Source: a virus
Length of the DNA: 37,279 nt
Strand: one strand, 5' to 3'
Virus record (IMG/VR): IMGVR_UViG_3300028794_000014
Coordinates: 1 to 37,279 of that record
Shown: positions 1-37,279 of the stretch, piece by piece
How positions within the stretch are numbered: position 1 is the stretch's first letter
How the letters are laid out: every line of letters starts with the position of its first letter
The notes under the pieces: model-generated
The model's input: the letters and a program-made list of their open reading frames with translations, nothing else
What the model was told of the DNA's origin: nothing
Database searches by the model: none
Program-made: the position numbers and the translations under genes

Positions 1-118
1 CGTCGCGGTAGCGCTCTTCGATGTCGGATAATTCGGCTTCGGTCGCTTCCCAAAGCTTCTCGACCAGATCGCCTTCGACGATGTTCCAGACGCTGATTTC
101 GCAGCGGGGCTCAGTCAT
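1..118 (-). CDS. hypothetical protein, 3' end outside window
   Basis: The start codon is at 118 and the reading frame stays open to base 1, giving about 39 residues that begin MTEPRCEISVWN and are rich in Glu. It overlaps the end of the upstream gene (stop 111-113) by 8 bases, the coupling style of the whole leftward operon. No family is recognised from this fragment. It may be the last or a middle gene of the leftward operon. Confidence 0.6.
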   Translation of the reverse strand, partial: MTEPRCEISVWNIVEGDLVEKLWEATEAELSDIEERYRD

Positions 119-452
119 CGGCCACCTCCTCGCGAAGCTCTTCCCGGCGCTCGTCGGCCTTCCGGTCAAGAGCCGCCTCGTGCTGGTCAATGGCTTCCTG
201 CATGATCCAGTCCTTGAACTCGTCACGGCTGGTGAAACGATCCTCGATCGACCACGGAAGTTTCAATTCATCCGTGCCATCGAAGAAGCGGACGCCATCG
301 ATTTCAACTGACGGAAGCTCGGCTGGGGTCTCAAGAGTTTCACGGCAACCAGGATGGACAGAGAAAGTCACGACCATCTTGAGTTCAATTTCGGTCCCGC
401 ACTCCCAGCCGGAGATATGAATGTTCTGTTGCGCCCGATATTTGTAATCCAT
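111..452 (-). CDS. hypothetical phage protein
   Basis: 113 residues starting MDYKYRAQQN. An in-frame start at 512 also exists, but it would bury 59 bases in the ninB-like gene. The ATG at 450-452 lies one base beyond the upstream stop (454-456), so I prefer it. The N-terminal half looks like a beta-rich domain (CGTEIELKMVVTFSVHPG), and the C-terminus is an acidic/basic helix (RKADERREELREEV). No family is recognised. It sits just downstream of the recombination genes, so an accessory role in DNA metabolism is possible but unproven. Confidence 0.7.
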   Translation of the reverse strand: MDYKYRAQQNIHISGWECGTEIELKMVVTFSVHPGCRETLETPAELPSVEIDGVRFFDGTDELKLPWSIEDRFTSRDEFKDWIMQEAIDQHEAALDRKADERREELREEVADD

Positions 453-453
453 G

Positions 454-1302
454 TCAGCCTCCGATATCCGCAGGCGAGCACCCGAGGACATCAGCCAACT
501 CAGCGGCCTCATCCTTCAGTGTCGGAGCGTTTGTAGCGTTTGCGATTTTGCGCATCTTCACGCAGATTTGGCGGGCGGTTTCTTTCGCCTCTTCGGAGAG
601 AGGGGCTAGTTCACCTTGGCCCCAGCGCTTTTCGATAGCCTTGAGCGCCGCTGCTGAAACGTTGATATCTGCGGCCTGCGGAAGAATATCTCTCGCAAAC
701 CTGATCAGAATATCGCGCTCGGAATCAGAACCCGCCGGCGGCTGATCTGGGGCGGGATCGCCGCAGGCCGGGTCTTCTCCTGATGCATCGGGGGTTGAAG
801 CATCAGGAATAGGGGAGCCTGCCGAAAGGGCGGAATCGGCAGGCTCGGCAACGGAGGAGGGGGATAACTCCGTCGCGTCCGGCTCGGGAGGCGGGCCGGA
901 TTCGGTTTGTTCTTTCGGGTCTTTGAAAATCACCGGGTGCGCTGGATCTGCGCCGAAGGCATAGATAAGCTCGATAAGATTGCTCATCTCCTCGATCGTC
1001 AGCGTGGACGTGTGCATGCCGAGAGGCACATAGGTTCCCTTGTCGATACCAGGGACGACGCGGGCATGCCGCAGGGACGCGGTAAAGACATCCTTCCAGT
1101 CGTCGGTATCGAGCTTCGCGCCGTACCATTCGACCTGTTCGGACACTTCTCCGAGCATGGCCCACATCTTCGCAGATTGCTCCGTGGAGCGGCTTTTCTT
1201 GCGGAAGGTGACAACGGTTCCGGCATCGACGTTCCGCGCCCACGTGGCGATCTTCTGGCGATCGTCGGGGCCGTTGATTGTGATGGTGGCCCGCGTATTC
1301 AT
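454..1302 (-). CDS. ninB: NinB-like recombination protein with long linker
   Basis: 282 residues. The first ~120 match the NinB/lambda Orf family: a beta start (ATITINGPDD), then EQSAKMWAMLGEVSEQVEWYG and the TDDWKDVFTASL stretch typical of the family. NinB proteins are recombination mediators that bind ssDNA and SSB in phage Red-type pathways. Residues ~130-200 are a Pro/Ser/Ala/Asp-rich linker. The last ~80 residues form a separate helical domain (WGQGELAPLSEEAKETARQICVKMRK) not seen in the ~140-residue minimal NinB, so this is an extended version. Its start overlaps the stop of the preceding gene (ATGA, 1299-1302). It belongs with the exonuclease and annealing protein upstream. Confidence 0.85.
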   Translation of the reverse strand: MNTRATITINGPDDRQKIATWARNVDAGTVVTFRKKSRSTEQSAKMWAMLGEVSEQVEWYGAKLDTDDWKDVFTASLRHARVVPGIDKGTYVPLGMHTSTLTIEEMSNLIELIYAFGADPAHPVIFKDPKEQTESGPPPEPDATELSPSSVAEPADSALSAGSPIPDASTPDASGEDPACGDPAPDQPPAGSDSERDILIRFARDILPQAADINVSAAALKAIEKRWGQGELAPLSEEAKETARQICVKMRKIANATNAPTLKDEAAELADVLGCSPADIGG

Positions 1303-2153
1303 GCCGCACCTGCCTTTTCCATAGCCGCTAGTTCAGCGGCCAACGTGGCTTTGCGTTGCTCGACAAGTTCGGCGTCGTTGGCAGCCTTCATGGCCTTGAT
1401 GTCTTCGGGGATTGATAGCGTCGGGTGGGTCTTCACCCACTCCAGCAACGTTCCGTAGTTGGTGGTGGTGTGGATATCGACGGCAAAGTTCGGGCGATCT
1501 CGGAAACGGCGGCAAGTGGCATCAAACTCAGACTGGATTACTGCGGCACGCTCTTCTTCGGTGTCGAAGAACTGGAATGATGTGTGGTAATGGTCGGAAA
1601 GGTATCTCTTGACCCGCCACTCCTTACCTTTTTCAAAGTCCCCGCATTCAACACGGAGCCCATTGATATCCTTCATTTTCGGGATATGAGGGATGTTCCG
1701 GCCGCCGGGGTAACTGTTCTCCTCGACCGACAGGGGGTAAAGGATTTTGCCGTCGAGCAGTTTGCCGAGGTCGATCATTCCCTTGTGTATCTTCATCCAT
1801 TCGTCAAGCTGACGCTTGGCGTCGGAGAGTTTGTATTCAGCGGCAGACCGCTCGGATTTCAGTTCGTTGATGACCTTCTTAGCTTTCGCCTTGAGGGAGT
1901 CCAGCTCTTCCGTCTTGGCCTTGATGTCATCATTGAGCGCAGCTACAGGAGGCGCGTCGAACAGTGCTGCACGATCCATTGCGACCAAATAGGCGGCTGG
2001 CTCTACGCCTTCATCTTCATGGAGGTCATCTCCGTACCCGTACTGGGTGAAGACCTTGACCATAGGGCGAACGTAGGCTGTTCCGTCATGTTCATGGTCG
2101 AAGCTGAATGCTGCGCCGGTCTTGTCGTAGAGCATTGCTTTATCAGCCATCAC
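1299..2153 (-). CDS. hypothetical protein with central coiled coil
   Basis: 284 residues, unrecognised. The N-terminal ~60 residues form a compact domain (AMLYDKTGAAFSFDHEHDG). Residues ~75-125 are a strong coiled coil (DDIKAKTEELDSLKAKAKK). The C-terminal half contains an aromatic/charged region (KRYLSDHYHTSFQFFDTEEE) and ends in another charged helix. It overlaps neighbours by ATGA on both sides and lies between the exonuclease and ninB genes, so a role alongside phage recombination is a contextual guess only. Confidence 0.75.
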   Translation of the reverse strand: MMADKAMLYDKTGAAFSFDHEHDGTAYVRPMVKVFTQYGYGDDLHEDEGVEPAAYLVAMDRAALFDAPPVAALNDDIKAKTEELDSLKAKAKKVINELKSERSAAEYKLSDAKRQLDEWMKIHKGMIDLGKLLDGKILYPLSVEENSYPGGRNIPHIPKMKDINGLRVECGDFEKGKEWRVKRYLSDHYHTSFQFFDTEEERAAVIQSEFDATCRRFRDRPNFAVDIHTTTNYGTLLEWVKTHPTLSIPEDIKAMKAANDAELVEQRKATLAAELAAMEKAGAA

Positions 2154-2878
2154 GCGGCCTCCTTCTGACCGTAACGGCGCACACGCTCAACCACGGTAGC
2201 CAACTCATCATTGAAACGATCGACTTCGGAAGAGAGGTTCCGAATATAGTCTTCATCCCGGTAGGCTCTTTTCACGAACAGCGGCATGCGCGGCCAGTAG
2301 CAGACGATATCAATCCACTCGCGTTCGGCCACCCAGAGCGCGCCCTGGCATTGAGCTTTGTGCTCCGGCGGGAACTGATCCTTGAAAAGAACCTCGATCA
2401 GGATATGCGGTGCCTTTGACTTGAATTCGGCGATACCGTTCTCGCCAATGAGGCTATCAGGGCTGGCGCCCTTCTGCCCATTGCGGATGAAGCCGACAAG
2501 CTGCGGCTCAACATCCGTCATGAATGCATAGGATTGCCTCGCATCGGCCTCCATGACGTGCCCACGCTCCATATCGGCGTTGGTGTAGCCTTGGACCGCC
2601 TCTTCGGTGATCACCTCTCCTGCGAGCCTGTAGAGGTACTGGCGGCGCGTCTGAGAGGCGTTGCTGTATTTCTTCTTGGCTGCCTTGACCGCAGCGGCCA
2701 GTTGTTCGGCGCTGCATCCGCTCTTCACCATGGCATCCATAATCGGCTGCGGCAGCACACCATCAGCTTTCGCCTCGGCAAGGACGGTGCTGAATTCCGA
2801 AGCTGTCGGAATTCCTGCCCTGGCGGCATACCATGCCTCGGAATTTTGCTCGCAGTCTATGATCTCGGGGCCGCTCAT
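2150..2878 (-). CDS. YqaJ-family viral recombinase / exonuclease
   Basis: 242 residues of the YqaJ/lambda-exonuclease (PD-(D/E)XK) fold. Visible motifs: SEAWYAARAGIPTASEF near residues 13-29 (nucleic-acid-facing start helix), a conserved helix MERGHVMEADAR, then the catalytic signature SPDSLIGENGIAEFKSK (D...E.K), and a QCQGALWVAEREWIDIVCYW strand-helix. Such enzymes digest the 5' strand of dsDNA ends, leaving 3' ssDNA for the annealing protein. It is encoded immediately downstream of the ERF-type annealing protein with an ATGA overlap, the normal partner arrangement. Confidence 0.9.
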   Translation of the reverse strand: MSGPEIIDCEQNSEAWYAARAGIPTASEFSTVLAEAKADGVLPQPIMDAMVKSGCSAEQLAAAVKAAKKKYSNASQTRRQYLYRLAGEVITEEAVQGYTNADMERGHVMEADARQSYAFMTDVEPQLVGFIRNGQKGASPDSLIGENGIAEFKSKAPHILIEVLFKDQFPPEHKAQCQGALWVAEREWIDIVCYWPRMPLFVKRAYRDEDYIRNLSSEVDRFNDELATVVERVRRYGQKEAA

Positions 2879-3759
2879 GCTGCGCTCCCCTTCTGCTGCG
2901 TCAAATGTGCGATGCGCTGGCGCAGAGACATGACGACTTCATTGAATTTTGCCATCGGGACAGAAGCGACGGCGTCGACCTCCCATCGCTCGCAGAACTT
3001 GGCTATGTCGACTTTGCCTTGTTCGATCAGGTCAAGAATGACTGAAGCCTGCGCCTCGGTAATAGCCTTGGCGTCGTCTTGGTTCTGTCCTGCCTTGCTG
3101 CCATCGTCGTCGTGGCTCACAGAGAGGCCAAGGGCGAGCTTGAGCGTATAGCGCTGGAGATATGTAGCGGCAGACGCAATCGCTTGCAGGCTGTTCTTCC
3201 CGCCCGATGTATCAGCACCTGCCGAAAGTGGAGTTCTGGTGGCATAGCCGTCGTCGTGCTCAAGAATGCACGTGATCGTCAGCGGGCGATCAATCCCGTT
3301 GTCGCTTTCGAAACGATAATGCAGGCCGTGTTTCGTGAGGATAGGAGACACCTGCTCTTCGATGCCGGCCAAGTCTTCGTGACGATAGTTGACGCGCGAT
3401 TTGCCGGTCGGCGTGTAATCGACCTCACGGGTTTTCATGATCGGCCGGATTTCGGCCTTTGCCGCGGCAACCGCCTTCGTGAAAGCGATCTTCGCGTTAC
3501 GCGCCTCTTCCCGGTCCCGGAGATCCATCATCTGCTTGAGGATGTCGGCTGAGACGCCCATTTCCAGAGCGCGCCCAACCATCTCCATTGGAGTCATGAC
3601 GGCACGAGGCGTTTCCTGCACGGCGATCTGCTGCGGTGACTGGATTTCAACTGCGTTTCCCATTTTCGCCTCCATGGCTTTGGTTGCTTTCGCGACGACG
3701 CCGTGCGCCAAGCCGCCGATATGTTCTTCCGTCCCGTGAATATCGAGGAGATCAGCCAT
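2875..3759 (-). CDS. erf: ERF-family single-strand annealing protein
   Basis: 294 residues. Residues ~70-215 match the ERF superfamily: a helical ARNAKIAFTKAVAAAKAEI segment, an aromatic beta element (SRVNYRHEDLAGIEEQVSPI), and the conserved GGKNSLQAIASAATYLQRYT helix followed by LALGLSVSHDDDG. The N-terminal ~60 residues are low in conserved features, and the C-terminal ~60 form a separate helical module. These proteins anneal complementary ssDNA with their partner exonuclease. The gene ends with ATGA overlapping the exonuclease start. The set of ERF annealing protein, YqaJ nuclease and NinB is a complete Red-like pathway. Confidence 0.9.
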   Translation of the reverse strand: MADLLDIHGTEEHIGGLAHGVVAKATKAMEAKMGNAVEIQSPQQIAVQETPRAVMTPMEMVGRALEMGVSADILKQMMDLRDREEARNAKIAFTKAVAAAKAEIRPIMKTREVDYTPTGKSRVNYRHEDLAGIEEQVSPILTKHGLHYRFESDNGIDRPLTITCILEHDDGYATRTPLSAGADTSGGKNSLQAIASAATYLQRYTLKLALGLSVSHDDDGSKAGQNQDDAKAITEAQASVILDLIEQGKVDIAKFCERWEVDAVASVPMAKFNEVVMSLRQRIAHLTQQKGSAA

Positions 3760-4090
3760 GACGGGTGGATTCCTGCTGTTCGAGAGCCTGGCGCTTGAAA
3801 TACGGCTCCGCTCTTGCCGCTATGGCGAAAGCAACGATTCCAGCGATAAAGCCAGCCGTGAGGCATAGGACGAGATGATCCCGCCATGAGAATGAGATTA
3901 CCGGTGCCGTGGTTGCGGCAGACTGAGCCGAGCATGTGTCGGGAGGGCATGAGCAGCCGTATTGCTTGACGATGCAATCAGAACTGGACATCATCGGCCT
4001 CCTCAGTTTTAGGCAGGAACGGAGGTTCTGCCGCCGCTCGCAAGTTGCGGTATCGACCGCGCAATTGACGCATGTGGCGTAGTGGGTCAT
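3752..4090 (-). CDS. small Cys-rich membrane protein
   Basis: 112 residues. The N-terminus has a Cys cluster (THYATCVNCAVDTATCERR) that could bind a metal, followed by a second Cys pair (YGCSCPPDTC). One clear membrane helix follows at ~71-93 (HLVLCLTAGFIAGIVAFAIAA), then a short charged tail. The N-terminal CVNCAVD motif resembles small unnamed proteins I associate with rhizobial phages. A second start (MMSSSDC) exists inside the frame, but the 4-base overlap with the upstream gene at 4087-4090 favours the start at 4090. The function is unknown. Confidence 0.65.
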   Translation of the reverse strand: MTHYATCVNCAVDTATCERRQNLRSCLKLRRPMMSSSDCIVKQYGCSCPPDTCSAQSAATTAPVISFSWRDHLVLCLTAGFIAGIVAFAIAARAEPYFKRQALEQQESTRHG

Positions 4091-4548
4091 GGCTCAACAC
4101 TCCACTGAGTGGGTGTGGAGGGGCATTCGCAACTCAGATAGCCGCCTTGACCCCTCTCCTCATTGCCGCAAACAGGGCAAGCGGCTCGCCCACCTCTCAG
4201 CTCAGCAATGCGCTTGGCCCGACTGTTGATCAGCTCTTCTATGGTGGAGGCGAGTTCTTCCCTCAGCCGCCGGTTTTCATGTTTGTCGGCAAATTCCGGC
4301 TTACTGACGTGGATGTGATTGAGGAACCCCCAGTTACCGGACGGCTTGCTGTCGTCTGTGCCATAGGTGCATTCCTCGCAAAGAGGCATGCCGCAGACAA
4401 ATTGACCGCAGAAGTCGCATCCGTGTGTCGCTGGCTGTCCGCAACTTGAGCACTTCGATGAGGCGTGCTCCTCGCATAGATACCGACCATGCTCGACCGA
4501 CTTCCCGCAGGCGTACCCATAGGTGGAGAATTTGCACTTGTCGCTCAT
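4087..4548 (-). CDS. zinc-finger-like hypothetical protein
   Basis: 153 residues with many paired cysteines. An N-terminal Cys/His group (DKCKFSTYGYACG...YLCEEHASSKCSSCGQP...CDFCGQFVCG..LCEECTYG) looks like a treble-clef or B-box-type metal site. A Leu/Glu helix (ENRRLREELASTIEELINSR) follows, then a C-terminal CPVCGNEERG...CEC ribbon. Two metal sites flanking a helix suggest nucleic-acid or protein binding. The helix ELASTIEELI recurs as ELASTIDELI in the product of 10573-11067, so these two share a module. Both ends overlap neighbours by ATGA. Confidence 0.75.
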   Translation of the reverse strand: MSDKCKFSTYGYACGKSVEHGRYLCEEHASSKCSSCGQPATHGCDFCGQFVCGMPLCEECTYGTDDSKPSGNWGFLNHIHVSKPEFADKHENRRLREELASTIEELINSRAKRIAELRGGRAACPVCGNEERGQGGYLSCECPSTPTQWSVEP

Positions 4549-4940
4549 GGCTTGCCCACTCCGATGGTGATGACGCGATCAGGTGGGACCATCTCGGCCA
4601 ACTCCGACACCGGATCGATGCGCTCATGCTCGGCGATATTCATGACGGGGACAGCGATCTCATCGCCATAGCGCCCCTTCCATGTCGCGAGCCAGTCGCG
4701 CCAGTTCTCACTGTTTACCTGCTCGGCCTCATCAATGGCGATCTGCATATCTGGGTAGAGAGCGAGGATGACCGGAACGGCTTCGCGGCTGATGCGAGAT
4801 ATTTGATGCGTGAAGACGCTTTCGCCCGTCATCCAATTCAGCACCTCGTAGACGCAGCCAATGCCGTTTTCCGAAACGAGGATGCCGGTGACCGTGGACA
4901 TGACGGCTTCCGCCGGAAAGGTTTTCGTTCTGTCGCTCAT
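4545..4940 (-). CDS. DUF7736-like phage protein
   Basis: 131 residues. The segment FPAEAVMSTVTGILVS...VYEVLNWMTGESVFTHQISR matches the pattern I know from the DUF7736 family (a 'TG.LL' strand, then 'LN.MTG..LFTHQL.RA'). These are common small early proteins of siphoviruses and podoviruses with no known function. The C-terminal half (WRDWLATWKGRYGDEIAVPVM) is Trp-rich. The gene is coupled to both neighbours by 4-base overlaps. Confidence 0.75.
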   Translation of the reverse strand: MSDRTKTFPAEAVMSTVTGILVSENGIGCVYEVLNWMTGESVFTHQISRISREAVPVILALYPDMQIAIDEAEQVNSENWRDWLATWKGRYGDEIAVPVMNIAEHERIDPVSELAEMVPPDRVITIGVGKP

Positions 4941-5224
4941 GACGAAACACCCTTACGAATTTCCGCCGCAGCGTCCTTTCGCGCAGCCGTATAGCCGCGA
5001 TCAAAGTCTGTGACGGTTGAATATGTTGGGTAAACCTCGGCAACGGCGGCGCAGCGTTCGCGCTCGGCAACGATGGCCTCGGCTATGTCACTGATCGAAG
5101 CCTTGCGGCAGCCGTCATATCCGCCGCAGGAAACCGCATCGTTGCAGAGCAGATTGTCGAGAGCCTTTTTGGCCGCATGCAGAATGTCTTCGGGGATCTT
5201 GCTCATGGCTCGACACTCTCTCAT
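4937..5224 (-). CDS. small hypothetical protein
   Basis: 95 residues if started at 5224 (ATGA overlap with the gene upstream), or 89 if started at the internal ATG at 5206 (MSKIPEDI), which has GAGAG about 9 bases upstream. The core is helical (ILHAAKKALDNLLC, ISDIAEAIVAERERCAAVA) with two Cys in CGGYDGC. The ERERCAAVAE...AA..IRKG pattern is common in small phage proteins of unknown role. Confidence 0.65.
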   Translation of the reverse strand: MRECRAMSKIPEDILHAAKKALDNLLCNDAVSCGGYDGCRKASISDIAEAIVAERERCAAVAEVYPTYSTVTDFDRGYTAARKDAAAEIRKGVSS

Positions 5225-5466
5225 GCCGCACCCCCTTCGTAAGTCTCTCCAGCCTTGGTGATGGTGTAGCCCAGGAGGGTGCAGAGGCGGTTGAACTCGG
5301 TATCGAGATCTTGTGCATCTGCCTGCATAAGGCCTGAGACGGCCGATTTATCGCTCTTGTCGTAGACGCACTGAAAGGCCAAGGACAAGGCGCTAAACTT
5401 AGCGGAGATGCGATCCATCCGACCGATCGTTGCTAATACTTCGTAACGATTCTCTTCGGTGATCAT
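5221..5466 (-). CDS. small hypothetical protein
   Basis: 81 residues, all-helical in appearance (NRYEVLATIGRMDRISAKFS, ADAQDLDTEFNRLCTLLGY). No family is recognised. It overlaps both neighbours by ATGA and so is translated as part of the leftward operon. Confidence 0.65.
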   Translation of the reverse strand: MITEENRYEVLATIGRMDRISAKFSALSLAFQCVYDKSDKSAVSGLMQADAQDLDTEFNRLCTLLGYTITKAGETYEGGAA

Positions 5467-5780
5467 CGTCCGCTCCTCATATCCGCTCCGAGAACGATCA
5501 GCTTCAGCATACCGGGGCGAGGCTTGAACATGTCAGCCGGGATGGGGTTCTTCGCGCTGTAAAAGCAGCGGTCCACTTCATCGCCAATGCTATCGACAAA
5601 CGTGTTGATGTATTCCGGGTTACCGCCTGCGACTGATACGAGCCCCGAAAGCTCCTTCATCACCGTGATGGCGAACTCGCGGACGACGGCTTCGTTATCC
5701 TCCTGAGTTCCGTGGATTACCGAGAACTCAGCATCCGCTTTCTTCGCAGCGGTGATGATGGTTTCGAACTGGGTGCTCAT
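5463..5780 (-). CDS. small hypothetical protein
   Basis: 105 residues with alternating helices (TIITAAKKADAEFSVIHG, NEAVVREFAITVMKELSGL) and a hydrophobic C-terminus (GMLKLIVLGADMRSG). Not recognised. Its start overlaps the stop of a 34-residue ORF (5777-5881) by ATGA, which supports both. Confidence 0.65.
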   Translation of the reverse strand: MSTQFETIITAAKKADAEFSVIHGTQEDNEAVVREFAITVMKELSGLVSVAGGNPEYINTFVDSIGDEVDRCFYSAKNPIPADMFKPRPGMLKLIVLGADMRSGR

Positions 5781-5881
5781 GACGCATCGCCTTTGCGGGC
5801 TCTGGCGGTGGTTGGGGCTGGATACTCGCCATCACGGCGAGGCTCGTCGCCTACAATCCCTCGAATTCTTACCTCTTCCAT
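5777..5881 (-). CDS. 34-residue ORF
   Basis: The start codon at 5879-5881 is preceded by AGAGGA nine bases upstream, a good ribosome binding site. The frame encodes 34 mainly charged residues (start MEEVRIRGIVGDEP) and stops with an ATGA overlap onto the next gene. It fills the gap between the repeat protein and the gene at 5780. The function is unknown. It could act simply as a coupling cistron. Confidence 0.5.
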   Translation of the reverse strand: MEEVRIRGIVGDEPRRDGEYPAPTTARARKGDAS

Positions 5882-5912
5882 CGCCTTCGTTCCTCTGTTG
5901 TGCCGGGGTGAT

Positions 5913-6689
5913 CTACGCAGCAGCCTTCGCGCTGATCGCGTCCAGAACGGCGTCACGAATTTCTTGGAATGCTGCCGACTCTGCTGCCGACCATGCTGCC
6001 GACCGTGCTGCCGACTCTGCTGCCGACCATGCTGCCGACCGTGCTGCCGACTCTGCTGCCGACCATGCTGCCGACTCTGCTGCCGACCATGCTGCCAACT
6101 CTGCTGCCGACCATGCTGCCGACCGTGCTGCCGACTCTGCTGCCGACCATGCTGCCGACTCTGCTGCCGACCATGCTGCCAACTCTGCTGCCGACCGTGC
6201 TGCCGACCGTGCTGCCGACCATGCTGCCCCATCAGGGCTATCGCCTCGGATCGCTGCTTCGTGCAGATCAATCACGGCCTGCACGACAGGCTGCGCAGAT
6301 CCGGCGGTGTGGTAGGAAACCCGGAGGATGCCGATGTGGACGCGATGAAGCGTTTCCTGCCAGTTGATCACGCCGCCACGTGAGGCGATGGCCTCGGCAA
6401 GCTGAACGTGCCATTCGGCGCTCTCGCCGTTCGGCAAGCCTTCGAAGATCGTATCCTGGAGCAGTGCGAGCCATTCCGGGTAGCCGTAATAGTCGGCGAC
6501 GATCTTGTGCTTGTGGGAGAGACCATCAATAGCGCCAGCGCTCAGACCGGGCTTGATGTGCGCCAATAGACAACCAACTGAACAGCCGCGGAACTCGCCG
6601 CTCACATCGTTGCCATACGTGCCCTTCAGCAGCATGTCCGCCGCGTAGTGAATCTTCGCCTGCTCCAGAAGTTCTATATGCTTTTCCAT
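5913..6689 (-). CDS. phage protein with Ala-rich 4-residue tandem repeat
   Basis: 258 residues. Residues 1-~153 form a normal globular domain (KIHYAADMLLKGTYGN, CSVGCLLAHIKPGLSAG, YYGYPEWLALLQDTIFEGLP). Residues ~155-239 are 21 copies of a 4-residue unit x(S/L)AA with x = W, R or E, read from a 12-bp DNA repeat. A short helix follows (FQEIRDAVLDAISAKAAA). The repeat is predicted as a long Ala-rich helix with Trp, Arg and Glu on one face. The start has AGAGGA 8 bases upstream. Similar WSAA/ESAA repeats occur in other phage and bacterial proteins. Their role is not known to me. Confidence 0.8.
   Translation of the reverse strand: MEKHIELLEQAKIHYAADMLLKGTYGNDVSGEFRGCSVGCLLAHIKPGLSAGAIDGLSHKHKIVADYYGYPEWLALLQDTIFEGLPNGESAEWHVQLAEAIASRGGVINWQETLHRVHIGILRVSYHTAGSAQPVVQAVIDLHEAAIRGDSPDGAAWSAARSAARSAAELAAWSAAESAAWSAAESAARSAAWSAAELAAWSAAESAAWSAAESAARSAAWSAAESAARSAAWSAAESAAFQEIRDAVLDAISAKAAA
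5971..6228. repeat. 12-bp tandem repeat array, about 21.5 units
   Basis: Plus-strand units are GCTGCCGACTCT, GCTGCCGACCAT, GCTGCCGACCGT and GCTGCCAACTCT, in phase without interruption. The array lies inside the gene at 5913-6689 and all six frames stay open through it. Units at 6043-6126 and 6127-6210 are an 84-bp duplication differing at one base (a CAT unit versus a CGT unit), which points to recent slippage or unequal exchange. Confidence 0.97.
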
Positions 6690-6735
6690 CGTCTCATTCC
6701 TCTGCCGGTATGATAGGGTTGTGATCTGCTTGGAT

Positions 6736-6755
6736 ATCCGCCGGGTTAGGCGGAT
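6736..6755 (-). other. intercistronic hairpin
   Basis: ATCCGCC and GGCGGAT form a perfect 7-bp stem with a 6-base loop in the 76-bp gap between the genes at 6766-7182 and 5913-6689. No T-run follows on either strand, so it is more likely an RNA-stability or processing element than a terminator. Confidence 0.5.
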
Positions 6756-6765
6756 GCCGAAACGA

Positions 6766-7182
6766 TCAGGTGGCGACTGAAAGGAGATCGCTGTTGATGG
6801 TGACGTACGGCATGGAGCCGGGGAGAGCCGGCCATATGTCGCGCGGCAGATTGTAGGAGACCGCGCCGATGCCCATGCCGAGTGCGAACAGCATGGCGAT
6901 CGTCGGGTGTTCAGCCCAAAGCTCGCCGTCCTTCGTCATGCAGGCGTTCAGGAAGCTCATGCCGCCGCCGCCATTCGACTTGAAGTCATCCGAAAGATCG
7001 CCAAGCATCGATACGATATCGGCTCTGTGGCTTTGTAGCCGATCAGGGTGAAAGCCGTATTGGCTGATGATGCCGTCAACGATGACCGCTCCTTCTGGAG
7101 CAGCGCCCGATCCAGTCAGTTCGTCGTTCCTGAACAGGCAATGATTCGCAATGCTTTGACCATTCTCTGCTGTTAGTTTCAT
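6766..7182 (-). CDS. conserved phage protein, unknown function
   Basis: 138 residues starting MKLTAENGQSIANH, with GGGGA about 6 bases upstream. The frame is open further upstream but that part is Arg-rich and out of character. The central part (FHPDRLQSHRADIVSMLGDL...GGGGMSFLNACMTKDGELWAEH) and the end (ALGMGIGAVSYNLPRDIWPALPG.MPY) match a family of unnamed early phage proteins I recognise by the pattern 'SFLNAC...G..W.EH...LPR..WP.LPG..PY'. No activity is known. Confidence 0.8.
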   Translation of the reverse strand: MKLTAENGQSIANHCLFRNDELTGSGAAPEGAVIVDGIISQYGFHPDRLQSHRADIVSMLGDLSDDFKSNGGGGMSFLNACMTKDGELWAEHPTIAMLFALGMGIGAVSYNLPRDIWPALPGSMPYVTINSDLLSVAT

Positions 7183-7226
7183 CGTCTTCCCCTGCGTTAG
7201 TGTTAGTAAGGTGGTTGGGTTGGTGG

Positions 7227-7397
7227 TTAGGCGTCCCGTAGGCGCTCGATGGCGTCGACGATGATCTTGCGAAGGTCTGCGTTTTCCTGAACGATCTCGT
7301 TGTAATCGTCGGCCATGACCCAATCGCCGTCCTGGCGCTCGACCATTTCGGTCTCTTCGTTTTCATCGCCGATCTTGAGGTCGTATCGTCTGGTCAT
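7227..7397 (-). CDS. small acidic phage protein, first gene of leftward operon
   Basis: 56 residues (start MTRRYDLKIGDENEET), strongly acidic, with a C-terminal helix DYNEIVQENADLRKIIVDAI. The start at 7395-7397 has GGAGGGGA about 8 bases upstream, which excludes the longer frame. It is the promoter-proximal gene of the leftward operon, about 95 bases downstream of the predicted operator-controlled promoter. In position it corresponds to early left genes such as lambda N, but no RNA-binding Arg-rich motif is seen. Confidence 0.7.
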   Translation of the reverse strand: MTRRYDLKIGDENEETEMVERQDGDWVMADDYNEIVQENADLRKIIVDAIERLRDA

Positions 7398-7498
7398 TTC
7401 CGTCTTCCCCTCCGTATTGGGTTTGCGTCTCAGTTCGTTGGGTTGCGACTGCAGAAGATCGGCTCGGTTGGGCTGAGGTGTTCTGCTTGTGCCGGTAT

Positions 7499-7527
7499 GT
7501 TGTCTCACACGGTGTGACAGCCGTCAA
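7499..7527 (-). promoter_or_regulatory. leftward early promoter with embedded operator
   Basis: Minus strand: TTGACG (7527-7522), 17-base spacer, GACAAC (7504-7499). Inside the spacer lies the 19-bp imperfect palindrome 7501-7519 (plus strand TGTCTCACACGGTGTGACA). The order TTGnnn-GC-operator-AC is the same as in the rightward promoter at 8812-8840. Repressor binding here would block the whole leftward operon. Confidence 0.65.
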
Positions 7528-7533
7528 GCGAAA

Positions 7534-7592
7534 TGTTTCATCCGGTGTGACAATGAATTGACGCGGCCAGAATCGAGGCGCATATATCCAGC
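7534..7592 (+). promoter_or_regulatory. operator and promoter of the wHTH gene
   Basis: TGTTTCATCCGGTGTGACA at 7534-7552 is a second operator copy, 16 of 19 bases identical to the one at 7501. Just after it, TTGACG (7558-7563), 17 bases, then CATATA (7581-7586) form a promoter whose transcript would start at or beside the ATG at 7593, where no Shine-Dalgarno sequence is visible. Confidence 0.5.
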
Positions 7593-7922
7593 ATGCGAAA
7601 TGAGCCAGAATTATCCGAAGCGGGCCAATGGTACCGCGACCGCGACGAGTGGATTCGTCATATCCTGGGCAGGCCATATCTCACGGCAGACTGCCAGCGC
7701 GTGGCGATCTTCATTGCCATGCACATGAACCGGAAGGACAACCACACGAAGCACCAGCAGAAGACGATAGCGAAGGATCTGAATTTGAACCCTTCGACTG
7801 TCAAAAGAGCTGTTGGGAAATTGATGGACGAGGGCCTAGTCGACCGCGAGCAGGTGCAACGCGGGAGGCGAAACAGAGCGGTAAATCACTACCGGCTGAT
7901 TTTCGCTTGGCAGGCGCTCTAG
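7593..7922 (+). CDS. winged helix-turn-helix DNA-binding protein
   Basis: 109 residues. Residues ~45-95 are a wHTH: HQQKTIAKDLNLNPSTVKRAVGKLMDEGLV is the helix-turn-recognition helix, followed by a basic wing (REQVQRGRRNR). It resembles the N-terminal domains of phage replication initiators and MarR/GntR-like regulators that are usually longer. The frame stays open for 70 codons after the TAG at 7920-7922, so this could be a shortened replication protein. Two 19-bp direct repeats begin at its last codons. The transcript may be leaderless. Confidence 0.75.
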   Translation: MRNEPELSEAGQWYRDRDEWIRHILGRPYLTADCQRVAIFIAMHMNRKDNHTKHQQKTIAKDLNLNPSTVKRAVGKLMDEGLVDREQVQRGRRNRAVNHYRLIFAWQAL

Positions 7923-7964
7923 AGTGCACCAGCGCCCCCTTGGCAAGAGTGCACCAGCGCCCCC
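7921..7964 (+). repeat. two 19-bp direct repeats, 25-bp period
   Basis: AGAGTGCACCAGCGCCCCC occurs at 7921-7939 and again at 7946-7964. The period of 25 bp is not a multiple of three, so the repeat is not coding. Located right after the wHTH gene and before an AT-richer stretch (about 7967-8000), it could be an iteron-like binding site. Confidence 0.75.
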
Positions 7965-8206
7965 CCTAATAACGGTAGGCTTAATAACGATACTATTACG
8001 AAGAAGGAAGATCTTGCTCTGAGGGGAGTAATTGGAAGGGTGGGACAGTGTTTCGAAAGCAGAGAATCCAAGGGCGAAAAATCGCCTCCCGATCTGGAGC
8101 ATCTGTTAACCATCAGCCAGAGATTTGTCCGGTAACGTACATTCGAAGTTGCTAAATCCTTAAAACGGTCCAGTTTCAAAAGAAAAAACCCTAGAGGGAA
8201 ACCAGA
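7923..8206 (+). other. gene-free stretch after the wHTH gene
   Basis: 284 bp without a convincing gene. It holds the direct repeats, an AT-rich segment, and a reading frame continuing from the wHTH gene after its TAG for 70 codons (SAPAPPWQE... to ISQRFVR, stop near 8133-8135). The AT-rich part plus repeats could be a replication origin. The open frame could be a relic of a longer initiator. Nothing here decides between these. Confidence 0.4.
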
Positions 8207-8419
8207 ATGCCGACGAGACGGGAATTAATTCGGACAATAGCCGGCGGCGCTGCCGCGTCGACGATCAGCCTGCCGCGCATTTCTCAAGCAAAAACACTAG
8301 ATATGTGTCGACGGGAAGCCAGCAACCTGGCAATCACCATGCGCCAGCTTACGGGCGGCCAATGGCGCGTCACCGTCGACAAGGATCTGGAATTCGTGCT
8401 GATCTCAAAAGTTCTTTAG
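8207..8419 (+). CDS. small exported protein with Tat-like signal
   Basis: 70 residues. The N-terminus PTRRELIRTIAGGAAASTIS has a twin-arginine followed by a moderately hydrophobic Ala/Gly stretch and a plausible cleavage site after ISQA, a typical short Tat signal. The mature part would be only ~42 residues (MCRREASNLAITMRQLTGG...VTVDKDLEFVLI). GAGGG lies about 8 bases before the ATG. Its stop overlaps the repressor stop on the other strand by 3 bases. Its place inside the immunity region suggests expression in the lysogen, perhaps in superinfection exclusion or lysogenic conversion. This is inference. Confidence 0.6.
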   Translation: MPTRRELIRTIAGGAAASTISLPRISQAKTLDMCRREASNLAITMRQLTGGQWRVTVDKDLEFVLISKVL

Positions 8420-8751
8420 TCGTCGGTTCCGGTGAGGGCCTGCAGAACGCGGATGGCCTGCGCTCGATTTTTATCATTGATCAGCCGCATCAGGTCGACG
8501 ACCTCACCCTCCTTGAACGGGTCGACGCTCAGCAAATCAGTTACGCTACAGTTCAAGGCCGCGGATAGCGCCTCAAGGATCGGCTGAGAATATGGCTGAT
8601 CACCGGTCTCGATCCGGCCAAGGCTGGCATGAGAAATGCTGTCGTTCGGCCCCGTGATCTCTAAACGATCAGCCAGGCGCCGGAGCGAAAGCCCGCGGTA
8701 TTTCCGCCATTCACGGATAAACGTCTTGCCATATGTGCGATCTGTGCTCAT
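8416..8751 (-). CDS. short XRE-family phage repressor (CI-like)
   Basis: 111 residues. Residues ~12-68 are an XRE/Cro-CI HTH: FIREWRKYRGLSLRRLADRL, then SHASLGRIETGDQPYSQPILEALSAAL and NCSVTDLL. After it comes a short helical tail (VVDLMRLINDKNRAQAIRVL). There is no S24 peptidase domain. The ATG at 8751 has no Shine-Dalgarno and sits 7 bases after a TATTAT box, so the mRNA is probably leaderless, as for lambda cI. It is divergent from the Cro-like gene with operators between them. Confidence 0.85.
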   Translation of the reverse strand: MSTDRTYGKTFIREWRKYRGLSLRRLADRLEITGPNDSISHASLGRIETGDQPYSQPILEALSAALNCSVTDLLSVDPFKEGEVVDLMRLINDKNRAQAIRVLQALTGTDD

Positions 8752-8803
8752 GCAAAAAATAATATCACGTCCCATGTAACGCGTGGTCACAGCCGATGTG
8801 ACA
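8752..8803 (-). promoter_or_regulatory. repressor promoter and two operators
   Basis: TATTAT on the minus strand (8764-8759) is placed so that transcription would begin at the repressor ATG. Its -35 region (near 8789-8784, TGACCA) is weak, as expected for an activated maintenance promoter. GGTCACAGCCGATGTGACA at 8785-8803 matches 14 of 19 positions of the 8820 operator. TATCACGTCCCATGTAACG at 8763-8781 matches 12 of 19. Confidence 0.5.
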
Positions 8804-8811
8804 GAAAACGC

Positions 8812-8847
8812 TTGCGCGCTGTTACATCCGGTGTTACAACTAATTTT
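8812..8847 (+). promoter_or_regulatory. rightward early promoter with embedded operator
   Basis: TTGCGC (8812-8817), 17 bases, TACAAC (8835-8840). The operator TGTTACATCCGGTGTTACA occupies 8820-8838, in the same geometry as the leftward promoter. The predicted transcript starts at or next to the ATG at 8848, which has no ribosome binding site. Confidence 0.65.
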
Positions 8848-9081
8848 ATGAGCACAGAACAGCACCCCCTCATCGCGCATCTGCAAGCCAAAGGCGAGAC
8901 GCTTACCGGCTTCGCCAAAGGCATCGAAATGAGCCGCATGCAGCTATATCGGATCATGGATGGCGAGAGCACTACGCTCACCACCCTGAGGAAGATCAGC
9001 GCTGCGACCGGCGGGGCTGTCCCTGTATCTGCGTTCCTCAGCACCGATGACAACACAGCCTCATCGGAGGCCGCCCAATGA
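8848..9081 (+). CDS. Cro-like HTH protein
   Basis: 77 residues. The core ETLTGFAKGIEMSRMQLYRIMDGE...TLRKISAATGGAVPVSAFL is an HTH of the XRE/Cro type with unusual wording. It is the first gene of the rightward operon, divergent from the repressor, so a Cro role (early repression of the repressor and of the early promoters) is the natural reading. A longer in-frame start exists at 8812 but would lie inside the operator. The first 11 bases of the gene (ATGAGCACAGA) are identical to those of the repressor gene. Confidence 0.75.
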   Translation: MSTEQHPLIAHLQAKGETLTGFAKGIEMSRMQLYRIMDGESTTLTTLRKISAATGGAVPVSAFLSTDDNTASSEAAQ

Positions 9082-9653
9082 TTTACTTCATCGAATGCAG
9101 CGGCCGCGTGAAGATCGGTTTTTCTCTCGACCCGAAAAATAGGCTCAGCAAGGTGTCGGCAGATTCGCCGTTCCCTTGCTCTCTTCTCGGCGCCGTCGAT
9201 GGGGACAGGAACGAGGAATTTAGGCTGCATGGCATATGGAGCCATCTCCATGCCCACCGCGAATGGTTCATCCTGGCGGCAGATCTTCGGGAATGGATCG
9301 ACGGAAACGTCTTTGATCCTCCTGCGAGTCTTCCCCATCGAGGCAAGAAAACGGTATGCGGCGTCCCGGTAAAGCATGGGATGAAAAAGGCTATCGCTGC
9401 TGGGTGCGGAGTGACTCCCGCGACGGTTTCTCAGTGGCATAAAATCCCCGCTGAATACTGCGGTGTGGTGTCGAAAATAACTGGCGTGCCAATTTCGCAG
9501 ATTCGTCCTGACATCTTCCCGGGCGTTGACCAGAGCACCGTTTCAAATTGGGAAACCGGGAAAGGCCCCCGCGGCCCAGCTCGGAAACTTCTGCTTTCCT
9601 TGAAGCCTGCGGATTTCGCCCAAGCCGATGCAGCTCGGGAGTCCGCGGCATGA
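9078..9653 (+). CDS. T5orf172/GIY-YIG domain fused to HTH domains
   Basis: 191 residues. Residues 1-~75 match the T5orf172 (MUG113) branch of the GIY-YIG fold: MIYFIEC..RVKIGFSLDPKNRLSKVS, a strand-helix with DRNEEFRLHGIWSHLHAHREWF. Residues ~100-150 look like a YdaS/Cro-type HTH (MKKAIAAGCGVTPATVSQWH..PAEYCGVVSKITG). A third segment QSTVSNWETGKGPRGPARKLL is the second half of a classical XRE HTH. A nuclease-like domain on two HTH pieces suggests a sequence-specific DNA-binding protein. It overlaps the Cro-like gene by ATGA. Confidence 0.75.
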   Translation: MIYFIECSGRVKIGFSLDPKNRLSKVSADSPFPCSLLGAVDGDRNEEFRLHGIWSHLHAHREWFILAADLREWIDGNVFDPPASLPHRGKKTVCGVPVKHGMKKAIAAGCGVTPATVSQWHKIPAEYCGVVSKITGVPISQIRPDIFPGVDQSTVSNWETGKGPRGPARKLLLSLKPADFAQADAARESAA

Positions 9654-9865
9654 GCGCTCTTGCCAATTGCCCTAAGTGCGGCGGTGGTCTGCGAACCGAG
9701 CAGATCGAGTACCGCAAGCGCCTTTACTGCGATCACTGCGGCGGGATGCCGTACAGGGACGGAAAACCAGAAACAGGGCGAGGTCACATCTGCTCCGAGG
9801 CCAGTCAAATCCCCGGTCCTGAATTCTGGCGTGAGTTCTTCGCAAAGCGAGAGGCCGAGGCATGA
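9650..9865 (+). CDS. zinc-ribbon protein
   Basis: 71 residues. CPKC(GGG) and CDHC(GG), 19 residues apart, are the two knuckles of a zinc ribbon at residues ~8-31. The tail (GRGHICSEASQIPGPEFWREFF) is mixed. It is coupled by ATGA to both neighbours. A DNA- or RNA-binding early protein is likely, with unknown target. Confidence 0.75.
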   Translation: MSALANCPKCGGGLRTEQIEYRKRLYCDHCGGMPYRDGKPETGRGHICSEASQIPGPEFWREFFAKREAEA

Positions 9866-10119
9866 CGAACATTCCTGACAAAATCACACTTCGCGACCTG
9901 GTCGAAGCTGCGGCATTCGATCTCGAACAAATCCTCAAGTGCGTCAGGTCCAATGGGACACCATCCATGAAATACGCACTCGAAAGCCTTCCGGCGCTTC
10001 TTGGCCGCCAGCAGCTCCTTCAGCTTCTTCTCGTGCTTGGTCTCGACGGCGAGTATGTCGCCATCGAGAAGGATCGTTCCGTTGATCCGGGTGAGTGGCT
10101 TGCGGCTGCAATCGCTCAT
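9805..10119 (-). CDS. minus-strand hypothetical protein inside rightward operon
   Basis: 104 residues starting MSDCSRKPLTRINGTI. Residues 1-~48 have near-uniform G/C third positions and a typical basic helix (KHEKKLKELLAAKKRRK). After that codon use changes, and the remaining ~55 residues overlap the start of the plus-strand gene at 9862. The gene may therefore be truncated and read through a junction near 9975-9990. It starts 7 bases after the stop of the minus-strand gene upstream, as in an operon. Unrecognised. Confidence 0.4.
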   Translation of the reverse strand: MSDCSRKPLTRINGTILLDGDILAVETKHEKKLKELLAAKKRRKAFECVFHGWCPIGPDALEDLFEIECRSFDQVAKCDFVRNVRHASASRFAKNSRQNSGPGI

Positions 10120-10284
10120 CGGGCCGTCAGGGCTGACCGCCTGCGCCGGGAAGAAGATCGTCGGCTTTCCGAAGATTTTGAGCGGATGCTTCAACGAGCA
10201 TCTGCAGCGCCTTGTGAGCTTTCTCCCGAAGCCGAACCCCAGCCATCTCCGCAGGCGTTGTCTGCGGATAGCCCCCTTCAATAG
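9862..10284 (+). CDS. hypothetical protein, possibly a broken or chimeric gene
   Basis: 140 codons, ATGA-coupled to the zinc-ribbon gene. The first ~42 residues (MTNIPDKITLRDLVEAAAFD...TPSMKYALES) look like a natural protein start. Downstream of about 9985 the opposite strand has better coding character (third positions almost all G or C in the minus frame 10119 to ~9980). The rest of this plus frame may therefore be an accidental read-through of minus-strand genes. I give the whole open frame but regard only the first part as well supported. Confidence 0.4.
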   Translation: MTNIPDKITLRDLVEAAAFDLEQILKCVRSNGTPSMKYALESLPALLGRQQLLQLLLVLGLDGEYVAIEKDRSVDPGEWLAAAIAHRAVRADRLRREEDRRLSEDFERMLQRASAAPCELSPEAEPQPSPQALSADSPLQ

Positions 10285-10438
10285 TCCCGGAGGCGGAGTC
10301 GGCTATGGAAACGCTCATTTTGAACGGCGCGCACAAGCGAGTTTTGGCAAGGAATATCCCCCTCCAGTATCCCATGTCCCGGTCGTACGTCATCTCTTCG
10401 AGGTCGAACAATACCGGCTTTTCAGTTTCATCGCTCAT
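10127..10438 (-). CDS. minus-strand hypothetical protein with strong RBS
   Basis: 103 residues starting MSDETEKPVLFDLEEMTYDRD. AAGGAG lies 9 bases before the ATG at 10438, one of the best ribosome binding sites in the window. The middle (YWRGIFLAKTRLCAPFKMSVSI) and a helical C-terminal part (VRLREKAHKALQMLVEASAQ) look like a folded protein. It is read against the direction of the surrounding early operon, so it may be a moron-type gene with its own promoter. I could not point to a clear promoter. Confidence 0.6.
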   Translation of the reverse strand: MSDETEKPVLFDLEEMTYDRDMGYWRGIFLAKTRLCAPFKMSVSIADSASGTIEGGYPQTTPAEMAGVRLREKAHKALQMLVEASAQNLRKADDLLPGAGGQP

Positions 10439-10572
10439 TTCAGTTCGCTCCTTGGCGGTTGTGGTTGATTCCTTCGGCAACTGCAGTCTCCCACAGCCTG
10501 CCAAGGGGCGTCCAGCAGGTGACGCACCATGACCCCCATCAAACACACCCCACCCCTCAGGGAGGATGCGGC

Positions 10573-11067
10573 ATGAGCAAGATCGTCGCTTACGCCTGCA
10601 GTACTCGTCCTAACGCTCTCTGGAGCGCCGCGCAGTTCGATAACGCCGCTCCGAACAACCGGACAGAGTGCGATATCCCGCTCGTTGCCGAGAATGATGC
10701 TAATGTCTTCGAAGCCAAATCCATCGCGCGCGGCAAGCTCCTTGAGCGGTTCCGCTGCCATGTGCAGGAAGTAGTTGAGCACGCTTCCGACGAAGGTGAT
10801 CGCGTCTATTTCGGAAGCACGAACCATTTCGAATACCTCAAGGAAATCGTTCAAGAAATGGACGATTGGAATTGGGACGCTGTCATGCGTGAGCGTGCGG
10901 AAGTCGATCCATATTCCGAGCTTCGGAAGTGCCGCGCAGAGATTGAGCGCCTTCGGGGAGAACTCGCCAGCACCATTGACGAGCTGATCGACCACACCGG
11001 CGACAGCATGGACGACATGCGAGCGCGGAGAGATTCCGAACTCCGCCAGCAGGAGCGCCCGTCATGA
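10573..11067 (+). CDS. hypothetical early protein
   Basis: 164 residues starting MSKIVAYACSTRPNALW, with GGGAGG about 8 bases upstream. It has an acidic central region (HASDEGDRVYFGSTNHFEYLKEIV) and a C-terminal coiled coil (ELRKCRAEIERLRGELASTIDELI). This helix resembles that in the zinc-finger protein at 4087-4548 (ELASTIEELI), suggesting a shared partner or exchange between arms. A 15-codon frame (10529-10576, start MTPIKHTPPL) ends in an ATGA overlap with this start and may be a leader peptide or a gene remnant. Confidence 0.75.
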   Translation: MSKIVAYACSTRPNALWSAAQFDNAAPNNRTECDIPLVAENDANVFEAKSIARGKLLERFRCHVQEVVEHASDEGDRVYFGSTNHFEYLKEIVQEMDDWNWDAVMRERAEVDPYSELRKCRAEIERLRGELASTIDELIDHTGDSMDDMRARRDSELRQQERPS

Positions 11068-11381
11068 CCGAAGATATCAGCCGCAGCGCGGCAGAGTGGC
11101 AGACGATCGAGACGGCGCCGAAGGATGGAACTGAAATCCTGCTCTATCGCGAAGACTGCGGCGTCATTCTTGGCCGCTGGATAGCCTGCTGCGATTTTAT
11201 CATCAACGGCGATCCTTCCAATGATTTTTGCCCAGTGGGAGATGATGACGCTTGGGAAGAGCCGGATTGGTTCGGAGCCGACTTCATCAGCGGGTTCAGG
11301 ATTTCGAACGATGGCCTGCCTACTCATTGGATGCCACTTCCAAAGCCCCCTGCGGACGAAGCCGAAGGAAAAACTCCATGA
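11064..11381 (+). CDS. DUF551-like phage protein
   Basis: 105 residues with the family's two ends: EWQTIETAPKDGTEILLYRE near the N-terminus and THWMPLPKPP near the C-terminus, with a GRWIAC strand between. DUF551 proteins are widespread small phage proteins of unknown function. This one is longer in the middle (DFIINGDPSNDFCPVGDD). It is coupled to both neighbours by ATGA overlaps. Confidence 0.8.
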   Translation: MTEDISRSAAEWQTIETAPKDGTEILLYREDCGVILGRWIACCDFIINGDPSNDFCPVGDDDAWEEPDWFGADFISGFRISNDGLPTHWMPLPKPPADEAEGKTP

Positions 11382-11563
11382 GCGAATTCCCTCCCATCAA
11401 GATCGAGACCACCGCAGAAGGCATCACGCTTTCGCAAGACTGCCCATCGCCAGAGTGGTCGATCACCGGCCACGGTGGCAGAACTGACATGGTGCACATT
11501 CCCAACTCCGATCTCCCCGCTGTCCTTGAGGCCGTACGTCGTCGCTTGAACGAGATCAGGTAG
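11378..11563 (+). CDS. small hypothetical protein
   Basis: 61 residues from the ATG that overlaps the previous stop (ATGA). It looks beta-rich (IKIETTAEGITLSQD, EWSITGHGGRTDMVHI) with a closing helix (DLPAVLEAVRRRLNEI). Not recognised. Confidence 0.65.
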   Translation: MSEFPPIKIETTAEGITLSQDCPSPEWSITGHGGRTDMVHIPNSDLPAVLEAVRRRLNEIR

Positions 11564-11572
11564 GGCCAGTCG

Positions 11573-11770
11573 ATGATCCACACCAAGCACGATTTCGATG
11601 TCTCCGCTTCCCTTGAAGCCGCTCGCCAGGCGCAGCGTTCCGCCGTTCGAGCATCGTTCACCGGCTGCTCCGAATGCCGTAAGCCACTCTCGATTGCCGA
11701 GATAATCGAGCGCCATTGCGAGAAGTGCGGCTGCGATACTAACCCGAAAGAGATGAGGCAGGCGTCATGA
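11573..11770 (+). CDS. small zinc-finger-like protein
   Basis: 65 residues. CSECRKPLSIAEIIERHCEKCG has two CxxC pairs at residues ~32-52, suggesting a single zinc site. The first half is an Ala/Arg helix (SLEAARQAQRSAVRASF). It begins 9 bases after the previous stop and ends in an ATGA overlap. Confidence 0.65.
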   Translation: MIHTKHDFDVSASLEAARQAQRSAVRASFTGCSECRKPLSIAEIIERHCEKCGCDTNPKEMRQAS

Positions 11771-11958
11771 GCAGTCAGTTCCGTGTTGGGCAGAAGGTCG
11801 TCTGCGTTGATGACAGCAAGAATAACTTACGATGCTGCCCCCTTGACTTCGAAGGCGGCTGGTACGCCTCCCGCTTCCGCCCCATCGTCAAGCGCAAAAC
11901 CTCCATCGCGATCTTCCATGAAATTCTCAACACCCAACGCGTGAGGACGCCAGCATGA
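11767..11958 (+). CDS. short form of a conserved phage protein
   Basis: 63 residues. The start (FRVGQKVVCVDDSKN) and the end (YASRFRPIVKRKTSIAIFHEIL) match the two ends of a common early phage family that I know as roughly 90-100 residues long (a VGQKVVCVDD strand and a YRFRP..ERKTDISIF.A.L end). The middle ~30 residues are missing here, so this looks like an internally deleted copy that stayed in frame. ATGA overlaps on both sides keep it in the operon. Confidence 0.7.
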   Translation: MSSQFRVGQKVVCVDDSKNNLRCCPLDFEGGWYASRFRPIVKRKTSIAIFHEILNTQRVRTPA

Positions 11959-12137
11959 GCGACATCGTCAGAGGGTTTCTCTCCTGCGCCGCCGGCGCTC
12001 TCGTGTTCGGTGTGTTCATCGTCATCGCCTATGTCGGACGACGCCGCTATCCGCGCACTCGTGAACTCCAAGATCTGGATTTCGACAACGCGCATCCAGA
12101 CGGATGGGTGGGCCATTTCAAGAGGGACGGACAATGA
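11955..12137 (+). CDS. single-pass membrane protein
   Basis: 60 residues. One membrane helix at ~7-28 (FLSCAAGALVFGVFIVIAYVG) is followed by RRR and an acidic tail, so the N-terminus is likely outside and the tail in the cytoplasm. ATGA overlaps on both sides. Unknown role. Confidence 0.65.
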   Translation: MSDIVRGFLSCAAGALVFGVFIVIAYVGRRRYPRTRELQDLDFDNAHPDGWVGHFKRDGQ

Positions 12138-12373
12138 CCACTCTCCTCGTCATGCTGCAGGCCACCTTCGCGGCCATGATCGCCTCATGCATCCTCGTTC
12201 TTCTCGTCGCCGCTGTTCGATACGTGCGCGCCGAGCCCAAGGATCGCGTCCTATTCGCGGCAGCCCCGGATCGGGGAAATATCATTCCATTTCAGCATAC
12301 CCGCCTGAACGTACAGGGTTCGAAGCTTTCCGTTCAGGCACATTCACAGTCTTCGTCTTCGGACGCGGGCTGA
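12134..12373 (+). CDS. single-pass membrane protein
   Basis: 79 residues from the ATG overlapping the previous stop (12134-12137). The N-terminal hydrophobic helix TLLVMLQATFAAMIASCILVL continues to RYVRAEPKD. The rest is polar with a Ser-rich tail. It pairs with the membrane protein just upstream, and the two may act together. Function unknown. Confidence 0.6.
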   Translation: MTTLLVMLQATFAAMIASCILVLLVAAVRYVRAEPKDRVLFAAAPDRGNIIPFQHTRLNVQGSKLSVQAHSQSSSSDAG

Positions 12374-12511
12374 ACGCATAACCTCCATCGCCGGTCTCTT
12401 CCGCTGACACATGGAAGCTAACCCCCATCGGCATGGAGCGCATTCACAGTGTCAGAGAATTTCGTACCAACAGATTTTTCTAATTCAAAGAAACAACAGG
12501 AACAAAAGGCC

Positions 12512-12862
12512 ATGAGTACGGCAATAGCGGCGGAGTACGTGAGGAAGATGGTGGAGCGCGAGACGTCCGGGAACGGCGACGTCGAGAACGCGATCCGCCG
12601 CCTCGCACGACGCCACAATCTCTCATTTTGGCAAATCATGCATCTGCGTGCGGGCAGAGCAAAGGCGATCTCAATCGATGCATTTACGTCGATCCGTCGC
12701 GCGTACGTTGACTACTGCGAAGCCGAGGTCCGGGCTTTGCAGGAGGAAATCAGATGGGACCGGGAACGCTACGAGGAAAACCATGATCTTCGCGATCTGG
12801 AGAACCAGGCTCATGCGCTGGCTGAAAAGGTTCGGCTGGCGAAAGAAAGGATCGGCCGCTGA
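12512..12862 (+). CDS. HTH/coiled-coil protein, paralogue A
   Basis: 116 residues from the ATG at 12512 (start MSTAIAAEYVRKMVERE), with AAAAGG just upstream. A GTG 63 bases earlier is also in frame. The N-terminal half has helices (NAIRRLARRHNLSFWQIMHLRAG) that look like an HTH. The C-terminal half is a coiled coil ending ALAEKVRLAKERIGR. The following gene has the same layout and shared words, so these are tandem paralogues. Probably a DNA-binding early regulator (inference). Confidence 0.7.
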   Translation: MSTAIAAEYVRKMVERETSGNGDVENAIRRLARRHNLSFWQIMHLRAGRAKAISIDAFTSIRRAYVDYCEAEVRALQEEIRWDRERYEENHDLRDLENQAHALAEKVRLAKERIGR

Positions 12863-13209
12863 TGTGGACGATCGAGGAAATACGCCACTTCGCTAAGAAG
12901 ATGATCGAGCGTGAATCTCGCGGCAACGGCGATCAGATGAACGCCTCTGTCGGAGCATTATGCGGGATGCAGCCGAGGACTCTGCGGAGGCTGATTAATG
13001 GCGAAAACCAAGACGTGCGGATCAGGGACGCCGGCAACATTCTGGCGGCGTACCAGACGCACCTTTCATCCCAAATCTCTCAATTGCAATCAGAGTTAGA
13101 GGCATTCCAGGCAAGGTCCGATGCCATGTCCATCGGTCCTATCGATGAAGAGATTGAGGCTCTATCGGAAAAGCTACGACTTGCAGCGGAACGAGCAAAA
13201 GGAAGGTGA
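12862..13209 (+). CDS. HTH/coiled-coil protein, paralogue B
   Basis: 115 residues. The order is the same as in the gene before: KKMIERESRGNGD (versus RKMVERETSGNGD), an HTH-like stretch (SVGALCGMQPRTLRRLINGE), then a coiled coil ending ALSEKLRLAAERAKGR (versus ALAEKVRLAKERIGR). The start and the previous stop overlap by one base (TGATG). The putative recognition helix is the most different part, suggesting duplication followed by a change of DNA target. Confidence 0.75.
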   Translation: MWTIEEIRHFAKKMIERESRGNGDQMNASVGALCGMQPRTLRRLINGENQDVRIRDAGNILAAYQTHLSSQISQLQSELEAFQARSDAMSIGPIDEEIEALSEKLRLAAERAKGR

Positions 13210-13214
13210 AGGCA

Positions 13215-13790
13215 ATGGCAGCGACGGCAGCAATAGGCGATAACCAGAAGGCAGAGCAGCAGCGGCGGGTAACGCTTGCATACTACCATCGAACCGACAG
13301 AGACATCGCCGCCAAGGCGCGAACGCTGGCAGGCGAGAAGAAGGCCAACCGGCTCAATGCGAAGGCTGCCGGCATCCCATCGTCGCAGCTCGACCACCTC
13401 CTCAAGTCCTTCGAAGCCGAAGATCAGCAGAAGCCAGTCGATAAGCTGAAGCGCGACATGGAGAATCTCGCATACCTCGGGCTCATCCCAGACCCGTCCA
13501 TCAAGGGCGACCTCTTCAGCCGCGTTGATCGCGTCGACCAGGAGGGGATGGTTCAGGCGAAGGGCTTTTACGCTGGCCTGAACGCTCTCGACCGTGTGTC
13601 GGGCTACGACGGCGGCAGTCCCGAGGACAAACTATTCCTCGCCTCCTATGACGCCGGCAGAGCGGAATACGACACGGTTCTTCCCGACATCATGGCCCGC
13701 ATCAATGCCGAGGCCGACAAGGAAGCGCCGCCACCGGAAGGTGAAGACGACGATTGGGAAAAGGCCGCTCCGAACGGCCGCCCGAACTGA
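13215..13790 (+). CDS. hypothetical protein with RMF-like C-terminal segment
   Basis: 191 residues from ATG 13215 (start MAATAAIGDNQKAEQ), with GGAAGG 8 bases upstream. A GTG at 13206 is in frame. The N-terminal half is basic and helical (DIAAKARTLAGEKKANRLNAK). Residues ~105-150 (QEGMVQAKGFYAGLNALDR...SYDAGRAEYD) carry the A..G..AGLNA.....GR pattern seen in phage proteins with a ribosome-modulation-factor-like domain. The match is weak. The tail is acidic. Unknown role. Confidence 0.65.
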   Translation: MAATAAIGDNQKAEQQRRVTLAYYHRTDRDIAAKARTLAGEKKANRLNAKAAGIPSSQLDHLLKSFEAEDQQKPVDKLKRDMENLAYLGLIPDPSIKGDLFSRVDRVDQEGMVQAKGFYAGLNALDRVSGYDGGSPEDKLFLASYDAGRAEYDTVLPDIMARINAEADKEAPPPEGEDDDWEKAAPNGRPN

Positions 13791-13798
13791 GTTCCCCC

Positions 13799-13858
13799 GG
13801 CGGCTCGTCTCCTCCCGACCTTGAGCCGCCCACCTGCCGTCGCAAATGACGGAATTTT
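13799..13858 (+). terminator. tandem hairpins, second with T-run
   Basis: Hairpin A: GGCGGCTC (13799-13806) and GAGCCGCC (13823-13830), perfect 8 bp. Hairpin B: CCGTC (13837-13841), loop GCAAAT, GACGG (13848-13852), then AATTTT. The second has the form of a weak intrinsic terminator inside the early operon, so it may be an attenuator between the regulator genes and the replication genes. Confidence 0.5.
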
Positions 13859-13874
13859 CTCTCCCGAGGTGTCC

Positions 13875-14084
13875 ATGAGCATAGAGATAAAAATCCAAGC
13901 GAAGACTGAGGCAATCCTTGAGAGCGAAGCGGGCTTTTATGGCGTCAATGCCACGGCGGTAGCCAAGGCAATTCTCGACAAGGTCGTCTCAGGCGGCATG
14001 ACGCGAGAGGTTCTGCAAGGCGTTGACGTCGCCAGTTATCAGGAGCGCCGCCATGGGCGTCCGATGCGGAGGGCGGGGCATTGA
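13875..14084 (+). CDS. small hypothetical protein, RHH-like start
   Basis: 69 residues from the ATG with GAGGTG about 6 bases upstream. The start MSIEIKIQAKTEAILES is a strand-helix and AVAKAILDKVVSGG a second helix, in the size range of ribbon-helix-helix proteins, but no family can be named. It ends in an overlap with the TTG start of the RuvC-like gene. Confidence 0.6.
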   Translation: MSIEIKIQAKTEAILESEAGFYGVNATAVAKAILDKVVSGGMTREVLQGVDVASYQERRHGRPMRRAGH

Positions 14085-14863
14085 TCCAACCAGGCAAACA
14101 AATCGGCCGCCTCAGGGTCCGCTCTAAAGCAACCAATGGCTACGTCTGTGACTGCTCATGCGGCAAGGAAGTGTTGTTTAGCGAGGATGCGCTGAAGACG
14201 GTCAAGTCCTGCGGCTGCATCGTGATCATGGGCTTGGACCTCGCCACAAATTCTGGATTCGCTGTGAGATATAGCTGGCGCGCCCCTGCGGCTATCAAGG
14301 CCGGTGTGTTCAACGTTGCTGAAAACAATGACGGTGACGAGGTGTCTTGGGAGGCAAAATACTGTCTTGCCGGAAACGCTTTCTGGAGGCTTGCAAAGGA
14401 GCATTGCCCCGATTTCGTAGCGATCGAAGAGCCGGAGCACCGGGTGACCAGCTTCGCTAAGAAGGTGAAAAACAAGTTCACTGGCAAGGACGAGACTGTC
14501 TCCACCATTAATCCGAACGCCTTGCAGCTTACGGGGATCGTAGGCGCCGTCGTCGCTATTTGCATGATCTTGGGTATCCCGTTCGGGACGATCGGCTCCC
14601 GCTCATGGCATGCCATCTATTATCGCGCCGGGACGAAACCGGCTGAGGGCGAAGACTGGAAAGACGTTGCCATTCGTCAATGCGAGATGGAACACATCCA
14701 ACTCCCATCCACCAAGAAAGACAAGCGGGACGCGGCGGAAGCCGTGGGCATCTCGGGATGCTGGCACAAGTGTAAAATACCCAACATCCGGTGGATGCAG
14801 CAACGCTACATGGCTTTGCGCACAGGTGCGGCATCTCTGAAAAGAGAGAGGACCGCGGCATGA
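14081..14863 (+). CDS. RuvC-like Holliday junction resolvase with N-terminal zinc module
   Basis: 260 residues. Residues ~50-240 are an RNase H-fold RuvC-like domain: IMGLDLATNSGFAV (first catalytic Asp), DFVAIEEP (acidic strand) and KDKRDAAEAVGI (final Asp pair). Such enzymes cut four-way junctions or branched DNA in phage replication. Residues ~5-48 (IGRLRVRSKATNGYVCDCSCG...CGC) resemble the C-x-C-x(n)-CGC zinc module common in phage DNA-binding proteins. The start is a TTG overlapping the previous stop. An ATG at 14228 would give only the nuclease but has no ribosome binding site. Confidence 0.8.
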   Translation: MIQPGKQIGRLRVRSKATNGYVCDCSCGKEVLFSEDALKTVKSCGCIVIMGLDLATNSGFAVRYSWRAPAAIKAGVFNVAENNDGDEVSWEAKYCLAGNAFWRLAKEHCPDFVAIEEPEHRVTSFAKKVKNKFTGKDETVSTINPNALQLTGIVGAVVAICMILGIPFGTIGSRSWHAIYYRAGTKPAEGEDWKDVAIRQCEMEHIQLPSTKKDKRDAAEAVGISGCWHKCKIPNIRWMQQRYMALRTGAASLKRERTAA

Positions 14864-16422
14864 TATGCTCAATCGAAAACTGCAGCGAAGTTGTCAGGTC
14901 GCGCGGCTGGCCCTCGGTTCTTCGCGAGAGAGGCGGTGGCAGCATGACGGCCGCCAAGCACGACTTCACCCCGGCAGAGATTGCCAATCACTTCGGCAGT
15001 CCAGAAGAGCCGCAAGAGGTTCCATGCAATCTTGCTGCGGAACAGGCCCTTCTAGGTGCAATATTCATCAACAACGAAGCCTTGGACGTTCTCCGCGTGC
15101 CGATTGAGGCGAACCACTTCTACGAGCCCATCCACCAGCAGATATTCGACGCCGCTGCGAGCCTCCGCGCCATCGGCCGGAACGTGAATCCCGTCACGAT
15201 CAAAGCCTACGTTCCAGATGGCATGATCGGCAACATGACGATTTCTCAATACCTGGCGAGCCTCGTCAGCAACGCGGTCACCGTGATCAACGCGCCTGAC
15301 TATGCCAGAGCGATCATCGATGCCGCTGCGCGCCGCGCCTGTATCTCGCTCAGCCAGAAGATGGAACGGACAGCCTTCTCCAAAGAACTCGACATCATGG
15401 ACGAGTTCGAGGCGCTGAAGACGAAGTTCGAGGACATCGTTCGGGTGCTGCAGGGTGGAGATGCCGGTGAGCAAAAGCGGCCCGGTGACGCCTATCTGGA
15501 TTTCTTCAGTTCCTCATCGCAGAACGGCGGCGCGGTAGGCGTTCCCATCGCGATACCCGCGATCAGAGCCGCCATCGGGGAAGACGTATTCACCGCAGGC
15601 AACGTCTACGGCCTGCTCGGGGCCAGTGGCGAAGGCAAGACAGCCTCCACGATGCAGTTGATGTATGGGGCGCTTGCGGAAGGCCACCCCGTCCTCTTCC
15701 TCTCCTACGACCAGTCTGCGCCCCAATGCGTGCGCCAGATGATAGCCCAGGTTCATAGCATCGACACCAAACAGCAGAACGATCCTGAAAACCGCATGAC
15801 GCAAAGGGAGCGGGACACCTGCATGATGTTCGTCGGGTGGCTGAACGACAGGCCCTTCGAGATCATCCGCTGCCGGCGGGAGGGGATCACCCGGCTGCTC
15901 ACCTATACCAAGCGCTTCATCAAGCGCCACAAGAACGGCAAAACGCCCCTGATCGTCATCGATCACATCCTGAAGATCAAGCCGCGTGACGAGCGCGCAT
16001 CGCCGGATGTTCGGTCCAGCGAGATCAACATGGAAGCCAAGGCATTTGCCGACGAAACACAGTCGGCCTTCCTCATCCTCAACCAGAGAAACGGCCAAGG
16101 CGGCTATCGCATGAATCCGAGGCCGATCGGCAAGGACATCTACGGCGGGGAAGGTGCGAAGCAGGATTACGACGCCATCGCCTACGTCTATCGCCCGCAA
16201 CATTGGCGAGAGGAAATGCTTGCCACGGCGGCGGACAACAAAGACCGCGACAAGATCAATGCTGTCTTCGCTGAATTTGGCGGCGATGTTGAGGAGATTG
16301 CCGAGTTCGGTGCGCTGAAGGCCCGCTTTGGTGGGCGCGGCATCCGGGAGCGGGAGAAATTCGAGGCCCGCTACACCCGCTATGTTTCCATGCGTCCCGA
16401 GCGCCCACAGGAGCTTTTCTAA
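14860..16422 (+). CDS. DnaB-type replicative helicase
   Basis: 520 residues. The N-terminal DnaB domain (NLAAEQALLGAIFINNEALD...NHFYEPIHQQIFDAA) is followed by a RecA-fold motor. Walker A is GASGEGKT at about residues 253-260 and Walker B is PLIVIDHIL near 362. A conserved QRN(GQG) and a C-terminal RFGGRG element complete the fold. It unwinds DNA at the phage fork. The start at 14860 overlaps the previous stop (ATGA). An internal ATG at 14944 with GAGGCGG upstream would remove a Cys-bearing 28-residue extension (CSIENCSEVVRSRGW) that resembles a decayed zinc motif. Confidence 0.9.
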   Translation: MICSIENCSEVVRSRGWPSVLRERGGGSMTAAKHDFTPAEIANHFGSPEEPQEVPCNLAAEQALLGAIFINNEALDVLRVPIEANHFYEPIHQQIFDAAASLRAIGRNVNPVTIKAYVPDGMIGNMTISQYLASLVSNAVTVINAPDYARAIIDAAARRACISLSQKMERTAFSKELDIMDEFEALKTKFEDIVRVLQGGDAGEQKRPGDAYLDFFSSSSQNGGAVGVPIAIPAIRAAIGEDVFTAGNVYGLLGASGEGKTASTMQLMYGALAEGHPVLFLSYDQSAPQCVRQMIAQVHSIDTKQQNDPENRMTQRERDTCMMFVGWLNDRPFEIIRCRREGITRLLTYTKRFIKRHKNGKTPLIVIDHILKIKPRDERASPDVRSSEINMEAKAFADETQSAFLILNQRNGQGGYRMNPRPIGKDIYGGEGAKQDYDAIAYVYRPQHWREEMLATAADNKDRDKINAVFAEFGGDVEEIAEFGALKARFGGRGIREREKFEARYTRYVSMRPERPQELF

Positions 16423-16478
16423 TGCCCCGCTTCTCCCATTGGTCTAGGTGCACTGAGCGAGCGGTGGAGGCGTGCTGA
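16422..16478 (+). CDS. 18-residue linking ORF
   Basis: The ATG at 16422 overlaps the helicase stop by one base (TAATG). The frame encodes MPRFSHWSRCTERAVEAC and its TGA overlaps the ATG of the methyltransferase by one base. Exact overlaps at both ends suggest it is translated and couples the two large genes. The peptide itself may have no function. Confidence 0.4.
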   Translation: MPRFSHWSRCTERAVEAC

Positions 16479-18007
16479 TGCGGTATGGCTCTGTTTCGTC
16501 AGGCATTGAATGCGCGGCGATTGCTTGGGCTCCCCTTGGCTGGGAGCCTGCCTTCCTAGCCGAGATTGATCCGTTCGCATCAACCGTGCTGCACCACCAT
16601 CATTCGTGCGGGCGTCCGAAACACATGCCTTCGCCAGATGAATACGGATTGACTGACGCTGTCCGCAAGGAGCGGCGCGCAGCCATCAAAGCAGTTTCCT
16701 CTCTCCCGGCCGACGCAAACGGCCCTCCCAATCATGGCGACATGACCACATTCGAGGAATGGCCTGATGCAACTATTGATCTTCTCATCGGAGGAACACC
16801 CTGCCAGACCTATTCCGTCGCGGGTCTCAGAGAGGGACTGGATGACCCGCGTGGTGACCTCACGCTCACCTATGCTGCAATTGCTCGCAAGTTCAGGCCC
16901 CGATGGATGGTCTGGGAGAACGTCTTCGGCGTCCTTTCGCACGATGGAGGACGAAGCTTTGGAAGCCTTCTGGGACTGCTCTCTGGCCGACGCGTCGAAA
17001 CCCCGAAAGGGGGATGGAAGTCTTCGGGAATTATCGAAGGCTACGAGCGCGCATACGGCCTCGCATGGCGCGTGCTTGACACTCAATACATCCGAATCGA
17101 CGGGTTTGGACGGGCTATCCCTCAGAGACGACGGCGTGTGTTCGTTGTCGGATATCTTGGAGACTGGAGACGTGCCGCAGCGGTATTACTTGAGCGCGAA
17201 AGCATGTCGGGGAATCCTCCGCCGATCAGAGAAGCGGGGAAAGTTGTTGCCGGCACAATTGATGACGGCGCTCACCCAGGTAGCTACAATGGACAGGACG
17301 CCTATAACGACAAGCTGATTGCGGCGTTCGGCGGCAATAACTGCTCAGGCCCGATCACGGCAGCCGCCAGACTGGCGGCTCACGGCGGACCCGCCGGCCG
17401 AATGGACTTCGCCAGTGAAACATTCTTGGTAGCCAATCCCCTTCGTGCGCAAGCCCAGCACAGCCACAGGCTGGACAGCGATAACGTCGTTATCGCTCGC
17501 ACGGCGCGGGACGTAGCTGACACACTGACGAGCAATGGAGATGCCCATAGCGGCTTCCGGGAAGCCGCTGGCCTGGTTGCCCATACCCTTCGAGGGCGCG
17601 ACGGCGGGGCGACCGCGGAAATTGGCGATGATTCAGCCTTTACTCTCAGGGCTTCATCAGGCGGCGGCGACAAGCCCCATGTGTTGGTCCCGAAGGCTTT
17701 CAACTGGCAATCGGGTGGAGATTGCCGTGGTCTAAACCTGACAGACGTGACGAGCACTCTTACGAGAGAACAGACGCCAGCCATGGTCCATGGCTGGGCC
17801 GTGCGCCGCCTCACCACAAAGGAATGCTGCCGCCTTCAGGGCGTTCCTGACGACTACTTCGATGAAGTGGTTTGGCGCGGCAAGAGCCCTCCACCAGATG
17901 GGCCGATCTACAAAACGCTTGGGAACGGCTTTTCAGCCAATGCTGTGCGCTGGATAGGCCGCCGCATTGAGATGGTTGAGCAAATCATAAAGGTGTCCGC
18001 CGCATGA
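16478..18007 (+). CDS. DNA (cytosine-5) methyltransferase
   Basis: 509 residues from the ATG with GGAGG 7 bases upstream. C5-MTase motifs in order: motif I SVSSGIECAAIAWAPLGWEP, catalytic GGTPCQTYS at about 105-113, ENV near 146, IPQRRRRVF near 213-221, a long target-recognition region with Gly-rich degenerate segments (LVANPLRAQAQHS, VAHTLRGRDGGA), and the final LGNGFSANAVRW. It methylates cytosine in a short site, probably protecting phage DNA from host restriction. No cognate nuclease is nearby, so it is an orphan enzyme. Confidence 0.92.
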   Translation: MRYGSVSSGIECAAIAWAPLGWEPAFLAEIDPFASTVLHHHHSCGRPKHMPSPDEYGLTDAVRKERRAAIKAVSSLPADANGPPNHGDMTTFEEWPDATIDLLIGGTPCQTYSVAGLREGLDDPRGDLTLTYAAIARKFRPRWMVWENVFGVLSHDGGRSFGSLLGLLSGRRVETPKGGWKSSGIIEGYERAYGLAWRVLDTQYIRIDGFGRAIPQRRRRVFVVGYLGDWRRAAAVLLERESMSGNPPPIREAGKVVAGTIDDGAHPGSYNGQDAYNDKLIAAFGGNNCSGPITAAARLAAHGGPAGRMDFASETFLVANPLRAQAQHSHRLDSDNVVIARTARDVADTLTSNGDAHSGFREAAGLVAHTLRGRDGGATAEIGDDSAFTLRASSGGGDKPHVLVPKAFNWQSGGDCRGLNLTDVTSTLTREQTPAMVHGWAVRRLTTKECCRLQGVPDDYFDEVVWRGKSPPPDGPIYKTLGNGFSANAVRWIGRRIEMVEQIIKVSAA

Positions 18008-18291
18008 ATCAGTCCGCCGCAATCGCCATAGGCACCATCAACGGCTGGGAAGGCCACTACCGGCCAGTTTGGGCGGCAAGGTTCCGCACCGTCACGGTGA
18101 AGGGTCGCACGGCCTATTTCAAAACCCCGGAAGCGGCTGAGTTAGCCGCATGGCGTCAACTGTACGCCGAAGAACAGCCGGTCATGAACCGAGACGGGCC
18201 GACGATCTTTGCGGCGAAGGCGGCCGCAGACAGAATCTTTCGGGGTGGCGGAAAAACTGTCGACGTTGAGCGTAGGAGTGCAATGGCATGA
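18004..18291 (+). CDS. small hypothetical protein
   Basis: 95 residues. It begins with a beta-like segment (GTINGWEGHYRPVWAARFRTVTVKGR) followed by a helix (TPEAAELAAWRQLY), an arrangement seen in small phage proteins between methylase and reductase-like genes. ATGA overlaps on both sides. Not recognised. Confidence 0.65.
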   Translation: MNQSAAIAIGTINGWEGHYRPVWAARFRTVTVKGRTAYFKTPEAAELAAWRQLYAEEQPVMNRDGPTIFAAKAAADRIFRGGGKTVDVERRSAMA

Positions 18292-19160
18292 ACCCATATC
18301 TCATTCAAGGCCCAGCGCTGATCTCCTTCTCTGGCGGACGCACCTCGGCATACATGCTCTACCAAATCCTGCGGGCGCATGGCGGCAAGCTTCCCGATGA
18401 CGTCATTGTTGCCTTCGCCAACACTGGCAAGGAACGCGAGGAGACTTTACGCTTCGTCTATGAGTGCTCGATGCGATGGAATGTGAAGGTCCATTGGATC
18501 GAATGGCGCAAGGGAAAGCCGGGTTTTGAGGAAGTTGGCTTCAACAGCGCGAGTCGCAACGGAGAGCCGTTCGACGCTCTGATCGCTTGGAAGCAGCGCC
18601 TGCCGAACAGCTTCGAACGCTGGTGCACGGAATTCCTCAAGGTAAAGCCGATGTTCGCGCTGGTTAAAGCCGTCTTAGGTTTGGTGCCAGGGGAATTCTC
18701 CGAGACGATAGGTCTTCGGGCGGATGAAGGCCTTCGCATCTTCCGAGGCATGGACGCTGCCCAGCAACACGGCCGCCGTGTTGCTTACCCTCTTTCAAAA
18801 GCCAAAGTCCTGAAGCGCGACGTCATGGCCTTCTGGCTTGGCGACAACACCGATCCGCACAATCTTACATCGCCCCTGCCACAAGGTTTTGACCTTGGAC
18901 TTCGCGACTATGAGGGCAACTGCGATTACTGCTTCCAAAAAGGAAAAGGTATCCGCAAGCGCCTGATCCGCGAAAGGAAAACAAACCCTCTATGGTGGTA
19001 CAAACACGAAATCGCTCGCGAAGGGTGGTTTGACAAGCGCGACACCATGGCGGAGTTGATCGAGCAGGTTCGGCAAAATCCAAGCTTCTTTGATGAAGAT
19101 GAAGACATGGAATACGACGTCGAATGCGGCTCCCATTGCGCACCGGAGATCACAGCATGA
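18288..19160 (+). CDS. PAPS-reductase-family ATP-PPase
   Basis: 290 residues. The PP-loop ISFSGGRTSAYMLYQIL is at residues ~13-29, followed by VIVAFANTGKEREETLRF, the typical second strand. Later come GLRADEGLR and the Cys pair NCDYCFQKGKG near residue 210. Phage members are annotated as phosphoadenosine phosphosulfate reductase or DndC-like enzymes. They activate a substrate with ATP, and some act in nucleic-acid sulfur chemistry. The true substrate is unknown. Its place beside a methyltransferase fits a DNA- or RNA-modification role, but this is inference. Confidence 0.8.
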   Translation: MNPYLIQGPALISFSGGRTSAYMLYQILRAHGGKLPDDVIVAFANTGKEREETLRFVYECSMRWNVKVHWIEWRKGKPGFEEVGFNSASRNGEPFDALIAWKQRLPNSFERWCTEFLKVKPMFALVKAVLGLVPGEFSETIGLRADEGLRIFRGMDAAQQHGRRVAYPLSKAKVLKRDVMAFWLGDNTDPHNLTSPLPQGFDLGLRDYEGNCDYCFQKGKGIRKRLIRERKTNPLWWYKHEIAREGWFDKRDTMAELIEQVRQNPSFFDEDEDMEYDVECGSHCAPEITA

Positions 19161-19219
19161 ACCTACAATCTCAACCATTCAACGTCTCAGCCTATCTCAG
19201 GGAGGGAGAGGAACAATGA
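19157..19219 (+). CDS. 20-residue linking ORF
   Basis: Encodes MNLQSQPFNVSAYLREGEEQ. Its ATG overlaps the stop of the PAPS-reductase-like gene (ATGA at 19157-19160) and its TGA overlaps the ATG of the GcrA-like gene (ATGA at 19216-19219). AGGGAGGGAGAGG inside it is the ribosome binding site for the next gene. Overlaps on both sides argue for translation as a coupling cistron. Confidence 0.45.
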   Translation: MNLQSQPFNVSAYLREGEEQ

Positions 19220-19770
19220 ACGTCCACACGAAAGTCAAGCACGGCAATCAGGTTGCCTGGGATGACGAGACAAAGCGCAAAATGGCTACCATCTGGAATG
19301 ATGGTGGATCGGCATCGCTGATCTCAGCAAGATTCGGGTTGTCCCGCACGGCGGTTCTCGGGCTCGTTCATCGCAATCCCCGGCTCTTCAAGTCGAAGAA
19401 AACAGATACCCCACGCTACTCAAGGACCGGCGGACGGAAGCCGGTTTCGAAGATGTTCGGTGAGGATAGGCCAAAGCCCAATCACGCGCAGTTGGGCAAC
19501 AAGGCCAAGAACACTCGCAAAGCTCGTATGGAGGCCGTACAGCGCGAGGCCGCAGAATTCCAGTCCGGGACATCGCCTATGCTTCAGATCGCGCCAGACG
19601 ACGCCGACAGGCTGAATACAGGCAAGGAGATGATCGATCTTGCCCGCAATGAATGCCGCTTTGGCCTGAACAACAGCCACCCGTTCATTTTCTGTGCTGC
19701 CCCGACCGAAGGCGCTGTCTACTGCCCACATCACTCCATGCGAGCATATGTCATCAGGGAGGCTCGCTGA
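19216..19770 (+). CDS. GcrA-like cell-cycle regulator
   Basis: 184 residues. The N-terminal HTH (VAWDDETKRKMATIWNDGGSASLISARFGLSRTAVLGLVHR) and the C-terminal ending (ARNECRFGLNNSHPFIFCAA....YCPHHSMRAY) are the two conserved parts of GcrA. In alphaproteobacteria GcrA binds RNA polymerase sigma70 region 2 and activates promoters carrying methylated GANTC sites. The basic linker between them is normal for the family. A phage copy could redirect host cell-cycle transcription or activate phage genes. The start follows a strong GGGAGG site. Confidence 0.85.
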   Translation: MNVHTKVKHGNQVAWDDETKRKMATIWNDGGSASLISARFGLSRTAVLGLVHRNPRLFKSKKTDTPRYSRTGGRKPVSKMFGEDRPKPNHAQLGNKAKNTRKARMEAVQREAAEFQSGTSPMLQIAPDDADRLNTGKEMIDLARNECRFGLNNSHPFIFCAAPTEGAVYCPHHSMRAYVIREAR

Positions 19771-19979
19771 TGAAGGTTCCATCGATCTATCTCACGCCGA
19801 GGGAGACGGAAGTCGTAAAGTGGATGGCGGATGGCAAGACCGCTGACGAGATCGGGACCATTCTCGGTATATCCGGGCACACGGTCAAAACTCTGATTAT
19901 CCATGCACGGGCGAGGCTCGATGTCGTGAACTGCACGCATCTCGTTGCCTTTTCCTTCCGTCAAGGATGGCTGGAATGA
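19770..19979 (+). CDS. LuxR-type HTH protein
   Basis: 69 residues, almost entirely a LuxR/FixJ DNA-binding domain: LTPRETEVVKWMADGKTADE, IGTILGISGHTVKTLI and HARARLDVVNCTHLVAF. There is no receiver or ligand domain, so it is a stand-alone DNA-binding module. Its start overlaps the GcrA stop by one base (TGATG). It may control late transcription together with the GcrA-like protein (inference). Confidence 0.85.
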   Translation: MKVPSIYLTPRETEVVKWMADGKTADEIGTILGISGHTVKTLIIHARARLDVVNCTHLVAFSFRQGWLE

Positions 19980-20392
19980 TCAATCCATCGACGAAAGCAT
20001 TCTGTGCCGATTTCGGTATTGAAGCCGTCGAAGGAAGCGCGTACCCAAAACTAGGCCAGACGCGGGCCATAGCGACCGTGGAGAAGCTTAGGGCCAAGGA
20101 CGATGGTATCGCACGCCTCGTCATGACAACGCTCGCTGAGACCAGCAACAACCTCGCCTGTGTCGATAGCGTCAGCCTATGGTCCACCTATTTCCTCGTG
20201 AGGAAGTTTCGAGCCGAGATCGAAAGCAATCCGTCTGCATGGCTCGATGCATGGGATAGGATGCCTGTCGGGTTTCTTCAGTCTCGAGCCCAGGAACTCA
20301 GCGGCACATTTCATCAAAAGGATGCGCTTGGCGGTCTTCTCTATGAGCGCCTTCGCCGTGTATATGGACAACAGGAGCTTGGACAATTCTGA
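19976..20392 (+). CDS. hypothetical protein
   Basis: 138 residues from the ATG that overlaps the previous stop (ATGA). It is helical with a conserved-looking start (CADFGIEAVEGSAYPKLGQTRAIATVEK) and a Trp-containing middle (ACVDSVSLWSTYFLVRKFRAEI). Similar unnamed proteins occur near GcrA and LuxR genes in rhizobial phages as far as I recall. No function can be given. Confidence 0.7.
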   Translation: MINPSTKAFCADFGIEAVEGSAYPKLGQTRAIATVEKLRAKDDGIARLVMTTLAETSNNLACVDSVSLWSTYFLVRKFRAEIESNPSAWLDAWDRMPVGFLQSRAQELSGTFHQKDALGGLLYERLRRVYGQQELGQF

Positions 20393-21153
20393 TGACACCG
20401 GAACAGATCGAAGAGCTATTCATTTCAGCCGCGGAAACGGAAGCGCGGTTGCCGCCCATGGGAGAGCGGCCGGCGGCGCTGAAGGCTCAAGCGCTTCCAT
20501 ACTTCCATAGCTGGATTGACCTGAATGGTTGGGGAGCCGAACGCTATCAGGAGGAGGGCGCCAACTTCCTTTCCCTGAGATCAACCAGGCTGCGGCGTGC
20601 CGAGATCGCCCGCTGGGAGCTTTGCAACGAACTCGTGAAGCTCGTCACCATTGTCAGGCGTCGTCGCTGCCTATGGGCATGGGCCATGGCTGAGGCCGGA
20701 ACCTTGCGGGCTCCAAGGATGATCGACGGCGAATACTTGATGAAACGGGCCTCGTTTAGCCGGTGGTGTCGCGACGTTGAAAACATCCATCGGAACTGGG
20801 GAACGGAGTGCAAAAACCGCGCCGTTGAAGAAATTGCATCAACATTCGCTCGCAACGTATTGTCAGATAGACAAAAGGCCGGAATTTGCACCTTGCAAGA
20901 CGAGCCTGAAATAGGCGATAAAGCAGGCAACATCGAAGAACCACGCAAATTCGTCTTCATGACGCCGGACGCATTCACGGCTCGGGAAGATCCAGCAGCT
21001 CAAGATTTCAGTTGGGCGGCGAAGAGAAACGAAATTCGCCGGCAGCGCGAGGACCATGCTCGCAAGAACACCGGCCACGCTTCGGCGCACCCAGGCTGGT
21101 TACTCATCGGACGCAGCGATGCTGCTGAGCGAACGAACCCATCAAGCATCTGA
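20392..21153 (+). CDS. hypothetical protein, weakly DUF6362-like
   Basis: 253 residues. The opening (FISAAETEARLPPMGERPAAL), a central helix pair (RWELCNELVKLVTIVRRRRCLWAWAMAEAGT) and a later R..W..ECK..AVEEIA helix recall the layout of DUF6362, a phage family with an HTH-like region. The similarity is weak. The C-terminal ~90 residues are polar and variable. It starts one base before the previous stop ends. It is the last gene of the rightward early operon, and its stop lies inside a 7-bp hairpin (21138-21157). Confidence 0.6.
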   Translation: MTPEQIEELFISAAETEARLPPMGERPAALKAQALPYFHSWIDLNGWGAERYQEEGANFLSLRSTRLRRAEIARWELCNELVKLVTIVRRRRCLWAWAMAEAGTLRAPRMIDGEYLMKRASFSRWCRDVENIHRNWGTECKNRAVEEIASTFARNVLSDRQKAGICTLQDEPEIGDKAGNIEEPRKFVFMTPDAFTAREDPAAQDFSWAAKRNEIRRQREDHARKNTGHASAHPGWLLIGRSDAAERTNPSSI

Positions 21154-21338
21154 TGGGACTCCGCGTTGAAAGTCTGGGGTTGCGTCCAGACCGTCCGTAA
21201 ACAGATCGGGAGAAGTGATCGCAAGTAGTCGAAGCGGCAGCTAGCCGAATCCGGAACTGCGCCGGAGGAAGCATAAATCGCACCGATCGAGGGTATCAGT
21301 CCCGTAGACGAATATGCAGGATCTCCCGTACTCCCCAG
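21138..21338 (+). ncRNA. candidate structured RNA after the early operon
   Basis: About 200 bases with nested complementary arms: CCCATCA/TGATGGG (21138-21157), GTCTGG/CCAGAC (21172-21177 with 21186-21191), then an outer stem CGGGAGA (21207-21213) with TCTCCCG (21322-21328). Three hairpins lie inside the outer stem: CGGC/GCCG (21235-21247), TCCGG/CCGGA (21250-21266), and GCATA/TATGC (21271-21275 with 21313-21317), which encloses GGG/CCC (21291-21303). This would be a multibranched fold ending just before a terminator. No known class is recognised. Confidence 0.45.
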
Positions 21339-21373
21339 CCCGTCACCGAGAGATCAGTGGCGGGTTTCATTTT
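21339..21373 (+). terminator. terminator of the rightward early operon
   Basis: CCCGTCAC (21339-21346) pairs with GTGGCGGG (21357-21364), 8 bp including one G-U, with a 10-base loop, followed by TTTCATTTT. The T-run is on the plus strand, so it acts on rightward transcription. It overlaps the end of the minus-strand gene at 21367. Confidence 0.65.
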
Positions 21374-21567
21374 GAAGGATATGGCTCCAACCCGGCAAGG
21401 ATTGCTGCACAGGCGTAATCAGTCTGGACCTGAGGAGTACCGTCCTTCTTCATCTTCTCGATGCTTTTAGGATGCATGCCGAGAAGTTCGGCGGCGGCTT
21501 TGTCGGTTCTGGCAAGGCCGGATGATTTGAGATCATCCAACCAGTTTTGGAATTGTGCGGGGGTCAT
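21367..21567 (-). CDS. HTH regulator of a two-gene unit
   Basis: 66 residues. FQNWLDDLKSSGLARTDKAAAELLGMHPKSIEKMKKDGTP is a compact HTH of the type found in small phage or toxin-antitoxin regulators (helix, AAELLG turn, SIEKMKK recognition helix). It overlaps the upstream gene by ATGA. The upstream promoter carries two identical-arm palindromes, so this protein probably represses its own operon. Confidence 0.75.
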   Translation of the reverse strand: MTPAQFQNWLDDLKSSGLARTDKAAAELLGMHPKSIEKMKKDGTPQVQTDYACAAILAGLEPYPSK

Positions 21568-21845
21568 TTCTTCGGCGCAAAAGTTTCAGGAACGATATCG
21601 CCGTCTTCGTGCTGGAGCAGACCGCCTGCGTAGTACCCAGTCCAGCCAAGAAGTTCAATTTTGTGGATTTGAAATCCAGAGCCTTTAATAAAAGATTTTT
21701 GAAGACCGTTGACGGAAGGCATCGTTACGACGATTTTTTCATGCTTTTCAAAAGCAGAAATTACCTTTTCTTTCATTTCGTTGTTGCGGATCATTGTCGT
21801 TCTTCCATGTTTGAGTTTTTCGGCGGTAGCGAGGAGGTCGGTCAT
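21564..21845 (-). CDS. hypothetical protein paired with HTH regulator, toxin-like position
   Basis: 93 residues starting MTDLLATAEKLKHGRTTMI, with AGGAG about 8 bases upstream. The body alternates Lys-rich helix (NNEMKEKVISAFEKHEKIV) and beta-like segments (GLQKSFIKGSGFQIHKIELL), and ends DGDIVPETFAPKK. It is more AT-rich than the flanking genes, suggesting recent acquisition. Size and arrangement with an HTH partner resemble type II toxin-antitoxin or Hig-like pairs, but no toxin family is recognised. It could equally be a simple immunity or regulatory pair. Confidence 0.6.
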   Translation of the reverse strand: MTDLLATAEKLKHGRTTMIRNNEMKEKVISAFEKHEKIVVTMPSVNGLQKSFIKGSGFQIHKIELLGWTGYYAGGLLQHEDGDIVPETFAPKK

Positions 21846-21887
21846 TTGTCGAACTCCTGTGTGGCTCTTGTCCGTTTCGATGATTTG

Positions 21888-21938
21888 AAGATACGATAAT
21901 AAATATCGCGTGTCAACATGGAACGATAAAAAATATCG
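21888..21938 (-). promoter_or_regulatory. promoter with two palindromic operators
   Basis: Minus strand TTGACA (21916-21911), 17-base spacer, TATCTT (21893-21888). CGATA-N5-TATCG occurs inside the spacer (21894-21908) and again upstream (21924-21938), with centres 30 bp apart, that is about three helical turns. This is a clear autoregulatory layout for the HTH pair downstream. Confidence 0.8.
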
Positions 21939-22040
21939 CACGCAAGGGGTGGACATGACCGAAGCCAGAGACAAGCTCCCCAGCCGCTGGCCGACCCTGC
22001 TCAGCAAGGGTTTCAGGGTGATGCTCAATTGGAGAGTGAG

Positions 22041-22202
22041 ATGCATCCCTCGACATACGAATATCTTAAGCCCACCGAAGAGCAGATTGCCGCGATGGCA
22101 AAGCTTCGCGAGGCTGCTGCGGTCTATGGCATGGCGCTCGCCGAAATCCTGCCTGACGGCCCCGATACCTCCTCCGCACCCAATACTGGCACTGCCGCAT
22201 AG
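22041..22202 (+). CDS. truncated Acb2/DUF7681-like protein
   Basis: 53 residues starting MHPSTYEYLKPTEEQIAAMA, with GGAGAG about 4-9 bases upstream. The first ~42 residues (up to AEILPDGPD) match the opening helix of the Acb2/Tad1-type family (DUF7681), whose members sequester signalling nucleotides of CBASS or Thoeris defence. The second helix (normally KTY.LRKLREVAMWANVAITR) is replaced by TSSAPNTGTAA. In another frame the DNA right after DGPD reads TYLLR, so a small deletion and frameshift is likely. The copy is probably inactive or altered. A frame from ATG 21955 precedes it but is not convincing. Confidence 0.6.
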   Translation: MHPSTYEYLKPTEEQIAAMAKLREAAAVYGMALAEILPDGPDTSSAPNTGTAA

Positions 22203-22271
22203 GCAGGATAACGCTGAAACTTGGCGCCAAGCTGGTGTGTGAAGACCCCTGCATTTTCTAAGGAGAGTGAG

Positions 22272-22454
22272 ATGATCAAGACGAGAGAATTTCACACACC
22301 CGCAGTCAAGCAGTATATCGCTCACCTCAACGACCTTGTTGCCGAACAGAAGGCTATACAGAAGGCTATGGAGCACGCGATCAGGACTGGCGAGGTCAAG
22401 TGGGAGCGAACCCCGCAGAACTCCACTCCAGCGCAGTTCCTGGACGACGAATGA
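22272..22454 (+). CDS. small hypothetical protein
   Basis: 60 residues from an ATG with AAGGAGAGTGAG directly before it. It starts MIKTREFHTPAVKQYIAHL, helical with a coiled-coil tendency (LNDLVAEQKAIQKAMEHAI), and ends in an acidic tail. The stop overlaps the next start (ATGA). Unknown. Confidence 0.6.
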   Translation: MIKTREFHTPAVKQYIAHLNDLVAEQKAIQKAMEHAIRTGEVKWERTPQNSTPAQFLDDE

Positions 22455-22579
22455 CCCCTCAAGGCGAACGCTTCCTTCTCATCATCATGATCGCTCTTCT
22501 TATCGTAGCGGTCTTGTTCATGTTTTCAGGATGCCAGACGTATCAGCCGCCGGGTGAGGATCTGTGGAGGGCGCTGTGA
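22451..22579 (+). CDS. small lipoprotein
   Basis: 42 residues. A hydrophobic N-terminal segment (FLLIIMIALLIVAVLFMFSG) leads to a lipobox FSGC, after which only 14 residues (QTYQPPGEDLWRAL) remain. Too short for a typical spanin subunit and not next to lysis genes. It may be an exclusion-type lipoprotein. The start overlaps the previous stop, and its end overlaps a GTG start (GTGA). Confidence 0.5.
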   Translation: MTPQGERFLLIIMIALLIVAVLFMFSGCQTYQPPGEDLWRAL

Positions 22580-22692
22580 TCCTGAAGCGAAAGCCTCTCC
22601 TGATCAGGCTTACGGCAGCATACCGAGAATATCGCCGGGTCGGCTTTGGCGTTTTCGCTGCCGCAAGGTGGGCAGTATTCATCAGTCGGTAA
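22576..22692 (+). CDS. 38-residue basic ORF
   Basis: GTG start overlapping the stop of the lipoprotein gene (GTGA), with GGAGG about 6 bases upstream. It encodes a basic, aromatic-rich peptide (ILKRKPLLIRLTAAYREYRR then a short hydrophobic end). Supported only by the overlap and the ribosome binding site. Confidence 0.4.
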   Translation: MILKRKPLLIRLTAAYREYRRVGFGVFAAARWAVFISR

Positions 22693-22726
22693 ATTTCATC
22701 CCTGGGCGGGATTTGTGGAGAGCGCT

Positions 22727-22837
22727 GTGAGAATTCTGGACCGGGCCAAGGCCGAAGAGACCTATGTCGGAAAGCCCGTGACGATTGAGGAATACAAAGC
22801 GGCGACTGGAAAGCTGTTGCGCAGGCTCAGCCGTTAG
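22727..22837 (+). CDS. 36-residue ORF
   Basis: GTG start with GGAGAG six to seven bases upstream. It encodes RILDRAKAEETYVGKPVTI and a basic end. The ribosome-binding region TTGTGGAGAGCGCTGTGA is nearly a copy of that before the gene at 22576 (CTGTGGAGGGCGCTGTGA), so this small-ORF array probably grew by duplication of an initiation segment. Confidence 0.4.
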   Translation: MRILDRAKAEETYVGKPVTIEEYKAATGKLLRRLSR

Positions 22838-22873
22838 AAAATTCATATCGCGAAATGCGAGCTGGAGAGCGTT

Positions 22874-23074
22874 ATGAGAGACCTGAGCATCGGAGATCCC
22901 ATAGAGGTCGAGCGCATATGCTTCAACGCTGAGCCGCATGGCCGGCTTGATCCGATCAAGTCAGAATGGCGCAGAGCTACCGTCTTGCATGTCGATGGCC
23001 GGAAAATCGATGTGCAATTCGCGGATAATACTCGCCTCGCCATCGAGGTTCGAGGCTCTGTTAAGTGGCGGTAG
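22874..23074 (+). CDS. small hypothetical protein, SH3-like pattern
   Basis: 66 residues, GGAGAG upstream. A beta pattern (SIGDPIEVERICFNAEP, WRRATVLHVDGRKIDVQFAD, LAIEVRGSVKW) resembles small SH3/Tudor-like barrels, with no clear family. Last plus-strand gene before the BrnA-like gene on the other strand. Confidence 0.6.
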   Translation: MRDLSIGDPIEVERICFNAEPHGRLDPIKSEWRRATVLHVDGRKIDVQFADNTRLAIEVRGSVKWR

Positions 23075-23079
23075 CTCGC

Positions 23080-23319
23080 CTATAGGCCTGCGGCCTTCGC
23101 CAGCGCATCGGCCATTGCCTTCTTCCAATCTTCGCCCTTGGCTTTGAAGAGCTCCACAGCGCGCTGATCGACCCGCAAAGTCACGGTTTCATTGCCGGAT
23201 AGTTGGCGGCCTCTGCGCCGCTTCTCAGCAAGTATCTCAGCGGCTTGAGCTTCTAAAGCTTCAGCCTGAATGCGGATCTTCTGCGCCTGCGTAGCGGGTT
23301 CTGCGTAGCGGATAACCAT
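23080..23319 (-). CDS. orphan BrnA-like antitoxin / RHH protein
   Basis: 79 residues from ATG 23319 (GGGGA about 6 bases upstream). The N-terminal half is an Ala/Gln/Glu helix (QAEALEAQAAEILAEKRRRG). The C-terminal half ETVTLRVDQRAVELFKAKGEDWKKAMADALAKAAG matches the BrnA/RHH pattern (TLR.D...LE.FKA.G..W...MN..L). BrnA normally pairs with the toxin BrnT, and none is next to it here. A perfect palindrome upstream suggests autoregulation. It could serve as an antidote to a host BrnT (inference). Confidence 0.75.
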   Translation of the reverse strand: MVIRYAEPATQAQKIRIQAEALEAQAAEILAEKRRRGRQLSGNETVTLRVDQRAVELFKAKGEDWKKAMADALAKAAGL

Positions 23320-23333
23320 CTTCGTCCCCTGTT

Positions 23334-23380
23334 TTGATTTCAAATCAATAGCAGGGGTGCAATAGATTTCAATTCAAATA
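23334..23380. promoter_or_regulatory. palindromic operator and degenerate second copy
   Basis: TTGATTTCAAATCAA (23334-23348) is a perfect 7+1+7 palindrome. GATTTCAATTCAAAT (23365-23379) is a related sequence. They lie between the divergent BrnA-like and DUF3309 genes. A TTGAAA...TATTGA pair on the minus strand with a 16-base spacer could be the promoter of the BrnA-like gene. Confidence 0.65.
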
Positions 23381-23392
23381 TGGAGCGATGCG

Positions 23393-23542
23393 ATGCTTGG
23401 AACTATCCTTCTCGTGATCCTCATCCTGCTCCTCGTCGGCGCTCTCCCCAACTTCGGCTATGCCTCTGGCTATGGCCCATCGGGCGGAATCGGTCTCGTG
23501 CTCATCATCGTGATCGTCCTATTTCTGCTCGGGAAAATCTGA
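23393..23542 (+). CDS. DUF3309 family small membrane protein
   Basis: 49 residues starting MLGTILLVILILLLVGALP, with GYGPSGGIG between two membrane helices and a second helix LVLIIVIVLFLLG. This is the DUF3309 signature, common in rhizobia and other proteobacteria. Function unknown. GGAG lies 8 bases before the ATG. Finding it in a phage suggests capture from a host. Confidence 0.85.
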   Translation: MLGTILLVILILLLVGALPNFGYASGYGPSGGIGLVLIIVIVLFLLGKI

Positions 23543-23679
23543 TGGCTGCGGCCCCATCATTCGACACCGCGCGGCGCAAGGTCATCGAGGCCCTGTCGAA
23601 AAAGCCGGAGACGAAGACCGAATGGGAACGCCTCATCCAGGCGGCCGAAGACATCATGAAACTCAGTGGGGCGCAGTAG
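23542..23679 (+). CDS. small helical protein
   Basis: 45 residues starting MAAAPSFDTARRKVIEALSK, overlapping the DUF3309 stop by one base (TGATG). Mainly two charged helices (TEWERLIQAAEDIMKL). Not recognised. Confidence 0.55.
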   Translation: MAAAPSFDTARRKVIEALSKKPETKTEWERLIQAAEDIMKLSGAQ

Positions 23680-23713
23680 CCCCGTAACCTTCCAGCAAAG
23701 GGCGTCGAAACCC

Positions 23714-24286
23714 ATGAAAACTTGCCAGATTTGCCGTGGATCAAGGAAGATCAGTCTCCCGCTCCATTACGAAGTGACGATGTGTGCCGAAAAGGCATTT
23801 CTATCGGGTGCGCCGAATGAATCGTATCGCACCTATGATTGTCCGGAATGCAGCAGCGCCAAACCCACAAAGGGGCTCGCTCTCCTTGGTGCGCAACAGA
23901 TGGTCAGCCATGTAGACATTGAGCATAGCCGCGGGGAAGTCGTCACATACGTGAAACGCAGCATGGCTCACATGCTGGCCGACGAACTCCTGAAAAGCGG
24001 GATGATCTCATTCACCGAGGGAGATGGCGGCTTCAGGGGAATGAAATTACAGGCGCAAATCGCGGTAGGATCTGCCGATAGCGCCGCGCTGCTCGACAAA
24101 GAGATGGATGCTCGCGCCTCGGAAATGCTCAACGGCATCGCAGAAGCCGCGACCACGCAGATATCCCAGTGGGGCAGCGATTTCAGCGGCGATAGCGGTC
24201 CAATTTCGAAGAGTATGGCGATTGACTTCGTTCGGCAGGCTTTCGGCAAGCACATGGCGAAGGTTCGAGAACGGCTGAGCGCGTAA
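23714..24286 (+). CDS. hypothetical protein with zinc-binding start
   Basis: 190 residues. CQICRGSRK near the start and CPECSSAK near residue 47 could form one zinc site. The remainder is helical (KRSMAHMLADELLKSGMISF, MAIDFVRQAFGKHMAKVRERL). AAAGGG lies about 11 bases upstream of ATG 23714. It precedes the terminase genes, so it may be the first gene of the packaging operon. Confidence 0.7.
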   Translation: MKTCQICRGSRKISLPLHYEVTMCAEKAFLSGAPNESYRTYDCPECSSAKPTKGLALLGAQQMVSHVDIEHSRGEVVTYVKRSMAHMLADELLKSGMISFTEGDGGFRGMKLQAQIAVGSADSAALLDKEMDARASEMLNGIAEAATTQISQWGSDFSGDSGPISKSMAIDFVRQAFGKHMAKVRERLSA

Positions 24287-24287
24287 T

Positions 24288-24890
24288 ATGCCACTCACTC
24301 CAAAGCAGGAAGCATTCGTCAGGGAATACCTGATTGATCTGAATGCTACGCAGGCAGCCATAAGGGCAGCCTACAGCGCGAAGACGGCGAAAGAACAGGG
24401 TGCGCGGCTGTTAACGAATGTTCACGTTTCTGCGGCGGTTGGCGTGGCGATAAAAAATCGCTCTGATCGCACCGAAATCAGTGCCGATCGCGTCTTGAAG
24501 GAACTTGCCAAGATAGGCTTTGCTGACATACGCAAGGCTGTGAAGTGGCGTACCGAGGAAGTGATTGAAGACGTCGAGGAGCATCTAGAGCCTCAGCCTC
24601 ATGGTGGTGCCCTCAAGAGATCAAACGTTCTCGCCTCCAATATCGTCGAACTCGTCTCAAGCGAGGACATCGATGACGACACGGCTGCGGCAATCTCAGA
24701 AATCAGCCAGACCACCACAGGTGGCCTAAGGATCAAGATGCACGACAAGAAGGCCGCTCTGGTCGATCTAGGGCGTCATCTAGGGTTGTTCGCTGACAAG
24801 GTCCAGATCACCGGCCAAGATGGGGGAGCTATCGAGCATTCCCATGTTCACGAGATCATCCATAGGATCGTAGACCCGAAGCAGGGCTGA
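24288..24890 (+). CDS. terS: terminase small subunit
   Basis: 200 residues of the Terminase_2 type. The start LTPKQEAFVREYLIDLNATQAAIRAAYS and the following SAKTAKEQGARLLTNVHVSAAV are the HTH-containing DNA-recognition region. A C-terminal helix KMHDKKAALVDLGRHLGLF follows. It binds the phage packaging site and recruits the large subunit. The central extension (EVIEDVEEHLEPQPHGG) is typical of the family. The ATG follows the previous stop by one base. Confidence 0.9.
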   Translation: MPLTPKQEAFVREYLIDLNATQAAIRAAYSAKTAKEQGARLLTNVHVSAAVGVAIKNRSDRTEISADRVLKELAKIGFADIRKAVKWRTEEVIEDVEEHLEPQPHGGALKRSNVLASNIVELVSSEDIDDDTAAAISEISQTTTGGLRIKMHDKKAALVDLGRHLGLFADKVQITGQDGGAIEHSHVHEIIHRIVDPKQG

Positions 24891-24897
24891 TCAAAAC

Positions 24898-26328
24898 ATG
24901 GTCTCTCTGGTCGTTGATACGCCGCGCAAGCTGTCGCCGCTGCTTCAGCCTGCCCGCTACAAAGGGGCATACGGCGGCCGAGGCGGTGCGAAGTCGCATT
25001 TCTTCGCAGAGCAGATCATTATTCGATGCTATTCGAAAACAACTCGAGTTGCCTGCATCCGCGAGGTGCAGACCACGATCAAGGACTCAGTCCGCCAGCT
25101 TCTGATCAACAAGATTGCAAAGTTCGGGTTGATATGGGCGTTCGACGTTTTCGAGAACGAGATCAGAGGCAAGGCTGAGACGCCGGCAGCTGGCTCCTTG
25201 ATCATTTTTAGGGGCATGCAGTCCTACAATGCCGAAAACATCAAGTCCCTTGAAGATTTCGATATTGCCTGGGTGGAAGAGGCGCAAACCTTTTCGGCTC
25301 ATTCTCTCAAGATGCTGCGCCCGACGATCCGCAAGGATGACTCGGAATTGTGGTTCAGTTGGAACCCCCGGCATGACACGGACGCGGTTGACCAATTCTT
25401 TAGGGGAGGCGGGAAGCGGTCTGGGGTGCTCTGCGTCAATGTGAACTGGTACGACAATCCTTGGTTCCCCGAAGTCCTCAAGACTGAAAAGGATGAGGAT
25501 TATGAGAACGATCAAGAGATAGCCGAAAACGTCTGGGGTGGCGGCTACGAGCTTATCACTGAGGGCAGCTATTACGGCAAATACATTGCCAAAGCTGAGA
25601 GAGAGGGGCGCGTAGGGTACTACCCGCATCGCCCAGAGCTTCCGGTCATCACATCGTGGGATATTGGCGTAGACGACTACACTGCGATCTGGTTTTGGCA
25701 GGAGGACGGCTTTACCGCCACGGCGATCGATTATTTCGAGGTCAGCGGTGATGGCGCGGAAGATATCGTAAAGGCCGCTCTTCCAGAGTTGAACCCGAAC
25801 GATATCGAAGCTCAAGCGGCCATGATGGCAGCCGATCGTGAGAGACAGTTTCAGTATCTCAAGCATCATCTGCCTCATGATGTGATGAACCGGGAATGGG
25901 GCGCTGGCGCTCGATCGCGCTATCAGACGCTCATGGGCTTCGGAGTGAAGCCGATCAAGGTTGGCGTTGCTCAAGGGCCTGAGGAACGGGTGAACGCTCT
26001 CAGAGCGCTCTTCCCGGTGCTTAGGTTCCACTCAAACCCACGAGTCGAACTCGGGCTCAAGCGCCTGCGTCGTTATTCCCGCAAGAAGAACGATGCGATG
26101 AACACCTACACCACGCCATTGCACGACGAGAATAGCCACGGCGCTGATGCTGCCGGGGAGTTCGCAATCAATTGCAAGATCGTCCCTGTGGTGAAGAAAG
26201 CGCCTGACGTTTCCAAGATTGGGCAAGTTCTGGAAGCCAAGGCAGACGGCACGATCACATCGAACTTGGATATTAAGCAGGCCATCGAGGCCATGATCAG
26301 CAAACGCAGGGCGAGAGATCGCCGGTAA
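24898..26328 (+). CDS. terL: terminase large subunit, PBSX type
   Basis: 476 residues. The ATPase domain has Walker A-like YGGRGGAKSH near residues 25-34 and Walker B DFDIAWVEEAQ near 120-130, with a coupling SWNPRHDTDAVDQFF. The nuclease domain has acidic residues in ITSWDIGVDDYTAIW (near 254-268), AADRER and HDENSHGADAAGEFA (near 408-422). It cuts and pumps DNA into the prohead. It is encoded between the small terminase and the portal. Confidence 0.93.
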   Translation: MVSLVVDTPRKLSPLLQPARYKGAYGGRGGAKSHFFAEQIIIRCYSKTTRVACIREVQTTIKDSVRQLLINKIAKFGLIWAFDVFENEIRGKAETPAAGSLIIFRGMQSYNAENIKSLEDFDIAWVEEAQTFSAHSLKMLRPTIRKDDSELWFSWNPRHDTDAVDQFFRGGGKRSGVLCVNVNWYDNPWFPEVLKTEKDEDYENDQEIAENVWGGGYELITEGSYYGKYIAKAEREGRVGYYPHRPELPVITSWDIGVDDYTAIWFWQEDGFTATAIDYFEVSGDGAEDIVKAALPELNPNDIEAQAAMMAADRERQFQYLKHHLPHDVMNREWGAGARSRYQTLMGFGVKPIKVGVAQGPEERVNALRALFPVLRFHSNPRVELGLKRLRRYSRKKNDAMNTYTTPLHDENSHGADAAGEFAINCKIVPVVKKAPDVSKIGQVLEAKADGTITSNLDIKQAIEAMISKRRARDRR

Positions 26329-26339
26329 AGGATTCCCCG

Positions 26340-28643
26340 TTGAAAGCACCACGCAAGCCCCGTACCGGCCCGTCCAAGGCCGGCGCCGATCTGCGCAAGC
26401 GCGGCAAGGCGTGGCTGGATCGCGTAGAGGATGCCGGCAAGAAGGAAAAGCGCTGGCTGGACGATGCCAAGAAGGCAACGGACGCCTACACCAACGAAAG
26501 CACGGCTGATACGCAGAGCGATAGCGCGGCGCGATATGGCGGGTATGATTTCAACATCCTGCACGCTAATGTCGAGACGATCGTTCCGGCGGTTATCAAT
26601 TCATCGCCAGTCCCTGACATCCGCCGCAGGTTTCAGGACGCAGACCCTGCAGCCCGCGTCGTAGCGGACATCATAGAACGGGCTATCCGTGTTCAGGTTG
26701 ATGACAGCAAGCTCCAGGAAGAGCTGGAGTCGCAGGCACAGGATGCGTTCTTAGCCGGCCGTGGCGTTGTCAGGCTGCGCTATTACAGCGATGTGGTAGG
26801 CTCTGGTGAGCCTACAGATGAGGAATTGGCAGATGCCGCGGAAGAAGCAGATGAGTTGCCGCCCAATGGAACGCCGGCTGGAGAAGATGGCGAGTATTCA
26901 TTGTATGGATCTGACAGCCAAGCTGGATCGGGAGCCGAATCCGATGTGGCGGAACAGGTTCGCGGAATCGGAGACAACGGTGGACCACCACTCGAACGCC
27001 TCGAAAACGAACGCATCTGCTTCGAAGCCGTAAGTTGGCTTGACTATCGACACGGTCCAGCAAAGCGCTGGGATGAGCGCCCGTGGGAGGCGTTCCGCTT
27101 CTGTGTCCAACGTGAAGACGAAGAGAAGTCCTTCGATGCTCATCTGATCGGTGAGCAGCTTTCAGACTCCGAGGTCAACAACCGAGAAAAGACCTGCAAG
27201 GACGGCATCAACGGCTGGGAAATCTGGGATAAGGACAGCCGCAAGGTCATTTTTATCGATGATCATGGCGTCATTCTCAAGATGATCGATGATCCGCTTG
27301 GGTTGACGCAGTTTTTCTGCACCGCAACACCGGTCCAGCCGATCACCATTAACGGGCGGCTGATGCCGGTCAATCCGTTCTCGATCTATCGCCGCCTGGC
27401 CGATGACCTTGAGGACGCTGTAAGGCGCAAGAACGTCTTGATCCGCGCCATGAAGGCCAAGGGCTGGTACGGGACGAGCGAGGCCGATATGGCCGCCGTT
27501 CTGAACCTGAACGATAACGAGTTCGCGCCGATCAAGGATGCCGAGATCTGGGCGGCTAATGGTGGCATTCAGAACGCCGTTGCCTTTTGGCCCTTCGAAA
27601 AGTTCATTGCAGCCATCCAGCAGCTTGACTTGGCGATCACGCAGTACAAGCAGTGGATTTACGAGATAACCGGCATTTCGGATATCGTCCGCGGCGCTTC
27701 CAATGCCGCCGAAACGCTTGGCGCCCAGCAGATCAAGAGCCAGTGGGGATCGCTGCGCATCCAGAAGATGCAGCGGATGATGGAACGCTGCGCCCGCGAC
27801 CTGTTCGTGATGATGAGCGAAATCATCCCTTCGAAGTTCTCCTATCAGACACTGGAGAAGATGACAGGCATTCCGATCCTGCCGAAGCCGGAGGATACGC
27901 CGGAGGTCATCCAGCAGAAGAACGCCGTCATGGCGCTGATGAAGGAAAAGCTCTCGACGTATTACCGCATCGATGTGGAGAGCGACTCCACGATCCGCGC
28001 CGATCTCACGCAGCAGAAGCAGGAGATCGCGCAGTTCCTCACCGGTTCGGCTCAATACTTCACGGCTGTAGGACCGCTTGTTCGGGAGGGCGCGCTACCC
28101 GCCGATGCTGCTCTCGAAATCTACATCGCCAGCGCCAGGCTGTTCAAACTTGGCCGATCGGTCGAAGACACACTGGAGAACATGGTTGCTCAGGCCAAGG
28201 CGAAGGCACAGCAGGCGCAACAGAACCCGACGCAGGAGCAGCCCAATCCAGAGGTCATCAAGGCTCAGTCGGACGCTCAGGTTGCCCAGGCCAACGTTCA
28301 GAACGAACAGGTCAAAGCGCAGCGTGAAGCAGAGAAGGCGCAAGCCGAGCTGCAGCAGCAGGAATTGGCCGATCAGCGCCAGAACGAGACCGAGATCGCC
28401 AAGACGAAGATGACCAACGATATCGAGTGGAAGAAGGCGATCTTGAACGCTCTCACGCAAATCGAGACGGCGAGGATTCAGGCGCAGACCGACATGGACA
28501 GCGCCACGCTTGGCGCTCACCTCGAAGGCATCCTCGGGATTCACCAGATGGCCCATGAGCAGGAATTGGCCGGGATCGAAGGCCAACAGCAGCAGGCGCT
28601 TCAAGCCGCTGCGCAAAACAATCCGAATGCGGTGCCAGCATGA
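26340..28643 (+). CDS. portal protein, podovirus-like
   Basis: 767 residues from a TTG with AAAGGA 7 bases upstream. The portal fold is suggested by SAARYGGYDFNILHANVETIVPAVINS, by the wing/stem helices, and by a middle QLDLAITQYKQWIYEITGISDIVRGASNAAETLGAQQI, a typical portal element. The C-terminal ~150 residues are Gln/Ala/Glu-rich coiled coil (QAKAKAQQAQQNPTQEQ), a barrel-like extension of large portals. It forms the 12-mer ring for DNA passage at the head vertex. Confidence 0.88.
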   Translation: MKAPRKPRTGPSKAGADLRKRGKAWLDRVEDAGKKEKRWLDDAKKATDAYTNESTADTQSDSAARYGGYDFNILHANVETIVPAVINSSPVPDIRRRFQDADPAARVVADIIERAIRVQVDDSKLQEELESQAQDAFLAGRGVVRLRYYSDVVGSGEPTDEELADAAEEADELPPNGTPAGEDGEYSLYGSDSQAGSGAESDVAEQVRGIGDNGGPPLERLENERICFEAVSWLDYRHGPAKRWDERPWEAFRFCVQREDEEKSFDAHLIGEQLSDSEVNNREKTCKDGINGWEIWDKDSRKVIFIDDHGVILKMIDDPLGLTQFFCTATPVQPITINGRLMPVNPFSIYRRLADDLEDAVRRKNVLIRAMKAKGWYGTSEADMAAVLNLNDNEFAPIKDAEIWAANGGIQNAVAFWPFEKFIAAIQQLDLAITQYKQWIYEITGISDIVRGASNAAETLGAQQIKSQWGSLRIQKMQRMMERCARDLFVMMSEIIPSKFSYQTLEKMTGIPILPKPEDTPEVIQQKNAVMALMKEKLSTYYRIDVESDSTIRADLTQQKQEIAQFLTGSAQYFTAVGPLVREGALPADAALEIYIASARLFKLGRSVEDTLENMVAQAKAKAQQAQQNPTQEQPNPEVIKAQSDAQVAQANVQNEQVKAQREAEKAQAELQQQELADQRQNETEIAKTKMTNDIEWKKAILNALTQIETARIQAQTDMDSATLGAHLEGILGIHQMAHEQELAGIEGQQQQALQAAAQNNPNAVPA

Positions 28644-28936
28644 CGAAATACGTGAAACGCGATGGCCGGTGGGTGTCCGCATCCACTGGCGAGCCCATGC
28701 TGACTGAAGAGCAGCGCAAAGCCCCATTGCCGCTGCCTACCGTGATTTCCGACATTCCAGCCTATCAAAGCCCGATCGATGGCCGGTGGATCACCACGCG
28801 GTCAGAGAGACGGGATGATTTGGCGCGGAATAATTGCGTGGAATACGAGCCCTCTATGTCTCCGACCAAGGGGAAGATCAAGAACAAGGCCTTCGCCAAG
28901 AAGCGGGGACTGACGGTCTCGGAGGAGTTTCGATGA
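28640..28936 (+). CDS. conserved phage protein downstream of portal
   Basis: 98 residues. VKRDGRWVSASTGEP at the start and AYQSPIDGRWITTRSERRDDLARNNCVEYEPS in the middle match a small protein often found after the portal in podovirus-like genomes ('Y.SPVDGRWI.SR..R...L..H.C.E'). It ends with a basic tail (GKIKNKAFAKKRGLTVSEEF). Role unknown, possibly head completion. ATGA overlaps on both sides. Confidence 0.75.
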   Translation: MTKYVKRDGRWVSASTGEPMLTEEQRKAPLPLPTVISDIPAYQSPIDGRWITTRSERRDDLARNNCVEYEPSMSPTKGKIKNKAFAKKRGLTVSEEFR

Positions 28937-29130
28937 TGACGCTATATGGGATGACCGCCGAAGAATGTGACATTCTCGAAGCTTGGGCTCTAAAATTTCC
29001 TACGCTCACGAATGTGGCGCCGGAGCGATATCTTGTCGAATGGCGGCGGGCATGGATGAAAGCCGGCGGGCGTCTCCCTGTCAATGACGCCGATGCATTG
29101 TTCCTGAAGCCTCAGCAGGTGGCGGCATGA
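28933..29130 (+). CDS. small hypothetical protein
   Basis: 65 residues from the ATG overlapping the previous stop. Helical (MTAEECDILEAWALKFPTL, RYLVEWRRAWMKAGG). No family recognised. Confidence 0.6.
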   Translation: MMTLYGMTAEECDILEAWALKFPTLTNVAPERYLVEWRRAWMKAGGRLPVNDADALFLKPQQVAA

Positions 29131-29145
29131 ACGGAGTCTCTGTCA

Positions 29146-29451
29146 ATGAGTGGTGAATGGATAGATCCTGTCCCGCCAGCGCCGCCGGTTTCAGAGATAT
29201 GGGAAGACCCTCACCAAGGCGACCTGCTTTGCTTTGACGGGCTGAAATGGTGTGTGGCTCGGCGCAACGGTTGGTACTACCCCGTCGAAGAGCCGACGCA
29301 AGAGCAGAAGATTGCGGAGTACATGGCAGACATCGCCGGCAAGATCAGCCGTGGCGAGATCAAACTTGACTATCGCGCACTTGAGAAAGCCGTGATGGGA
29401 GTTGAGGGAGGTTTCGAAATTCCTCCTGAGATTGTCCAGCTCAAGGGCTGA
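29146..29451 (+). CDS. small hypothetical protein
   Basis: 101 residues. An opening Pro-rich segment (DPVPPAPPVSEIWEDP) is followed by a Trp-rich strand pair (LLCFDGLKWCVARRNGWYYPV) and a helix (EQKIAEYMADIAGKI). It lies between portal-associated genes and the scaffold-like gene. Not recognised. Confidence 0.65.
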   Translation: MSGEWIDPVPPAPPVSEIWEDPHQGDLLCFDGLKWCVARRNGWYYPVEEPTQEQKIAEYMADIAGKISRGEIKLDYRALEKAVMGVEGGFEIPPEIVQLKG

Positions 29452-29488
29452 GAAAACACCTCCAAAAACCGAATAGGGATTTAACCGC

Positions 29489-30604
29489 ATGAGCGACGTC
29501 GAAACAGCTCTCAGTGCGCCGGCAACCGATGCCGGACTGGTAACCGCTGCTGACACACCGGCCTCTGTCTCCGAAGACAGCGCGCTATCGGCGGTATTCC
29601 AGCGCCTGACGCGCGGGGAAGGTCAAGCGCGTGGCGAGGACGGGAAGTTCACCAGCGCCACCCCTGAGGCAGATACGGGCGAACCAGCGCCCAATACAGA
29701 CACCGGCGGACCACTGGAAGGTGGTGAGGGAGAGGCGCAGGCAACGGTTGAATCTTCGACGCCGGCTGCTGCCGTGCCTCTCCCGGCAACTATGACGGGG
29801 CTGGATGCCATCTGGGATAAGCTTCCGCCCGACGCACAGGAAGCACTCGCTGCGAACCAGAAGAAGTTGCACGAGACCAATTCGAGCCAGGGCAGGGCGC
29901 TCGCGGCTTATAAGCCGATCGCCGATGTGATCGGGGAATTCAAGGAATATTTCAACGGCGAGCGCGCCAGCTACAAGCCTGAAGAAGCGACCCGCTATCT
30001 CTTCAACATTCAGCGCGACATGGACACCGACCCGATCCAGACGCTGCTTCAGATCGCCGACACCTATGAACTGCTGCCGCAACTCGCCACCATGTTCGGC
30101 GGCCAAGCTGCCGGCGGAGAAGCACAGCAGCAGACAGACCAGACACCCGCGCTCCTGGAAAAGATCAGCCAGTTGGAAACCACGATCCGTTCGATGGGCG
30201 ACCCGTCGAAAATCGATGAGCGCATCACCGCAAGATTGAATGAAGACCGGACGTTCAACGCCGTCACCGAAGTGATCAGCCGCACGTCGAAAGACATGCC
30301 GCTCTATGCCGAAGTCGAAGGCGATCTGCCGATCTTCATCAAGAAATCATGGGAAAAGCTTGGAGAGACCGCTTCGCAGGAAGCCGTCCTCAAGCGCGCC
30401 TATGACATGGCCGTAAACGCAGACCCAGACCTTAGGAAGAAGGCTGCCGCGCTCACCAGCGCCGCATCACCTGAAGCCGCGAAGATCGACGCTGCCCGGA
30501 AGGCGAACGCAACCAATATCCGTTCAACGACGGTAGGGAAAGCTCGCGAACCCACTGAGGACGAGCTGCTGCAACAGGCCTATCGTAAAGCTCAAAGGGC
30601 TTAA
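29489..30604 (+). CDS. scaffolding-like protein
   Basis: 371 residues. The start is acidic and low-complexity (Glu, Thr, Pro, Gly), the middle helical (KKLHETNSSQGRALAAYKPI, EFKEYFNGERASYKPEEATRY), and the C-terminus Lys/Ala-rich helix (EDELLQQAYRKAQRA). It lies directly before the capsid gene. Length, composition and position match phage scaffolding proteins that guide prohead assembly. No protease motif is seen. Confidence 0.7.
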   Translation: MSDVETALSAPATDAGLVTAADTPASVSEDSALSAVFQRLTRGEGQARGEDGKFTSATPEADTGEPAPNTDTGGPLEGGEGEAQATVESSTPAAAVPLPATMTGLDAIWDKLPPDAQEALAANQKKLHETNSSQGRALAAYKPIADVIGEFKEYFNGERASYKPEEATRYLFNIQRDMDTDPIQTLLQIADTYELLPQLATMFGGQAAGGEAQQQTDQTPALLEKISQLETTIRSMGDPSKIDERITARLNEDRTFNAVTEVISRTSKDMPLYAEVEGDLPIFIKKSWEKLGETASQEAVLKRAYDMAVNADPDLRKKAAALTSAASPEAAKIDAARKANATNIRSTTVGKAREPTEDELLQQAYRKAQRA

Positions 30605-30607
30605 TCC

Positions 30608-31573
30608 ATGGCTACTCCTAGCACCGTATTCACCGAAATGGTGTCTACGACGATGCGCAACGTTGCCGACGACATGTCGGACAACCTCAGCGCAAACAAC
30701 GCAACCCTTTCCCGCCTCAAGGAGAAGGGCAATTTCCGCAATCTCGACGGCGGCTATGAAATTCAGGTGCCGATCGAATACGCCGGCAACTCGAATATCC
30801 AGCGCTACAGTGGGTATGACACCCAGAACATCGACGCGTCCGACAACTTCACGTCGGCCAAGTACGATTGGCGCCAGATCGCGGTTTACGTCACCTCTTC
30901 TGGCCGTGAGCTGCGCATGAACTCCGGCGAATCCCAGATGATCAATCTGGTGAAGGCCAAGAAGAAGAACGCGCTGAAGACCGGCGCCAACTTCTTCTCC
31001 GTCGATATGTATTCCGATGGCACGCTGCCTGAACAGATCAACGGCCTCGCCAACATCATCCAGACCAATGGCCAGGGTACGGTCGGCGGCATCGATTCGG
31101 CGACGTGGACGTTCTGGCGCAACAAGTTCCGCGAAATCGCGGGTACCAACGCCTACACATCGGCCACTCTCAAGGGCGAGATGAACGGCCTCTGGCTTCC
31201 GCTGATCCGCGGCACTGACAAGCCGGATCTCATCATCCTGTCGCACGACTTCTACTCGACTTATGAAGCCGGCGAGCAGCAGCTACAGCGCTACATGAAC
31301 GCCGACATGGCGAATTCCGGCTTCGCTGGACTGAAGTACAAGACCGCCGACGTGATCTTCGACGACAACACGAATTTCACGACGACGGCGGAACGCGGCT
31401 ACTTCCTCAACACCAACTACCTCTACGTCGCCCAGCACGAAGCCGCGAAGTGGACCCAGGACGAGGAAAAGCGCCCGATCAATCAGGACGCGATCGTCAT
31501 TCCGTACTACTGGCAGGGCAATTTAGTTTGCTCAAACAGGTCTCTTCAGGGTATCCTGATCGACGCCGCTTGA
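30608..31573 (+). CDS. major capsid protein
   Basis: 321 residues, HK97-like by position and pattern: TVFTEMVSTTMRNVADDMSDNL (N-arm helix), GGYEIQVPIEYAGNSNIQRYSGYD (E-loop region), KKNALKTGANFFSVDMYSDGT (spine helix region), LIRGTDKPDLIILSHDFYSTYE and a C-terminal WQGNLVCSNRSLQGIL strand. It forms the head shell. Codons are strongly G/C at the third position, as expected for an abundant protein. A hairpin follows the stop. Confidence 0.85.
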   Translation: MATPSTVFTEMVSTTMRNVADDMSDNLSANNATLSRLKEKGNFRNLDGGYEIQVPIEYAGNSNIQRYSGYDTQNIDASDNFTSAKYDWRQIAVYVTSSGRELRMNSGESQMINLVKAKKKNALKTGANFFSVDMYSDGTLPEQINGLANIIQTNGQGTVGGIDSATWTFWRNKFREIAGTNAYTSATLKGEMNGLWLPLIRGTDKPDLIILSHDFYSTYEAGEQQLQRYMNADMANSGFAGLKYKTADVIFDDNTNFTTTAERGYFLNTNYLYVAQHEAAKWTQDEEKRPINQDAIVIPYYWQGNLVCSNRSLQGILIDAA

Positions 31574-31579
31574 CGATGT

Positions 31580-31602
31580 AGCGCCGGCTTATGGTTGGCG
31601 CT
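31580..31602 (+). terminator. hairpin after the capsid gene
   Basis: AGCGCC (31580-31585) and GGCGCT (31597-31602) form a perfect 6-bp stem with an 11-base loop. CTTCCTCCCGTTTTC follows, a poor T-run. It may lower transcription after the capsid gene or protect its mRNA. Confidence 0.45.
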
Positions 31603-31639
31603 CTTCCTCCCGTTTTCTCCATCAAGAAAGTGAACCACC

Positions 31640-32125
31640 ATGACTGCTTTTGTTGGTGCTCGCCTCACTGACACCTTTACCGCTGCCCAGATGACACAGG
31701 GTGGCAAGGGGTTCGGTCTCGGCGATCGTTACGTTCGCGGTGACGGCACGGAATACGTCTTTGTACAGGCATCGGCAGCGATTGCTCAGTATGACGTCGC
31801 GTTCTTTTCGTCTGCCTATGCCGCGACTTCTCTGTCCACAGCCAACGACGCTCGGGGCAACCTGTGCGGCGTTGCATCGGTCGCCTTTGCCACCAGCGAA
31901 TACGGTTGGTTGCAGGTCAAGGGTCCGGCGGCCAACGTCAATGTCCTCGCCTCCGCGGCGGCCAACGTTCGCCTTAACACCACGGCGACCGGCGGCTCTC
32001 TCGATGACGACGGCACGGCCGGCTCGATGCAGGTCCAGGGCGTCTATCTGACCACGGCGCGCGGCGGCACGGCAGGCCCCGCGCCGGCTATCCTGAACTT
32101 TCCATATGTCGATGTGACGCTGTAA
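31640..32125 (+). CDS. capsid decoration-like protein
   Basis: 161 residues, beta-rich with many Ala, Gly and Thr (FGLGDRYVRGDGTEYVFVQAS, YGWLQVKGPAANVNVLASAAA, TPYVDVTL-like end). This composition and its place right after the capsid match head-decoration or head-fibre-base proteins. It ends before a strong terminator, so it is the last gene of the head unit. Confidence 0.6.
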   Translation: MTAFVGARLTDTFTAAQMTQGGKGFGLGDRYVRGDGTEYVFVQASAAIAQYDVAFFSSAYAATSLSTANDARGNLCGVASVAFATSEYGWLQVKGPAANVNVLASAAANVRLNTTATGGSLDDDGTAGSMQVQGVYLTTARGGTAGPAPAILNFPYVDVTL

Positions 32126-32152
32126 CGGCGTTTCGTCAGTTCATCTCACGGC

Positions 32153-32180
32153 AAGGGCGGCTCTCTCAGGTCGCCCTTTT
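32153..32180 (+). terminator. intrinsic terminator after the head genes
   Basis: AAGGGCG (32153-32159) pairs with CGCCCTT (32172-32178) with a 12-base loop, followed directly by TTTTC. The next gene starts at 32204, so this is a partial stop between head and tail genes. Confidence 0.75.
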
Positions 32181-32203
32181 CATTTCCAGGAAAGGAGATC
32201 GCC

Positions 32204-32410
32204 ATGCGCGCGAAACTCGAGAAGCTGTTCGATAAGTTCGACAGAGACGGCCGCGATATCCCCGGCACAGTCAAGGAAGCGTTGCTTTTGATCGCCGATG
32301 AGATCGGTGTTCCGCCGGAAATTCCGGCTCCGCCACCTGATCAGGCTGCCGAAGACAAGTCTGCACCCGAAAAAGCCGCCGCCAAGAAGGGCCGCGCCGC
32401 CAACCACTGA
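32204..32410 (+). CDS. small hypothetical protein
   Basis: 68 residues starting MRAKLEKLFDKFDRDGRDIP, with AAAGGAG 6 bases upstream. The first half is charged helix. The second is Pro/Ala/Lys-rich and ends KKGRAANH. Possibly a minor head or connector protein. Unrecognised. Confidence 0.6.
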   Translation: MRAKLEKLFDKFDRDGRDIPGTVKEALLLIADEIGVPPEIPAPPPDQAAEDKSAPEKAAAKKGRAANH

Positions 32411-32453
32411 ACGAACTCATTCCATCCACCTTCCAAAACGCGAGTAAACAATC

Positions 32454-33242
32454 ATGGCAGAAGCAAAGACAGGCGGTCGCCCGTTCCTGAAGGTTCTGGG
32501 CTTTCGAACCACCTATGACAAAATCCCGGTCAAGGGCGATCCGCTCAACGACACGGTTGACGAAAAGGGCTTCAAGCTCAACGCCGCCGGCAAGCGGGTG
32601 ATGGAAGTCACCGAAACCCATTGGGTGAAGTTCGCCCCGCTGGGCGGCACGTCCTCGACGATCAATGAGGAGCGGATTCGCCACATCGAAGTCACTCCGG
32701 CGATGCTCGATCAGGAGCCAGACGACAAGCTCGAAAACATGAAGCTCAAATGGGCCGCGATCGAGCCGGAATATGAGGCGTGGAAGTCCGGCCATCAGAT
32801 GCCGGTCAACGGCACGCCGCTTGGTGCATGGGCAGGAATGACGGCTGAAAAGGCCGAAGTGCTGCGCCGCGTCGGCATCCGCACCGTCGAAGACGTCGCA
32901 TATCTCTCGGAAACCCAGATGGAGAAGATCCAGCTTCCGCACATGCGCGTCATGCGCCGTGAAGCCGTTCTCTTTCTGGAAAACCGTGGCGCTGCCGACA
33001 GCGCTGCCCGCGAGGTCGAGCGCGACAGGGAGGTGGCAAACCAAGCTCTCCAGATCGCCGATCTCAACGAAAAGCTTCAGGCGGCCATGGAACTGCTGGA
33101 GAAGGCCACCAATCCGCAGCAGGACGCCGCCGACGAGCTTTCGTCTCTCCGGGCAGAGTTGGACCGGCGCGGCATCAAGTACCACCATAAGGCCGGCGTT
33201 GACACGCTGCGTGGCCTCCTGAACGAACAGCAGGCGGCATAA
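32454..33242 (+). CDS. virion-associated hypothetical protein with coiled coil
   Basis: 262 residues. The N-terminal half contains a beta segment (RPFLKVLGFRTTYDKIPVKG). The middle has a helix-hairpin-helix-like AEKAEVLRRVGIRTVEDVAYLSE. A coiled coil (ALQIADLNEKLQAAMELLEK) leads to a C-terminal SAP/LEM-like element (LRAELDRRGIKYHHKAGVDTLRGLL). It lies between the head genes and the adaptor, so it may be a head-tail or DNA-binding structural protein. Confidence 0.65.
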   Translation: MAEAKTGGRPFLKVLGFRTTYDKIPVKGDPLNDTVDEKGFKLNAAGKRVMEVTETHWVKFAPLGGTSSTINEERIRHIEVTPAMLDQEPDDKLENMKLKWAAIEPEYEAWKSGHQMPVNGTPLGAWAGMTAEKAEVLRRVGIRTVEDVAYLSETQMEKIQLPHMRVMRREAVLFLENRGAADSAAREVERDREVANQALQIADLNEKLQAAMELLEKATNPQQDAADELSSLRAELDRRGIKYHHKAGVDTLRGLLNEQQAA

Positions 33243-33245
33243 GCG

Positions 33246-33947
33246 ATGACGGTCCTATCGGTTGCACAGCGGGCCTGCCTCGTCATAGGGCTCGATCAGC
33301 CCGACGTTCTCATGTCCAGCACGGACAGGGAATATCAGGAGCTTGCCCGACTGTGCAACGATACGGCCCGCATGATCGTGGAGGACTTCGACTGGCAGGT
33401 TCTTCAGAAGATCAACACCTTTACCGGTAATGGCGTGGCCGAAGCCTTCGATATGCCGACCGACTACGACCGCATGGCGGAAACTTCGCAGATGTGGTCA
33501 AGCCGGTGGATTTGGGCTTTCAACCATATCCCGAGCACGGATCAGTGGCTGGAATATCTCATCGTTCCGTTCACCTTCATATCCGGCAACTGGATTGTGT
33601 ACGGCGGTCAGTTTCACTTCCTGCCGATCATGGCATCGGGCGAGACGATCAAGTTCTTCTACATCTCCGATCTGATCGTGACCGCTGCCGGCGGAGCGCT
33701 TCAGACGGGGTTCCTCGCCGATACCGATATCTTCCGCATCAATGAGCGATTGCTTGAACTCGGCATCATCTGGCGCTGGAAGAAAGACAAGGGCCTCCCC
33801 TTCGATGCGGCCAAGGCCGAATACGACGATCTCCGCATGAAGGAAATGCTGCGTGATGGCGGGTCGCGCAGCGTTCTATCCGGCAATCGGCCTCGATGGG
33901 GCCGCGGCGTCAAGATCGCGTTTCCCGGCATGATCAGGGGCGTTTGA
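33246..33947 (+). CDS. head-tail adaptor / tail-tube A-like protein
   Basis: 233 residues. The opening LSVAQRACLVIGLDQPDVLMSSTDREYQELARLCNDTARMIVED and DWQVLQKINTF match adaptor proteins (P22 gp4-like or tail tubular A type) of podoviruses, which ring the portal. A Trp-rich middle (FDMPTDYDRMAETSQMWSSRW) and a C-terminal R..WGRG tail follow. Position after the head genes and before the tail hub supports it. Confidence 0.75.
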   Translation: MTVLSVAQRACLVIGLDQPDVLMSSTDREYQELARLCNDTARMIVEDFDWQVLQKINTFTGNGVAEAFDMPTDYDRMAETSQMWSSRWIWAFNHIPSTDQWLEYLIVPFTFISGNWIVYGGQFHFLPIMASGETIKFFYISDLIVTAAGGALQTGFLADTDIFRINERLLELGIIWRWKKDKGLPFDAAKAEYDDLRMKEMLRDGGSRSVLSGNRPRWGRGVKIAFPGMIRGV

Positions 33948-33954
33948 ATGGTCG

Positions 33955-34453
33955 TTATGCCGTGAGCCAACTCCATGTGCGGCCAGCGTGGATGTGGGCG
34001 ATGGTCGGTTGCGCCACTCCGAACCGCGCAGCAAGCGAGTGTTGAGTCTCGATGCCCTTCAGGTTAATGATCTCGCGGACTTCAGCCTCGGTCAGCTTTA
34101 CCATGTTGTGACGTTCGCCTCGGCAGTGTGTGCCATGCTCCAGCCTGTCGGCTTGGTTCTGTGCTGGCGTCTTCCAGTCTAGGTGGATTGGGCTAATGCA
34201 GCCCTCATGGCCCTTGCTTGAACCAAAGCTTGCCGTATCCATCACGGTCAACAGAGAACGGCCACGTAAGGCACTCATCTCCAGTGTGGTGCATTGCAAC
34301 TGCGTGGATGAAACGCAGCGGCTCGCCATGGGGTGTGCGCCCAGCGAGCGGCTCGCCGTGACGGAGAAGACGAGCATAATGAGCTTTGCAGTAGCCGTGG
34401 GCATCATGCGGCTTGCCGCAGTTTGGAATCGAGCATAAACGAGAATTAGCCAT
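33955..34453 (-). pseudogene. decayed HNH endonuclease
   Basis: From ATG 34453 (GGAGG 8 bases upstream) the frame reads MANSRLCSIPNCGKPHDAHGYCKAHYARLL...GEPLRFI...CLTWPFSVDRDGYGKLWF and stops at 34205. A different frame then continues KGHEGCISPIHLDWKTPAQNQADRLEHGTH...LTEAEVREIINLKG...HSLAARFGVAQPTI to 33955. Together they are the two ends of a phage HNH endonuclease. The middle ~40 codons holding the HNH catalytic histidines (normally VHR..CE..HGP) are missing, with a frame change near 34210. It is a selfish-gene relic inside the tail genes, on the opposite strand. Confidence 0.85.
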
Positions 34454-34483
34454 TCTTCGAACCTCCAATGTTCGGCTTGGTCA

Positions 34484-34518
34484 GAACCCGTCGCGGTGGT
34501 GAGACACCCGGCGGGTTC
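34484..34518. other. nested hairpin before the tail hub gene
   Basis: GAACCCG (34484-34490) pairs with CGGGTTC (34512-34518), enclosing GGTG (34495-34498) with CACC (34505-34508). No T-run follows on the plus strand. It may mark the upstream boundary of the tail hub gene or be a relic of the HNH insertion. Confidence 0.4.
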
Positions 34519-34556
34519 GCTATTTGTACCAGAACATCATCGACGGGGCAAACTAG

Positions 34557-36122
34557 ATGGCAACGAGTCCTATGGCATCAGTTTACAGTTTCCTGCCTCC
34601 GGTTCGCGGGCTTATCCTCAATGAGCCGCTGAGCAATGGAAAGGCCGGTGGTGCCCGCCGCCTTGAGAACTGGTTCCCCACGGCTACCAGCGCCAGGGTC
34701 CGCGGCGGCAACACGAAGGTCGCCACGATCGGGACGATCCCCGTCCGCCGGATGTGGGCTTTCAAGAGCGGCGCAGTGGAGAAGTTTTTCGCTTCCGATG
34801 ACTCGCACATCTTCAACATCACGTCAGTCGCCAACCCCAATACGCCGCCGGCTGCTGATGTGTCCGGCCGAACATCTGGGTATTATTCCACCGCTCAGTT
34901 CGGCACGGCCGGGGGAAACTATCTCTATGCCGTCAATGGCACCGATAGCGCGCTTCTCTATGATGGCAGCACGTGGACACCGATCACCGGTGTTTCGACG
35001 CCAGCGATCACCGGCGTGACAACGTCGACACTATCATTCGTCTGGTCGTTCGCCTCTCGTCTCTTCTTCATCCAGAAGAACAGCATGAATGTCTGGTATC
35101 TGCCGGTCGATAGTATCGGCGGGGCGGCGCAGTTGTTCAGCTTGGCTGGGATATTTCAAGAAGGCGGCTCGGTTCTGTTTGGCGGAAAGTGGTCGCTGGA
35201 TGCGGGCAACGGCCTTGATGACAAATGCGTCTTTGTCTCCGATCAGGGGGAGGTGGCTGTTTATCAGGGGACAAACCCCGGAACCGCGGCCACGTGGTCA
35301 AAGGTCGGCGTCTACAAGATCACGCCGCCTATGGGGGCGAACGGAACGATGCAGGCTGGCGGCGATCTCCTTATCGCCACACAGGACGGCATGGTTCCGA
35401 TCTCCGAGGCAGTAAACAAGGATGCGGCCGCCCTGTCTCTCGCCGCTATCTCGCGGACCATCGAGCCGGAGTGGAAGCGACTGGTAGCGGAGCGCGCGGC
35501 GCTGCCATGGGAAATCCTCAAATGGCCGTCCAACAACATGATGGTGGTCACCGTCCCGTCGTTCGATTCCAGTCAGGCGTATATGTGCTTGGTTGCCAAT
35601 CTCGAGACCGGGGCATGGTCGACCTTCACCGGCTGGGATGCTCGTTGCGTGGCGCTCTTCGGTGACGTGGGGTATTTCGGGACATCGGCCGGGACCATTC
35701 ATCAGATGGAGGCAGGCGGCTCGGATAACGGGTTGCCTTATACCTGCACCTATGTGGGGCTTCCTGACCAGATGCGCAGCGCTGGCGTCTACAAGACCAT
35801 CTATTCGGCTCGGGCGACATTCCTGTCGAATTTCGGCTTCAAGCCGAAGATTTCGGCCTCGATGGACTACAAGATAAGCCTTCCGGTACCGCCTTCGTCT
35901 GTCTCGGACGTGGCGATCGACGGATGGGATACCGGTCTCTGGGATGTGGCGCTTTGGGATGCCGGAACGCAGCAGAACGTTACGACACGCTGGGCCTCGA
36001 TCGGACGCTCCGGATTCGCGGTCTCCCCGCAGATCCAGATCACCTTCGGTATTGCGGCACGGCCGACGACTGAACTTGTTCAGTTCGACGTGATGTTCGT
36101 CCGCGGCGCGATGATGGTCTGA
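34557..36122 (+). CDS. tail hub / nozzle-like protein
   Basis: 521 residues. Repeated beta-blade-like segments (SYGYY-like turns, KSGAVEKFFASDDSHIFNITS, GNYLYAVNGTDSALLYDG, WSFASRLFFIQKNSMNVWYLP, FVSDQGEVAVYQGTNPGT) suggest a beta-propeller, as in P22 gp10-type tail hubs. The early ENWFPTATSARVRGG stretch is typical of this family. It seals the head and forms the tail channel. A second in-frame ATG at 34572 (MASVYSFLPP) is possible. Confidence 0.78.
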   Translation: MATSPMASVYSFLPPVRGLILNEPLSNGKAGGARRLENWFPTATSARVRGGNTKVATIGTIPVRRMWAFKSGAVEKFFASDDSHIFNITSVANPNTPPAADVSGRTSGYYSTAQFGTAGGNYLYAVNGTDSALLYDGSTWTPITGVSTPAITGVTTSTLSFVWSFASRLFFIQKNSMNVWYLPVDSIGGAAQLFSLAGIFQEGGSVLFGGKWSLDAGNGLDDKCVFVSDQGEVAVYQGTNPGTAATWSKVGVYKITPPMGANGTMQAGGDLLIATQDGMVPISEAVNKDAAALSLAAISRTIEPEWKRLVAERAALPWEILKWPSNNMMVVTVPSFDSSQAYMCLVANLETGAWSTFTGWDARCVALFGDVGYFGTSAGTIHQMEAGGSDNGLPYTCTYVGLPDQMRSAGVYKTIYSARATFLSNFGFKPKISASMDYKISLPVPPSSVSDVAIDGWDTGLWDVALWDAGTQQNVTTRWASIGRSGFAVSPQIQITFGIAARPTTELVQFDVMFVRGAMMV

Positions 36123-36586
36123 TGTCTCGGATTACGTGGGCGATCGCCAAGGACGGCAAGGAAATTAGCCTGCTCTCGCGTTGGGTGGCCGATCGGATAT
36201 GGCCGGGAAAGAACCGTGATTTCGGCAACTGCCAGGGTATGGCGGTGATCGACGGTGAGAACCTGATAGGTGGCGCGATCTATCATAATTACGAAGAGGA
36301 TTCCGGCGTCGTCGAAATATCGGCAGCATCGACCTCGCCGCGCTGGCTCACCAAGGAAACGCTACGGGTGATGTTTCAGGTGCCTTTCCGCGATTGGGGA
36401 TGCCAGGCCGTGGTGCTGCGCGTCTCCGATGAGGATGAGGCGCTGCATAGCATCTTGGACCGGTATGGCTTCGAACGGTTCAGAATCCCTCGCCTGAGGG
36501 GCAGGGACAGGGCAGAGAACGTCTTCGTCCTGACAGACGATGCGTGGGCCGCAAACAAGTTTAATCGAAAGAACGAGGTGCACTGA
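36122..36586 (+). CDS. GNAT-like protein in tail cluster
   Basis: 154 residues. Weak GNAT fold pattern: GMAVIDGENLIGGAIYHNYEED, EISAASTSPRWLTKETLRVMF (alpha1-like region), CQAVVLRVSDEDEALHSILDRYGFERF (the final strand-helix), with the Q/RxxGxG loop not clearly visible. Such proteins appear beside podovirus tail genes. Whether it has acetyltransferase activity is uncertain. It overlaps the previous stop by one base. Confidence 0.65.
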   Translation: MSRITWAIAKDGKEISLLSRWVADRIWPGKNRDFGNCQGMAVIDGENLIGGAIYHNYEEDSGVVEISAASTSPRWLTKETLRVMFQVPFRDWGCQAVVLRVSDEDEALHSILDRYGFERFRIPRLRGRDRAENVFVLTDDAWAANKFNRKNEVH

Positions 36587-37279
36587 TGGGCAAGCCGAAA
36601 GCGCCGAAAGCTCCAGATCCCGCTCAGACGGCCGCTGCGCAAACCGGCACGAATGTTGCTACGGCGCTCGCCAATGCTCAGTTGGGCAACGTCAATCAAG
36701 TCGGTCCGGACGGTTCTGTCACCTATACCACCAATGGCGGTCAGACGTTCAGAGATCCGACCAGTGGCGCGACGTATTCCATCCCGCAGTATACCCAGAC
36801 GACTGCACTTTCACAGCAGCAGCAGGCCATCAAGAACCAAAACGACGCCGCAGAGTTGAACCTTGGCACGCTCGCGAACCAGCAATCAGCCAAGCTTCAG
36901 GATTACCTCAACAAGCCAGTCGATCTGTCAAATGAGGCGACGGAAGCGCGGCTTATGGAACTCGGCCGCAAGCGCCTCGACCCTATGGTTGCGCAGCGCG
37001 ACGAGGATCTGCGCACGCGGCTCGCCAACCAGGGCATCAAAGCCGGGTCTGCCGCCTATGGTCAGGAGCAGAACACCTTCAACCAGGGCACCAATGACGC
37101 CTATAACCAGCTTCTCCTCAACGGACGCCAACAGGCTGTTCAGGAAGCCCTGACCGAGCGGAACCAGCCGATCAACGAAATCACGGCGCTGCTCGGTGGC
37201 TCGCAGGTCGGCGTCCCGCAGTTCGGAGCCTCTGCCGGCGGTCAGCCTCAGCTTCCCACAGTGGACTATTCCGGGTTGG
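36586..37279 (+). CDS. internal virion / DNA-ejection-like protein, 3' end outside window
   Basis: Open from ATG 36586 (TGATG overlap) to the window edge, about 231 residues. It starts MGKPKAPKAPDPAQTAAAQT, then repeats of Gln, Asn, Ala, with TYTTNGGQTFRDPTSGATYSI and a helix-rich middle (NLGTLANQQSAKLQDYLNKP, EARLMELGRKRLDPM). This wording matches structural proteins located just after the tail hub in podoviruses and thought to enter the cell with DNA. The rest of the gene is needed to decide. Confidence 0.7.
   Translation, partial: MGKPKAPKAPDPAQTAAAQTGTNVATALANAQLGNVNQVGPDGSVTYTTNGGQTFRDPTSGATYSIPQYTQTTALSQQQQAIKNQNDAAELNLGTLANQQSAKLQDYLNKPVDLSNEATEARLMELGRKRLDPMVAQRDEDLRTRLANQGIKAGSAAYGQEQNTFNQGTNDAYNQLLLNGRQQAVQEALTERNQPINEITALLGGSQVGVPQFGASAGGQPQLPTVDYSGL

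Follow-up and report, generated by a model that had tools for sequence, protein, structure and literature searches.

In bacteriophage lambda, operators lie about 24 bp apart, CI activates the PRM promoter from about −42, and the repressor's peptidase domain permits its cleavage; three full operators per arm are a property of lambda itself and not of every lambdoid switch. Among rhizobial phages, the temperate phage 16-3 possesses the immC system, which consists of a C repressor and operators (PMC10460002). The isolates RHph_Y1_10 and RHph_N2, both phages of Rhizobium etli, carry a switch homologous to the one described here, and its operators are unannotated in their records (MN988487 and MN988533, respectively). 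No publication describing these operators was found in the open, non-subscription literature searched.

The locus considered here lies in a window of 37,279 nt, the whole stretch of viral DNA that was analysed, and is a genuine, well-conserved switch whose general kind is well known and which shows some unusual traits. The region is very probably the immunity region of a temperate phage laid out on the lambda plan, with Rhizobiaceae or close relatives as its presumed hosts. Its features are given below, where class A denotes loci whose repressors carry a 7-residue insert in the helix-turn-helix (HTH).

7499–7526, minus strand: PL, predicted leftward early promoter; −35 TTGACG (7526–7521), 2 nt, OL1 as spacer, −10-like GACAAC (7504–7499)
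7501–7519, plus strand: putative operator OL1, TGTCTCACACGGTGTGACA; 0 mismatches, 22.1 bits; in every class A relative
7534–7552, plus strand: putative operator OL2, TGTTTCATCCGGTGTGACA; 0 mismatches, 25.1 bits; OL1 to OL2, 33 bp
7558–7586, plus strand: Pmid, predicted rightward promoter right of OL2; TTGACG-17-CATATA, separated by 6 nt from the ATG at 7593
7593–7922, plus strand: winged-helix gene of MarR/HTH_36 type (Pfam and PHROGs), resembling phage replication-initiation proteins in their N-terminal part
8207–8419, plus strand: gene for a small protein whose N-terminus is twin-arginine-like; convergent with cI, the two genes sharing 4 bp at their 3′ ends
8416–8751, minus strand: gene for a cI-type repressor of 111 aa, with an HTH into which 7 residues are inserted and, C-terminal to it, a predicted long helix; lacks a peptidase domain
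8758–8803, minus strand: predicted PRM; −10 TATTAT, OR2 end 20 nt upstream, −35 region ACCACG
8763–8781, plus strand: possible half-site, TGTAACG, together with the PRM −10 region; 4 mismatches, 12.2 bits
8785–8803, plus strand: putative operator OR2, GGTCACAGCCGATGTGACA; 2 mismatches, 22.8 bits
8812–8840, plus strand: PR, predicted rightward early promoter; TTGCGC, 2 nt, OR1, −10-like TACAAC
8820–8838, plus strand: putative operator OR1, TGTTACATCCGGTGTTACA; 0 mismatches, 27.2 bits; OR2 to OR1, 35 bp
8848–9081, plus strand: cro-like gene encoding 77 aa; TTACAA lies 8 nt upstream of its ATG; weak HTH_3 match (0.012)
9078–9653, plus strand: second early gene, directly downstream of cro; fusion of a MUG113/T5orf172-like N-terminus (MUG113 0.0018) and a YdaS/Cro-like domain (YdaS_toxin 1.3e-8)

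The assignment of four 19-bp sites as operators of the predicted CI-type repressor is supported by their sequence, their position and their recurrence. An earlier, sequence-only reading of the window had listed five operators sharing one pattern, and its coordinates and sequences proved correct when the window was re-read. Three of the five match TGTnnCAnnCnGTGTnACA exactly (7501–7519, 7534–7552 and 8820–8838), with two mismatches at 8785–8803 and four at 8763–8781. Three exact sites and four sites with two or fewer mismatches within 1.4 kb were obtained in none of 200 Markov-1 simulations of 37 kb, where sites with two or fewer mismatches averaged 0.34 per simulated sequence and never exceeded one per 1.4 kb. 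When the window was scanned with a weight matrix built from 30 operators of relatives, its own sites excluded, OL1, OL2, OR2 and OR1 took ranks 1–4 (22.1–27.2 bits), and the runner-up place scored 13.4 bits.

The fifth listed site, at 8763–8781, did not hold up as a full operator and is possibly a half-site. With the same relatives-only matrix it ranks sixth in the window, within simulated noise. The strongest rival to the four-operator reading is that the arm is a lambda-like one with three operators, in which this site is a true OR3 exerting negative control of PRM. The site does overlap the predicted PRM −10, and a GTnAC half-site occurs at the equivalent place in seven of nine distinct OR regions, but a match with four or fewer mismatches has an 8.5% chance of arising within 100 bp, and the half-site is shifted by one base in some relatives. 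Moreover, the full site is not conserved (0.79 bits per column, versus 0.95 in the OR1–OR2 spacer, across the nine OR regions), and the invariant TA found there is accounted for by the PRM −10. A functional OR3 is consequently judged unlikely, albeit the least unlikely of the rivals considered here.

A scan of the window found no consensus sigma-70 promoter, and the putative −10 elements, which are TACAAC-like, are non-consensus. The putative PL has the same layout in every class A relative, with TTGAC, 2–3 nt, OL1 and then a TACAA-type −10, and at PR the TTG of the −35 lies exactly 8 nt upstream of OR1 in 10/10 loci. The formula TTGnnn-GC-operator-AC, initially proposed for both arms, survives in a looser form: TTGnnn, 2 nt, the operator and an A are common to both, and the “GC” and the final “C” vary in relatives. 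The element preceding cI in class A is of TATnnT type and is a candidate PRM −10; in all class A members it lies 20 nt from OR2, with ACG adjoining the operator, and the start of cI lies 32–33 nt from OR2 in class A loci. By position only, the centre of OR2 falls at about −42 relative to this predicted −10. A Cro-like protein is encoded at the equivalent place in every class A locus examined, 6–8 nt separating TTACAA from the ATG, and both cI and cro mRNAs are predicted to start within about two bases of the ATG and are probably leaderless.

The sequence-only reading omitted a rightward promoter, the predicted Pmid, that is flanked by OL, and OL probably serves two divergent promoters, Pmid and PL. 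The Pmid spacer contains GAATC (GANTC) at 7570–7574, present at the same place in six of nine distinct class A relatives and in a locus with different operators (L020), and GcrA/CcrM-type control of Pmid is possible. A GcrA homologue is encoded at 19213–19770 (PF07750, 2.1e-14). Across the phage as a whole, GANTC is depleted, with 68 occurrences observed versus 139 expected.

The divergent HTH genes described from the sequence appear cI-type and cro-like, the latter having only the weak HTH_3 match. The repressor scores above the Pfam gathering cut-offs for HTH_31 (1.6e-8, 35.2 bits; cut-off 27) and HTH_3 (1.5e-7, 31.8 bits; cut-off 23), placing it in the HTH_3/XRE (Cro/C1-type) family. Pfam returned HTH models only for its 111 aa, and a C-terminal S24 peptidase domain is absent. 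An AlphaFold2 model (mean pLDDT 78, with the C-terminal half at low confidence) shows the HTH and one long helix; a Foldseek search with this model returned general HTH matches alone, with 0 at E ≤ 0.001, and relatives of solved structure are likewise general HTH proteins, such as SinR and ClgR. The label “lambda-like” accordingly suits the layout of the locus and not its induction: because the repressor lacks the peptidase domain of lambda CI, exit from lysogeny must use a route other than CI self-cleavage, which raises the question of how such prophages are induced. No integrase was identified within the 37,279-nt window, and the RHph_Y1_10 record annotates one.

Relatives of the repressor occur in viral contigs, in the Rhizobium phages RHph_Y1_10, RHph_N2, RHEph18 and, more distantly, RHph_I1_23, and also in Rhizobium sp. 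J15 and Aureimonas sp. ME7. Apart from the window, the same four operators are present in eleven further class A loci, among them those of RHph_Y1_10, RHph_N2 and Rhizobium sp. J15. The OR1–OR2 distance, start to start, is 35 bp in all 12 loci with the window included (nine different OR sequences), the OL1–OL2 spacing is 32–34 bp in class A loci, and OR2 reads GGT...GTnACA in all class A members. When nine diverged OR regions were aligned without gaps, the invariant columns fell almost solely on the operator core (GT..C, GT.ACA), the −35 TTG and the PRM signals; outside the core and the TTG they comprise the CGT adjoining OR2, a single A following OR1 and the TA within the PRM −10. When the pattern was searched for in the genome and its relatives, a check proposed in the sequence-only reading, the four sites recurred; across eight viral records, a relaxed form of the operator pattern matched nowhere but at the immunity region, and its reversed control gave 0 matches. 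The companion claim, that one repressor controls both arms, is favoured by the finding of the four sites in the same predicted promoter positions in all clade members found. Class A operators are confined to one repressor clade (SH-aLRT 97), although the tree was built from all kept columns, HTH included, so that some dependence remains between clade and operator class.

No close relatives were found with the Cro-like protein in viral contigs or with CI alone in genome contigs, and a CI alignment search did find relatives. Among the loci read in 396 genomes around Rhizobium sp. J15, the four-site class A switch is present in J15 only. An operator-pair scan of viral contigs returned two known relatives together with L023, L026 and L027, which are repetitive, unrelated by sequence and were rejected.

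Where a related repressor has a different HTH, the corresponding places hold different repeated words. In class B, represented by Rhizobium phage RHph_I1_23 (MN988556) and L007, the C-terminus of cI is homologous, the gene order is the same and the OL pair is 33 bp apart, but the HTH lacks the insert, the operator words are GACTGAA and Cro is of YdaS type. The window's cI matches that of L007 at 89% in its C-terminal part and 47% in its HTH part, versus 87% and 75%, respectively, for the class A locus L005; at the DNA level, the window is similar to class B over 8012–8610 and to class A over 8416–9014. The 4-bp overlap between the small gene and cI is also found in class A, in class B and in the L040/L042 type. 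It thus appears that, while the 3′ end of cI and the convergent small gene persist, the HTH is exchanged along with the operators and cro as one cassette inside a conserved chassis. The OL pair is 33–35 bp apart in L007, L030, L015, L017, L021 and L022 despite unrelated operator words, with distances of 24 bp in L020 and 26 bp in L019. Counterparts of the winged-helix gene in L015–L022, 78–89% identical, likewise lie next to different operators.

This exchange bears on a second rival, in which the Cro-like protein or a host regulator chiefly binds the four sites, the 111-aa HTH protein having its role elsewhere. Covariation with the operators is also seen for Cro-like proteins, but operator class tracks the repressor's HTH, other HTHs being accompanied by other words in the same places, and confinement of the sites to the immunity region in eight viral records is unlike the distribution of general host regulator targets; this alternative is therefore considered quite improbable. 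Shared ancestry of a young sequence block, without selection of the repeats as operators, is already disfavoured and exceedingly improbable, for although all carriers fall in one repressor clade, CI identity extends down to about 50%, the DNA between sites has diverged and the operator core is invariant in 30/30 of the relatives' sites.

It is also conceivable, if tentative, that temperate phages of rhizobia have a fixed switch chassis in common, within which whole cassettes of HTH, operators and cro swap by recombination inside cI; the OL spacing would be kept even where the operator words are unrelated and where one repressor is short and the other bears a peptidase domain. Such a chassis would comprise leftward and divergent leaderless promoters, each with two operators at a distance of 33–35 bp, together with a repressor whose C-terminus is conserved and a convergent gene for a secreted-type protein that overlaps the repressor gene. 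The natural exchange of HTH and operators represents a ready-made specificity-swap experiment.

Several neighbouring genes merit mention in their own right. The 8207–8419 protein is kept among phages of differing repressor specificity, and its fold search gave a single significant match, an unnamed viral protein. L015, L017 and L019–L022 have near-identical winged-helix genes and OL regions with very different repeated operator words, and several of them have full-length repressor-like proteins of about 200–270 aa. On the minus strand at 5913–6689, the window also encodes a protein with a long stretch of alanine-rich AAWSAARSAAESAA-type repeats.

In the repressor–operator reading preferred here, the 111-aa protein would bind, as a dimer, 19-bp inverted repeats with the half-site TGTnAC[A/G]. 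OR1 would separate the −35 of PR from its −10, as OL1 would at PL, and because both operators fill the spacers, bound repressor should exclude RNA polymerase. OR2 would sit near −42 of PRM, the position from which lambda CI activates, and a dimer there would thus probably stimulate cI. Same-face contact of adjacent dimers is not favoured by the 35-bp OR spacing, which corresponds to about 3.3 helical turns. OL2, 33 bp from OL1, borders the predicted rightward promoter of the winged-helix gene and probably helps shut both PL and Pmid. Following infection, the Cro-like protein, as the product of the first PR gene, probably competes for the same sites, and exit from the prophage state would proceed through something other than repressor self-cleavage. 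The analysis provides a defined operator code, TGTnACR-N5-YGTnACA, and a set of predicted promoter positions for a group to which isolated phages of Rhizobium etli belong, making superinfection immunity and repressor specificity directly testable in a laboratory rhizobium.

Compared with known systems, the TGTnACA repeats of the window are unlike the operators of phage 16-3, which are 434-like, the comparison being one of descriptions. RHph_Y1_10 and RHph_N2 are alike in their homologous cI (73%), Cro-like gene, four operators, OR spacing and convergent small gene with its 4-bp overlap with cI; unlike the window, they have no winged-helix gene at this place. With lambda, the locus shares divergent HTH genes of cI and cro type that enclose operators, a further set of operators at PL, operators within PR and PL, the layout of early operons to left and right and, relative to the predicted −10, an operator centred near −42 of PRM. 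It differs from lambda in having two full operators per arm versus three, a spacing of 33 and 35 bp versus about 24 bp, a CI that lacks the peptidase/tetramerisation domain, and an OL that faces an additional predicted rightward promoter.
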